This document shows positions 1-45,017 of a DNA stretch of 45,017 nucleotides, piece after piece. The stretch covers positions 1 through 45,017 of the forward strand of contig JAFXHA010000067.1 in the NCBI GenBank assembly GCA_017536635.1, in the 5' to 3' direction. The translations under genes and the position numbers were made by a program. Every line of letters begins with the position of its first letter. Within the stretch, counting starts at the first letter, position 1. A model generated the notes under the pieces. The model had not been told where the DNA came from. It saw only the letters and a program-made list of their open reading frames with translations, and searched no databases. This stretch comes from Clostridia bacterium. Its GTDB lineage: Bacteria > Bacillota > Clostridia > Oscillospirales > CAG-272.

Positions 1-198
1 CTCAATCGTTTCGAGGACGGCGCAGTAGTTGATCTCGAGGCTCTCGTAGCAGCAAAGATCGTACGCAAGCCCCTTGACGGACTCAAGGTTCTTGGTAACG
101 GTACGCTCGAGAAGAAATTAACCGTAAAAGCAACGATCTTTTCGGCAGTAGCTAAGGAGAAGATAGAGGCAGCAGGTGGAAAGACCGAGGAGGTATAA
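1..198 (+). CDS. rplO: 50S ribosomal protein L15 (3' end)
   Basis: The first 65 codons of the window are the C-terminal part of L15, open from base 1 to the TAA at 196-198. The visible segment has the L15 C-terminal features: a VDLEAL stretch, then [17 protein letters not shown] and a helix ending [10 protein letters not shown]15 is a late-assembling protein of the large subunit, near the peptidyl transferase centre. It is immediately upstream of secY, the standard spc-operon order, and the secY ribosome binding site lies inside its last codons. The 5' part is outside the window. Confidence 0.93.
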
Positions 199-200
199 GG

Positions 201-1604
201 ATGTTAAAGACGCTTAAAAACGCGTGGAGAATCCCTGAGCTTAAGAAAAAGCTCCTCTTCACACTGCTCATAATCGTCATCTACCGTTTGGGTGCAAACA
301 TCCCTGTGCCGTATATCGATGCGGAACAGCTCAAGGGCGTTTCGGATACGTTCGGCGGAACCATTTTGCAGTTCCTTAATATGCTTTCGGGAGAAGCTCT
401 CGGAAAGGCAACCTTGTTTGCTTTGGGAGTATCCCCTTACATTACGTCTTCTATCGTAATGCAGCTTTTGACAATAGCTATCCCGCCCCTTGAGAGACTC
501 TCCAAGAGCGGCGAGGAGGGAAGAAAGAAGATCACCGCTATCACCCGTTTCGTAACGGTTGGACTTGCTCTCGTAACGAGTATCGGATACCTTATGTATC
601 TTGAGAACGCAGGCATCTTCATAACCACCGATAAGGAAGGCGGCGGACTTTACTTCTTCCAGAAGGTTATTATCGTAGCTTGCTACTGCGCAGGCGCGGC
701 TCTCGTAATGTGGCTCGCTGAGAAGATCAACGACCACGGTATCGGAAACGGTATCTCTATGATCCTTTTCGCAAACATTATCGCAGGTGCGTATTCCACG
801 ATCTCGAATCTCTGGTATACCGTATTCCCTGCAACCGGATTCGACTGGGTAGGCCTTATCCTTGCGATCTGCATTATCGCAATGTTTATGGGTATGATCC
901 TTCTCATCGTCTGGATGTCTGATGCGGAAAGAAGAATTCCGATCCAGTACGCAAAGAGAGTTGTTGGAAGAAAAATGTACGGCGGACAGAACACTAACCT
1001 TCCCATAAAGGTAAATATGACCGGAGTTATGCCTATAATCTTCGCTAACTCTATCGTATCGCTTCCCGCAACCATTGCAAGCTTCTTCGGAAGTGCTGAG
1101 AACGGCTTTACTAAGTTTACAAGCAACCTTATCTACGGTACTTGGGGCTTCGTTGAGAAGATCGAAAACGAAACTCTCCAGAAGGTAGTAAGAAGCTTGA
1201 TCAGCTTCAACTATGACGGTTGGCTGTATCTCATTATATTGCTCGTTCTTTTGATCGCGTTTGCATTCTTCTACGTTGCGATTTCCTTTAATCCCGTTGA
1301 GGTTGCGAACAACATCAAGAATAACGGCGGCGCTATCCCCGGAATCCGTTCCGGTAAGCCTACCGTTGAGTATATCAAGAAGGTTCTTAACAGAATCACT
1401 CTTGTTGGCGCATTGATCGTAGCGTTCATCGCTTGCTTCCCGCTCCTCGTAAACATCGTAGGCGGATACTTCGGAACCACCGCGTTTATGACGCTCGCGT
1501 TCACAGGATCCTCTATAATGATCGTTGTCGGCGTAGCACTTGAGACGGTACGTGAGCTTGAGGCTCAGATGTCGCTCAGAAACTATAAGGGATTCCTTGA
1601 CTGA
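201..1604 (+). CDS. secY: Preprotein translocase subunit SecY
   Basis: A 467-residue polytopic membrane protein, the central channel of the Sec translocon, which exports and inserts proteins together with SecE/G and SecA or the ribosome. The N-terminus has the family pattern: a short cytoplasmic helix, then a first membrane segment ending RLGANIPVP. About ten hydrophobic segments follow, with the GIGNGISMILFANI motif near residues 180-195 and the cytoplasmic loop region with GGAIPGIRSGKPT near 375-390. The start at 201 has AGGAGG at the end of rplO, 8-9 bases upstream. Only 2 bases separate it from rplO, and adk follows, so the three are co-transcribed. Confidence 0.97.
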   Translation: MLKTLKNAWRIPELKKKLLFTLLIIVIYRLGANIPVPYIDAEQLKGVSDTFGGTILQFLNMLSGEALGKATLFALGVSPYITSSIVMQLLTIAIPPLERLSKSGEEGRKKITAITRFVTVGLALVTSIGYLMYLENAGIFITTDKEGGGLYFFQKVIIVACYCAGAALVMWLAEKINDHGIGNGISMILFANIIAGAYSTISNLWYTVFPATGFDWVGLILAICIIAMFMGMILLIVWMSDAERRIPIQYAKRVVGRKMYGGQNTNLPIKVNMTGVMPIIFANSIVSLPATIASFFGSAENGFTKFTSNLIYGTWGFVEKIENETLQKVVRSLISFNYDGWLYLIILLVLLIAFAFFYVAISFNPVEVANNIKNNGGAIPGIRSGKPTVEYIKKVLNRITLVGALIVAFIACFPLLVNIVGGYFGTTAFMTLAFTGSSIMIVVGVALETVRELEAQMSLRNYKGFLD

Positions 1605-1623
1605 TCTACACTCGGAGGTTAGA

Positions 1624-2265
1624 ATGAATCTGATTCTTATGGGTGCTCCCGGAGCAGGAAAAGGAACTCAGTCCGCAAAGATTGCGGAAAAATGGAATAT
1701 TCCGGCTGTTTCCACGGGCGATATGCTTCGTGCGGCAGTAAAAGAAGGCACCGAGCTCGGTAAGGCTGCCAAGTCCTTTATGGACGCAGGTCAGCTCGTT
1801 CCCGACGAGGTCGTCATCGGAATAATCAAGGATTATTTATCATCTGATAAATGTACTAACGGCTTTATTCTCGACGGTTTCCCCCGTTCCATTCCCCAGG
1901 CAGAAGCTCTGGACGCTATGGGCGTGAAGATCGACGCGGCTCTCAGCCTTGAGGTCGCCGACGAAAAGATCGTTGAAAGAATGAGCGGCAGAAGAATTTG
2001 TTCTTCCTGCGGTGCATCTTATCACGTAGTATATAATCCCCCCAAGCAGGCAGACGTCTGTAACGTATGTGCTTCGGCGCTTTACACAAGAGCCGATGAC
2101 GCGGCAGAAACGGTGCTCAACCGTCTCAGCACTTATCACGCGATCACCGAGCCGCTCAAGGATTACTATGCGGCAAAAGGAATTCTGATCTGCGTTGACG
2201 GTCAGGAGGACGTTGAGGATACGACGGCGTGCGTTATGAAAGCACTCTCAAAATTTGAGGCGTAA
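1624..2265 (+). CDS. adk: Adenylate kinase, zinc-binding lid form
   Basis: A 213-residue adenylate kinase interconverting ATP + AMP and 2 ADP. The P-loop GAPGAGKGT is at residues 7-15, the AMP-binding region STGDMLR near 30-36 and the DGFPR motif near 84-88. The lid carries four cysteines, C126/C129 and C146/C149, in two CxxC pairs, the structural zinc site typical of Gram-positive enzymes. The reading frame is open from 1540, overlapping secY, but the ATG at 1624 is chosen. It follows GGAGG at 1614-1618 and starts exactly at the conserved MNLILMGAPG. The gene lies between secY and map, as usual in Firmicutes. Confidence 0.97.
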   Translation: MNLILMGAPGAGKGTQSAKIAEKWNIPAVSTGDMLRAAVKEGTELGKAAKSFMDAGQLVPDEVVIGIIKDYLSSDKCTNGFILDGFPRSIPQAEALDAMGVKIDAALSLEVADEKIVERMSGRRICSSCGASYHVVYNPPKQADVCNVCASALYTRADDAAETVLNRLSTYHAITEPLKDYYAAKGILICVDGQEDVEDTTACVMKALSKFEA

Positions 2266-2268
2266 AAT

Positions 2269-3030
2269 ATGATTCAACTGAAAAATTCAGCTCAGATCTC
2301 CGCTATGGCGGAAGCAGGACGCATCACGGGCGAGGCTTTACTCGTCGCCCGTGAGCACGTCCGTGAGGGAATAAGCACGAAGGAACTCGACACGGTTATC
2401 CGTGAATATATCGAAAAGTGCGGCGCCAAGCCGTCATTTCTCGGATACGGCGGATTTCCCGGGTCAGCGTGCATCAGCATAAACGACGAGGTCATTCACG
2501 GTATTCCGTCAAAGAACAGAATACTTCGTGAGGGAGATATCGTTAAGGTCGACGTAGGAGCCTTTTACAAGGGCTTCCACGGAGACAGCGCCAGAACGAT
2601 CCCCGTGGGAAACGTCAGCGAGGAAGCCTTGAAGCTCATAGAGGTTACAAGAAATAGCTTTTTCGAGGGCGTAGCGGCTGTAAAAGCGGGAAATCGAATG
2701 GGCGATGTTGGAAGTTCAATTCAAAGCTGTGTTGAAAGCGCAGGATTTTCTGTGGTCCGCCAATATATCGGACACGGAATCGGTCGCGATCTTCACGAAT
2801 CTCCCGACGTTCCGAACTTCGGAACCGCAGGCAGAGGAGTAAGACTTTGTGCCGGTATGGCAATAGCGATCGAGCCTATGGTAAACGTAGGCAGCGAGTC
2901 GGTATACGTCTTGCCTGACGGTTGGACGGTAAAGACCAAGGACACGTCGCTTTCAGCGCACTATGAGAACACAGTAGTGTTGACGTCCGAGGGCGTATTG
3001 ATAACAACGCTCGTGGACAAGGAATGGTAA
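2269..3030 (+). CDS. map: Methionine aminopeptidase, type I
   Basis: A 253-residue cytosolic metallopeptidase that removes the initiator methionine from nascent proteins. All expected ligands are visible: H78 of the HGIP motif, D95 and D106 (KVDVGAFYKGFHGDSA), H169 (GHGIGRDLHE), E202 (IEPM) and E233 (HYENTV). Length and lack of an N-terminal zinc extension fit the short bacterial class Ia form. It begins 3 bases after adk stops, with its binding site inside the end of adk, so it is translated as part of the same operon. The KOW-domain gene found between map and infA in many Clostridia is absent here. Confidence 0.97.
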   Translation: MIQLKNSAQISAMAEAGRITGEALLVAREHVREGISTKELDTVIREYIEKCGAKPSFLGYGGFPGSACISINDEVIHGIPSKNRILREGDIVKVDVGAFYKGFHGDSARTIPVGNVSEEALKLIEVTRNSFFEGVAAVKAGNRMGDVGSSIQSCVESAGFSVVRQYIGHGIGRDLHESPDVPNFGTAGRGVRLCAGMAIAIEPMVNVGSESVYVLPDGWTVKTKDTSLSAHYENTVVLTSEGVLITTLVDKEW

Positions 3031-3065
3031 GTTGAACCGTTACAGATAAAATCAGGAGGGAAATT

Positions 3066-3284
3066 ATGCCTAAGGATGATGTAATAGAATTTGAGGGTAC
3101 GGTAGTTGAGGCGTTGCCCAATGCGACCTTCAAGGTAAAGCTCCCGAACGAGCACATAGTTACGGCTCATATTTCGGGCAAGCTCAGAATGAACTATATT
3201 AGAATTCTGCCGGGCGACCGAGTAACCATAGAGGTCTCGGTATACGATCTTACCAAGGGTCGAATAACCTGGCGTGCAAAGTAA
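3066..3284 (+). CDS. infA: Translation initiation factor IF-1
   Basis: A 72-residue OB-fold protein matching IF-1 along its whole length: the N-terminus [20 protein letters not shown], the central [19 protein letters not shown] and the terminal [14 protein letters not shown]-1 binds the 30S A site during initiation, with IF-2 and IF-3. A strong AGGAGGG (3053-3059) precedes the ATG. It sits between map and rpmJ, the expected position in the alpha/spc junction. Confidence 0.97.
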
Positions 3285-3308
3285 GAAAGAAAGGGTTGGT
3301 ATAATAAA

Positions 3309-3422
3309 ATGAAGGTTAAACCATCCGTAAAAAAGATTTGCGAAAAGTGCAAAATCATTAAGAGAAAAGGCAAAGTAATGGTTATCTGCGAGAACCCCAA
3401 GCATAAGCAGAAACAGGGCTAA
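3309..3422 (+). CDS. rpmJ: 50S ribosomal protein L36
   Basis: A 37-residue basic protein beginning [15 protein letters not shown]. It has the zinc-ribbon pattern of the C+ form of L36: CxxC (C11, C14), then a third Cys at residue 27 and a His (H32). L36 is a small, late-binding protein of the large subunit. The ATG at 3309 follows an AAAGGGTTGG stretch and lies 24 bases after infA; rpsM starts 31 bases downstream. This is the usual infA-rpmJ-rpsM order. Confidence 0.96.
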
Positions 3423-3453
3423 GCCAAGAAATCTAACAGAGAGGTAAAATAGA

Positions 3454-3822
3454 ATGGCTCGTATAGCAGGTGTTGATATACCCAACAATAAGCGCGTAGA
3501 GATCGCTCTGACTTATATTTACGGTATTGGACGCAAGAGTTCAAACGACATTCTCGCAAAGACAGGAATCGATCCTGATAAGCGTGCAAAGGACCTCACC
3601 GAAGAGGAAGTTGCAAAGCTTCGTGACGAGATTGAAAACTCTTACACTGTAGAAGGAGATCTTCGCAGAGACGTTGCTCTTAACATCAAGAGAATGATCG
3701 AGATCAACTGCTACCGCGGAATCAGACACAGAAAGGGTCTTCCCGTAAGAGGACAGAGAACAAAGACAAATGCAAGAACCCGCAAAGGTCCTGCAAAGAC
3801 AATCGCAAATAAGAAGAAGTAA
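3454..3822 (+). CDS. rpsM: 30S ribosomal protein S13
   Basis: A 122-residue S13, a head protein of the small subunit that contacts the P-site tRNA and forms bridges to the large subunit. It begins [15 protein letters not shown] and has the helix-two-turn-helix region with GIGRKSS. The C-terminus is the typical basic tail ([22 protein letters not shown], ending in Lys), which reaches the tRNA. GAGAGG at 3438-3443 gives the start. It is the first gene of the classical alpha operon segment rpsM-rpsK-rpsD-rpoA-rplQ. Confidence 0.97.
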
Positions 3823-3837
3823 GGAGGATGCTGAAAA

Positions 3838-4233
3838 ATGGCTAAAGTTGCAAAGAAAGTTGTTAAAAGACGCCGCGAGAAAAAGAATATTGAAAAAGGC
3901 GCAGTGCATATAGGCGCAACCTTCAATAACACTATCGTTACGGTAACCGACGCAGCAGGAAATACCATTTCGTGGGCGTCCGCCGGAGAGCTCGGCTTTA
4001 AGGGCTCGAGAAAGTCCACTCCCTTCGCAGCTCAGATGGCATCTGAGACCGCTGCAAAGGCAGCAATGGAGCACGGACTCAAGACTGTAGACGTATACGT
4101 AAAGGGACCCGGATCCGGACGTGAATCTGCAATTCGCGCATTGGAGACGGTAGGTCTTCAGATCACTATGATCAAGGACGTAACTCCCGTTCCTCACAAC
4201 GGATGCAGACCGCCTAAGCGCAGACGCGTTTAA
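3838..4233 (+). CDS. rpsK: 30S ribosomal protein S11
   Basis: A 131-residue S11 of the platform of the small subunit, near the mRNA exit site. Diagnostic segments are [18 protein letters not shown], the [19 protein letters not shown] region and the C-terminal [15 protein letters not shown], where the conserved Asn-Gly is found. AAGGAGG at 3822-3828 lies 9 bases before the ATG. It is 15 bases downstream of rpsM and co-transcribed. Confidence 0.98.
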
Positions 4234-4255
4234 TCAAAAACAGGAGGATAGAAAA

Positions 4256-4882
4256 ATGGCAAGATATACAGGTCCTGTATGTAAACTCTGCCGCAGAGAA
4301 GGAACCAAGCTGTTCCTCAAGGGCGACAGATGCACATCCGGCAAGTGCGCTCTCGACCGCAGATCCACAGCTCCCGGTCAGCACGGTGCAGCAAACAAGA
4401 AGCAGAGAGAGTATGGAATGCAGCTTCGTGAGAAGCAGAAGACCAAGAGATACTACGGCGTTCTCGAGAAGCAGTTCAAGAACTACTTCGTAGAGGCAGA
4501 CCGCAAGGAAGGTATGACCGGTGAGAACCTTCTTAAGCTCATCGAGCGCCGCCTTGATAACGTAGTATACAGAATGGGTATGGCAGAGAGCCGCAAGGAA
4601 GCTCGTCAGCTCGTTCTTCATGAGCATTTCGAACTCAACGGCAAGAAGGTAAACATTCCCTCGATCATAGTAAAAGCAGGCGACGAGGTCAAGGTAAGAG
4701 AGAACTTCCGTTCTTCCGCAAAGTGCAAGGCACTCGTAGAGGGACTCGAGTCCAAGACTGCACCTAAGTGGCTCAGCGTTGATAAGGCAGGCCTTTCTGC
4801 AAAGGTTGTAGCTCTTCCCGCAAGAGAAGATATCGACTTCGAATTCAACGAGCAGCTTATCGTCGAGCTTTACTCCAAGTAA
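4256..4882 (+). CDS. rpsD: 30S ribosomal protein S4, zinc-binding form
   Basis: A 208-residue S4, a primary 16S rRNA-binding protein that nucleates small-subunit assembly. The N-terminus keeps four cysteines (CKLC, then C...C in GDRCTSGKC), marking the zinc-containing C+ form, followed by the RNA-binding helical region and the S4 domain ([23 protein letters not shown]). In E. coli S4 represses its own operon; nothing here shows the same site upstream of rpsM. The 136-base spacer downstream, before rpoA, holds three hairpins, described separately. Confidence 0.98.
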
Positions 4883-4895
4883 TAACGTTTCCTTT

Positions 4896-4981
4896 GAGCT
4901 ACCGTATCTTTGGTTACGGCAGCTCACAGAGATGCGTTGTCCGAGGCGGATTATGCTTTCGGACGGTGCAATAGGTATTGC
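4896..4981 (+). promoter_or_regulatory. Three tandem hairpins between rpsD and rpoA
   Basis: The 136-base gap between rpsD and rpoA, the longest within the ribosomal cluster here, contains three consecutive inverted repeats. They are GAGCT-a-CCGTA/TACGG-c-AGCTC (4896-4925), GTCCGA/TCGGAC (4939-4964) and GCAAT/ATTGC (4968-4981). None is followed by a T tract, so they are unlikely to be terminators. They may be an mRNA stability or processing element, or a ribosomal-protein binding site governing rpoA translation. The structures are visible; the role is inference. Confidence 0.5.
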
Positions 4982-5018
4982 GTAAAACCCAAAAATTTTA
5001 AGGAGGTTTATTTGGAAA

Positions 5019-5993
5019 ATGATCGAGATAGAAAAGCCCAATATAACAACGGTTAAGTTGAGTGAGGATGGCACAAGCGGTAAGTTTATCGTTGAGCCTC
5101 TTGAGAGAGGCTTCGGCATCACACTCGGAAATTCTCTTCGCAGAATAATGCTCAGCTCGTTGCCCGGATACGCTGTAACCAGCGTAAAGATCGACGGCGT
5201 TCTTCACGAGTTCTCCACTATTCCCGGTGTAAGAGAAGACGTAACCGAAATAGTTCTCAACGTCAAGGGAGTTATAGCAAAGCTTCACTGCAATATGCCT
5301 AAGACAGTTATTATCGACGTTATAGGCGAGCAGGAGGTTACGGCTGCGGATATCAAGGTTGACTCGGATATAGAGATACTCAACCCCGCACATCATATCG
5401 CTACCGTTGGCGAAGGCGAGAGATTCTATATGGAGCTCACCTTTGATCGCGGCAGAGGATACGTTTCGCAGGAGCGTAACAAACAGCTTGATTCTCAAAT
5501 GAGAGGCTCGAATATTTCCGCACCTATCGGTACAATCTTTACCGATTCTATCTACACGCCCGTTTACAACGTAAGCTATACTGTTGAAAACACCCGTGTA
5601 GGAAATATCACCGACCTCGATAAGCTCACTCTTGAAATATTGACGAACGGTACTATTACCGCAAAAGAGGCTATTTCATTTGGAGCCAAGATTCTCAACG
5701 AGCATCTCAATTTGTTTGTTGATCTTTCCGATGAGGCAAAGAACACTGACATATTGGTAGAAAGAGAAGAAACCAAGAAGGAAAAAGTTCTTGAGATGAC
5801 CATTGAGGAACTTGACATGTCCGTAAGAAGCTTCAACTGCTTGAAGCGCGCGGGCATAGATACGGTAGAGGACTTGATAAACCGTACCGAGGAGGATATG
5901 ATAAAGGTCCGCAACCTCGGAAAGAAGTCGCTTGAAGAAGTTATCCAGAAGCTTCATTCTCTCGGACTTGATCTCCGCAGAGAAGAGGAGTAA
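5019..5993 (+). CDS. rpoA: RNA polymerase alpha subunit
   Basis: A 324-residue alpha subunit. The N-terminal assembly domain begins [10 protein letters not shown] and contains [21 protein letters not shown] (residues 31-51), which contacts beta and beta'. The C-terminal domain (about 255-320) has the [16 protein letters not shown] and [12 protein letters not shown] motifs that bind UP elements and activators. AGGAGG lies at 5001-5006, 12 bases before the ATG, an unusually long gap. A TTG at 5012 is out of frame, so it cannot be the start. It is embedded between rpsD and rplQ as in most bacteria. Confidence 0.98.
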
Positions 5994-6049
5994 TTTTGGT
6001 TCTTCAAGATAGTAAAAAAGTATAATTACTGCAAAAGGAGGCAAAGACA

Positions 6050-6490
6050 ATGCCCGGAACTAGAAAACTCGGCAGAACCACCGCACATAGAAAAGCTATG
6101 ATGCGCGGAATGGTAACATTGCTGCTTGAGAACGGACAGGTTGAGACGACTCTTACCAGAGCAAAAGAAGTTCGTTCCATGGCTGAAAAAATGATCACTC
6201 TCGGCAAGAAGAATACTCTTGCAAGCCGCCGTCAAGCATTGGCATACATCACCAAGGAGGAAGTTGTAACAAAGGTATTTACCGAGCTTGCTCCCCTGTA
6301 TGAGAACCGCAACGGTGGATATACACAGATCTTCAAGCTTGGTCCCCGTAGAGGAGACTGCGCTGAAATGGCGATCGTTAAGTTGATCGACTACAAGAAG
6401 CCCTCTACCGACAAGAAGGAAGAGAAGAAGGCTCAGAAGGCTGCTGAAAAGGCTGCGAAGGCAGAGGCTAAGGCTGCTGACGCTGAATAA
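6050..6490 (+). CDS. rplQ: 50S ribosomal protein L17
   Basis: A 146-residue L17 that binds near the polypeptide exit tunnel. The core (about residues 1-118) begins [20 protein letters not shown] and includes the family's [17 protein letters not shown] and the terminal [14 protein letters not shown] Lys/Glu/Ala-rich tail (about 122-146, [20 protein letters not shown]) extends past the usual end, as in other Clostridia. AAAGGAGG precedes the start. It is the last gene of the ribosomal cluster; the ecf transporter/truA genes that often follow in Firmicutes are not here. Confidence 0.97.
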
Positions 6491-6506
6491 TTAGTAAGCA
6501 AAAAAA

Positions 6507-6538
6507 GGACGGGACGTCAATGACGTCCCGTCCTTTTT
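6507..6538. terminator. Bidirectional rho-independent terminator after rplQ
   Basis: A 13-bp perfect stem, GGACGGGACGTCA/TGACGTCCCGTCC (6507-6533), is flanked by six A on the left and five T on the right. It can therefore end both the ribosomal operon and the convergent glycerophosphodiesterase gene. Confidence 0.95.
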
Positions 6539-6546
6539 ATTGTGTT

Positions 6547-7287
6547 TTAATTTCCGTCGCGAAGCTTCAGTGCAACGTCGGGATAGTTTGTGATGACCGC
6601 ATCAACGCCGGCATCAAGCATAGCGGAGATATCCGATTCGGAGTTTGTGGTCCAAACATTTACTCTGATGTTGTTGTTATGGCAATTTTCAACATAAGAT
6701 TTATCGAGGTTTATTTGATTAAAGTGGGGGTGAACGGCATTGGCTTGTAAAAATCCGCAATAATCCCACGCGCGCACCATATTAAAGCTGTAAAGGGGGG
6801 CAATAGATACAGAAGCATCTACCTCGCGCACCTTGACAAGCTGGAAATGGTTGAAGGATGAAAAATAGGTTCTGTCAAGCATTCCGTATTTCTTAGCGAT
6901 CTCGATACATCTTGCAGGCATTTCGGGGCTTGCGCTCTTTATCTCTATGTTGATCACGAGAGGAGTGTTCTGAAGAAGCGCGTAAACCTCGTCGAGAGTG
7001 GGAAGCTTGATCCCTCTTGCTTCTCCGTAGAACTTATATCCAAAATCAAAGTTAAGAAGCTCTGCGTAGGTGTATGACGTAACGGGCCCCTGACCGTTGG
7101 AAACACGGTCTATTTTTTCGTCGTGAGTTACTACTACCTCGCCGTCCTTAGTAAAGTGTACGTCAAGCTCAATACCGTCAGCACCCATCTTTGCGGCAAG
7201 CTCAAATGCTTCAAGGGTGTTTTCGGGAGCGTAGCCGCTTGCGCCTCTATGCGCCCATACGTATGTTTTTGGAGTTAAAGTTTTCAT
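6547..7287 (-). CDS. ugpQ: Glycerophosphodiester phosphodiesterase
   Basis: A 246-residue GDPD-family enzyme that hydrolyses glycerophosphodiesters from phospholipid or teichoic acid turnover to glycerol 3-phosphate and an alcohol. The TIM-barrel catalytic residues are visible: H13-R14 (AHRGASGYAPENT), E22, E40 and D42 (GIELDVHFTKDG) and H55 (VVTHDEK). The rest follows the family (PLVINIEIK near 145, the VNVWTTN and GVDAVITNYPD segments at the end). There is no signal peptide, so it is cytoplasmic. It is monocistronic, with a consensus promoter just upstream and the shared terminator after rplQ. The precise substrate is not determinable. Confidence 0.92.
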   Translation of the reverse strand: MKTLTPKTYVWAHRGASGYAPENTLEAFELAAKMGADGIELDVHFTKDGEVVVTHDEKIDRVSNGQGPVTSYTYAELLNFDFGYKFYGEARGIKLPTLDEVYALLQNTPLVINIEIKSASPEMPARCIEIAKKYGMLDRTYFSSFNHFQLVKVREVDASVSIAPLYSFNMVRAWDYCGFLQANAVHPHFNQINLDKSYVENCHNNNIRVNVWTTNSESDISAMLDAGVDAVITNYPDVALKLRDGN

Positions 7288-7325
7288 ATGGATTACCTCT
7301 TTTAAACAAAATTATCGGTAAATTT

Positions 7326-7354
7326 ATTATACACCCGACAAAAATAAATGTCAA
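7326..7354 (-). promoter_or_regulatory. Promoter of the glycerophosphodiesterase gene
   Basis: Reading the minus strand, a perfect TTGACA (7349-7354) and a perfect TATAAT (7326-7331) are separated by 17 bases. Transcription would start near 7319, 32 bases ahead of the start codon. Confidence 0.9.
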
Positions 7355-7431
7355 TAAGAGACTGAAATAAAAATGTCGCATTTTGGCAGAAGTCGGCATA
7401 GAATGAAAGTAGAGAAAGGGAGGTGTATGCT

Positions 7432-7686
7432 ATGCAGAACAAGCAAGACAGCCGATATAAATATACGTCCTGTACGGCGGTCGTGGGCTCGATGACGTGG
7501 GCAATGAGAGCGCAAAACGCGCTCGCTGAGCACGCTATTCCGAGCACCGTGGTAAAAACCGAGGAGGGCCGCGGGCTTCGGGGCTGTGTTTACGGTGTTG
7601 CGTATGCCTGTTCCTACGACGCTAACGTCAGAGCAATACTTGAAGCTGCAAAAATTTCAGTAAGAGAATGGAACAGACCGACATAA
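7432..7686 (+). CDS. DUF3343 protein (putative Se/S carrier-like)
   Basis: An 84-residue protein resembling DUF3343, a small family described as putative selenium/sulfur carrier-like and often found near YedF, SelD or SufS/CsdA-like genes. It has VVGSMTWAMRAQNAL, then TEEGRGLRGCVYGVAYAC, with cysteines in the Gly-rich segment that could hold the chalcogen. A GTG at 7423 is in frame, but the ATG at 7432 sits 8 bases after GGGAGG (7418-7423) and is preferred. It overlaps the next gene by 19 bases, so the two are translationally coupled. The family call is moderate; the carrier role is inference. Confidence 0.7.
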   Translation: MQNKQDSRYKYTSCTAVVGSMTWAMRAQNALAEHAIPSTVVKTEEGRGLRGCVYGVAYACSYDANVRAILEAAKISVREWNRPT

Positions 7687-8828
7687 TTTATTTTGACAAC
7701 GCGGCGACAAGCTTCCCGAAGCCTATGCAGGTGTACGACGAGGTAAGGCGGAGTATGCTTTACGGCGGCGGAAACGCGGGCAGGGGAGCGCATAGGCTAT
7801 CAATGGCGGCGGCAAGAAAGATATTCGATTGCCGAATGATAGCGGCTGACTTTTTCGGATGTGAAGATCCCGAAAAAGTTGTTTTTACAATGAATACGAC
7901 CTACGCCTTGAATCTTGCGATAAAGGGCTTGCTGAAGACGGGAGACCGAGTTATCATATCCGATCTTGAGCATAATGCGGTATATCGTCCGATATGCGCT
8001 CTTGCTCGCGACAGAGGGATAAAATACGATATTTTTGACACGGGCTGTAAAGAGAATACGTCGGACGACAAGCTCTGCGAGGGAATAGAGCGACTTATAC
8101 GGCGAGATACCAGAATGCTGATATGCACCTGTGCGTCAAATATCTGCTCACGCACCCTGCCAATAGAAAAAATAGGCAGACTTTGCCGCAAGAGAGGACT
8201 TATATTCGTGCTTGATGCGGCGCAGGGGGCGGGGCATATAAGCATAGATATGAAAAGAATGAATATAGATGTGCTTTGCGTGCCGTCTCATAAGGGACTT
8301 TACGGTCCGCAGGGCTGCGGAATGGCGATCTTTGGCGACGGCATCGAGTGCGATACGCTCGTCGAGGGTGGAAACGGATATGATTCACTGAACGTAGGCA
8401 TGGGCGAGATGCTTCCCGAACGCTTTGAGGCGGGAACTCTGCCCGCGCCTGTTATTGCGGGACTTTGCGAGGGAATAAAAAGCGTTATGGCGGTCGGCGT
8501 AGAGCAGATAGCCGCTTACGAGCGAGCGCTGTACGCAAGAGCGCTTGAAATGCTTGATAATACCGATGGAGTGCGTGTTTACGCGCCGCAGTTTGCGGGT
8601 GGGGTTTTGCTTTTTGATCTTGATGGCTTTACGTCCGAGCAGGTGGCATCCGAGCTTGACAGATACGGAATATGCGTTCGCGGCGGCTATCATTGCGCGG
8701 CTCTTGCCCACAAGACGCTCGGAACGCGAGCCTCGGGCGCAGTACGTCTCAGCTTTGGAAGATATAATAAAATGTCCGAGCTTGAAGCATTTTGGAGAGC
8801 ATTGAGATCCGTCAAAGATATGAGATGA
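7668..8828 (+). CDS. Class V aminotransferase, cysteine desulfurase/selenocysteine lyase-like
   Basis: A 386-residue PLP enzyme of the NifS/SufS fold. It starts IIYFDNAATSFPKP. PLP-binding landmarks are D183 (FVLDAAQGAGH), the Schiff-base lysine K209 (PSHKGLYGPQGCG) and R338 near the end. C343 in GGYHCAALAHKTLGT is positioned as the active-site cysteine of SufS-type enzymes. The sequence fits the group I recall as EF2568-type class V aminotransferases, which are linked to selenium-dependent molybdenum hydroxylase loci. Overlap with the DUF3343 gene suggests the two act together in releasing and carrying sulfur or selenium from (seleno)cysteine. No iron-sulfur cluster scaffold gene is adjacent, so general Fe-S assembly is less likely. 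Confidence 0.82.
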   Translation: MEQTDIIYFDNAATSFPKPMQVYDEVRRSMLYGGGNAGRGAHRLSMAAARKIFDCRMIAADFFGCEDPEKVVFTMNTTYALNLAIKGLLKTGDRVIISDLEHNAVYRPICALARDRGIKYDIFDTGCKENTSDDKLCEGIERLIRRDTRMLICTCASNICSRTLPIEKIGRLCRKRGLIFVLDAAQGAGHISIDMKRMNIDVLCVPSHKGLYGPQGCGMAIFGDGIECDTLVEGGNGYDSLNVGMGEMLPERFEAGTLPAPVIAGLCEGIKSVMAVGVEQIAAYERALYARALEMLDNTDGVRVYAPQFAGGVLLFDLDGFTSEQVASELDRYGICVRGGYHCAALAHKTLGTRASGAVRLSFGRYNKMSELEAFWRALRSVKDMR

Positions 8829-8904
8829 AAATAGTGAACTTATATCGACAAAATTCTAATAAATTGTATAAAATGTAAAAAAATCAGAAAGTTTTTTAAA
8901 TGTG

Positions 8905-8933
8905 TTGACAACGTGAATTTTATGTGTTAAAAT
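8905..8933 (+). promoter_or_regulatory. Promoter of the nucleoside transporter operon
   Basis: TTGACA at 8905-8910 and TAAAAT at 8928-8933 are 17 bases apart. The predicted start near 8940 is a few bases before the riboswitch. Confidence 0.85.
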
Positions 8934-8953
8934 ATTTTTTGTAAATCAAATGC

Positions 8954-9033
8954 ACCAATATAATTTTGAATATTTGGATCGATCCTCGGGCTCAAAAGTT
9001 TCTACCATAACGCCGCAAGTTATGACTATTGGT
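8954..9033 (+). promoter_or_regulatory. Purine (guanine-class) riboswitch aptamer with expanded P2 loop
   Basis: The outer stem P1 is ACCAATA (8954-8960) with TATTGGT (9027-9033). TAAT follows P1. The signature joining segment GTTTCTACC lies at 8998-9006, P3 is ATAAC/GTTAT with loop GCCGCAA, and the closing joining segment is GACTAT (9024-9029). The C in GACTAT is the guanine/hypoxanthine-type specificity base (adenine aptamers have GATTAT). P2 can form from TTTTGA/TCAAAA, but its loop is about 22 nt instead of about 7. It keeps a GG that could kiss the CC of the P3 loop. It precedes a nucleoside importer, a known target type, and is followed by a terminator. Confidence 0.82.
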
Positions 9034-9066
9034 TATGTTCTGAATTTTAATTCTTTTGAAATTTTT

Positions 9067-9087
9067 GGGCAGACCAGAGGTCTGCCC
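9067..9087 (+). terminator. Riboswitch expression-platform terminator
   Basis: GGGCAGACC-aga-GGTCTGCCC (9067-9087) is followed by an AT-rich stretch, ATTTATATTTT, rather than a pure T run. Its position between the aptamer and the BMP gene suggests an OFF switch in which bound guanine favours termination. A convincing antiterminator partner could not be picked out by eye. Confidence 0.72.
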
Positions 9088-9145
9088 ATTTATATTTTGA
9101 TGTAAATTTTTTTACATATATTACAAAAATTTAAGGAGAAGAAAA

Positions 9146-10342
9146 ATGAAAAAAATTCTTTCGGTACTCTTAGTTCTCGTAATGCTCGCATCTACTGCCG
9201 TTCTTTTCGGCTCTTGTTCTTCGAGCGACGACTTCAAGGTTGGCTTTATCTGCTTGCACGATGAAAAGTCCACCTACGACCTCAACTTCCTCGAGGCTGC
9301 TGACAGAGCAAAAGAGGCTCTCGGACTCAAGGACGAGCAGGTTATCATTATGAAAAATATTCCTGAGACCAATGCTTGCTACGAGGCTGCAAAGTCTCTC
9401 GTTGACGAGGGTTGCGACGTTATCTTCGCAAACTCCTTCGGACATGAGAATTTCATGATCCAGGCAGCTAAGGAGTTCCCCGAGGTTCAGTTCTGCCACG
9501 CAACCGGTACAAAGGCTCATACTGAGGGTCTTGACAACTATCAGAACGCATTCGCATCTATCTACGAGGGTAGATACCTTGCAGGTGTTGCTGCAGGTCT
9601 CAAGCTCAACGAAATGATCGAGGCTGGCGAGTTCACTGCTGAAGAGGCAAAGATGGGCTACGTTGGTGCGTTTACCTACGCAGAGGTTATTTCCGGATAT
9701 ACCTCCTTCTATCTTGGTGCAAAGTCTGTTTGCCCCACCGTTACTATGGACGTTCAGTTTACCGGTAGCTGGTATGACGCTATCGCAGAGAAGGACGCAG
9801 CTAACGCTCTTATCAACGCTGACTGCAAGCTCATTTCTCAGCACGCTGACTCTATGGGTGCTCCCTCCGCATGTGAGGAAGCAGGCGTTCCCAACGTTTC
9901 CTACAACGGAAGCACTGTTGCAACCTGTGAGAACACCTTTATCGTATCTTCCAAGATCGACTGGACTCCTTACTTGAAGCTCATGATCGAGAACACCCAG
10001 AACGGCAAGGATATTCCTGACGACTGGTGCGGAACTCTCGAGACCGGATCTGTTGTTCTTACCGATGTTAACACTAAGGCTGCTGCTGAGGGAACTCAGG
10101 CTAAGATCGATGAGGTTAAGGCTGCTCTTAAGAATGGCGACGTACACGTATTCGACATCGATACCTTTACCGTTAACGGAGAAAAGATTACAAGCCACAA
10201 GGCTGATGTTGACGATCACGGTGATTACGCGCCTGATACCGAGGTAATCAAGGACGGTTACTTTGCAGAGTCCGAATTCCGCAGTGCTCCTTACTTCGAT
10301 CTCAAGATCGACGGAATCAAGCTTCTCAACGAGAAAATGTAA
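9146..10342 (+). CDS. BMP-family nucleoside-binding lipoprotein
   Basis: A 398-residue substrate-binding lipoprotein of an ABC importer. The signal peptide (residues 1-23) ends in an LFGSC lipobox with lipidated C24. The mature part begins DDFKVGFICLHDEKSTYDLNF and contains the family's CDVIFANSFGHENFMIQAA, YEGRYLAGVAAGL and GYVGAF segments, as in BmpA/PnrA/YufN-type purine nucleoside binders. AAGGAG precedes the ATG. A strong hairpin after the stop separates it from the ATPase gene, which probably lets the binding protein be made in excess. Substrate (purine nucleosides) is inferred from family and riboswitch. Confidence 0.93.
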   Translation: MKKILSVLLVLVMLASTAVLFGSCSSSDDFKVGFICLHDEKSTYDLNFLEAADRAKEALGLKDEQVIIMKNIPETNACYEAAKSLVDEGCDVIFANSFGHENFMIQAAKEFPEVQFCHATGTKAHTEGLDNYQNAFASIYEGRYLAGVAAGLKLNEMIEAGEFTAEEAKMGYVGAFTYAEVISGYTSFYLGAKSVCPTVTMDVQFTGSWYDAIAEKDAANALINADCKLISQHADSMGAPSACEEAGVPNVSYNGSTVATCENTFIVSSKIDWTPYLKLMIENTQNGKDIPDDWCGTLETGSVVLTDVNTKAAAEGTQAKIDEVKAALKNGDVHVFDIDTFTVNGEKITSHKADVDDHGDYAPDTEVIKDGYFAESEFRSAPYFDLKIDGIKLLNEKM

Positions 10343-10362
10343 TAGCACTGACAACGTGCATT

Positions 10363-10413
10363 GGCAGGCGGAGTATTACTCCGCCTTGCCTTTCTTTAAA
10401 GGCGAAAGCCTTA
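10363..10413 (+). terminator. Intercistronic hairpins between binding protein and ATPase genes
   Basis: GGCAGGCGGAGT (10363-10374) pairs with ACTCCGCCTTGCC (10378-10390) with a small bulge, followed by TTTCTTT. A second small hairpin, GGCgaaaGCC, lies at 10401-10410. This arrangement usually attenuates downstream expression and stabilises the upstream message. Confidence 0.75.
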
Positions 10414-10435
10414 CATATCTGCTTGGAGGTTAAAC

Positions 10436-12007
10436 GTGAGCGAAAAACGCATAGCACTTGAGCTTCGCGGGGTTACAAAGACCTTTGGCGAGGTTGTTGC
10501 CAACAAAAACGTTGATCTTACGCTTCATCACGGCGAGATACTTGCGATACTCGGCGAGAACGGAAGCGGAAAGACTACTCTTATGAATATGATAGCCGGT
10601 ATATATTATCCTGATGAGGGACATATATACGTTGACGGCGAGGAAGCCAATATACGCTCACCCAAGGACGCTTTTGCGTACGGTGTGGGAATGATACATC
10701 AGCACTTTAAGCTTGTTGATGTTTTTTCTGCTGCGGATAATATTATCCTCGGCATAAACGACGGAACAAAATACAACAAAAAGGAGATAGCTAAAAAGGT
10801 ATCTGCGATTGCCGATAAGTACGGATTTCATCTTGAGCCCGGCAAGAAGATACACGAGATGGCGGTCTCCGAAAAACAGACGGTAGAGATCATCAAGGTG
10901 CTTTACAGAGGCGCCGAGATACTTATTCTGGACGAGCCTACTGCGGTTCTTACCCCGCAGGAGACCGAAAAGCTTTTCAACGTTCTGCGTAATATGCGCG
11001 ACGACGGAAAGTCCATTATAATAATAACTCATAAGATGCACGAGGTAATGTCGATATCCGACAGAGTTGCGGTGCTTCGCAAGGGCGAGCATATCGCAAC
11101 CGTTGAGACGGCTAAAACTACCGAGGCAGAGCTTGCCGATATGATGATAGGCAAGAAAGTAAGCTTGAATATAGAACGGAGCGAGCCTAAGAATCCTCAG
11201 AGGCGTCTGACCGTTTCGAATATAAACAGTAAGAATGAGGACGGTATAAGCGTTCTCGACAATATCTCCTTTGAGGTGAATTCGGGTGAGATCCTCGGAA
11301 TCGCGGGTATAGCGGGAAGCGGACAGCGCGAGCTGCTCGAATCCATCGCGGGACTTTATCATCTCGATTCGGGCTCGATAGTTTACGTTGACCCCAAGAC
11401 CGATAAGGAAGAAAATCTTCGCGATAAGAACCCCATACAGATCAGAGAGCTCGGAGTAAGACTTTCCTTTGTCCCCGAGGACCGTCTTGGAATGGGACTT
11501 GTCGGAAATATGGATATTATAGACAATATGATGCTCCGCAGCTACCGTAGAGGACATTCGGCATTTCTTGACCGTAGCAAGCCTCGCGAGCTCGCCGAGA
11601 ACATCATCAAGAGTCTTGAGGTCGTAACCCCCGATGCTCACACCCCCGTGCGCAGACTTTCCGGCGGAAACGTTCAGAAGGTGCTCGTCGGACGTGAGAT
11701 CGCGGCATCGCCGTCCTTGCTTATGGCGGCGTATCCCGTGCGCGGACTTGACATAAACTCCTCGTATATGATATACAATCTGCTCAATAAGCAGAAGGAA
11801 TCGGGTGTTGCGGTCGTGTTCGTCGGTGAGGACATTGACGTCCTTATAGACCTTTGCGACAGAATACTCGTTATGAACTCGGGCAAGATTACGGGAATCG
11901 TTGATGCCCGTACCGCAAAGAAGGAAGAGATAGGTCTTCTTATGACCAAATCGACCTCTATCGCAGAGGACGAGGCGGCACAAAAGGGAGGTGCTGTAAA
12001 TGGCTAA
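10436..12007 (+). CDS. Nucleoside ABC importer, double ATPase subunit (NupO-like)
   Basis: A 523-residue protein with two fused ABC domains, as in RbsA/NupO/YufO. Domain 1 (about 8-245) has Walker A GENGSGKTT at 40-48, an unusual signature AVSEKQ near 143 and an intact Walker B ILILDEPTA near 162-170. Domain 2 (about 258-505) has GIAGSGQRE in place of Walker A, a good LSGGNVQK signature and MAAYPVRGLD in place of Walker B. Such a degenerate second site is normal in BMP-linked ATPases. It starts at GTG after GGAGGT, and its last 8 bases overlap the first permease gene. Confidence 0.93.
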   Translation: MSEKRIALELRGVTKTFGEVVANKNVDLTLHHGEILAILGENGSGKTTLMNMIAGIYYPDEGHIYVDGEEANIRSPKDAFAYGVGMIHQHFKLVDVFSAADNIILGINDGTKYNKKEIAKKVSAIADKYGFHLEPGKKIHEMAVSEKQTVEIIKVLYRGAEILILDEPTAVLTPQETEKLFNVLRNMRDDGKSIIIITHKMHEVMSISDRVAVLRKGEHIATVETAKTTEAELADMMIGKKVSLNIERSEPKNPQRRLTVSNINSKNEDGISVLDNISFEVNSGEILGIAGIAGSGQRELLESIAGLYHLDSGSIVYVDPKTDKEENLRDKNPIQIRELGVRLSFVPEDRLGMGLVGNMDIIDNMMLRSYRRGHSAFLDRSKPRELAENIIKSLEVVTPDAHTPVRRLSGGNVQKVLVGREIAASPSLLMAAYPVRGLDINSSYMIYNLLNKQKESGVAVVFVGEDIDVLIDLCDRILVMNSGKITGIVDARTAKKEEIGLLMTKSTSIAEDEAAQKGGAVNG

Positions 12008-13103
12008 GCAGGAACACAAGCAACCGCTTGTTCATATCGTCAAGCGTAGCGCAATGCCCTTTAAAAAGGCACTTGCAATACGCGCGGCGGCAATAGTTAT
12101 CGCGCTTCTCCTTTGCGGAATCATCGCGATGATGCTCGCTAAGACCAACCCCATAAATATATACGGCGCTATGATCAAGGGCGCGTTCGGAACCGAAAAC
12201 AAGATCTGGAATCTTTTGCAGGATATAGCAATTCTGCTTTGCATCTCGCTTGCGATTACCCCTGCGTTTAAGATGAAATTCTGGAACTGCGGCGCTGAAG
12301 GACAGGTGCTTATCGGCGGTCTCGGCGCGGTTACGGTAATGTATTTCCTTGGAGGAAAGGTCGCGTACCCCGTGCTTCTTATAATTATGATCGCGGTGAG
12401 TATCCTCGCAGGTATGATCTGGGCGATCATCCCCGCGCTTTTCAAGGCGCAGTGGAACACCAACGAAACGCTGTTCACACTTATGATGAACTACATAGCG
12501 ACTCAGCTCGTTGCGTTCTGCCTTAAATCCTGGGTAAAGAGCGGCTCCGGCGTGCTTACCCCTATGGAGCAGTACGGACTTCCCAGAATCGGACACAGAT
12601 ATCTGCTCAACATCATAGTAGTCGTTGTGATCACGGCTATTATGTACGTTTACCTTAAGTACAGTAAGCATGGATATGAGATATCGGTAGTCGGAGAGAG
12701 CGAGAATACCGCAAAGTATATCGGTATCAACGTAAAAAAGGTAATTATCAGAACGCTTCTCGTTTCGGGCGCGGTCTGCGGTATCGCGGGACTTTTGCTC
12801 GTCGGCGGAACCGACCATACCATTACCACGACTACGGTCGGCGGCAGAGGATTTACCGCGATAATGGTATCCTGGCTGGCAAAGTTCAATCCGCTCGTTA
12901 TGGTGCTCACCACCTTCCTTGTGGTGTTCTTGCAGAAGGGTTCATCACAGATGCAGTACGATTTCGGCGTAAACAATGCCGTTTCGGACATAATCACGGC
13001 GATCATACTTTTCTTTATTATCGGATGCGAGTTCTTTATCAACTATAAGGTCGTATTTCGTAAGAAGGAAGACAAGGCAGTAAAGGAGGCAGAGCAGAAA
13101 TGA
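12000..13103 (+). CDS. Nucleoside ABC importer permease 1 (NupP-like)
   Basis: A 367-residue membrane protein of the BPD_transp_2 (LivH/RbsC-like) permease family. About nine to ten hydrophobic segments are visible between residues 25 and 350. The coupling region FWNCGAEGQVLIGG (near 95-108) is characteristic of the BMP-linked permeases, as is the GVNVKKVIIRTLLVSGAVCGIAGLL-type segment further on. It overlaps the ATPase gene at the 5' end (8 bases) and the second permease at the 3' end (4 bases, ATGA), so the subunits are made in step. Confidence 0.93.
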   Translation: MAKQEHKQPLVHIVKRSAMPFKKALAIRAAAIVIALLLCGIIAMMLAKTNPINIYGAMIKGAFGTENKIWNLLQDIAILLCISLAITPAFKMKFWNCGAEGQVLIGGLGAVTVMYFLGGKVAYPVLLIIMIAVSILAGMIWAIIPALFKAQWNTNETLFTLMMNYIATQLVAFCLKSWVKSGSGVLTPMEQYGLPRIGHRYLLNIIVVVVITAIMYVYLKYSKHGYEISVVGESENTAKYIGINVKKVIIRTLLVSGAVCGIAGLLLVGGTDHTITTTTVGGRGFTAIMVSWLAKFNPLVMVLTTFLVVFLQKGSSQMQYDFGVNNAVSDIITAIILFFIIGCEFFINYKVVFRKKEDKAVKEAEQK

Positions 13104-14050
13104 TAGCATTTTTGACAAGCGCAATAAGACTTGGAATGGCGTTTCTTTTCGGCTCTACCGGAGAAACGATAACCGAAAAGGCGGGACACCTTAACCTCGG
13201 TATCCCCGGAGTAATGTGCGTCGGAGCTTCCTGCGGATGCTTGGCAGGCTCTATATACTACAACGCCGTTGACGGCAATCTCAATCCCTTTTTAGCCGTT
13301 ATAATTCCGATATTGGCGACGGTCATCGGCGGTGCGCTGATGGGACTTATATACAGCTTCCTGACGGTAACGCTCCGCTCCAATCAGAACGTTACGGGAC
13401 TTGTTCTCACCACGTTCGGTGTAGGCGTTTCCAACTATATGATAGCACAGCTCGACGCTGTAAGCTTTGGTAAGGCAAATATCTATTTTAGAGCAAGCCT
13501 GCCCTTTGCCGAAAAGCTCGGCTGGTTTGGAAAGCTGTTCTTCTCCTACGGAGTTTTCGTTTATCTTGCGATCGCTATTGCGGTAGCAACTACTATTATT
13601 CTTTCCAAGACACGCATCGGACTTAATCTGCGCGCTGTCGGAGAGAATCCCGCAACGGCTGACGCGGCGGGAATCAACGTATCCCGTTACAGATATCTTG
13701 CGACCTGCATCGGCTGCGGAATCGCGGGACTTGGCGGACTTTGCTTTATTATGGACTACCTCGGCGGAAACTGGGAGTATATGATCGACGCTATCGGCTG
13801 GCTTGCAATAGCGCTCGTTATATTCACTGTGTGGAAGCCCAGCCTCGGTATTGTCGGCTCGATAATATTCGGCGGACTTTATATCGCCAGCAGCTACATC
13901 ACGGGTGTCAGCTTTGCACTCAAGGAGATACTCAAGATGTTGCCCTACGCGGTAACCGTTATAGTTCTTATAATCACGAGTATAAGAGCAAAGAAGGAGT
14001 CTCAGCCCCCGCAAAGCCTCGGACTTTCATATTTCCGAGAAGAAAGATAA
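13100..14050 (+). CDS. Nucleoside ABC importer permease 2 (NupQ-like)
   Basis: A 316-residue partner permease of the same family, with roughly eight to nine membrane segments. The N-terminal FGSTGETITEKAGHLNLGIPGVM (residues 13-35) is the signature of this second permease. GLNLRAVGENPATADAAGINV near 180-200 is the cytoplasmic loop that docks on the ATPase. The first codon overlaps the stop of permease 1. With the binding lipoprotein and double ATPase this completes a four-component nucleoside importer. The operon ends at the terminator 13 bases after the stop. Confidence 0.93.
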   Translation: MIAFLTSAIRLGMAFLFGSTGETITEKAGHLNLGIPGVMCVGASCGCLAGSIYYNAVDGNLNPFLAVIIPILATVIGGALMGLIYSFLTVTLRSNQNVTGLVLTTFGVGVSNYMIAQLDAVSFGKANIYFRASLPFAEKLGWFGKLFFSYGVFVYLAIAIAVATTIILSKTRIGLNLRAVGENPATADAAGINVSRYRYLATCIGCGIAGLGGLCFIMDYLGGNWEYMIDAIGWLAIALVIFTVWKPSLGIVGSIIFGGLYIASSYITGVSFALKEILKMLPYAVTVIVLIITSIRAKKESQPPQSLGLSYFREER

Positions 14051-14062
14051 AGACAAAAATAA

Positions 14063-14090
14063 GGCATTGGAGCTTTGCTCCAATGCCTTT
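14063..14090 (+). terminator. Terminator of the nucleoside transporter operon
   Basis: An 11-bp perfect stem, GGCATTGGAGC/GCTCCAATGCC (14063-14087), has a TTT loop and is followed by TTT and TGCG. Confidence 0.88.
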
Positions 14091-14108
14091 TGCGTATAAT
14101 AAAAGTTA

Positions 14109-14137
14109 TTGACAAATCTTTCCGTCTATGCTATAAT
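14109..14137 (+). promoter_or_regulatory. Consensus promoter of a short transcription unit
   Basis: Perfect TTGACA (14109-14114) and TATAAT (14132-14137) with a 17-base spacer. No gene with a ribosome binding site follows within 600 bases; the first terminator is only about 85 bases downstream. Confidence 0.85.
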
Positions 14138-14143
14138 AAAAAT

Positions 14144-14227
14144 ACAGATAAAAATATCCCGACAATGTCTGTCGAGAAAAATAAAAGATCGCACAGAGTT
14201 GTCGCAAGGGGAACTTTGTGCGTTTTT
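14144..14227 (+). ncRNA. Candidate small RNA or orphan attenuator
   Basis: Between a consensus promoter and a strong terminator lies an approximately 84-nt transcript with no plausible reading frame. It can fold as CGACA/TGTCG (14160-14174), an A-rich linker, and an 11-bp terminator stem (14190-14200 with 14212-14222) followed by TTTTT. CGACAA at 14160-14165 is also complementary to TTGTCG at 14199-14204, at the top of the terminator stem. An alternative pairing or pseudoknot is therefore possible. It matches no RNA family I recognise. It may be a free-standing sRNA, or the leader of a gene later separated by repeat insertions. Confidence 0.5.
14190..14227 (+). terminator. Terminator of the short transcription unit
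   Basis: The stem runs from CGCACAGAGTT (14190-14200) to AACTTTGTGCG (14212-14222), 11 bp with one G-U pair. The loop is 11 nt and five T follow. Confidence 0.85.
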
Positions 14228-14237
14228 GTCATCATAA

Positions 14238-14474
14238 GCCTCCCTCTCGAGGACAGCCGCAAGCGGCGCCGAGTTTAGTTCCGCTTCGCTCCACAAAACA
14301 TCGGGGTGGCATCGCGGAGCATTGCGAACACGATGACGGAAGGAGTCCGTGTCTATGGAGTGCGTGTCAAACTCCCCCAGTCGCCGTTCGGCGACACGCG
14401 GACGCGCCGTCCCCTTTGTCTGCTTCGCAGACATTTCCCCACATTGGTGGGGAATTACCCTCGGGGAGGGAGCC
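14238..14474. repeat. Intergenic repeat element A with inverted ends
   Basis: This non-coding block begins GCCTCCCTCTCGAGG (14238-14252) and ends CCTCGGGGAGGGAGCC (14459-14474), imperfect inverted copies of each other. Inside are many short hairpins, for example GTCTGCTTCGCAGAC and GTCGCCGTTCGGCGAC. The core at 14335-14379 recurs in inverted orientation at 31447-31489. It resembles the interspersed repeats common in gut Firmicutes genomes. Reading frames across it are not credible genes. Confidence 0.7.
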
Positions 14475-14504
14475 TAATTTAGTTTTGCGCTCAACTTATT
14501 TTAA

Positions 14505-14631
14505 GCCTTCTCCTATGGAGAAGGTGGCAACGGCGAGACATTGTCGAAGCCCGTTGACGGAAGAGGTGGAATACAGAAAAATTTAAAAGCCTCTTCACCA
14601 GCTTGCGCTAAGCTTCTCCAAAGGAGACGCC
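14505..14631. repeat. Intergenic repeat element B
   Basis: A second block starts GCCTTCTCCTATGGAGAAGG and ends CTTCTCCAAAGGAGACGCC. It carries internal dyads and a GACGGAAGAGGTGG segment like the GACGGAAGGAG of element A. It is joined to element A by a segment with GCGCTCAACTTATTTTA that is also present beside the second repeat locus near 31536-31551. Confidence 0.6.
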
Positions 14632-14654
14632 TAATTTACATTTGCTTTCAATAC

Positions 14655-14717
14655 GGGCTGTCGGCAGTTGAAAGCAACGCAAAGTTTGCTTCGCAAACGT
14701 TTGGGCGCCAGCCCCTA
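14655..14717. repeat. Intergenic repeat element C
   Basis: A third block is bounded by GGGCTG (14655-14660) and CAGCCCC (14709-14715). It has an internal GTTTGCTTCGCAAAC hairpin and the GGGCGCCAGCCCCTAC end often seen in Clostridia repeats. From here to the ribosome binding site at 14764 nothing else is seen. Confidence 0.5.
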
Positions 14718-14776
14718 CCAATATTGATTTATGCTTGTCAATCCACCACCAACACTAAAATGAAAGGAGATATTTT

Positions 14777-15631
14777 ATGAAAAAACTAATCATGTTGCTA
14801 TTAACACTAACCCTTATTCTCGGTGTTTTTGCATCCTGCAATAAGACCGCGTCCGATGATACATCTGATACGACGGGCGCCGAAACCTCGGGCGAAGAAA
14901 CAACTGCACAAACGTCCGCAGAAATGACAGCAGAAACAACAGAGGATACGTCGATATATACAAGCGAAGAAACTACAACATCCGAAAGTGAAGAAACAAC
15001 GGCAATAACCGATGAAGAAACGGGGTATTACTCGGGTTGGATTCCGGGACAGGATATGACATTTCATTACAGTTCGTATAATGTACTGCTAAACCATCTT
15101 GACACCGAAAATAGTAGAATAATATTAGAAAAGGAAAAATGGGGTGTAAGATTTTCCAAGTTTATTGATGCTTTGAGCGAAAGAAAAAGCGTTCCTCTTT
15201 TTAACGGTCAAATACCACCTAACAATGGCGGTGATCAAATAATTATTTTTCCTGACGACAGGCATGCCCTTCCTTGGATATGGTATCGTTGTGATTACAA
15301 TGAACAGTATATGATCATAAAAATAACTTATCCGGATGCTGTATTGGAAAAAGATTTTTCTCGATTTGAAAGCACGTCCGAGGTGCTGAAGGAAATATCA
15401 TCAAAAGCGCCGAATGTTCACAATGCTGACGAATTCAAAGATGCTTGGAAAAACATTTACGAAAAAGACTTAATAATAGAGGAAAAAACTGTTTCCGCTT
15501 TAGTCTGCGAAAGTAATTATTCTTCTGATCGTTCTTTACTGCAGTTTTATTATAACGGTGTATATGTAATTATACAATGTGATCTTGAAGCATTAACAGA
15601 CGAATTTTGGCAAGGATTTTCTATCGAATAA
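14777..15631 (+). CDS. Lipoprotein of unknown function
   Basis: A 284-residue lipoprotein: signal peptide with lipobox VFASC, lipidated C21, then a low-complexity Thr/Ser/Glu/Asp linker to about residue 80 (repeats such as SDTTGAETSGEETT). A compact domain of about 200 residues follows, which I do not recognise. A good AAAGGAGA precedes the ATG. The gene is visibly more AT-rich than its neighbours and stands directly behind the repeat mosaic, which hints at recent acquisition. Its linker resembles that of the larger lipoprotein at 37673-39382. Confidence 0.75.
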   Translation: MKKLIMLLLTLTLILGVFASCNKTASDDTSDTTGAETSGEETTAQTSAEMTAETTEDTSIYTSEETTTSESEETTAITDEETGYYSGWIPGQDMTFHYSSYNVLLNHLDTENSRIILEKEKWGVRFSKFIDALSERKSVPLFNGQIPPNNGGDQIIIFPDDRHALPWIWYRCDYNEQYMIIKITYPDAVLEKDFSRFESTSEVLKEISSKAPNVHNADEFKDAWKNIYEKDLIIEEKTVSALVCESNYSSDRSLLQFYYNGVYVIIQCDLEALTDEFWQGFSIE

Positions 15632-15637
15632 TTAAAC

Positions 15638-15662
15638 GCTGCCGCGGATTTTCCGCGGCAGC
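15638..15662. terminator. Bidirectional terminator between convergent genes
   Basis: A perfect 10-bp stem, GCTGCCGCGG/CCGCGGCAGC, with an ATTTT loop. It is followed by CATTTTTATTT on the plus strand and flanked by AT-rich sequence on the other side. Confidence 0.85.
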
Positions 15663-15676
15663 CATTTTTATTTAAT

Positions 15677-16321
15677 TCATTCAACCGTTGCGAACTCGAT
15701 AGACTCTATAACGACTCTGACGTAAGGCTTATCCGATGCGTTGGTGCGCACCTTAGCTATTTTGTCGACAACGTCCATACCGTATGCCGCGAATCCGAAT
15801 GCCGCATAATCGCCGTCGCCGTATGCGTACGCCTTCTGACAGATAAAGAACTGCGAGGATGCGGAATTCATATCGTCTCCGCGGCGCGCCATCGAAACGA
15901 CGCCTCTTACGTGCTTGAGGTTGTTTTCAAAGCCGTTGTTGGTGAACTCGCCCTTGATCTTGTCGGGGGATCCGCCCGTTCCGTCGCCGTTGGGATCGCC
16001 GCCCTGGATCATAAAGTTCTCAATAACTCTGTGGAAGATAAGTCCGTCGTAGAAATCCTCGGAAACGAGCTTTTTGAAGTTCGCAACCGTCTCGGGAGCT
16101 ACGTCGGGGAAGAGACGAACGAGTATCTGACCGTAGCTCTTTACGGTGATGAGCACGTAATCGGTCTCGTCCTCGGTCGTGCTTACGTTGTCAAGATTTT
16201 CTATTGAAGAAAGGTCGATGTCCTCAAAGGCGGGAGCCTTATTCTTTTCGCAGGATACGAGGGGAAGCGCAAGCATCAGAAGCGCTAACGCAAGGCAAAT
16301 TATTTTTTTCATTCTTTTCAA
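15677..16321 (-). CDS. Lipoprotein peptidyl-prolyl cis-trans isomerase (cyclophilin)
   Basis: A 214-residue surface-anchored cyclophilin that should assist folding of exported proteins. The signal peptide ends PLVSC with lipidated C24. The cyclophilin domain (about 55-212) shows the active-site signatures: LIFHRVIENFMIQGGDPNGDG with catalytic Arg, GVVSMARRGDDMNSASSQFFI, and AAFGFAAYGMDVVDKIA. The family Trp for cyclosporin is replaced, as in many bacterial forms. It is monocistronic with its own promoter. Confidence 0.93.
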   Translation of the reverse strand: MKRMKKIICLALALLMLALPLVSCEKNKAPAFEDIDLSSIENLDNVSTTEDETDYVLITVKSYGQILVRLFPDVAPETVANFKKLVSEDFYDGLIFHRVIENFMIQGGDPNGDGTGGSPDKIKGEFTNNGFENNLKHVRGVVSMARRGDDMNSASSQFFICQKAYAYGDGDYAAFGFAAYGMDVVDKIAKVRTNASDKPYVRVVIESIEFATVE

Positions 16322-16367
16322 TTTCTCCGTTCTGCCCGAATGGCATTTTTTTTATTTTTACTAATAT

Positions 16368-16396
16368 ATTTTAACAGAAAGACGCGCGATTGTCAA
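16368..16396 (-). promoter_or_regulatory. Promoter of the cyclophilin gene
   Basis: On the minus strand, TTGACA (16391-16396) and TAAAAT (16368-16373) with a 17-base spacer, about 40 bases before the start codon. Confidence 0.85.
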
Positions 16397-16438
16397 TAGG
16401 ATACGCACTTTTGAATAACTTGATTTTGGAGAATGGAA

Positions 16439-17455
16439 ATGTCAAAGGATTTTGATTGGCTCGGACTTGCTTCAAGGCTGTTTTGCGTGATAGTGATCGC
16501 CTTGGCGGCGGTGGCACTGCCGCCGGTCGCGATCAGATTGTTTATGCCGTTTTTGCTGTCGGGCGTGCTTTGCTCGGCGGTAATATCCGCATCGCGCAGA
16601 CTATCGAGGCTTGTGCCTATCGGTGAGCGGGCGCTGAGAATGATCCTGCTCGCGCTTTCATTTGTCGGTATTGCGGTAATATTATTTAACCTGTGTCGCC
16701 GTCTGTATGCCGAGATATCCGAGATACTTACGCGCTTTGGCAATGGAGAAATACGCATAATTCTGCCCGAGGTGCTTGACGGGCGGCTTGGAGAGCATCT
16801 TACGGAGCTTTCCGCGAATCTGCTCGCAACGCTGAGCGGCGCGATCGGAGCAATTTTAAAAGCAGTTGTGAGCGCCGCGCCGTCGGCAATCCTTTTTGGT
16901 GTAAGCCTTGTGATGTTCAGTATTTATTTTTGTCTTGATTATGAAAAGATACGCGAAGCTTTTGTTAATGCTCTGCCAGATAGCGCGCGAAAATGGTCGG
17001 AACGCATACAAAAGGGAATCGTCGGGGCGCTCGGCGGATTTGTCAGAGCCTATGCCGTGCTGTTTGTGCTGACCTTTCTTTTGTCGCTTGTCGGGCTTTG
17101 CTTGCTCGGCAGAAAATATGCGCTCACCACTGCGCTTGTGATAGCTCTCGTGGATATGCTGCCCGTGCTCGGAACGGGCGCGGTGCTGATCCCTTGGGCG
17201 CTGTGCTCGGTCCTGACGTCAAACATCGGGCTGGGAATAGGACTTGCGGCGCTGTGGCTGATAATTACTGTTGTCCGATCCGCCGTAGAGCCGCGAATTA
17301 TCGGCGATAGCATAGGAATATCTCCCATTCTTTCACTCGTAGCCGCCTATGTGGGATTTAAAGCCTTCGGCGTGCTTGGAATGATCCTCGCGCCCGTCGC
17401 GGCGGCAGTCGCGCGCTCGATATGGAGCGCAAAGAGCAATGGGATTGACATATAG
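16439..17455 (+). CDS. AI-2E family/YtvI-like integral membrane protein
   Basis: A 338-residue membrane protein of the AI-2E (PerM/YtvI) family. Two N-terminal hydrophobic segments and a third near 75-90 are followed by an amphipathic region. Membrane segments then include the long-loop motif LVDMLPVLGTGAVLIPWAL (near 240-258) and VEPRIIGDSIGISPILSLVAAYVGF near 285-310, both diagnostic. YtvI is known as a sporulation integral membrane protein; its transported substrate is uncertain. The frame has an earlier ATG at 16433, but that codon abuts the GGAG (16428-16431), so the ATG at 16439 is preferred. It is divergent from the cyclophilin gene. Confidence 0.82.
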   Translation: MSKDFDWLGLASRLFCVIVIALAAVALPPVAIRLFMPFLLSGVLCSAVISASRRLSRLVPIGERALRMILLALSFVGIAVILFNLCRRLYAEISEILTRFGNGEIRIILPEVLDGRLGEHLTELSANLLATLSGAIGAILKAVVSAAPSAILFGVSLVMFSIYFCLDYEKIREAFVNALPDSARKWSERIQKGIVGALGGFVRAYAVLFVLTFLLSLVGLCLLGRKYALTTALVIALVDMLPVLGTGAVLIPWALCSVLTSNIGLGIGLAALWLIITVVRSAVEPRIIGDSIGISPILSLVAAYVGFKAFGVLGMILAPVAAAVARSIWSAKSNGIDI

Positions 17456-17473
17456 ATAGAAATGGTGTATAAT
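17445..17473 (+). promoter_or_regulatory. Promoter inside the 3' end of the YtvI-like gene
   Basis: TTGACA (17445-17450) overlaps the last codons of the permease gene, and TATAAT lies at 17468-17473, spacer 17. A hairpin with TTGTAA/TTACAA (17478-17508) sits at the predicted RNA 5' end. Confidence 0.88.
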
Positions 17474-17533
17474 GGGATTGTAAGAGCTCGTCGCTGAGAC
17501 GTTTACAAATCAAAATGAAAAGGAGAAAAGATT

Positions 17534-18004
17534 ATGAAGACGAAAATATTTTTTGTGATAGGAATTTTGATGCTTGTTGCTTTTGTTGTTTGTGTGCTTT
17601 TTGATCTGCTCTTTATACAAACTGGTCTGTGGCTTGAAGACGGAATGTGGAAAGCCTTTTATGCGTATTTTGCGATCATAATTATAATTTTCTTGTTGCC
17701 TGCCGTTATCCATATAGTTTCTTTTATAAGAGACGATGATTCGCTGCTGAATATGCTGTCGGCGATATGCGCTTCGATTGGTTCTGCTATGTTTGCCTTT
17801 GCTCTTGCTTTCTTTTGGTATGCCGTGAATCATCCTCAAATGAGTGCTCCGCTTTCATTAGAAGCGACGAATGCAATATACAACTCATATGCCGTTATTA
17901 CCATAGCGCTGCTACTTGCCGCGATCGTGCTTAAAATTACGGTTGGCGTGAACAAAGTTAGAGATGTACTGAAAAAAAGAAAAGCAAAAAAAGCAACCGA
18001 ATAA
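17534..18004 (+). CDS. Small four-helix membrane protein, unknown function
   Basis: A 156-residue protein with four predicted membrane helices, near residues 5-27, 41-66, 75-97 and 115-137. It ends in a basic cytoplasmic tail (VRDVLKKRKAKKATE). AAAGGAG precedes the ATG. It has its own promoter and terminator, so it is a single-gene unit. No family is recognised and no catalytic motif is visible. Confidence 0.75.
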   Translation: MKTKIFFVIGILMLVAFVVCVLFDLLFIQTGLWLEDGMWKAFYAYFAIIIIIFLLPAVIHIVSFIRDDDSLLNMLSAICASIGSAMFAFALAFFWYAVNHPQMSAPLSLEATNAIYNSYAVITIALLLAAIVLKITVGVNKVRDVLKKRKAKKATE

Positions 18005-18012
18005 ATAAAAAT

Positions 18013-18038
18013 AAAGCACCTGCGTGAGCAGGTGCTTT
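18013..18038. terminator. Terminator between convergent genes
   Basis: An 11-bp stem, AAAGCACCTGC/GCAGGTGCTTT, with a GTGA tetraloop. A-rich sequence on the left and TTT on the right would let it serve both directions. Confidence 0.85.
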
Positions 18039-18067
18039 ATTGATCTTTCCATTTGTAAATTTATAAA

Positions 18068-18781
18068 TTATATCGCGAATCCGCCGTCGATGCCGATGCA
18101 CTGTCCCGTAATAAAGGACGCGGCGTCGGACGCGAGAAAGAGTGCGAGAGACGCGACCTCACTCGGCTCTCCGAGCCTGCCGAGAGGCGTTTGCTCGGCG
18201 AGAACGTCGAGCGCTTCGTCGTTCAGCACGGCGTTCATCTCGGTGCGTATCACGCCCGGCTCGATGCAGTTGACGGTTATCCCCGACGGTCCCAGCTCCT
18301 TGGCAAGCGCCATAGTCATTCCGCGCAGTCCCGCCTTCGATGCAGAGTAGTGGACTTCCATAGCCGCACCGACCTTGCCCCACATAGAGCCGATGTTGAT
18401 TATTTTGCCGCGCTTTTGCGATATCATAAGCCTTGATACCGCGCGCGATACGTAAAACGCGCCTGTAAGGTTGGTGTCAATGATGCGCTCCCATTCCTCG
18501 TCGGAAATGCTGTCGAAAAATCCGAAAGAGGAAACGCCCGCGTTGTTTATCAGCACGTCGATCTCGCCCAGACGGTCTGCGGCACACTGCAACGCACGGC
18601 TGACCTCGTCGGATGAGCGAATATCGCATTTTATGCCGATCGCTCCCGTGTCGCTCTGAAGCTCGGTGGCTGCATCCTCGCTCTGCATATATAAAAAGAC
18701 AACGTCGTGTCCCTGATCTCTGAACGCTTCAACGCACGCGCGACCTATTCCGCGCGTACCGCCGGTTATCAATACCTTCAT
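18068..18781 (-). CDS. Short-chain dehydrogenase/reductase (FabG-like)
   Basis: A 237-residue NAD(P)-dependent oxidoreductase of the classical SDR family. The cofactor motif TGGTRGIG is at 6-13, NNAG at 79-82 and catalytic N104, S132, Y145 and K149 (YSASK) are all present. The C-terminus GQCIGIDGGFAI is typical of FabG-type enzymes. It resembles 3-oxoacyl-ACP reductases, but no fatty-acid gene is nearby and the gene stands alone with its own promoter. The substrate cannot be assigned. Confidence 0.88.
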   Translation of the reverse strand: MKVLITGGTRGIGRACVEAFRDQGHDVVFLYMQSEDAATELQSDTGAIGIKCDIRSSDEVSRALQCAADRLGEIDVLINNAGVSSFGFFDSISDEEWERIIDTNLTGAFYVSRAVSRLMISQKRGKIINIGSMWGKVGAAMEVHYSASKAGLRGMTMALAKELGPSGITVNCIEPGVIRTEMNAVLNDEALDVLAEQTPLGRLGEPSEVASLALFLASDAASFITGQCIGIDGGFAI

Positions 18782-18811
18782 TTTTTATCTCCTTAATGAG
18801 TTTTCGTATAC

Positions 18812-18840
18812 ATTATAACGCAAAAGGTCGATTAAATCAA
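18812..18840 (-). promoter_or_regulatory. Promoter of the SDR gene
   Basis: On the minus strand, TTGATT (18835-18840) and a perfect TATAAT (18812-18817), spacer 17. Confidence 0.82.
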
Positions 18841-18878
18841 TACAAATAATAAATAAACGAGAAAAATTCAAAAAAAAC

Positions 18879-18907
18879 TTGACAATAAAAATAAAATGTG
18901 ATATAAT
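18879..18907 (+). promoter_or_regulatory. Promoter of rpsF-ssb-rpsR
   Basis: Perfect TTGACA (18879-18884) and TATAAT (18902-18907), spacer 17, in a very A-rich setting upstream that may act as an UP element. Confidence 0.92.
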
Positions 18908-18913
18908 ACTCAT

Positions 18914-19001
18914 TCAGTACGGGTAAATTTATATGCCCGTCTCCTTACCGCAGGTAAAATACGTGTAATGCTTGCGGTCTTTATAGTCCATAGGGAGGTG
19001 T
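18914..19001 (+). promoter_or_regulatory. Structured rpsF leader, candidate S6:S18 autoregulatory element
   Basis: The approximately 95-base leader folds into ACGGG/CCCGT (18919-18940) followed by ACCGCA (18947-18952) with TGCGGT (18973-18978). The second 5' strand contains the CCG trinucleotide. TTACC-gca-GGTAA is an alternative local hairpin. S6:S18 leaders described in several phyla use a CCG in an internal loop to bind the S6:S18 complex. Both proteins are encoded here, which fits. The assignment rests on position, the CCG and pairing only. Confidence 0.5.
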
Positions 19002-19006
19002 AAAAA

Positions 19007-19408
19007 ATGGAAAAGGTAATCAATTCTTACGAAAGCCTGTTCATTGTTGACGTTACAAAGGGTGACGAAGCTACCGAAGCAACTGTGAACAAGTTTACGT
19101 CTATGATCGAGGCTAACGCTGAGGTTATCGACGTAGCAAAGTGGGGCAAGCGCCGTCTCGCATATCCGATCAACGATATGCCCGAAGGATACTATGTGAT
19201 CGTAACCTTCAAGTCTGCGCCTGAGTTCCTTGCTGAGCTTGACCGTGTGTACAACATTGACGAAACCGTTATGCGTTCGTTGACCACCAAGCTCGAGTAC
19301 GATGCGGCAGAGAAGAAGGCAGCTAAGCTCGCAGCAGCTGAAGCAGCACCTGTAGCTGAAGAAGCAGTTGAGACTGCTCCCGCAGCTGACGAAGCAACCG
19401 CAGAGTAA
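19007..19408 (+). CDS. rpsF: 30S ribosomal protein S6
   Basis: A 133-residue S6, part of the platform of the small subunit and partner of S18. The core has YESLFIVDVTKG at the start and the WGKRRLAYPINDMPEGYYVIVTF motif (near 46-68). An Ala/Glu-rich acidic tail (about 105-133) extends the protein. GGGAGGTG precedes the ATG. It heads the rpsF-ssb-rpsR operon; rplI, which sometimes follows, is absent. Confidence 0.97.
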   Translation: MEKVINSYESLFIVDVTKGDEATEATVNKFTSMIEANAEVIDVAKWGKRRLAYPINDMPEGYYVIVTFKSAPEFLAELDRVYNIDETVMRSLTTKLEYDAAEKKAAKLAAAEAAPVAEEAVETAPAADEATAE

Positions 19409-19422
19409 TTCGGAGGTTTCAT

Positions 19423-19881
19423 ATGTCAAGCTTGAACTTAAACAAGGTCATTCTTGTCGGAAGACTTACCGCAGAGCCTGAGCTCAAGCAGACCCCCTCG
19501 GGTGTTTCCGTTATTCGTTTCACGGTAGCGGTTAACCGCCGCCGTTCCAGAAATGCGGAGCAGAGCGAGCAGCAGGCAGATTTCATCACGGTAACCGCTT
19601 GGAGACAGACTGCAGAGTTTATTTCCAAGTACTTCAGAAAGGGTTCCGCGATCTGCATCACAGGTAGCATTCAGACAAGCAGCTGGACAGACCAGCAGGG
19701 ACAGAAGCGTTATTCCACAGAGGTAGTTGCTGATGAAGCAATGTTCGTTGACTCTCGCTCCGAGGGCGCGTCTGCGGGATATGCACCCGATGCGTACGGT
19801 TCCGCACCGTCGTACTCCTCAAACGAGGCTACTGCGCCTAACTTTGAGGATCACAACACAGATGACGATCTGCCCTTCTAA
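19423..19881 (+). CDS. ssb: Single-stranded DNA-binding protein
   Basis: A 152-residue SSB. The OB-fold (1-108) shows [23 protein letters not shown], an [21 protein letters not shown] stretch and the DNA-contacting aromatic residues. A Ser/Gly/Ala-rich linker leads to the acidic tip DDDLPF, which recruits replication and repair proteins. GGAGGTTTC precedes the start, 14 bases after rpsF. The rpsF-ssb-rpsR order is conserved across Firmicutes. Confidence 0.97.
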
Positions 19882-19925
19882 GCAGTCGTCGCACGTCAAC
19901 TAAAAATAACAGGAGGATTCTGAAA

Positions 19926-20180
19926 ATGGATAAGGTTGAAAATACAGCCAGAGCAGCTCGTCCCGTAGTTCGCAGAAGAAAAAAGGTTTGCATTTTCTGT
20001 GCAGACAAGGTTGAATTCATCGACTACAAGGATGCAGGCAAGCTCCGCAAGTTCATCAGCGAGCGCGGAAAAATTCTTCCCAGAAGAATTTCCGGTACCT
20101 GCGCAAAGCATCAGCGCGAGCTCAACACTGCTATCAAGCGCGCAAGACAGGTAGCATTGTTGCCTTACGTTACTGACTAA
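19926..20180 (+). CDS. rpsR: 30S ribosomal protein S18, zinc-binding form
   Basis: An 84-residue S18. The segment [21 protein letters not shown] carries a CxxC pair (C25, C28), and TCAKHQREL adds a Cys and a His, the ligands of the zinc-binding form. The C-terminus has the typical [14 protein letters not shown]. It pairs with S6 on the platform. AGGAGG precedes the ATG, 44 bases after ssb. Confidence 0.97.
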
Positions 20181-20194
20181 TTGTAATGTTAATC

Positions 20195-20230
20195 AAGATC
20201 CGCCGCAACTGCGGCGGATCTTTGATTTTT
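20195..20230 (+). terminator. Terminator of rpsF-ssb-rpsR
   Basis: A 12-bp stem, AAGATCCGCCGC/GCGGCGGATCTT (20195-20206 with 20211-20222), loop AACT, followed by TGATTTTT. Confidence 0.9.
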
Positions 20231-20272
20231 GTGTGGCTTTTGAGAAAATTCAAAATTTTTTCAAAAAAGGTA

Positions 20273-20301
20273 TTGACAAACCAGAAAAGATAAGGTATAA
20301 T
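20273..20301 (+). promoter_or_regulatory. Promoter of the putative iron-regulated small RNA
   Basis: Perfect TTGACA (20273-20278) and TATAAT (20296-20301), spacer 17. An operator palindrome begins 8 bases after the last base of the -10 box, overlapping the predicted start near 20308. Confidence 0.9.
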
Positions 20302-20308
20302 AATTTCA

Positions 20309-20324
20309 GTTAGCACAGGCTAAC
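20309..20324. promoter_or_regulatory. DtxR-family operator 1 (GTTAGC-ACAG-GCTAAC)
   Basis: A perfect 6+6 palindrome with 4-base centre, overlapping the predicted transcription start of the small-RNA unit. The half-site is like that of the DtxR/IdeR box. Confidence 0.75.
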
Positions 20325-20342
20325 CGATTTTTAAGCCGGTTG

Positions 20343-20358
20343 GTTAGCATATGCTAAC
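20343..20358. promoter_or_regulatory. DtxR-family operator 2 (GTTAGC-ATAT-GCTAAC)
   Basis: A second copy of the same palindrome, 34 bases after the first, within the transcribed region; this spacing is a little over three helical turns. It is fully symmetric, including the ATAT centre. Confidence 0.75.
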
Positions 20359-20474
20359 TATTACGGAAACTCCATTTCTCCGCTATTCAGCGAGGCGGGG
20401 AAGAAAAACTCCAAAATTGCAATAAAAACTCCTAAAACCGTTTAACTTCCGTAAAAATTTTATTAGTACAGCAA

Positions 20475-20509
20475 AATCGCCGCGATTTTTTCGCGGCGAT
20501 TCTGTTTTT
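20475..20509 (+). terminator. Terminator of the putative small RNA
   Basis: An 11-bp stem, AATCGCCGCGA/TCGCGGCGATT (20475-20485 with 20491-20501), TTTTT loop, then CTG and five T. It isolates the upstream unit from the regulator gene, which has its own promoter. Confidence 0.9.
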
Positions 20510-20522
20510 GTGAAAAAACGTA

Positions 20523-20551
20523 TTGAAAAAATTGAAATTATGTGTTATAAT
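20523..20551 (+). promoter_or_regulatory. Promoter of the DtxR-family regulator gene
   Basis: TTGAAA (20523-20528) and TATAAT (20546-20551), spacer 17. No operator palindrome overlaps it, so the regulator gene itself may be constitutive. Confidence 0.85.
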
Positions 20552-20584
20552 AAAATTGTAAAATATTAGAAGTGAGGTGATACG

Positions 20585-20956
20585 ATGAGCCTTCAGGAAT
20601 CGGGCGAGATGTATCTTGAAACAATATACGTGCTTTCCAAAAGGAATAACGCTGTGAGGGCTATTGACGTTGCCGAGGAAATGGGATATTCCAAGCCGAG
20701 CATCAGCCGCGCGGTAGGTATTCTCAAACAGGGCGGATACGTCGTTACCGACGAGCACGGCTTCCTTACGCTTACCGATAGCGGACGAGAGGTCGCCGAA
20801 AAGATATACGAGAGACATACGATACTGTCAAGCTTTCTCGTGCATATAGGCGTGTCTCCCGAGACCGCCGCAGAGGACGCTTGCAAGGTGGAGCATATAC
20901 TCAGCGACGAGACCTTCGACGCGATAAAGAAGTTCGCGTATGGAGATAATAAATAA
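20585..20956 (+). CDS. DtxR-family metal-dependent repressor, iron-type
   Basis: A 123-residue repressor with a winged-helix N-terminal domain (about 1-70, recognition helix near SKPSISRAVGILKQGG) and the metal-binding dimerisation domain, without the SH3 domain. By comparison with DtxR, the primary metal ligands are M9, C100, E103 and H104 (DACKVEH). The Cys matches iron-sensing DtxR/IdeR, whereas MntR has Glu there. H78 matches ancillary-site His79, but the counterparts of Glu83 and His98 appear lost. The adjacent unit and the feo operon carry the same palindromic operator, so it is their likely repressor when Fe(II) is plentiful. Regulator-operator binding is inferred. Confidence 0.88.
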   Translation: MSLQESGEMYLETIYVLSKRNNAVRAIDVAEEMGYSKPSISRAVGILKQGGYVVTDEHGFLTLTDSGREVAEKIYERHTILSSFLVHIGVSPETAAEDACKVEHILSDETFDAIKKFAYGDNK

Positions 20957-20968
20957 CTGATATGGCAA

Positions 20969-21000
20969 TCGGGCGTATTTTTATGCGCCCGAGCTTTTTT
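20969..21000 (+). terminator. Terminator of the DtxR-family gene
   Basis: TCGGGCG/CGCCCGA (20969-20975 with 20986-20992), AT loop, followed by GC and a run of six T. Confidence 0.88.
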
Positions 21001-21046
21001 ATTTTCAAAAAAATGTAAAAAAACGCGATTTTTTTAAAGAATATTA

Positions 21047-21075
21047 TTTACAAACGGGCATTTTTTTGATATACT
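21047..21075 (+). promoter_or_regulatory. Promoter of the CofE-like gene
   Basis: TTTACA (21047-21052) and TATACT (21070-21075), spacer 17. A small TCGCT/AGCGA hairpin (21095-21110) lies in the leader. Confidence 0.75.
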
Positions 21076-21126
21076 ATTATACGTAAATTTTAAGTCGCTG
21101 TAAAGAGCGAAACAGGAGAAAAGATT

Positions 21127-22320
21127 ATGAGTCGTATGGTTGGTACGGTATCGCGCGGTGTGCGCGCGCCTATTATCAGAAGCGGAGACGATCTCGCCGT
21201 AATTGTTACCGATTCGGTACTCGCGGCTGCCGCTGACGACGGATTTGAGATCCGCAACAGAGATATTATTGCTATGACCGAGGCAATCGTTGCCAGAGCA
21301 CAGGGTAACTACGCATCGGTTGAAGATATTGCTACGGACGTTCGCGCAAAGTTTGGCGGCGAGACGGTCGGTGTTATATTCCCGATACTGAGCCGTAACC
21401 GCTTTGCTATCTGCCTTCGCGGAATAGCAAAGGGCGCAAAGAAGGTAGTTCTTATGCTTTCCTATCCCTCTGACGAGGTTGGAAATCACCTTATAAGCAT
21501 TGACGCGCTCGACGAAAAGGGAGTAGATCCCTACAAGGACGTGCTTGATCTTAAAAAGTACCGCGAGCTTTTTGGCTACGGCAAGCACGAGTTTACGGGT
21601 GTAGACTACGTTGAATACTATGAGTCGCTTATCCGCGAGTGCGGTGCAGAGGCTGAGATAATCTTTGCAAACAACTCCAAGGCTATACTTGATTATACCA
21701 AGAACGTTCTTTGCTGCGATATCCATACACGTGCAAGAACCAAGAGAATACTCAAGGCTGCGGGTGCAGAAAAGGTATTCGGTCTTGACGAGATACTGAG
21801 CGCTCCCGTCAACGGAAGCGGATATAACGAGCATTACGGACTTCTCGGATCCAACAAGGCGACCGAGGATCAGGTAAAGCTTTTCCCCAGAGACTGTCAG
21901 ACGCTTGTTGAGGATATTCAGGCAAAGATCCTTGAGAAGACGGGCAAGCTCGTCGAGGTAATGGTCTACGGCGACGGAGCCTTCAAGGATCCCGTCGGAA
22001 AGATCTGGGAGCTTGCGGATCCGGTAGTATCCCCCGCATATACCGCAGGTCTTGAGGGAACTCCCAACGAGCTCAAGCTAAAGTATCTTGCCGACAACGA
22101 TTTTGCCGATCTTTCTGGCGAGGCACTCAAGGCGGCAATTAAAGAGAAGATCACTCAGAAGGACGAAAATCTCGTAGGACAGATGGCGTCCGAGGGAACG
22201 ACGCCCCGACGTCTTACCGACCTTATCGGTTCGCTTTGCGACCTGACATCAGGCTCGGGCGACAAGGGAACTCCCATCGTTTATATTCAGGGATATTTCG
22301 ATAACTATACAACCGAATAA
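21127..22320 (+). CDS. Coenzyme F420-0:L-glutamate ligase-like protein
   Basis: A 397-residue member of the F420_ligase (CofE) superfamily. In methanogens and actinobacteria CofE adds gamma-linked glutamate to F420-0 using GTP. The N-terminal region (GTVSRGVRAPIIRSGDDLAVIVTDSVLAAA, then NRDIIAMTEAIVARAQGNY) matches the family, as does the later GDGAFKDPVGKIWELADPVVSPAYTAGLEGTPNE segment. It is longer than archaeal CofE (about 250 residues). Nothing else of F420 synthesis is present, and Clostridia generally do not make F420, so the real acceptor is unknown. It is a single-gene unit. Confidence 0.8.
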   Translation: MSRMVGTVSRGVRAPIIRSGDDLAVIVTDSVLAAAADDGFEIRNRDIIAMTEAIVARAQGNYASVEDIATDVRAKFGGETVGVIFPILSRNRFAICLRGIAKGAKKVVLMLSYPSDEVGNHLISIDALDEKGVDPYKDVLDLKKYRELFGYGKHEFTGVDYVEYYESLIRECGAEAEIIFANNSKAILDYTKNVLCCDIHTRARTKRILKAAGAEKVFGLDEILSAPVNGSGYNEHYGLLGSNKATEDQVKLFPRDCQTLVEDIQAKILEKTGKLVEVMVYGDGAFKDPVGKIWELADPVVSPAYTAGLEGTPNELKLKYLADNDFADLSGEALKAAIKEKITQKDENLVGQMASEGTTPRRLTDLIGSLCDLTSGSGDKGTPIVYIQGYFDNYTTE

Positions 22321-22327
22321 TATTGAT

Positions 22328-22355
22328 ACTCCCGAGCATTTTTGTGCTCGGGAGT
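22328..22355 (+). terminator. Hairpin after the CofE-like gene
   Basis: A 10-bp perfect stem, ACTCCCGAGC/GCTCGGGAGT, loop ATTTTTGT. No T tract follows, so termination may be partial and let some transcription into the next operon, which shows no clear promoter of its own. Confidence 0.65.
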
Positions 22356-22385
22356 TAAACTATAATCGGAAATTAAGGAGATAAA

Positions 22386-23474
22386 ATGAAAGTCAAACTT
22401 CTTGGGGATACTAAAATAATTATGAGCAACCCCACGTCAAAGCATAATTATTTCGCTTGGCCTACTGTTACAAGGCTTCAAAACGGGGAAATTGCTGTCG
22501 TTTCGTCGGGCTACCGTTTGCGCCATATCTGTCCTTTTGGAAAGACGGTAATATCGTATAGCGAGGACGGCGGCGAGACCTATACCGCGCCCGCGCCCAT
22601 AATAGACACCGTGCTTGACGACCGAGACGGCGGAATAGTTCCTTTCGGTAAAAGCGGAGTTATAGTAACTTCCTTTAACAACACGGTGGAATTTCAGCGC
22701 GATAAGGGAGCTGATGCGTATACTCAGGCATATCTTGATTCGGTGACACCCGAGCAGGAGAGCGCGGCGCTCGGAGCTACGTTCAGAATAAGCAACGACG
22801 GCGGCGTAACCTTTGGCAAGATATTCAAGAGTCCCATAACCTCGCCTCACGGCCCCGTAGAGCTCTCCGACGGCAGACTTTTGTGGGTGGGACGTACGTA
22901 CAGTCCGAATAATGCTCATAGGGTAGGTGTCGATCAAATAGAGGCACACGTTATAGAGCCTGACGGAAGTATGACCTACGTCGGATGTATTGAAAATATT
23001 ATCAGCGAGGGAGAGGCGGTGCTCTCCTGCGAACCGCATACAATAGTGCTTGAAGGAGAGCGATTGCTGACTCATATTCGAGTGCAGTCAAAGGGCGCGG
23101 CAAGACTTTTCACCGTGTATCAGTCGGTCTCAGAGGATAACGGTAAGACCTGGAGCACTCCTGTTCAGATCCTCGAGGACAAGGGCGGATCGCCCGCGCA
23201 TCTGCTCAGGCATTCCTCGGGCACGCTTATATGCACCTACGGATACAGAGAAAGTCCTTACGGCGTAAGGGTTATGTTCAGCTACGACGACGGCGCGACG
23301 TGGGAAAACAATCAGGATATTTACGTTAACGGCGTTACTGCCGATCTCGGATACCCCTCTACTGTCGAGCTTGACGACGGATCGCTGTTGACCGTGTTTT
23401 ACGCGCATACGGCTAAGGGCGAGCCCGCGGTTATAATGCAGCAAAAATGGCAAATGGAGGATAGTATCAAATGA
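22386..23474 (+). CDS. Sialidase-superfamily BNR-repeat protein without signal peptide
   Basis: A 362-residue beta-propeller protein with four Asp-boxes: SEDGGETY (near 60), SNDGGVTF (near 137), SEDNGKTW (near 254) and SYDDGATW (near 300). The N-terminal WPTVTRLQNGEIAVVSSGYR corresponds to the strand carrying the first arginine of the sialidase triad, though the classical (F/Y)RIP motif is not exact. Secreted sialidases cleave terminal sialic acids from glycans, but this one starts without a signal sequence and appears cytoplasmic. It overlaps the NanA gene by 4 bases, which supports a sialic acid-related job, perhaps on imported sialosides. The substrate is not certain. Confidence 0.8.
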   Translation: MKVKLLGDTKIIMSNPTSKHNYFAWPTVTRLQNGEIAVVSSGYRLRHICPFGKTVISYSEDGGETYTAPAPIIDTVLDDRDGGIVPFGKSGVIVTSFNNTVEFQRDKGADAYTQAYLDSVTPEQESAALGATFRISNDGGVTFGKIFKSPITSPHGPVELSDGRLLWVGRTYSPNNAHRVGVDQIEAHVIEPDGSMTYVGCIENIISEGEAVLSCEPHTIVLEGERLLTHIRVQSKGAARLFTVYQSVSEDNGKTWSTPVQILEDKGGSPAHLLRHSSGTLICTYGYRESPYGVRVMFSYDDGATWENNQDIYVNGVTADLGYPSTVELDDGSLLTVFYAHTAKGEPAVIMQQKWQMEDSIK

Positions 23475-24352
23475 TGAAATTTGAAGGCATAATGCCTGCA
23501 CTCATTACACCGCTTACCGAAAAAGAAACGGTGAACGTTCCCGTGTTAAGATCGTTTATAGAGCATCTTATCGAAAAGGGGGCCGATGGCTTTTATATCG
23601 GCGGAGCGACGGGAGAGGGACTTGCGCTCAGGACCGAGGAGCGAATGATACTCGCCGAGGAAGCTATTACGACGGTTGATCACAGAAAGCCCTGCATCGT
23701 TCAGGTAGCGTCGATGGATTTCAACGACGCAATAGCGCTTGCCAAGCACGCCGAGAGCGTGGGCGCGGATGCTATTTCGGCTACTCCTCCGCTATTTTTC
23801 CAATACGACGATGACGACGTTTATAATTATTATAAAGCGCTTGCAAACGCGGTGCATATACCGATGATGATATATTTCAACCCAAATGCGAGATTCGATA
23901 TCAACGCGACCTTTGCGGCTCGCGCGTTTGAGGTGGATAATATCACTGCTATCAAGTGGACGAGTATGAATTATTACGAGATGATGAAGATCAAGGAGCT
24001 TACTCACGGCGAGATGAACGTGATAAACGGTCCCGACGAGACTCTGCTTATGGGACTTACGGCGGGTGCTGACGGTGGAATCGGTTCGACCTATAACTTT
24101 ATGCTCGATATCATCAAGAATATTTACGTTAATTTCAAGAGCGGCAATATGGAGGCGGCTCAGGAATATCAGATGCGCGCCGACCGTATCATCAACGAGC
24201 TGCTCAAGTGCAAGATAATTCCCGTTACAAAGGTAGTGCTTGAGGAGCAGGGCTTTGCCGTGGGTAATGCTACCTTCCCGATGAAGCGTTACAGCGACGC
24301 GGAGAAGCGTGATATCATCGAGAGAATGAAAAACGCGGGACTTGAGTTTTGA
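23471..24352 (+). CDS. nanA: N-acetylneuraminate lyase-like aldolase
   Basis: A 293-residue DapA/NanA-family Schiff-base aldolase. The GGATGEG segment (44-50), Y135 (MIYFNPNA) and K162 (AIKWTS) mark the active site. NanA cleaves N-acetylneuraminate to N-acetylmannosamine and pyruvate. The pyruvate-binding motif reads GGATGEG rather than the usual GGSTGEG, and the YFNPNA segment is closer to NanA than to DapA. The overlap with the sialidase-like gene supports NanA over dihydrodipicolinate synthase. NanE, NanK and a transporter are not in the window. A terminator follows. Confidence 0.83.
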   Translation: MMKFEGIMPALITPLTEKETVNVPVLRSFIEHLIEKGADGFYIGGATGEGLALRTEERMILAEEAITTVDHRKPCIVQVASMDFNDAIALAKHAESVGADAISATPPLFFQYDDDDVYNYYKALANAVHIPMMIYFNPNARFDINATFAARAFEVDNITAIKWTSMNYYEMMKIKELTHGEMNVINGPDETLLMGLTAGADGGIGSTYNFMLDIIKNIYVNFKSGNMEAAQEYQMRADRIINELLKCKIIPVTKVVLEEQGFAVGNATFPMKRYSDAEKRDIIERMKNAGLEF

Positions 24353-24364
24353 TAAAACCGAAAT

Positions 24365-24392
24365 AAAAAACGGAGCGAAGGCTCCGTTTTTT
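24365..24392 (+). terminator. Terminator after nanA
   Basis: CGGAGC-gaag-GCTCCG flanked by six A and six T, giving a 12-bp stem that would also work in reverse. Confidence 0.92.
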
Positions 24393-24414
24393 GATATTAT
24401 GAACAAATGCGCTA

Positions 24415-24443
24415 TTGACAAGCTTGCATTTATGAGATATAAT
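24415..24443 (+). promoter_or_regulatory. Promoter of the envelope operon
   Basis: Perfect TTGACA (24415-24420) and TATAAT (24438-24443), spacer 17, giving a short leader of about 30 bases. Confidence 0.92.
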
Positions 24444-24478
24444 AATATTTGTATATTTATGTTTACTGCGAGGTTTAT

Positions 24479-26233
24479 ATGAACGGTAAAAAGGAAAACG
24501 GCGATATGAAGGGTAGGATAGTGCCCGCCCTGCTTGCGTCTCTGGCGCTTTCGCTGACTGTGTTATTTTTCGGACCTTTTGAATTATATGCAAATAATAT
24601 GGCTGAATTTGCGTTCGGCCTTTGGGACTTTTTCGGAATACTCATCGCAATAGCGATAGCTATTACGGCGGCGCTGATGCTCGTGCTTATCTGGTTGCCG
24701 AAAAGAGCGTTTAATATTGCGTGTTCCGCAATAGCGCTTATAGCTTTGATGGTCTACGTTCAGGGAACGTTTCTGACTATGGGTATGACGTCGGTCGAGG
24801 GCGACGGAGTTGACGGCTCTGCCGTATCAACGCTGAAGCTCGTAATAAATACGGTGATATGGGTATTGGTTATCGGCGGCGGAATTGTGGCGACTGTGCT
24901 GCTTTCCAAAAAGCATAACGATATAGTGCGTACCGTGCTGACTATCGCGATGGTTACCGTCATCGGAATGCAGACCGTCAGCTTTGCCACGGTGGCGTTG
25001 ACTACCGAGGGGCTGTTCGGTGGCGAGGTCGAGGACGGCGAAAAGAGCGATCTTGTCGAAGCATTTACCTATAAAAATCTTGAAAAGGTATCGAGTGATT
25101 CGAACGTAATATATTTTGTCGTAGACCGTTTTGCGACAAGCTACGTTGAGACCGCCAAAAAGGATTGTCCCGAGGTCTTTGAGGAGCTTGAGGGCTTTAC
25201 CTACTACGACGATATGGTGTCTCTTTATCCGAGAACGTTTCCGTCGATCACCTATATGATAACGGGTGTTGAAAACGATTTTTCGCTCTCCCGTGCCGAT
25301 TATTTCAAGTATGCTTGGGAGAATGCCGAGTTTATCGATATCCTCAAGGAAAACGGATATGGAGTAAATATTTACGTCGACGATTATTACGCTTATGAGG
25401 ATTCTACTCCCGGCGGTGTTGCTGCCTTTGCGGACAACCTTTCGGGTGAGACCGAGACGGTAGTCTCCGACAGACCGGGGCTTGTAAAGGATATGGCTCG
25501 CCTGTCGCTTTACAGATATCTGCCGTTTGCGTGCCGAGGAATTGTCGGAAGCGTGAGCTCGGGAGATTTTCAGGACAGCGTTCAGATAGTAAACAAGGAT
25601 CTTGACGTTTATACGACGGATATGAAGAATGCTTACGACTATTTAAACGAGCATCCGCTGACGCTCTCGGACGGCAAGAACTTCTCCTTTATACATCTTC
25701 AGGGAACACATCTTCCCAATAAATACGACAGAGATTTCAACGAGGCTGACGAGGAAGAGAGATACAGCGTGGTTGAAGGTATGATACAGAGCTTCAAGAT
25801 AATCAATATGTATATTGAGCAGCTCAAGGAGCTCGGCATCTACGATGACGCGACTATTATAATTACGGGCGACCATTCGAGCATCGGCTCCGACTCTAAG
25901 GACCCGTATTACGCACATTTGACCGCTCTTTTCGTAAAGCCAGCCGGTGTTGGCGAGGGCGAGCTGAAGATCTCTTCCGCGCCCGTGGCACAAGAGGATA
26001 TCCACGCGACGATCCTTGATTCCGAGGAAATAGAGAGCACTCTCGACTACGGCGTATCGGTCTTTGATCTTGACGAGGACGCAGAACGTGAGAGAAGATA
26101 TCATTTTCAGAGATATATAAGAGACGACGGAACCTACGAGGTCGTCAAATATAAGATCGTGGGTAAGGCGAAAAAATTCAGCAATTGGACTCCTGTCGAG
26201 AGGGTGAAGCTCGATAAGAGTATCTACAAATAA
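24479..26233 (+). CDS. Membrane-anchored alkaline phosphatase/sulfatase-superfamily enzyme
   Basis: A 584-residue protein: about five N-terminal membrane helices (residues 13-170) and an extracellular alkaline-phosphatase-superfamily domain, the layout of lipoteichoic acid synthases. Catalytic landmarks are VIYFVVDRFATSY (metal-binding Asp), YPRTFPSITYMITG (Ser/Thr nucleophile region), FIHLQGTHLP and IIITGDHSS (Asp-His metal ligands). The frame is open to a TTG at 24449, but that falls just after the -10 box; ATG 24479 with GAGG upstream is chosen. It is 10 bases from a glycerophosphotransferase fusion gene, so it may transfer or remove phosphoglycerol or other phospho-groups on an envelope polymer. 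The exact reaction is not known. Confidence 0.82.
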   Translation: MNGKKENGDMKGRIVPALLASLALSLTVLFFGPFELYANNMAEFAFGLWDFFGILIAIAIAITAALMLVLIWLPKRAFNIACSAIALIALMVYVQGTFLTMGMTSVEGDGVDGSAVSTLKLVINTVIWVLVIGGGIVATVLLSKKHNDIVRTVLTIAMVTVIGMQTVSFATVALTTEGLFGGEVEDGEKSDLVEAFTYKNLEKVSSDSNVIYFVVDRFATSYVETAKKDCPEVFEELEGFTYYDDMVSLYPRTFPSITYMITGVENDFSLSRADYFKYAWENAEFIDILKENGYGVNIYVDDYYAYEDSTPGGVAAFADNLSGETETVVSDRPGLVKDMARLSLYRYLPFACRGIVGSVSSGDFQDSVQIVNKDLDVYTTDMKNAYDYLNEHPLTLSDGKNFSFIHLQGTHLPNKYDRDFNEADEEERYSVVEGMIQSFKIINMYIEQLKELGIYDDATIIITGDHSSIGSDSKDPYYAHLTALFVKPAGVGEGELKISSAPVAQEDIHATILDSEEIESTLDYGVSVFDLDEDAERERRYHFQRYIRDDGTYEVVKYKIVGKAKKFSNWTPVERVKLDKSIYK

Positions 26234-26243
26234 AGGATAAAAA

Positions 26244-28358
26244 ATGGATACGATACTTTATTACATCTGCATACCGCTTGGCATTCTGATGAAATGGTGT
26301 TGGATGCTGGTGCGTGATTACGGACTTGCGATCCTGCTGTTTACGCTGGCAACCAAGATAGTTATTCTGCCGCTTTCGGTATGGATACATAAAAATTCAA
26401 TACTTATGGTCAAGCTGCAGCCGAGCATAAATTTCCTCAAGGCTGAGCATTACGGCGATATGGATACGATCGCCGACGAGCAGGCAAAGCTCTTTAAAAA
26501 AGAGAAGTATCACCCGATGCTCTCGCTGATCCCGCTTGTTGTACAGATAGTTCTGCTTATGGGTGTGGTGCAGATAATATATCACCCGCTTGAATATCTG
26601 TTTGCGATAGACAGCGCTACGGTGAGTGCTGTTGCCGAGTGGCTCGGTATTGGTGCCGAGGATTCCTCAATGCAGCTTCGTATAATCGAGGCGATACAGT
26701 CCGGAGCACTTACCGACACCGCGGCTATTAGCGGCGTGGACGGTGCGGTGCTTTCGGATATGATCGCAAAGGTTTCTGATTTCAAGCTCAGCTTTCTCGG
26801 AATCAATCTTGCTACTGTTCCCGTCGATGCGTGGGGAATATACATAGCGGTTCCCGCCGTTGCGGGTATATCCTCGTGGCTCCTCTGCTTTACGCAGAAC
26901 CTTTCCAACGTTATTCAGCACGAGCAGGGTAAGCTCAGTAAGTACGGTCTTATGGCGGTGTCGGTCGGAATCTCGCTTTATCTCGGATTCTTTGTTCCCG
27001 CAGGTATCGCACTTTATTGGATAGCAAGCAATTTGTTCTCAATAGTTCAGATGTATATACTAAATGCCGTGATAAATCCCAAAAAGTACGTGGATTACGA
27101 TGCGCTTGAAAAGAGCCGCGCGGCGCTCGCAGAGATTGAAAAGCTCGATGAAACCAATAAAAAGGATCCCGATTACCGCAAGAATCGCGCCAGAGAAAAG
27201 GCTGATTATAAGAGATTCTTCGGTATAGTAAATAAAAAGCTTGTCATATATGCGGAAAAAAGCGGATTTTATAAGTATTTTGAAGGACTTATCCGAGAGC
27301 TGACCAAGCGCTCAAATATTACTATCCATTACATCACAAACGATCCGAACGACGTTATCTTTGAGGTCGCAAAGACAAATACGCAGATAAAGCCTTATTA
27401 CATCGGTATCAAGAAAATGATACCGCTTATGATGCGACTTGAGGCGGATATGGTCGTGATGACCACTCCCGATCTTGATAAGTTTTATCTCAAGCGCTCG
27501 ATAATGCAGAAGGATATCGAGTACGTATACGTTCCGCACGACTCAATGAGCGTTCATATGGGATTTCGAGAGGGAGCACTTGATGCCTTTGATACGGTGT
27601 TCTGCGCAGGACCTCATATCGAAAAAGAGATAAGAGCTACCGAGCGTGTTTACGGATTGCCCGAAAAAACGCTTGTCAGATTCGGATATCCGCTTGCGGA
27701 TAAGCTTATAGAGGCGGGTGCAGAGGAGAAAAAGACACACGCCGAGAGCGGTATTAAGGAGATACTTATCGCACCGTCGTGGAACGAGGATAATATACTC
27801 GATTCCTGCATCGACGAGCTTATCGAGGGGCTGATGTGCGAGCAGTATCATATAACCGTGCGTCCTCACCCTGAGTACGTTAAGCGTTACGGTGCTCGAA
27901 TGAAGGCGATCGTTGACAGATTCGCCGACAGAGTAGGGGATAGACTTAGCTTTGAGCTTGATTTCTCAGGCAATAAGTCGATATACAGTGCGGATCTGCT
28001 CATTACCGACTGGTCGGGAATCTCGGTTGAATATTGCTTTGCTACTAAGCGCCCCGCTATATTCGTCAATACCAAGATGAAGGTACTCAACCCTAATTGG
28101 CAGAAGATCGGCTGCGAGCCGGTTGAGATATCGCTCCGAAATATAATCGGTGTGGCTCTTGAAAAGGACGAGACGGCAAATATCGGTGAGATCGCCGCAG
28201 AGCTTTTTGAGCGCGGAGCCGAATATGAGGAAACAATAGACCGAGTGCTCGGTGAATTTCTGTTCAACATCGGCAGCGCCGAAAAGGCGGGCGCCGACTA
28301 CATACTCAGCTCTTTGAGCGCAAAGGCGCAAAAGAGAAAGGCTGATTCTAAAAAATAA
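26244..28358 (+). CDS. YidC/Oxa1-like insertase fused to CDP-glycerol glycerophosphotransferase
   Basis: A 704-residue two-domain protein. Residues 1-285 match the YidC/Oxa1 fold. A first segment is followed by LATKIVILPLSVWIHKNSILMVKLQP, with K38 where YidC has the groove arginine. A charged cytoplasmic hairpin and later membrane segments follow, ending FFVPAGIALYWIASNLFSIVQM (near 249-270). After a charged linker (285-330), residues 331-690 are TagB/TagF-like: PHDSMSVHMGF (431 on), VRPHPEYVKRYG (539 on) and SADLLITDWSGISVEY (582-597). The latter enzymes polymerise glycerol phosphate from CDP-glycerol. The sequence is continuous with no frameshift. A dedicated insertion/polymerisation role is inference. 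Confidence 0.88.
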   Translation: MDTILYYICIPLGILMKWCWMLVRDYGLAILLFTLATKIVILPLSVWIHKNSILMVKLQPSINFLKAEHYGDMDTIADEQAKLFKKEKYHPMLSLIPLVVQIVLLMGVVQIIYHPLEYLFAIDSATVSAVAEWLGIGAEDSSMQLRIIEAIQSGALTDTAAISGVDGAVLSDMIAKVSDFKLSFLGINLATVPVDAWGIYIAVPAVAGISSWLLCFTQNLSNVIQHEQGKLSKYGLMAVSVGISLYLGFFVPAGIALYWIASNLFSIVQMYILNAVINPKKYVDYDALEKSRAALAEIEKLDETNKKDPDYRKNRAREKADYKRFFGIVNKKLVIYAEKSGFYKYFEGLIRELTKRSNITIHYITNDPNDVIFEVAKTNTQIKPYYIGIKKMIPLMMRLEADMVVMTTPDLDKFYLKRSIMQKDIEYVYVPHDSMSVHMGFREGALDAFDTVFCAGPHIEKEIRATERVYGLPEKTLVRFGYPLADKLIEAGAEEKKTHAESGIKEILIAPSWNEDNILDSCIDELIEGLMCEQYHITVRPHPEYVKRYGARMKAIVDRFADRVGDRLSFELDFSGNKSIYSADLLITDWSGISVEYCFATKRPAIFVNTKMKVLNPNWQKIGCEPVEISLRNIIGVALEKDETANIGEIAAELFERGAEYEETIDRVLGEFLFNIGSAEKAGADYILSSLSAKAQKRKADSKK

Positions 28359-28379
28359 AGATATACAGGAGAAATCATT

Positions 28380-28610
28380 ATGGAACTTTTAACACTTGTC
28401 TGCCAGCCCACAGCATCTTATATCGATCCGTCGACGACGACGATACTTATTTCCTCTATCAGCGGAATCGTTATCGCGATCAGCGCCACCGCTGTCATCC
28501 TTTGGAGAAAGGCTAAAAAGAAGGTGGCAAACGCGCTTCATATCGACGAAAACGCAAATAAGGAAGTCGAGGAAGAGCTCGTTATCAAGGACGAGGAAGA
28601 GAATAAGTAA
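28380..28610 (+). CDS. Small YIDPST-type membrane protein
   Basis: A 76-residue protein with a short N-terminus, the motif SYIDPSTTTILISS (residues 14-27), one membrane helix (about 22-43), then a basic stretch and an acidic tail. It resembles the small membrane proteins with a Y-x-DPGTGS motif that I recall next to phosphatase/sulfatase-family envelope genes. The GTG is replaced by STTT here. AGGAG precedes the ATG, and it is 21 bases after the fusion gene. It probably works with the two upstream products, but its function is unknown. Confidence 0.72.
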   Translation: MELLTLVCQPTASYIDPSTTTILISSISGIVIAISATAVILWRKAKKKVANALHIDENANKEVEEELVIKDEEENK

Positions 28611-28611
28611 T

Positions 28612-28648
28612 AAAAAATATCCGTCGAAAAATTCGACGGATATTTTTT
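28612..28648 (+). terminator. Terminator of the envelope operon
   Basis: ATATCCGTCGAA/TTCGACGGATAT (28617-28628 with 28632-28643), extended by A and T runs to about 17 bp. Confidence 0.92.
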
Positions 28649-28742
28649 TGTTTTCTTGTGGTAAAAATATACAAAAACCTATATTCAAAGTCAGCGCGCA
28701 AATAAAAACTTTACTAAAATTAAAATAAAATTCAAATTCTAC

Positions 28743-28771
28743 TTGACAACTTTTGTGAATAGATATATAAT
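28743..28771 (+). promoter_or_regulatory. Promoter of the feo operon
   Basis: Perfect TTGACA (28743-28748) and TATAAT (28766-28771), spacer 17. The operator palindrome begins 8 bases after the last base of the -10 box, as at the small-RNA promoter. Confidence 0.92.
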
Positions 28772-28778
28772 ATATGTG

Positions 28779-28794
28779 GTTAGCAGATGCTAAC
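28779..28794. promoter_or_regulatory. DtxR-family operator 3 (GTTAGC-AGAT-GCTAAC)
   Basis: The same palindrome as at the small-RNA promoter, over the predicted feoA transcription start. Bound repressor would block initiation when iron is sufficient. Confidence 0.82.
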
Positions 28795-28818
28795 TTAAAA
28801 ATGCTTTTGGAGATTTGT

Positions 28819-29037
28819 ATGAATTTACGTGCCGCAGAAGAAGGAAAAGAATATATCATTCAGCAAATCAATACCGACGACGAGGAGCTCGATGCGTTTT
28901 TGTTTTCGCTCGGCTGTTACAGCGGAGAGCCCATTACGGTTATCTCTCATTTGAAGAGAAGCTGTGTCGTGTCTATCAAGGACGGTAGATACAACATCGA
29001 TAAGGAGCTCGCAGAGGCGATCATCGTAAAAGATTAA
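28819..29037 (+). CDS. feoA: Ferrous iron transport protein A
   Basis: A 72-residue FeoA-type protein with an SH3-like fold: MNLRAAEEGKEYIIQQI, a FLFSLGCYSGEPITVISHLKRSCVVSI core and a terminal ELAEAIIVKD. FeoA is a small cytoplasmic partner of FeoB. The frame is open to an ATG at 28774, but that codon overlaps the operator and transcription start. The ATG at 28819, with GGAG at 28809-28812, is the translation start. It is the first gene of the feo operon. Confidence 0.88.
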   Translation: MNLRAAEEGKEYIIQQINTDDEELDAFLFSLGCYSGEPITVISHLKRSCVVSIKDGRYNIDKELAEAIIVKD

Positions 29038-29044
29038 AAAACAA

Positions 29045-29068
29045 AAATAATCCTCGGATTATTTTTTT
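29045..29068 (+). terminator. Terminator-like hairpin between feoA and feoB
   Basis: AATAATC-ctcg-GATTATT extended by A and T, followed by a run of seven T. It is weak in GC, so it may only reduce read-through from feoA into feoB. Confidence 0.6.
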
Positions 29069-29076
29069 GGCGGTCA

Positions 29077-29092
29077 GTTAGCCGCCGCTAAC
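29077..29092. promoter_or_regulatory. DtxR-family operator 4 (GTTAGC-CGCC-GCTAAC)
   Basis: A fourth palindrome, between feoA and feoB. A TATAAT lies 23 bases downstream (29115-29120) with a poor -35, so the site may cover the -35 region of an internal feoB promoter. Confidence 0.7.
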
Positions 29093-29143
29093 TTTTTTGA
29101 AAAATAAAAAAATATATAATTTACACTTTCAGGAGGAGTAAAA

Positions 29144-31171
29144 ATGAGAATCGCACTTGCGGGCAACCCCAACAGCGGTAAAACAACAATGTATAACGCC
29201 CTGACCGGACGCAACGAAAAGGTTGGAAACTGGGCAGGCGTTACGGTTGATAAGAATGAGCATTCTATCAAGAAAAGCTTGTACAAGGGCGAGGCAGAGC
29301 TTATAGCAGTTGACCTTCCCGGAGCTTATTCTATGTCTCCCTTTACGTCTGAGGAGAGCATCACCAGCTCTTACGTAAAGAACGAGAATCCCGATGCAAT
29401 AATCAACATCGTGGACTCCACAAACCTCAGCAGAAGCTTGTTCTTCACAACACAGCTGCTTGAGCTTGGCATACCCGTAATAGTTGCGCTCAACAAGACC
29501 GACGTCAACAAGAAAAAGGACAACAAGATAGATGCCAAGGCACTTTCCGAGAAGCTCGGATGCCCCGTTGTCGAGACCACGTCAACTACCGGCGACGGTA
29601 TGAAGGACGTTGTTGCGGCTGCAGTTGCGGCTATCGGCAAGACTCAGGACGCTCCCTATATTCAGGATGACGTTGACCTCACCGACAAAAAGGCGGTTGA
29701 GGAGGCAGACAGAAAGCGTTTTGCGTTCGTCAACGGCATCGTAAAGGACGTGGAGACGAGAAAGGTCCTCACCAAGAATAAGAACGCGCAGGATAAGATC
29801 GATGCTATCCTTACTAACAAGTGGGTAGGTCTTCCGATATTCGCGCTCGTAATGCTCGCTGTATTCTGGATCTCCCAGGCAGGACCTGCGGTATGGCTTG
29901 CGGATGGGCTTACCGGATTGCTGGAAAAGGGCCAGGAAGCGATCGCAGATGCGATCTCGTCCGACAGCATCTGGGCATCTATACTCGTAGACGGTATTAT
30001 CGGCGGTGTTATAGCCGTTATAGGATTCTTGCCGCTCGTAATGGTAATGTATTTCCTCATCGCGCTTCTTGAGGACTGCGGATATATGGCACGCGCTACC
30101 GTTGTGCTCGACCCGATATTCAAGAAGGTCGGACTTTCGGGTAAGTCGGTAATTCCGTTTATCATCGGTACCGGCTGTGCTATCCCCGGCGTTATGGCTT
30201 GCCGTACGATCAGAAACGAGCGCGAACGCCGAGCTACCGCTATGCTCGCTCCCTTTATGCCTTGCGGAGCAAAGCTTCCCGTTATCGCGCTCTTTGCGGG
30301 TGCATTCTTCGCGGATTCCCCTTGGGTAGGCGCTTCGATGTATTTCGTAGGTATCGTTATTATATTCCTTTGCGCGCTTCTCGTAAATAAGCTCACGGGA
30401 CATAAGAACAGAAAATCCTTCTTCATTATCGAGCTTCCCGAGTACAAGGCGCCGAGCATCTGGAAGGCGTTCCTTTCCATGTGCCAGCGCGGATGGGCTT
30501 ACATAGTCAAGGCGGGAACTATTATCCTCGTTTGTAACTTCGCGGTGCACTTAATGCAGACGTTCGGCTGGAATCTCAAGCCGGTTGAGGACGCAAGTGA
30601 ATCTATCCTTGCTACAATCGCTACTCCTTTTGCTTATCTTTTTGCTCCCATTATCGGTGTAGTAGGTTGGCAGTTTGCGGCTGCGGCTATTACGGGCTTT
30701 ATCGCAAAAGAGAACGTGGTCGGAACTCTTGCCGTTTGCTTTGGAATCTCCAATCTCATCAATATGGATGAGCTTGCTATGGTTGAGGGTGCGGCAGGAT
30801 CTGTTGCAGAGGTGTTTGGTATGACCTCGGCTGCGGCTCTTGCGTTCCTGATGTTCAACCTCTTCACACCGCCTTGCTTTGCGGCGATCGGTGCAATGAA
30901 CTCCGAGATCAAGAGCAAAAAGTGGCTTTTTGCAGGTATCGGACTTCAGTTCTCGGTAGGATATTCTATCGGATTCCTCGTATATTTCTTCGGAACGCTC
31001 TTTACCACCCGCGATTTCGGCGCCGCTTGGATGCCTATCGTAGGTTGGGCGATCGTTGGCGTTATCGTTGCGATATTCACAACACTCATTATCAGAAAGA
31101 ACAAGCAGCTCAAGGCTGAATACGAGCTTCAGGCAGCTGCTAAAAAAGAAAAGGAAACTGTAAACGTTTAA
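29144..31171 (+). CDS. feoB: Ferrous iron transporter FeoB
   Basis: A 675-residue Fe(II) transporter of the cytoplasmic membrane. The N-terminal G domain has G1 GNPNSGKTT (7-15), G3 DLPGAYS (57-63) and G4 NKTD (117-120). The membrane part starts near 225 and contains the family's gate segments: GYMARATVVLDPIFKKVGLSGKS, IGTGCAIPGVMACRTIRNERER and APFMPCGAKLPVIALF. The second half ends in another set of helices and a charged tail. AGGAGGAG precedes the start. It is co-transcribed with the FeoB-associated Cys-rich gene and controlled by the operators upstream. Confidence 0.97.
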   Translation: MRIALAGNPNSGKTTMYNALTGRNEKVGNWAGVTVDKNEHSIKKSLYKGEAELIAVDLPGAYSMSPFTSEESITSSYVKNENPDAIINIVDSTNLSRSLFFTTQLLELGIPVIVALNKTDVNKKKDNKIDAKALSEKLGCPVVETTSTTGDGMKDVVAAAVAAIGKTQDAPYIQDDVDLTDKKAVEEADRKRFAFVNGIVKDVETRKVLTKNKNAQDKIDAILTNKWVGLPIFALVMLAVFWISQAGPAVWLADGLTGLLEKGQEAIADAISSDSIWASILVDGIIGGVIAVIGFLPLVMVMYFLIALLEDCGYMARATVVLDPIFKKVGLSGKSVIPFIIGTGCAIPGVMACRTIRNERERRATAMLAPFMPCGAKLPVIALFAGAFFADSPWVGASMYFVGIVIIFLCALLVNKLTGHKNRKSFFIIELPEYKAPSIWKAFLSMCQRGWAYIVKAGTIILVCNFAVHLMQTFGWNLKPVEDASESILATIATPFAYLFAPIIGVVGWQFAAAAITGFIAKENVVGTLAVCFGISNLINMDELAMVEGAAGSVAEVFGMTSAAALAFLMFNLFTPPCFAAIGAMNSEIKSKKWLFAGIGLQFSVGYSIGFLVYFFGTLFTTRDFGAAWMPIVGWAIVGVIVAIFTTLIIRKNKQLKAEYELQAAAKKEKETVNV

Positions 31172-31183
31172 AAAGGTGAAAGT

Positions 31184-31384
31184 ATGAACCCTGCAGACAT
31201 TATTGTGATCGCGCTTATAGTCCTGATAATCGGCGGCGCGTCCGCTTATATCATCAAGGCTAAGAAAAGCGGTAAAAAGTGCATAGGCTGTCCCGACAGC
31301 TCCTCGTGCTCTTCAAAATCGAAGGAAGGCGGCTGCGGCGGCTCATGCGAGCATTGTTCTTCGTGTAGCGGAGAACAGAAATAA
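31184..31384 (+). CDS. FeoB-associated Cys-rich membrane protein
   Basis: A 66-residue protein with one N-terminal membrane helix (about 5-25), a basic stop (KAKKSGKK) and a Cys/Ser/Gly-rich cytoplasmic tail with eight cysteines, including CIGC, SSCSS, GGCGGSCEHCSSC. This is the FeoB-associated Cys-rich family, possibly an iron-handling partner of FeoB in place of FeoC. It starts 12 bases after feoB with AAAGGTGA upstream. Confidence 0.92.
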   Translation: MNPADIIVIALIVLIIGGASAYIIKAKKSGKKCIGCPDSSSCSSKSKEGGCGGSCEHCSSCSGEQK

Positions 31385-31390
31385 GAATAT

Positions 31391-31425
31391 AAAAATCGGC
31401 AGAGAAGTTTCTCTGCCGATTTTTT
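31391..31425 (+). terminator. Terminator of the feo operon
   Basis: AAAATCGGCAGAG/CTCTGCCGATTTT around an AAGTTT loop, followed by T residues. Confidence 0.92.
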
Positions 31426-31440
31426 ATCATAGTAAAACGT

Positions 31441-31555
31441 TATGGGTGGGGGAATTTGATACGCCCCATAGACACGGACTCCTTCCGTCTTTCGCTTCGC
31501 GAAATCCACCTCCCTGGGAGATGGAGGCTAAGATAAGTTGAGCGCAAGCATAAAA
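31441..31555. repeat. Second copy of the interspersed repeat (inverted relative to element A)
   Basis: Read on the minus strand, this region contains GCGCTCAACTTATCTTAGCCTCC, a CTCCCAGGGAGGTGG dyad, a TTTCGCGAAGCGAAA hairpin, then the core that also occurs at 14335-14379. The two cores align over about 43-45 bases with a 2-base gap and a few substitutions. From 31556 to 31601 only AT-rich sequence and a weak GCTTTTTT/AAAAAAGC hairpin (31578-31594) are seen, possibly ending the truB transcript. Confidence 0.75.
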
Positions 31556-31601
31556 TTTGACGTAAGTTTTTTGCTAAGCTTTTTTCAAAAAAGCGTAAAA
31601 A

Positions 31602-32528
31602 TTATATCTCAAAAAACTTAATTGCCTTTATGGCGCTACCGTCGTCGAAATCGCGGACCTCGCCGAGTGCGAAGAACCGTCCGTCTGCGGTACACAGGCG
31701 CACACGCGTGCCCGTGGCAAAATCCGTTTTTATCTTCTTCTGATATATTTCACAGCCGTTTCGACAGAGCTTTTCGTAAAATGCGGGGAGCCTTACGGCT
31801 TCAAGCGTAGCGAACAAACTCTCAACGGGCAAGAGAAGGGCCTCGCGCTCGGATCCGCTCATCTGCTCAAGAGCATCGAGCGTGGTCGAGTCGGCTATGT
31901 CAAAGCCGCCCGCGCTCGTTCTTCGCAGAGATGCCATAACGCCGCCACAGCCGAGAGACGCGCCGATATCGGCGCAGAGAGTTCTTATATAGGTTCCCGA
32001 CGAGCAATGCACGTCGAGCGTGTAGTCGGAAATAGCGTCGGTGGGCGCAGCTTCAAGCGAGAATATAGTGATATCCCTTGCCTCGCGCTCGATAGTCTTT
32101 CCCTCGCGGGCAAGCTCATAGAGCTTTTTTCCGTCGACCTTGAGCGCGCTGTACATGGGCGGTATCTGCTTGACGTTGCCAACGAAGCGCGCGCAGGCGG
32201 ATATTACCTCGTCCTGCGTCGGAAGCTCGCCGCGGTGCGTGTCGAGCACAGTGCCCGTTACGTCCTCGGTGTCGGTCGTAAGACCGAGGCGGAGTGTAGC
32301 AGAATATTTCTTGTCGTCGCATACGAGATATTCCGCCGCCTTTGCCGCCCTGCCAATCAGCACGACGAGCACTCCGCTTGCAAGCGGATCGAGCGTTCCC
32401 GTGTGTCCGACCTTTTTCGTGCCGAACAGCTTTCTCACCTTCCAGACTACGTCGTGAGAGGTGATGCCTGTGGGCTTATCAATTATCAGAATGCCCGAGA
32501 GCTCGGGCATATTTTGTTTTTCGTTCAT
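31602..32528 (-). CDS. truB: tRNA pseudouridine(55) synthase
   Basis: A 308-residue TruB, which makes pseudouridine 55 in the T-loop of tRNAs. LSGILIIDKPTGITSHDVV is the N-terminal signature. KVGHTGTLDPLASGVL contains the catalytic Asp, with KKYSATLRLGLTTDTEDVTG and IPPMYSALKVDGKKLYELAR further on and a PUA-like C-terminal part. In many Firmicutes truB stands beside rbfA/ribF, but here it ends a ychF-trmB-nitroreductase-truB run. An internal Met at residue 7 is an alternative start. Confidence 0.95.
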   Translation of the reverse strand: MNEKQNMPELSGILIIDKPTGITSHDVVWKVRKLFGTKKVGHTGTLDPLASGVLVVLIGRAAKAAEYLVCDDKKYSATLRLGLTTDTEDVTGTVLDTHRGELPTQDEVISACARFVGNVKQIPPMYSALKVDGKKLYELAREGKTIEREARDITIFSLEAAPTDAISDYTLDVHCSSGTYIRTLCADIGASLGCGGVMASLRRTSAGGFDIADSTTLDALEQMSGSEREALLLPVESLFATLEAVRLPAFYEKLCRNGCEIYQKKIKTDFATGTRVRLCTADGRFFALGEVRDFDDGSAIKAIKFFEI

Positions 32529-32552
32529 GCCGAGCCTCGCTTTCCGTTGCCT

Positions 32553-33128
32553 TTACTTGATTATAATATCCTCAAGCTTTCTCTTGGGGGCGTAGTGTAC
32601 GTTGTTTTCGTCGCGATAGTAGTTTACGTCGCCGTCCTTGGCATCGGTGAGAATAACAGTCTCGTCAGGTCTGCCAAGCGCTAAAATGAGCTTGGGAACG
32701 AGCTGGTCGTCAAGTCCAAGCGCCTCGGAGACCTTTTCCGCCTTTGCCGAGCCGATGATGCAGCCGCCGAAACCGTCCTCTGCGGCGCGGAGCATTATCG
32801 TTTGCGCAACGATACCGACGTCTACCATAAATATGGGCGCCTCGGCGGCAACCGATCTGTCGTGGCAGATGACGATAAACGCCGTCGGCTCCTTGTCCTC
32901 GGGCGGAAGCTTTATTGTAAGCGAGCCTGCCCAGAAGGTGAGTGGCTGAAGTTGTGCGCACTCCTTTGGCGTGGAGATTATTTTGTATTTAAGCGGCTGA
33001 AGATTTCTTGCCGCGGGGCATTTTCTTGCCGTGTCTATCCAATCGAGTAAAAGCTCCTCGGGAATTGCTTCGCCCGACACAAAAGTTCTTTTACTGCGGC
33101 TTTTTTCTACGAGTTCCTTTAGCATCAT
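32553..33128 (-). CDS. Nitroreductase family protein
   Basis: A 191-residue FMN-dependent oxidoreductase of the nitroreductase family. SRSKRTFVSGEAIPEELL is the N-terminal flavin-phosphate binding region, and CPAARNLQPLKYKII follows. GIVAQTIMLRAAEDGFGGCIIGSAKAEKV contains the usual Ala/Gly-rich FMN segment. The physiological substrate is unknown. The gene begins with two Met codons and starts 7 bases after trmB, so the two are co-transcribed. Confidence 0.88.
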   Translation of the reverse strand: MMLKELVEKSRSKRTFVSGEAIPEELLLDWIDTARKCPAARNLQPLKYKIISTPKECAQLQPLTFWAGSLTIKLPPEDKEPTAFIVICHDRSVAAEAPIFMVDVGIVAQTIMLRAAEDGFGGCIIGSAKAEKVSEALGLDDQLVPKLILALGRPDETVILTDAKDGDVNYYRDENNVHYAPKRKLEDIIIK

Positions 33129-33135
33129 ATACCTC

Positions 33136-33792
33136 TCAGGCTTTGAATTTTATCCAAGCGGAGTTTATCGTAAATCCCTTTTCCGAGAAATTCTTTTCGT
33201 ACTCGGTCATCACGTTGTCCGCGGCGCATTCTTCGGAATGAAGGTCGCGCGTAACGAACAGAAGCTCTGTGCCGAACTGCTCGAACTCCTCAAGGCTGAA
33301 ATCAAAAAGTCCTACGTTATCGGTCTTGAATTTAAGTATTCCGTCGGGCTTGAGAAGCTTCTTGTATATTTCAAGGAATCTTCTGTGCGTAAGGCGGCGC
33401 TTTGCGTGTCCTGCCTTGGGCCACGGATCGCTGAAATTAAGATATATGCAGTCTATCGAATGCTCGGGAAGGTTGTCCGCGAGCATTGCCGCGTCGGTTA
33501 TCATAAAACGGATGTTGTCGCCCTCGCGCTCGTCGGCGGATCTCTTGGCTTTTTCAAGCGCTATGCAGCATACGTCGGCAACGCGCTCAAGCGCAACGAA
33601 ATTCACGTCGGGATACTTCTGAGCCATTCCGCAGGCAAAGTTGCCCTTACCGCAGCCTATCTCAAGGTGCACGGGCTGATCCTTTGGAAATATTCCGCCA
33701 AATCCGTCCTTGAGTAATTCGGGAGAGGCGATAAGCAGCTCGGAGCACGCCGCGATGCGAGCCGCACCGTTTTTCTTTTTTCGCATTCTCAT
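33136..33792 (-). CDS. trmB: tRNA (guanine-N7-)-methyltransferase
   Basis: A 218-residue SAM-dependent enzyme that makes m7G46 in tRNA. The SAM motif is LEIGCGKGNF (43-52). The catalytic region DCIYLNFSDPWPKAGHAKRRLTH and FKTDN, and the C-terminal TEYEKNFSEKG segment, are the TrmB signatures. The ribosome binding site GGAGG lies inside a small GGAG-gca-CTCC dyad just before the ATG. The gene is 22 bases after ychF on the same strand. Confidence 0.95.
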   Translation of the reverse strand: MRMRKKKNGAARIAACSELLIASPELLKDGFGGIFPKDQPVHLEIGCGKGNFACGMAQKYPDVNFVALERVADVCCIALEKAKRSADEREGDNIRFMITDAAMLADNLPEHSIDCIYLNFSDPWPKAGHAKRRLTHRRFLEIYKKLLKPDGILKFKTDNVGLFDFSLEEFEQFGTELLFVTRDLHSEECAADNVMTEYEKNFSEKGFTINSAWIKFKA

Positions 33793-33814
33793 AGGAGTGC
33801 CTCCAAACAGATTA

Positions 33815-34909
33815 TTATACGTTAAATCTGAACAGAACGATGTCGCCGTCCTTCATCACGTAGTCCTTACCCTCACTGCGATAAAGACCGGCATCTCTTG
33901 CCGCTGCCATACTGCCGCATTTTACGAGGTCGTCGAACGCCACTATCTCGGCACGAATGAATCCGCGCTCGAAATCGCTGTGGATCTTTCCTGCCGCACC
34001 CGGAGCCTTAGTACCCTTGACGATAGTCCACGCGCGTACTTCCTGAGGGCCTGCTGTCAGATAGCTGATGAGTCCGAGCAGAGAATAGCTTGCCTTGATA
34101 AGTCTGTCAAGACCGCTCTCCTGGATGCCGAGGTCGTCGAGGAACATCTGCTTTTCCTCGGCGTCAAGCTCTGCAATTTCTGCCTCAAGCTGAGCGCATA
34201 CCGCGATTATCTGCGAGTGCTCGCGCTCTGCTTGCTCCTTGAGAGCCATATAGTCGGCGTTGTCCGTGGGCTCCTCGGATGCCTCGTCCTCGCTGACGTT
34301 TGCAACGTAGATGACGGGCTTGAGAGAGAGCAGGGGAGTGTCGTAAAGACAAGCAAGCTCGTCCTCGCTCAGCTCGACCTCGCGCGCACACTTTCCGTCA
34401 GAGAGAGCCGCGTGGAGCTTTTCAAAGACAGCCAGCTCACCCGCAAGCGTTTTGTCGCCCTTCATAGCCTTTTTCGTTCTGTCGATCCTGCGCTCTACCA
34501 TCTCAATATCCGAGAAGATAAGCTCGAGATTGATGGTCTCAAGGTCGCGCAGAGAGTTTATGTTACCGTCAACGTGGATTATGTTGTCGTTCTTGAAGCA
34601 TCTTACGACGTGGATGATCGCGTCTACCTCACGAATGTGCGAGAGAAATTTGTTTCCGAGTCCCTCACCCTTGGATGCACCCTTTACAAGTCCTGCGATG
34701 TCGACGAATTCGATAACGGCGGGAGTATATTTTTCGGGGGAGTGCATTTTGGCGAGATAATCGAGACGCGAGTCGGGAACTGCTACTACGCCTACGTTAG
34801 GCTCGATCGTGCAGAAGGGATAGTTTGCCGATTCCGCACCCGCGCCGGTAAGCGCGTTAAAAAGCGTACTTTTTCCAACGTTGGGTAATCCTACGATACC
34901 AAGTTTCAT
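33815..34909 (-). CDS. ychF: Redox-regulated ATPase YchF (OLA1 family)
   Basis: A 364-residue Obg-family P-loop protein that binds ribosomes and prefers ATP. MKLGIVGLPNVGKSTLFNALTG contains the P-loop, DIAGLVKGASKGEGLGNKFL is the switch II/G3 region and NVSEDE takes the place of the NKxD specificity motif. A coiled-coil segment (about 200-230) and the C-terminal TGS-like domain (RAWTIVKGTKAPGAAGKIHSDF, ending ILFRFNV) complete the family pattern. It is the first gene of its operon. Confidence 0.97.
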   Translation of the reverse strand: MKLGIVGLPNVGKSTLFNALTGAGAESANYPFCTIEPNVGVVAVPDSRLDYLAKMHSPEKYTPAVIEFVDIAGLVKGASKGEGLGNKFLSHIREVDAIIHVVRCFKNDNIIHVDGNINSLRDLETINLELIFSDIEMVERRIDRTKKAMKGDKTLAGELAVFEKLHAALSDGKCAREVELSEDELACLYDTPLLSLKPVIYVANVSEDEASEEPTDNADYMALKEQAEREHSQIIAVCAQLEAEIAELDAEEKQMFLDDLGIQESGLDRLIKASYSLLGLISYLTAGPQEVRAWTIVKGTKAPGAAGKIHSDFERGFIRAEIVAFDDLVKCGSMAAARDAGLYRSEGKDYVMKDGDIVLFRFNV

Positions 34910-34953
34910 TTTATGAGATTCCTTTCGGTGATATAAAATTCGTTCAATATTAT

Positions 34954-34982
34954 ATTATACTATAAATAATTTCATTTTTCAA
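34954..34982 (-). promoter_or_regulatory. Promoter of the ychF operon
   Basis: On the minus strand, TTGAAA (34977-34982) and TATAAT (34954-34959), spacer 17. The rest of the 350-base gap to the response regulator is AT-rich and shows no further structure. Confidence 0.85.
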
Positions 34983-35148
34983 GTGGCTTTTAAAAAAGCT
35001 TGTACAAAACGCAAAAAAACATAATATCTTTTTCTTTTTTGTGAGCAGAAAAATTTAATCAATTATGAATAAAATGTTGTAATTTTTGACGGCTTTGTGA
35101 AAATGAAATAAAAATTTAAAGAATTTTATAAAAAAATTAAAAAAGTAT

Positions 35149-35177
35149 TTGCAATTTCGGAAAAAATATGTTATAAT
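35149..35177 (+). promoter_or_regulatory. Promoter of the response regulator gene
   Basis: TTGCAA (35149-35154) and TATAAT (35172-35177), spacer 17, about 100 bases before the start codon. Confidence 0.82.
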
Positions 35178-35281
35178 TTAGTCTGCAAGGTAATATTTTG
35201 AGAAAAATGCAATAATCTGATAAAATTACTGCGAAATCAGGTAAAATTATTGCTTGTGTGATTTCAGGTCTGGAGGTAAAA

Positions 35282-35974
35282 ATGCTGGATACTAAAATTC
35301 TTGTTATTGACGATGATGAAAATATAAGCGAGCTTCTCAAGCTGTATTTCGAAAACGAGGGATACAGTGTAAAGATCGCGAGCGACGGCGTTCAGGGACT
35401 CAGCTATTTCAAGATATACGAGCCCGATATGGTCCTGCTCGATATAATGCTTCCCAAAAAGGACGGTTGGCAGGTCTGCCGTGAGATCCGTGAGATGTCC
35501 TCGAAGCCGATAATTATGGTTACCGCAAAGTGCGAGGTGTTCGATAAGGTGCTCGGACTTGAGCTCGGCGCTGACGATTTCGTGGTCAAGCCCTTCGATA
35601 TGAAGGAGCTCAGTGCGCGTGTCAAGGCGGTTCTCCGTCGCTATCAGGCGCACACGAATCAGGAGGACGAGGAGGTTATCAAGTTTGATAACATCGAGAT
35701 CAGTCATCAGAAGTATGAGTTAAAGCTTAACGGCAAGGTCGTTGACGTGCCGCCCAAGGAGCTTGAGCTGCTTTATTTCCTTGCATCCAATTACAACAGA
35801 GTATTTACCCGCGATCAGCTTCTTGACAAGGTCTGGGGCTTTGATTACCTCGGAGATTCGAGAACGGTAGACGTACACGTAAAGCGCCTTCGTGAGAAGC
35901 TTGAGGGTGTGTCTGATAAGTGGACGCTCAAGACTGTCTGGGGCGTTGGATACAAATTCGAGCTTATCGGTTAA
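35282..35974 (+). CDS. OmpR/PhoB-family response regulator
   Basis: A 230-residue two-component regulator. The receiver domain (1-118) has the acidic pair D10-D12, phospho-acceptor D54 (LLDIMLP), T81 and K103 (VVKPFD). The C-terminal winged helix (130-230) has the OmpR pattern with PPKELELLYFLASN, RTVDVHVKRLREKL and TVWGVGYKFE. The frame extends upstream to 35258, but GGAGG at 35273-35277 places the start at ATG 35282. No sensor kinase gene is next to it: a terminator follows, then an HtrA-like protease gene. It is an orphan here, and its stimulus is unknown. Confidence 0.93.
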   Translation: MLDTKILVIDDDENISELLKLYFENEGYSVKIASDGVQGLSYFKIYEPDMVLLDIMLPKKDGWQVCREIREMSSKPIIMVTAKCEVFDKVLGLELGADDFVVKPFDMKELSARVKAVLRRYQAHTNQEDEEVIKFDNIEISHQKYELKLNGKVVDVPPKELELLYFLASNYNRVFTRDQLLDKVWGFDYLGDSRTVDVHVKRLREKLEGVSDKWTLKTVWGVGYKFELIG

Positions 35975-35990
35975 ATTTAAAATTTTATTG

Positions 35991-36023
35991 CGGAAACGCC
36001 AAATTCGGCGTTTCCGTATTTTT
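35991..36023 (+). terminator. Terminator after the response regulator gene
   Basis: A perfect 10-bp stem, CGGAAACGCC/GGCGTTTCCG (35991-36000 with 36007-36016), followed by TATTTTTTT. Confidence 0.93.
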
Positions 36024-36113
36024 TTGTCAGAAGCGTAAATGATATAAAGTGAATAAAAATGCCGCCGAGCGTCAATAAATATAGTAATCAATAGTTTTTT
36101 TAGGAGAAATGCT

Positions 36114-37595
36114 ATGAATATATGGCGCAAAAAGCGGGATATGTTTCGCCATGACGGCTCGCCCGAGGATCTTGCGGATATCAACGAGCAGGAGCTTGCC
36201 AAGGATACTCCGAGAGGTGAGCATATCGGCGGGCGGCGAGAAAGCGATGGGATCCCAAAAACGTCAGATAGATCGGATATATCAGATGGATCGAATAAAA
36301 ATACGGATATAGCAGCTATTTATGACTCTCCGATAGTGCGAGCCGATGAAAAACGCGATATAAGCAAGCCGTACACAGCCAAGAAGAAAAGCGAGCATAA
36401 GGGCAATGACGACGAGGATATTGTTAAAGAATTCGTTTCCTTTGATGACGGTGAGGATGAGGAAGAGGGCAGGCGCGATGCAAGCGCCGCGTTTTTCAAG
36501 ACCGTGATCATTTTGTCGATGCTCGTCTCGCTTTTGATATTCGCCTTCGTTATGCTCGGCGCGTATTCAGACGGGGAAGAGCCGATACCCGATCTGCCCG
36601 AGGACACGCAGACCGATAGCGAGCAGGTGATACGCGAGGGAGACAGAGTGATATATATACGGGAGCTTGACGAGGACAGCGGCATTATGACAACTTCCGA
36701 GATCTATGAAAAAAACAACGCTTCGGTGGTAACCGTTATCGCGAGCATCGGAAACACGCGTAGCGTTGGCACGGGATTTGTACTGTCATCCGACGGATAC
36801 GTAGCCACCGCGAGCCATACGCTTGACGGTGCGGAGAGCATCAGCGTGCTTTTATGCGACGGTAGAAGGGTTGATGCAAATATAGTCGGTAAGGACGAAT
36901 TCAGCGATCTTGCGCTGCTTCGTATATATACCGACGGGCTTATCGGCGTTGAGCTCGGAGACTCGGATAAGCTGCTTGTCGGCGAGCGCATAGTGGCGAT
37001 AGGCACGCCGTATTCAGAGGAATTTTCGGGCAGTGCGTTTTCCGGAAGTATATCGAACTGTAATCGGGTAGTGTCGGTGTATGATGACAAAACGGGCAAG
37101 CTTGAAAAAAAGATGACTTTCGTTCAGCTTTCGGCAACTCTTGGAAAGGGTTGCTCAGGGTGTCCGGTGTTTGATGAATACGGTAAGGTCATCGGAGTTC
37201 TTTCGGCAAGGCTTGGCGACGGAACCAACGGAGTTTGCTTTGCGATCCCGATAAACGGCGCGGCAGAGATCCTTAATAAGCTGAAGTCGGGGGAGAGTGT
37301 GGAGAATTCACAGAATGCCGTCGCAACGCCTGCGCCGAGGCTGGGAGTTCTCGGAGTTACGGTAAACGAAAACGGTGTAAGAGGAGTTAAGATAAGCTCG
37401 TTTACAGACGACACCTGCGACGCCGCATCAAAGCTTAAAGCAGGAGACGTGATAGTCTCGGTAGCATCGCACGAGGTGTTCTCATATTCGGACGTATCCG
37501 ATGCAATAAGTAAATATTTGGTCGGGGATCATATCGAGGTTACCGTCTGGCGCTCAGGTCAGCGACTGACGTTTATAGTTGAGCTTATCGATTAG
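36114..37595 (+). CDS. HtrA-like membrane-anchored serine protease with PDZ domain
   Basis: A 493-residue protein: a long, highly charged cytoplasmic N-terminal region (1-125), one membrane helix (about 128-150), an extracellular S1C trypsin-like domain (about 195-395) and a PDZ domain (409-493). The triad is H235 (TASHTLDGA), D265 (FSDLALLR) and S348. The nucleophile motif reads GCSGCP instead of the usual GNSGGP, so activity or the oxyanion hole may differ. HtrA-type enzymes degrade or chaperone misfolded exported proteins. AGGAG precedes the ATG. No clear promoter was found in the 97-base gap behind the upstream terminator. Confidence 0.88.
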   Translation: MNIWRKKRDMFRHDGSPEDLADINEQELAKDTPRGEHIGGRRESDGIPKTSDRSDISDGSNKNTDIAAIYDSPIVRADEKRDISKPYTAKKKSEHKGNDDEDIVKEFVSFDDGEDEEEGRRDASAAFFKTVIILSMLVSLLIFAFVMLGAYSDGEEPIPDLPEDTQTDSEQVIREGDRVIYIRELDEDSGIMTTSEIYEKNNASVVTVIASIGNTRSVGTGFVLSSDGYVATASHTLDGAESISVLLCDGRRVDANIVGKDEFSDLALLRIYTDGLIGVELGDSDKLLVGERIVAIGTPYSEEFSGSAFSGSISNCNRVVSVYDDKTGKLEKKMTFVQLSATLGKGCSGCPVFDEYGKVIGVLSARLGDGTNGVCFAIPINGAAEILNKLKSGESVENSQNAVATPAPRLGVLGVTVNENGVRGVKISSFTDDTCDAASKLKAGDVIVSVASHEVFSYSDVSDAISKYLVGDHIEVTVWRSGQRLTFIVELID

Positions 37596-37621
37596 CTTGT
37601 GTTATCATCAATAAAATCAAA

Positions 37622-37651
37622 ACCCGCAACCCCTTTTCAGAGGTTGCGGGT
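37622..37651. terminator. Bidirectional terminator between convergent genes
   Basis: ACCCGCAACC/GGTTGCGGGT (37622-37631 with 37642-37651). On the minus strand it is followed by TTTTGATTTTATT; on the plus strand by TGATTTGT. Confidence 0.85.
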
Positions 37652-37672
37652 GATTTGTAAAAATTCAGCTTA

Positions 37673-39382
37673 TCAGAATATCTCGGGAATGATATGATCC
37701 ATATCAAGATCAGCGTCCTTAATTATACGCAGGGTCTTGATAACGTAGATCTTGCCGTTCTCAAGAGTTATAGTGTTTCCTTCGGTCTCAACACCGTTGA
37801 CGAGCACCTTGTACTCATACTTGCTTTCTTCGTCGCGGATCTTCAAAGGATTGGAAACGCTTACTACGCTGGGCTTTAATATTCCTGCGCTACTACGAGA
37901 TCCGAACATGCTCGAAGCAACTATCTGATACTCGATGGACAACTGCTCTTCTCTGCCGGATTCGTCGTTTACGATAGCCATTCCGTCCTTGATAGCAACG
38001 TCAACGTATACGTTTCCTTCAAGAGCGTTAAGCTCAGCCAAGGTAATGGTAGAGGGATCTATTGCCTGAGTGAGAGCCGCATCCTTGTAGAAGCCCTTAA
38101 CGGTAACGAAAGGAACCTGCGTTTCTGACGGGTTTCCGTCTCCGTCCGTAGAATATTGCCATTCGTATCCGAAATCACGCTGCAGGTCGTCGGCATACTC
38201 CCTGAAAAGAGCCTCCATCGAAGACGACTCCATATAATACGTTCTCTTATTTTCCATCGGGCCGAGATGCCAGGTTACGTTAACTCCGTTGTCCTCAATC
38301 GCGTCAACTATCAGGGTAGGATCAGAGGGAAGCGATACTGCAATTGCATCGTAGCCTGCCTGATCAAAGCTGTACGCAAAGCTATACGCCATATTAATAC
38401 CTGAGGCGATCTTAATGGTCTCGGAAGCACCCTCGGGCGAGGTCTCGGTAACGTCAGCACTAATATCATAAACTGTAACTACTCTGCTTATCTTGCCATC
38501 CTTTGCGGCGATAGTGCGAGTGTAGTTGATCACGTAATTTTTGATAGTCGTGCTGCTGTCATCAGCAAGCTCTTCAGCCGCAAACTTCGATACGATCGTA
38601 AGAACCGTCTCTCCGGCTTCCTTCTTGACGGTTATCTCGGGCTCCATAGTAATGGTAGCGCCCTCTTTGAGTGCACCGTCTTCTATGGACTCAGCGATCT
38701 CGCGAGCCTTTATCTCGGAGAATACCTTTGCAAATGCCGCCTTGAGATCTGCATAGGTCTCTGCCTTGGTTGCGCCGCCGATCATCTCGTCGATCATCTT
38801 CATCAGACCATCAGCGATCTCCTCTTCGGAAGCACCCTCTGCGTTCTTGTAGTAGGTCTCATCCTCGTAGGGCTCGCTGTTGCCGCTTACGGAATAGTTT
38901 TTGTCATACTCGTAAAGCGCGCCGTCAACTAAGAACACCTTGTTGATGGATTCATATGAATAAGCATATTCTCCGCCGCTCTGCATGCCCTCTTTCTCGA
39001 AGTAGATATTCTTCTCGGGGTCAACGGACATAGCCATGGTTGCGGTACCCTCGTAGATCTCTTCGCCTTCCTGCTCGTTCTGACTTTGGGTAGCGTTAAC
39101 GGTCAAAGCGCCCTTGTAAGCCATAGTTGCCTCATATGCTTCAAGCACTTCAGCAAAAAGCGCCTCGTCGCTCTTTGCGCCGGTCGAGCCGCCCTTATCA
39201 TCGGTCTCTGCGGTAGTACCTGCAGTGGTGCCTGCATCGGTCGAAGCCGCCGTGGTGTCGGAAGCACCCGTTGTGTCGGAAGTGCCGTCTGCTCCGCCGC
39301 CGTTAGCACAGGAAACAGCGCCAAGGCACAAAATAACTAAAAGCGCCAAAGAAATAATTCTGAAAATAACCTTGTTTTTCAT
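37673..39382 (-). CDS. Large lipoprotein of unknown function
   Basis: A 569-residue lipoprotein: signal peptide with lipobox GAVSC (C25), then a Thr/Ser/Ala/Asp-rich linker to about residue 70. A long extracellular region follows, with segments such as EALFAEVLEAYEATMAYKGALTVNATQ and a repeated pattern of beta-strand-like sequence. It resembles DUF-type surface lipoproteins of Clostridia, but I recognise no named domain. GGGG upstream of the ATG serves as binding site. It is monocistronic. The linker is like that of the lipoprotein at 14777-15631. Confidence 0.8.
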   Translation of the reverse strand: MKNKVIFRIISLALLVILCLGAVSCANGGGADGTSDTTGASDTTAASTDAGTTAGTTAETDDKGGSTGAKSDEALFAEVLEAYEATMAYKGALTVNATQSQNEQEGEEIYEGTATMAMSVDPEKNIYFEKEGMQSGGEYAYSYESINKVFLVDGALYEYDKNYSVSGNSEPYEDETYYKNAEGASEEEIADGLMKMIDEMIGGATKAETYADLKAAFAKVFSEIKAREIAESIEDGALKEGATITMEPEITVKKEAGETVLTIVSKFAAEELADDSSTTIKNYVINYTRTIAAKDGKISRVVTVYDISADVTETSPEGASETIKIASGINMAYSFAYSFDQAGYDAIAVSLPSDPTLIVDAIEDNGVNVTWHLGPMENKRTYYMESSSMEALFREYADDLQRDFGYEWQYSTDGDGNPSETQVPFVTVKGFYKDAALTQAIDPSTITLAELNALEGNVYVDVAIKDGMAIVNDESGREEQLSIEYQIVASSMFGSRSSAGILKPSVVSVSNPLKIRDEESKYEYKVLVNGVETEGNTITLENGKIYVIKTLRIIKDADLDMDHIIPEIF

Positions 39383-39425
39383 AACAATCCCCTTTCGTTT
39401 TTTGTTTTTTAAAGGTTACAGTTTC

Positions 39426-39454
39426 ATTTTAGCACACTTTTGGCAGGGTGTCAA
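39426..39454 (-). promoter_or_regulatory. Promoter of the large lipoprotein gene
   Basis: On the minus strand, TTGACA (39449-39454) and TAAAAT (39426-39431), spacer 17. Confidence 0.88.
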
Positions 39455-39565
39455 GGGAAAACGGGTATTTGATAAGTGAAAATGCGATGACGAATGAGGA
39501 GAAAAGAACTTTGCGTATCATAGCCGAACTCTACCAACGCGATATACGTATAAACTATAAGTTTA

Positions 39566-39594
39566 TTGACTCTTCTAAGGAAATATTTTATAAT
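39566..39594 (+). promoter_or_regulatory. Promoter of the ABC exporter genes
   Basis: TTGACT (39566-39571) and TATAAT (39589-39594), spacer 17. Its position inside the upstream extension of the first reading frame supports a start codon at 39670. Confidence 0.88.
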
Positions 39595-39669
39595 TTTTTT
39601 AGGAAACGTCAAACCTTTTTGGAAAACCGTACACTATATGATCAGAAGGCATCAAAGGGGGGGATATCA

Positions 39670-41547
39670 ATGGCAAAAGAAAAAGAACCAAAGGTCAAAA
39701 CGGAAAAGAAGGGGAAAAAGGAAAAAAAGAAAAAGCTGCCGTTTCAACGGACGGTGTCGAACAATCTTTTTTCCTTGAAGATGATATGGCTGGCATCGCC
39801 GCTGTATCTCATCATATATCTCGGATCGTCGGTAACGTACGGAATACTTGACTTTTTGACTACGGGACATCTTTTGAGAAAAATAGTTAACGGAGTGGAG
39901 TCGGGGGGATCTATATCGGGTATTATTACCTACGTTGCTATTCTCGGTGTGATATGTGTAATATATTATCTCTCAATGAATTATTATTGGAACGTGATCT
40001 CGCAGAAGCTTTGGCCTCGTATCACGTCGTCTATGAACAAACTCCTTTTCAAAAAATCGGCTGAGGTCGAGCTTGCCTGCTATGAGAATCCCGAATTCTA
40101 CGACAGATACGTAAAGGCTATGGACGAGGCGACCAACAGACTGTATAAGGTATTGAATACGGTAGACAATCTCGTTATGAAATTCGTGTCGCTGTCTGCA
40201 AACTCCATACTCATATTTATAATAGATCCGTGGCTGATACTTTTCGGAGTTTTTCCGTTTTTACTTGGATTTTTCAAAAGACTTGACAATATAGCAAATC
40301 ACAAGATGGCATCAGAGCACAAGCCCTCTCAAAGACGCGCAAATTACGTTAAGCGAACCTTTTATCTTAACGATTATGCCAAGGAGATGCGTATCGGCGG
40401 AATGTACGTAAGTATGCTCCGCGATCTCAAAGATGCCTATACGGAATATAAGCGTATAGCAAGAAAGTACGGTATACGCAGAGCGATATATCAGTACATA
40501 CAGCGCATAGGACTTGAGGTCGTAACCATTCTCGGCGCTATGCTCTATTCGGTATGGAGCACGCTGTACGTGGGAAGCGCAAACGGCGGAATGAGTATCG
40601 GAGACTGTATCGTAGTGCTTGGCGCGATAGGCGGAATATCACATTCGCTCAACGGACTTATACAGAACTTTGCCGAGTTTGGCGAGCACGCGCTCTTTCT
40701 CGAGGACGTGCGCTTCTTCCTCGACTATCAGCCGACTATCGTCGACGGCGACAGGACAGCGTCGGGCGAGGGTGGCGACATCGAGGTAAAGGGTGTAAGC
40801 TTCAGATACGACGGAAGCGACAAAGACACGCTCACGGATATTGATTTTGTGTGGCACAAGGGTGAGCGGATCGCGCTCGTGGGCGTTAACGGATCGGGCA
40901 AAACGACACTCGTCAAGCTTCTGCTTCGTCTTTACGATCCGACAGAGGGTGAGATATCGATGGACTCTACGAACATCAAGGACTTTACACTTTCGTCGTA
41001 CAGAGACGGATTTTCGACCGTGTTCCAGGATTATAAGATGTTCTCACTCAGCGTCAAGGATAACGTGCTACTGCGTCCCGAGCGAGAGGGAGACAGAGAG
41101 CTTGTGGAAAATGCGCTGAAGGAAAGCGGCGCTTACGAAAGGGTAAGCAAGCTGGAGAACGGAATAGATAATATTCTCACGCGTGAGTTTGATGACAACG
41201 GCGCAAATCTCTCGGGAGGAGAGCAGCAAAAGCTTCTGCTTGCACGCGTTTTTGCGGATCCGACGCCGTTTGTGCTGCTTGACGAGCCGTCGAGCGCGCT
41301 CGATCCCAATGCCGAATATAAGATGTTCGAGAATATGATGCGTGCCACCGAGGGCAGAAGCGTGATGTTTATCTCGCACAGGCTTTCCTCGGCGGTGCTT
41401 GCCGACAGAGTAATACTTATGGATAACGGCAGAATAGCCGAAATGGGAACTCACGCTGAGCTTATGGAAAAAGACGGCAGGTATGCCGAGATGTTCCGCA
41501 GGCAAGCGGAAAATTATCTTGGAAGCGAGGTGAGCGCGAGTGAGTAA
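39670..41547 (+). CDS. ABC exporter half-transporter 1
   Basis: A 625-residue protein with a six-helix exporter domain (about 35-355) and a C-terminal ATPase. Walker A is GVNGSGKTT near 404, signature LSGGEQQK near 514, Walker B FVLLDEPSS near 533-541 with catalytic Glu, and H-loop SHRLS. The extreme N-terminus is a Lys-rich tail (KVKTEKKGKKEKKKK). The frame is open back to 39448, but promoter elements lie inside that part, and a G-rich binding site precedes ATG 39670. It overlaps the next gene by 8 bases, so the two probably form a heterodimer. Substrate unknown. Confidence 0.9.
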   Translation: MAKEKEPKVKTEKKGKKEKKKKLPFQRTVSNNLFSLKMIWLASPLYLIIYLGSSVTYGILDFLTTGHLLRKIVNGVESGGSISGIITYVAILGVICVIYYLSMNYYWNVISQKLWPRITSSMNKLLFKKSAEVELACYENPEFYDRYVKAMDEATNRLYKVLNTVDNLVMKFVSLSANSILIFIIDPWLILFGVFPFLLGFFKRLDNIANHKMASEHKPSQRRANYVKRTFYLNDYAKEMRIGGMYVSMLRDLKDAYTEYKRIARKYGIRRAIYQYIQRIGLEVVTILGAMLYSVWSTLYVGSANGGMSIGDCIVVLGAIGGISHSLNGLIQNFAEFGEHALFLEDVRFFLDYQPTIVDGDRTASGEGGDIEVKGVSFRYDGSDKDTLTDIDFVWHKGERIALVGVNGSGKTTLVKLLLRLYDPTEGEISMDSTNIKDFTLSSYRDGFSTVFQDYKMFSLSVKDNVLLRPEREGDRELVENALKESGAYERVSKLENGIDNILTREFDDNGANLSGGEQQKLLLARVFADPTPFVLLDEPSSALDPNAEYKMFENMMRATEGRSVMFISHRLSSAVLADRVILMDNGRIAEMGTHAELMEKDGRYAEMFRRQAENYLGSEVSASE

Positions 41548-43408
41548 GCAAAAGGATAAAAATAAAAGACCGAAGCAAAAAATATTCGATATCTTTAAAA
41601 ACAATTTCATAATGCTCGGCAAGGTGGCAAAACACACTCCCGAGTACATATTCCTGATGATAGCCGAGGGCGTGGTATGGGGATTTTTAAATTCTGCCGT
41701 TGCGGTGTTTAATTACACGCTTCTCAATGCGATCGACGAAAAGGGTGATTTTGAATACGCGGTCAAAATAATCTTGTTTATGGCGGCTTTCGATATTCTG
41801 GCTTACGCCTTTGAGAGATGGTATTGGTGCGTGCAAAATCCCATTATCAAGCAAAAGCTGCATATGAAGATGCACCGTGAGCTTTTCGTCAAGGCCCGCT
41901 CGCTTGATCTGTCCTGCTTTGACGATCCCGAGTTCTACAATGATTTCGTGTGGGCGATGAATCAGTCGGACAGGAGAGCGGTAGAGGTCATCGAGGATAC
42001 GGGAAAGCTTATCAACCGAATAGTAAACTCGGTAACGCTGTTTACCATACTTATTACGGTGGATCCGATAGTCGCGCTGATACTTTTTCTTTCCTCTTGT
42101 GTCGCAATCGTCTGTAATCTTATAGGCAATAAGATAGGCTTTGAGCACGACAAGGAAGGGAATCCGATCTGGCGTAAGAACGCATATATCAACCGCGTGT
42201 ATCATCTGCCCGATTATTCCAAGGAGCTTCGTACAAACCGAGCAAGTGAGCTTCTGATAAAGGAATACGAAGAAAATATAGAAAAGCAGGTGAAAATGAA
42301 CATAAAATACGGCAAAAAGTATTTTGTCGTATACGGTCTTGGCTGGCAGGGGATTGGACATATTACCTTCTTTGGAATACTTTTGTATATGGTGTCCTTG
42401 CTCGCAAGGGGAGAGATCGCAGTAGGCGGTTTTGCGGCAAGCATCGGCGTTATATGGACGATACGCTCTACGCTTTCCGATCTTATAGAACGGATAACCA
42501 AGTATTCAAAGCACTCGCTATATATTGAAAAATATCTTGAATTTATGCGCTTTGAGCCGCAGATAACGGGTGGCAAAAAGGATATTCCGGAATTTGAAAG
42601 CTTAGAGCTGCGCAACGTGAGCTTTTCCTATGAATTCGCCTCGCATCCCAAATATAAATTTCATTCAAAGGATCATAAGGTAGCCGAGGGTGCCGAGGGC
42701 AAGGAAGCGTTAAAGCACGTTAATATCAAGATAAGCAAAAACGATAAAATAGCGATAGTCGGCTATAACGGTGCCGGCAAAACAACGCTTATCAAGCTTA
42801 TAATGCGTATGTACGATCCGACCGAGGGTGAGATATTCTACAACGGTGTGAACATTAAGGAATACGATCCCGAGGCATATCGAGAAAGGATAGGTACCGT
42901 GTTCCAGGATTTCAAGATATTCGCTACGACGGTAGCCGAGAACGTTATGAACGGAGCATATACCGAGGACGACGAGCAAAGAGTTCTTGACGCGCTTGCA
43001 TCGGCTGACTTTACCGATAGGCTGAAAACGCTCGACGAGGGAATAAACACCCATCTGACGCGTGAATTCAACGATAAGGGAACTAATCTTTCGGGCGGTG
43101 AATCGCAAAAGGTAGCTATATCAAGAGTGTTTGCAAGAGATTATCCGATCATTATAATGGACGAGCCGTCAAGCGCGCTTGATCCTATGGCTGAGTATAA
43201 TCTTAATCATTCGATCCTGCACAACACCGAGGGCAAGACAGTCATATTTATCTCGCATAGGCTTTCGACCACGCGAATCGCTGATAAGATATATATGTTC
43301 GATACGGGCGAGCTCATAGAGCAGGGAAGCCACGAGGAGCTTCTCAAAATGAATGGAAAATACGCCGAAATGTTCCGGGTACAATCCGAAAAATATCAAC
43401 GGCAGTAA
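41540..43408 (+). CDS. ABC exporter half-transporter 2
   Basis: A 622-residue partner: exporter domain (about 30-340), then an ATPase with VGYNGAGKTT near 407, LSGGESQK near 516, IIIMDEPSS near 536 with its catalytic Glu, and SHRLS. It starts at GTG inside the last codons of the first gene. An extra charged insertion (about 370-390, FASHPKYKFHSKDHKVAEG) precedes Walker A. Both ATPase sites look intact, unlike the asymmetric TM287/288 type. A terminator follows. Candidates are drugs, lipids or peptides; no adjacent gene tells which. Confidence 0.9.
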   Translation: MSKQKDKNKRPKQKIFDIFKNNFIMLGKVAKHTPEYIFLMIAEGVVWGFLNSAVAVFNYTLLNAIDEKGDFEYAVKIILFMAAFDILAYAFERWYWCVQNPIIKQKLHMKMHRELFVKARSLDLSCFDDPEFYNDFVWAMNQSDRRAVEVIEDTGKLINRIVNSVTLFTILITVDPIVALILFLSSCVAIVCNLIGNKIGFEHDKEGNPIWRKNAYINRVYHLPDYSKELRTNRASELLIKEYEENIEKQVKMNIKYGKKYFVVYGLGWQGIGHITFFGILLYMVSLLARGEIAVGGFAASIGVIWTIRSTLSDLIERITKYSKHSLYIEKYLEFMRFEPQITGGKKDIPEFESLELRNVSFSYEFASHPKYKFHSKDHKVAEGAEGKEALKHVNIKISKNDKIAIVGYNGAGKTTLIKLIMRMYDPTEGEIFYNGVNIKEYDPEAYRERIGTVFQDFKIFATTVAENVMNGAYTEDDEQRVLDALASADFTDRLKTLDEGINTHLTREFNDKGTNLSGGESQKVAISRVFARDYPIIIMDEPSSALDPMAEYNLNHSILHNTEGKTVIFISHRLSTTRIADKIYMFDTGELIEQGSHEELLKMNGKYAEMFRVQSEKYQRQ

Positions 43409-43413
43409 TTTTT

Positions 43414-43450
43414 GCAAAACGAACGGGAGACCGTTCGTTTTTGCTTTTTT
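43414..43450 (+). terminator. Terminator of the ABC exporter operon
   Basis: GCAAAACGAACGG (43414-43426) pairs with CCGTTCGTTTTTGC (43431-43444), one base bulged, loop GAGA, followed by six T. Confidence 0.9.
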
Positions 43451-43508
43451 GACGAAAAACGGCGTTTAAAACAAGCTATTATTGTTAATAAAAAGAGAAA
43501 GATTGCTG

Positions 43509-43537
43509 TTGACAAAATTACGTTTATATGTTATAAT
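43509..43537 (+). promoter_or_regulatory. Promoter of pyrC-carB
   Basis: Perfect TTGACA (43509-43514) and TATAAT (43532-43537), spacer 17. The RNA would begin a few bases before a GCGCGA/TCGCGC hairpin (43550-43577), with no T tract behind it. No PyrR-type attenuator was identified. Confidence 0.92.
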
Positions 43538-43613
43538 ATTTAAAATAATGCGCGAAGAGCAAAAGCGTTTGTCGCGCAGGTCTTTAAAAAAATAAAATAG
43601 AGGGAGAACAACG

Positions 43614-44840
43614 ATGACAAAGCTGACGAAAATGAAGAAAATGAACACCGAAATGATGTCGAGTGGACATTTTTCCCCCTTTTTCGTTTCTTGCTCTTGC
43701 GCTGACGGCGTAAGTGTTTTTGATTCCCCTGAATATACCGTATTACCCGGCTTTTGCGACGTGCACGTGCATTTTCGCGAGCCGGGTTTTTCTTATAAAG
43801 AAACCATAGCGTCGGGCTCCTTAGCGGCGGCAAGAGGTGGATACAGCGCGGTCTGCACTATGCCCAATCTCAATCCTGTTCCCGATAGCGCCGAGAATAT
43901 TTCGCGTCAGCTTGAAATAATAGAGCGTGACGCGCACGTAGCGGTATATCCTTACGGATCAATAACAAGGATGCAGGCGGGCATAGAGCTTTCGGATATG
44001 GAAGCTATGGCGCAGAGTGCTATCGCCTTTTCGGACGACGGCAGAGGCGTTCAGAGTGAAGAAATGATGCTTGAGGCTATGAGACGCGCAAAGGCGCTCG
44101 GCAAAATGATAGTTGCGCACTGCGAGGATAATTCGCTCCTGCGAGGCGGATATATACACGACGGCGAGTATGCCGCGGCTCACTCGCACAAGGGTATCTG
44201 CTCGGAAAGCGAGTGGGGACCGATCGCGAGAGATATAGAGCTTGCCGAGAGGACGGGCTGTGCTTATCACGTCTGCCACATTTCGACAAAGGAGAGCGTT
44301 GACATCATTCGCCGAGCAAAAGCACGCGGCGTTGATATAACCTGCGAAACGGCGCCGCATTATCTTGTGCTTGACGATTCGGATCTTAAAGAAGAGGGAC
44401 GCTTCAAGATGAATCCGCCGCTTCGATCACGCGAGGACAGAGAGGCGCTTATCGAGGGGATCAAGGATGGCACGATAGATATGATAGCTACCGACCACGC
44501 ACCCCACTCGGCAGAGGAAAAGTCGCGCGGTCTTGCGGGCAGCGCGTTCGGAATAGTCGGAATCGAGACGGCATTCCAGACGCTTTATACGCACCTCGTT
44601 AAAAAGGGAGTGATCACGCTGCAAAGGCTTATTGAGCTTATGGCAATAAACCCGAGAGAGCGCTTCGGTATACCCTTTGGAAACGATTTCTCAATATGGA
44701 AGCTTGACGAGGAATTTACAGTCGACCCCAACGAATTTGTTTCAATGGGTCGCGCAACGCCCTTTGAGGGTGAAAGGCTTTGCGGAGTCAACTATCTTAC
44801 GGTCGTTGACGGCAAGGTCGTTTACGAAAAGAAAAATTAA
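43614..44840 (+). CDS. pyrC: Dihydroorotase
   Basis: A 408-residue class I dihydroorotase, catalysing the cyclisation of carbamoyl-aspartate in pyrimidine synthesis. Metal ligands include H51 and H53 (GFCDVHVHFREPG), D near 141 (AFSDDGRG), His in IVAHCED and YHVCHIST, and Asp in ATDHAPHSAEEK. The MNPPLR segment and the NPRERFGI C-terminal part are typical. The N-terminus is short of the family's first beta-sheet strands. GGGAGAA precedes the ATG. It is followed by carB in the same direction, without carA between them. Confidence 0.95.
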   Translation: MTKLTKMKKMNTEMMSSGHFSPFFVSCSCADGVSVFDSPEYTVLPGFCDVHVHFREPGFSYKETIASGSLAAARGGYSAVCTMPNLNPVPDSAENISRQLEIIERDAHVAVYPYGSITRMQAGIELSDMEAMAQSAIAFSDDGRGVQSEEMMLEAMRRAKALGKMIVAHCEDNSLLRGGYIHDGEYAAAHSHKGICSESEWGPIARDIELAERTGCAYHVCHISTKESVDIIRRAKARGVDITCETAPHYLVLDDSDLKEEGRFKMNPPLRSREDREALIEGIKDGTIDMIATDHAPHSAEEKSRGLAGSAFGIVGIETAFQTLYTHLVKKGVITLQRLIELMAINPRERFGIPFGNDFSIWKLDEEFTVDPNEFVSMGRATPFEGERLCGVNYLTVVDGKVVYEKKN

Positions 44841-44876
44841 ATTTATATATAACTGAACTCCGGGAGGAAAACGAAA

Positions 44877-45017
44877 ATGGCAAAAAGAAAAGATTTAAAG
44901 AAGATACTCATTATTGGCTCAGGTCCTATCATTATAGGTCAGGCTGCCGAGTTTGACTATGCGGGCACGCAGGCGTGTCTTGCACTCAAGGAGGAGGGCT
45001 ACGAGGTAGTGCTCGTC
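44877..45017 (+). CDS. carB: Carbamoyl-phosphate synthase large subunit (5' end)
   Basis: The first 47 codons of CarB are present, running off the window: [47 protein letters not shown]-type sequence, with the GSGPIxIGQAxEFDYxGxQAC motif of the first ATP-grasp half. It uses glutamine-derived ammonia, bicarbonate and ATP to make carbamoyl phosphate. CGGGAGG precedes the ATG. The gap of 36 bases to pyrC has no terminator, so they share a transcript. Confidence 0.95.

Follow-up and report, generated by a model that had tools for sequence, protein, structure and literature searches.

A predicted iron-repressed non-coding transcript beside a dtxR-family gene of a Clostridia bacterium, possibly driven by an orphaned feo promoter

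The window, a contig stretch of 45,017 nucleotides, belongs to the genome of a gut Clostridia bacterium (1.9 Mb, 88% complete; G000). Between rpsR and a gene for a DtxR-family repressor it carries a short transcription unit, for which the coordinates given in a preliminary description of the window were correct (Table 1). The promoter, described there as perfect, matched at 12/12 positions, and the two GTTAGC-N4-GCTAAC palindromes at and after the start site were both exact. Operator 1 starts 7 nt past the -10 box and thus covers the expected start site. The tandem arrangement, with the second operator 34 nt after the first, is present also at feo promoters in other genera. The strong terminator (11 pairs) and, behind it, the dtxR gene's own promoter (11/12 match) were likewise confirmed.

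Table 1. Features of the short unit, the adjacent dtxR-family gene and the feoAB operon (positions in the window).
Feature	Position	Strand	Basis or remark
Short-transcript promoter TTGACA-17-TATAAT	20273..20301	+	12/12 match
Predicted non-coding transcript, about 200 nt	20308..20510	+	promoter, terminator, no credible ORF, fold
Operator 1, GTTAGCACAGGCTAAC	20309..20324	.	exact palindrome at predicted start site; same geometry at feoA
Operator 2, GTTAGCATATGCTAAC	20343..20358	.	exact palindrome, 34 nt after operator 1
8-bp closing stem, 5' arm	20361..20368	+	in minimum-energy fold; within chance
Stretch with four CTCC copies	20370..20432	+	20370-20373, 20378-20381, 20409-20412, 20429-20432; possible anti-Shine-Dalgarno seeds
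Inner hairpin	20376..20402	+	20376-20384 paired with 20394-20402; covers second CTCC (predicted)
8-bp closing stem, 3' arm	20447..20454	+	in minimum-energy fold; within chance
Short-transcript intrinsic terminator	20475..20510	+	stem 20475-20501, 11 pairs, then T-rich tail
Separate dtxR promoter, without operator	20523..20551	+	11/12 match
DtxR-family repressor, 123 aa	20585..20956	+	PF01325 and PF02742; aligned to DtxR and MntR
feoA promoter with same operator in same place	28743..28794	+	0 mismatches to promoter-operator pattern
feoA	28819..29037	+	PF04023; start chosen by analogy with G009
Operator between feoA and feoB	29077..29092	.	exact palindrome
feoB (type 1 of genus)	29144..31171	+	PF02421; genus comparison
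FeoB-associated Cys-rich small membrane protein	31184..31396	+	sequence, relatives

The neighbouring repressor is the sole match of its kind in the G000 genome (E <= 0.001). Its nearest named relatives come from Clostridia MAGs, mostly of herbivore or other gut origin, with identities of at most about 73% (best 80 of 537). In the alignment with the solved DtxR and MntR, its Met9, Cys100, Glu103 and His104 correspond to Met10, Cys102, Glu105 and His106 of DtxR, and the Asp and Glu of MntR are missing at those positions. We take these residues to represent the regulatory iron site of DtxR, of the iron type rather than the MntR type. Two Fur-family genes are located elsewhere in the genome, so the DtxR protein need not be the sole metal regulator, which counts against the main reading given below.

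The pattern TTAGC-N4-GCTAA was found at four places in G000. Two are at the short unit and two in the feoAB operon about 8 kb away, where one site is at the start site of feoA and the other separates feoA from feoB. Since this shorter pattern gave 6 matches in the reversed control, the count alone is no proof and the argument is carried by where the sites lie. With the outer bases included, the full palindrome had 4 sites in G000 and none in the reversed control. Within the genus we counted 50 exact operator sites in 25 of 30 genomes, and the promoter-operator pattern with up to 3 mismatches was present in 15 of the 30 (G000 included); the reversed control gave 0 in both cases. Family-wide, TATAAT-N7-palindrome with up to 2 mismatches was detected in 66 of 146 genomes (92 places listed vs 8 for the reversed control) and was not found at this threshold in 80.

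The loci examined were scanned for the promoter-operator on both strands, and part of the genus operator sites were read in context. Among 110 good promoter-operators in these loci, 92 had feoA or feoB within 1.5 kb downstream, and some of the remaining ones precede Cys-rich, heavy-metal-associated or other genes. In at least nine genomes, including G000, an operator site precedes dtxR by no more than a few hundred bases. Elsewhere in the family and genus (L108, L113, L109, L139, L309, L112, L129, L111, L120, L137), the genes behind the operator resemble, by eye, another DtxR-like regulator, small proteins of the heavy-metal-associated kind, two unnamed protein families and a formate-acetyltransferase-like gene. 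Such a variety of putative targets would amount to a wider iron regulon. Judged from its distribution, the palindrome very probably functions as an operator. Its binding by the neighbouring DtxR protein we infer from their adjacency and co-occurrence. The proposed control of the unit by an iron-type DtxR repressor is supported at the sequence level by the operator shared with feoAB in G000, by the occurrence of this operator across the genus and family and by the DtxR-type ligands.

An operator-promoter followed by a terminator, with no credible gene between, was present among the loci examined in five species of the genus, G000, G006, G021 (here followed by the contig end), G009 and G029. The five units form three classes with no match between classes in sequence searches. 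The 146 family genomes were searched at the DNA level with the G009 and G006 units; they include G000, G010, G012 and G029 as the only members of this genus, and the other genus members were scanned by pattern search only.

The clearest history is that of G006 and G021. In G007 a Cys-rich gene stands behind feoB. The G006 unit aligned to this gene (nhmmer E 6.9e-9), with a local score of 95 against a shuffled maximum of 48 (0/40), and the G021 unit aligned along with it up to its contig end. By eye, both have lost the start codon and their frame is broken by gaps. Judging from these alignments, the two units (L078 1514-1715; L069) are the decayed Cys-rich gene tail of a lost feo operon. In both species feoA and feoB are gone and the promoter-operator is fused to the tail, divergent from dtxR; feoAB is still present in the same place in G005, G007, G008, G010 and G018. 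On a separate contig, G006 carries a further feoAB, which belongs to the window's type.

In G029 the short unit lies directly upstream of feoA, and the same probably holds for G009, where two contig ends (L365/L366, C55/C24) share 91 identical bases. The terminator of the G009 and G029 units resembles, loop included, the one behind the other-type feo operon of G016. The loop TTTTCCGTTTTT is common to these terminators (L345, L071, L144) and was seen in six contexts in all among the examined loci. When aligned to feo-operon ends, the G029 unit scored best with that of G016 (46 vs a shuffled maximum of 42; 0/100). The G009 unit scored best with the end of G020 (51) and only then with G016 (45; shuffled maximum 46), which weakens the parallel. 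Twelve terminator pairs were compared between G009 and G029, with 2 changed on both sides and 1 on one side (131/500 shuffles as good), but this covariation says little because a terminator keeps its pairing anyway and there are only two sequences. In the DtxR tree, G009 and G029 were grouped with G016, G017, G023 and G028. Given this grouping and the terminator likeness, replacement of a feo operon may have left its promoter and terminator behind in G009 and G029, although the similarities are suggestive only.

The carriers of short units form no single clade, with 0% of 200 bootstrap trees for both FeoB (16 rows given, G023 dropped as it has no long ORF) and DtxR (27 rows given, G002 and one outgroup dropped). 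Two FeoB types occur in the genus; depending on the stretch compared, one shares about 69-85% and the other about 35-56% identity with the FeoB of the window. Together with the disagreement of the FeoB and DtxR trees on G000, G009 and G029, this suggests operon replacement or transfer.

A feo operon occupies the place of the G000 unit in G003, where the order is SSB, rpsR (S18), promoter-operator, feoA, feoB, Cys-rich gene and dtxR. The G000 unit may therefore be an orphaned feo promoter. We found no feo remnant in it by alignment to feo-operon ends, as the scores were at the shuffled level (20/40 and 66/100 as good), whereas in the G006 unit, our positive control, the DNA alignment detected the remnant. 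A six-frame profile search of the G000 unit also found none; this search is insensitive, since even the G006 and G021 units were weak in it (best E 0.0082, for G021). The relic origin thus follows from the place of the unit and the parallel in sister species, not from its sequence.

It is likely, from the arrangement of these elements, that the unit gives rise to an iron- and DtxR-repressed non-coding transcript beside dtxR. Our main reading, to which we assign a probability of roughly 0.55, is that a feo-type promoter has outlived its lost operon and that the RNA is either a mere by-product or a regulator of recent origin. When iron is replete, the neighbouring DtxR loaded with Fe(II) would bind the start-site palindrome and its tandem copy and block initiation. 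Under iron limitation the short-unit promoter would fire together with feoAB, and transcription would stop at the terminator, upstream of the promoter that serves dtxR. The promoter would have belonged to a feo operon formerly situated between rpsR and dtxR and would have outlasted it. The RNA could then be idle, or could have been recruited as a regulator owing to its production under iron shortage.

The collapsed feo operons documented by the G006 and G021 units in two sister species, and the G003 operon at the very place of the G000 unit, argue for the orphaned promoter. A by-product of an operon-less promoter, perhaps en route to an sRNA, is the reading best supported by the relatives. Against a relic stand the lack of a detectable feo remnant in the unit and the retention of feoAB about 8 kb away. 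In addition, the perfect promoter and both operators argue for maintained use or a recent origin, and four CTCC copies are more than expected of junk.

Less probable, though the strongest competitor of the orphaned promoter, is a dedicated iron-sparing sRNA of the RyhB, FsrA, IsrR or MrsI kind, whose exposed CTCC would pair with the Shine-Dalgarno sequences of iron-using mRNAs. The operator common to the unit and feoAB fits such an RNA, as do the strong terminator and the separate dtxR promoter. The CTCC motifs fit it as well. Three copies of AAACTCC and another CTCC had been noted as complementary to the Shine-Dalgarno GGAG, and the clustering of CTCC is borne out. The 114-nt interior has four CTCC copies against a shuffle mean of 0.39, and at least four were reached in 1 of 5000 shuffles. 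The three AAACTCC copies were matched by 0/5000 shuffles, while 360/3000 shuffles of the interior had some 7-mer present three times. The copy at 20378-20381 lies inside a predicted stem, and the other three are predicted to be unpaired or nearly so. These repeats would fit a recruited regulatory RNA too, without proving it.

The fold of the RNA does not favour a dedicated sRNA. The whole predicted transcript had a fold z of -6.2, with 0/200 shuffles as good. However, the interior (20359-20470) reached only z = -1.58, and 13/200 shuffles folded equally well, so the low value of the whole is largely owed to the palindromes and the terminator. The 8-bp closing stem pointed out in the preliminary description exists and is part of the minimum-energy fold, but a perfect inverted repeat as long occurred in 43/300 interior shuffles.

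Conservation, which had been suggested as a check, also argues against the dedicated sRNA. With blastn against 59 genomes, one per species and its own included, the G000 RNA had no full relative in the 58 others at E <= 10. The matches listed, itself aside, were short, none exceeding about 50 nt, and the best of them (E 6.7e-4) covered 21 nt of the terminator. Over the examined loci, nhmmer returned the RNA itself and weak matches (best E 0.00088, on the operator stretch), and without the first operator it returned itself only at E <= 0.5. What follows the shared switch differs between sister species: when the G000 interior was locally aligned to the units of G006, G009 and G029, the scores were at chance (303/500, 258/500 and 120/500 shuffles as good, respectively). 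The G006 unit has 3 CTCC in its first 120 nt (43/5000 shuffles with as many), which is no proof of common descent given the alignment at chance, and the G009 and G029 units have no CTCC copies.

The other suggested check, target prediction on Fe-S gene starts, gave no better pairing than background. From 19 Fe-S domain matches we took 18 Fe-S starts, with a mean of -18.8 kcal/mol. Of these, 13 had a good Shine-Dalgarno; their mean was -17.7, compared with -16.0 kcal/mol for 32 background starts (p = 0.31), and 21/100 shuffled RNAs paired as well as the real one. The comparison is a weak one: a motif complementary to the Shine-Dalgarno would match the start of any gene, and the starts were predicted, several of them and of the background ORFs being guesses. 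Of the DtxR-controlled RyhB or FsrA analogue originally proposed, the DtxR-type control, the gene-free unit and the CTCC cluster stood, and the conservation, the significance of the stem and the Fe-S pairing did not. That the G000 RNA silences iron-using mRNAs is a guess.

Known systems show what a functional counterpart looks like. MrsI (ncRv11846) of mycobacteria is described in PMC8628891 and PMC9410917 as an sRNA made on iron starvation with a site for IdeR, a DtxR-family protein, in its promoter. DtxR-family control of an iron-responsive sRNA is therefore already known, and the G000 unit resembles MrsI in this logic. It differs in that the seed and targets of MrsI are known, whereas the G000 unit is a predicted transcript, read from its DNA alone. 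IsrR of Staphylococcus aureus, as presented in PMC9410917, is 174 nt long. It has three single-stranded regions rich in C and two predicted repressor boxes, one of which, a Fur box, lies just past the start site. The length class, the two boxes and the predicted unpaired C-rich stretches are shared with the G000 unit, and this likeness speaks for an iron-sparing sRNA. In contrast, IsrR is under Fur, not DtxR, and 18 non-identical orthologues were modelled according to the same text, while we found no relative of the G000 unit. FsrA of Bacillus subtilis, as told in that text, is an iron-repressed RNA that directs a C-rich motif against Shine-Dalgarno sequences (PMC9410917); it needs the FbpABC chaperones and is under Fur, whereas the G000 unit has a DtxR-type operator. 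Among the matches listed, open-literature titles and abstract beginnings described no DtxR-controlled iron-responsive sRNA in Clostridia.

Nearest to the G000 unit are the feoAB promoters of its own genus and family, with the same TATAAT-N7-GTTAGCN4GCTAAC; they run into feoA or feoB, and the G000 unit runs into a terminator. The G006/G021 and G009/G029 units have the same operator-promoter and are also short, free of a credible gene and closed by a terminator (a contig end in G021), but they differ in sequence. Even a flawless promoter-operator-terminator unit does not on its own make an sRNA gene. The genus series, with several short units behind one operator and one demonstrably collapsed feo tail, is more useful than a lone candidate. 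PMC9410917 states for Fur that an iron-sparing RNA can be recruited from any transcript under repressor control, and the series offers a concrete, testable case of this idea. More speculatively, repeated loss or replacement of feo operons across the genus could free iron-controlled promoters whose leftover transcripts are raw material for iron-responsive sRNAs. The units might then be successive stages of sRNA birth, from the fresh pseudogene tail in G006/G021, through promoter and feo-like terminator with a short RNA in two species (G009/G029), to G000 with no remnant and four acquired CTCC seeds. We regard this succession as doubtful, and less probable than the dedicated sRNA.

It is improbable that the unit is a leader or attenuator of dtxR, which would allow read-through into dtxR under some condition and so autoregulation. 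It lies upstream of dtxR on the same strand, and in G003 dtxR comes right after the feo genes, but a strong terminator and dtxR's own promoter intervene here, and several relatives have an operator-free dtxR promoter about 60-70 nt before the gene. Still less credible is a role of the operators as a decoy or local store that adjusts the amount of free DtxR, with the RNA irrelevant: the tandem sites do adjoin dtxR, yet a pair of sites could titrate only a very scarce repressor, and a decoy would not need a complete promoter and terminator. Least probable of all is an mRNA for a very small protein, since the only plus-strand ORF of at least 20 codons that starts inside the transcript has just 24 (20351-20425), begins with an ATG inside operator 2 and shows no Shine-Dalgarno ahead of it on inspection by eye; the region is, as first described, without a credible gene.

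In a search of the window with Rfam, no family reached its gathering score at the short unit. The sole match was located elsewhere, a purine riboswitch (RF00167, 48.7 bits, 8936-9048, plus strand) that lies 5' of ABC-transporter-like genes, the ORFs of which were judged by eye.
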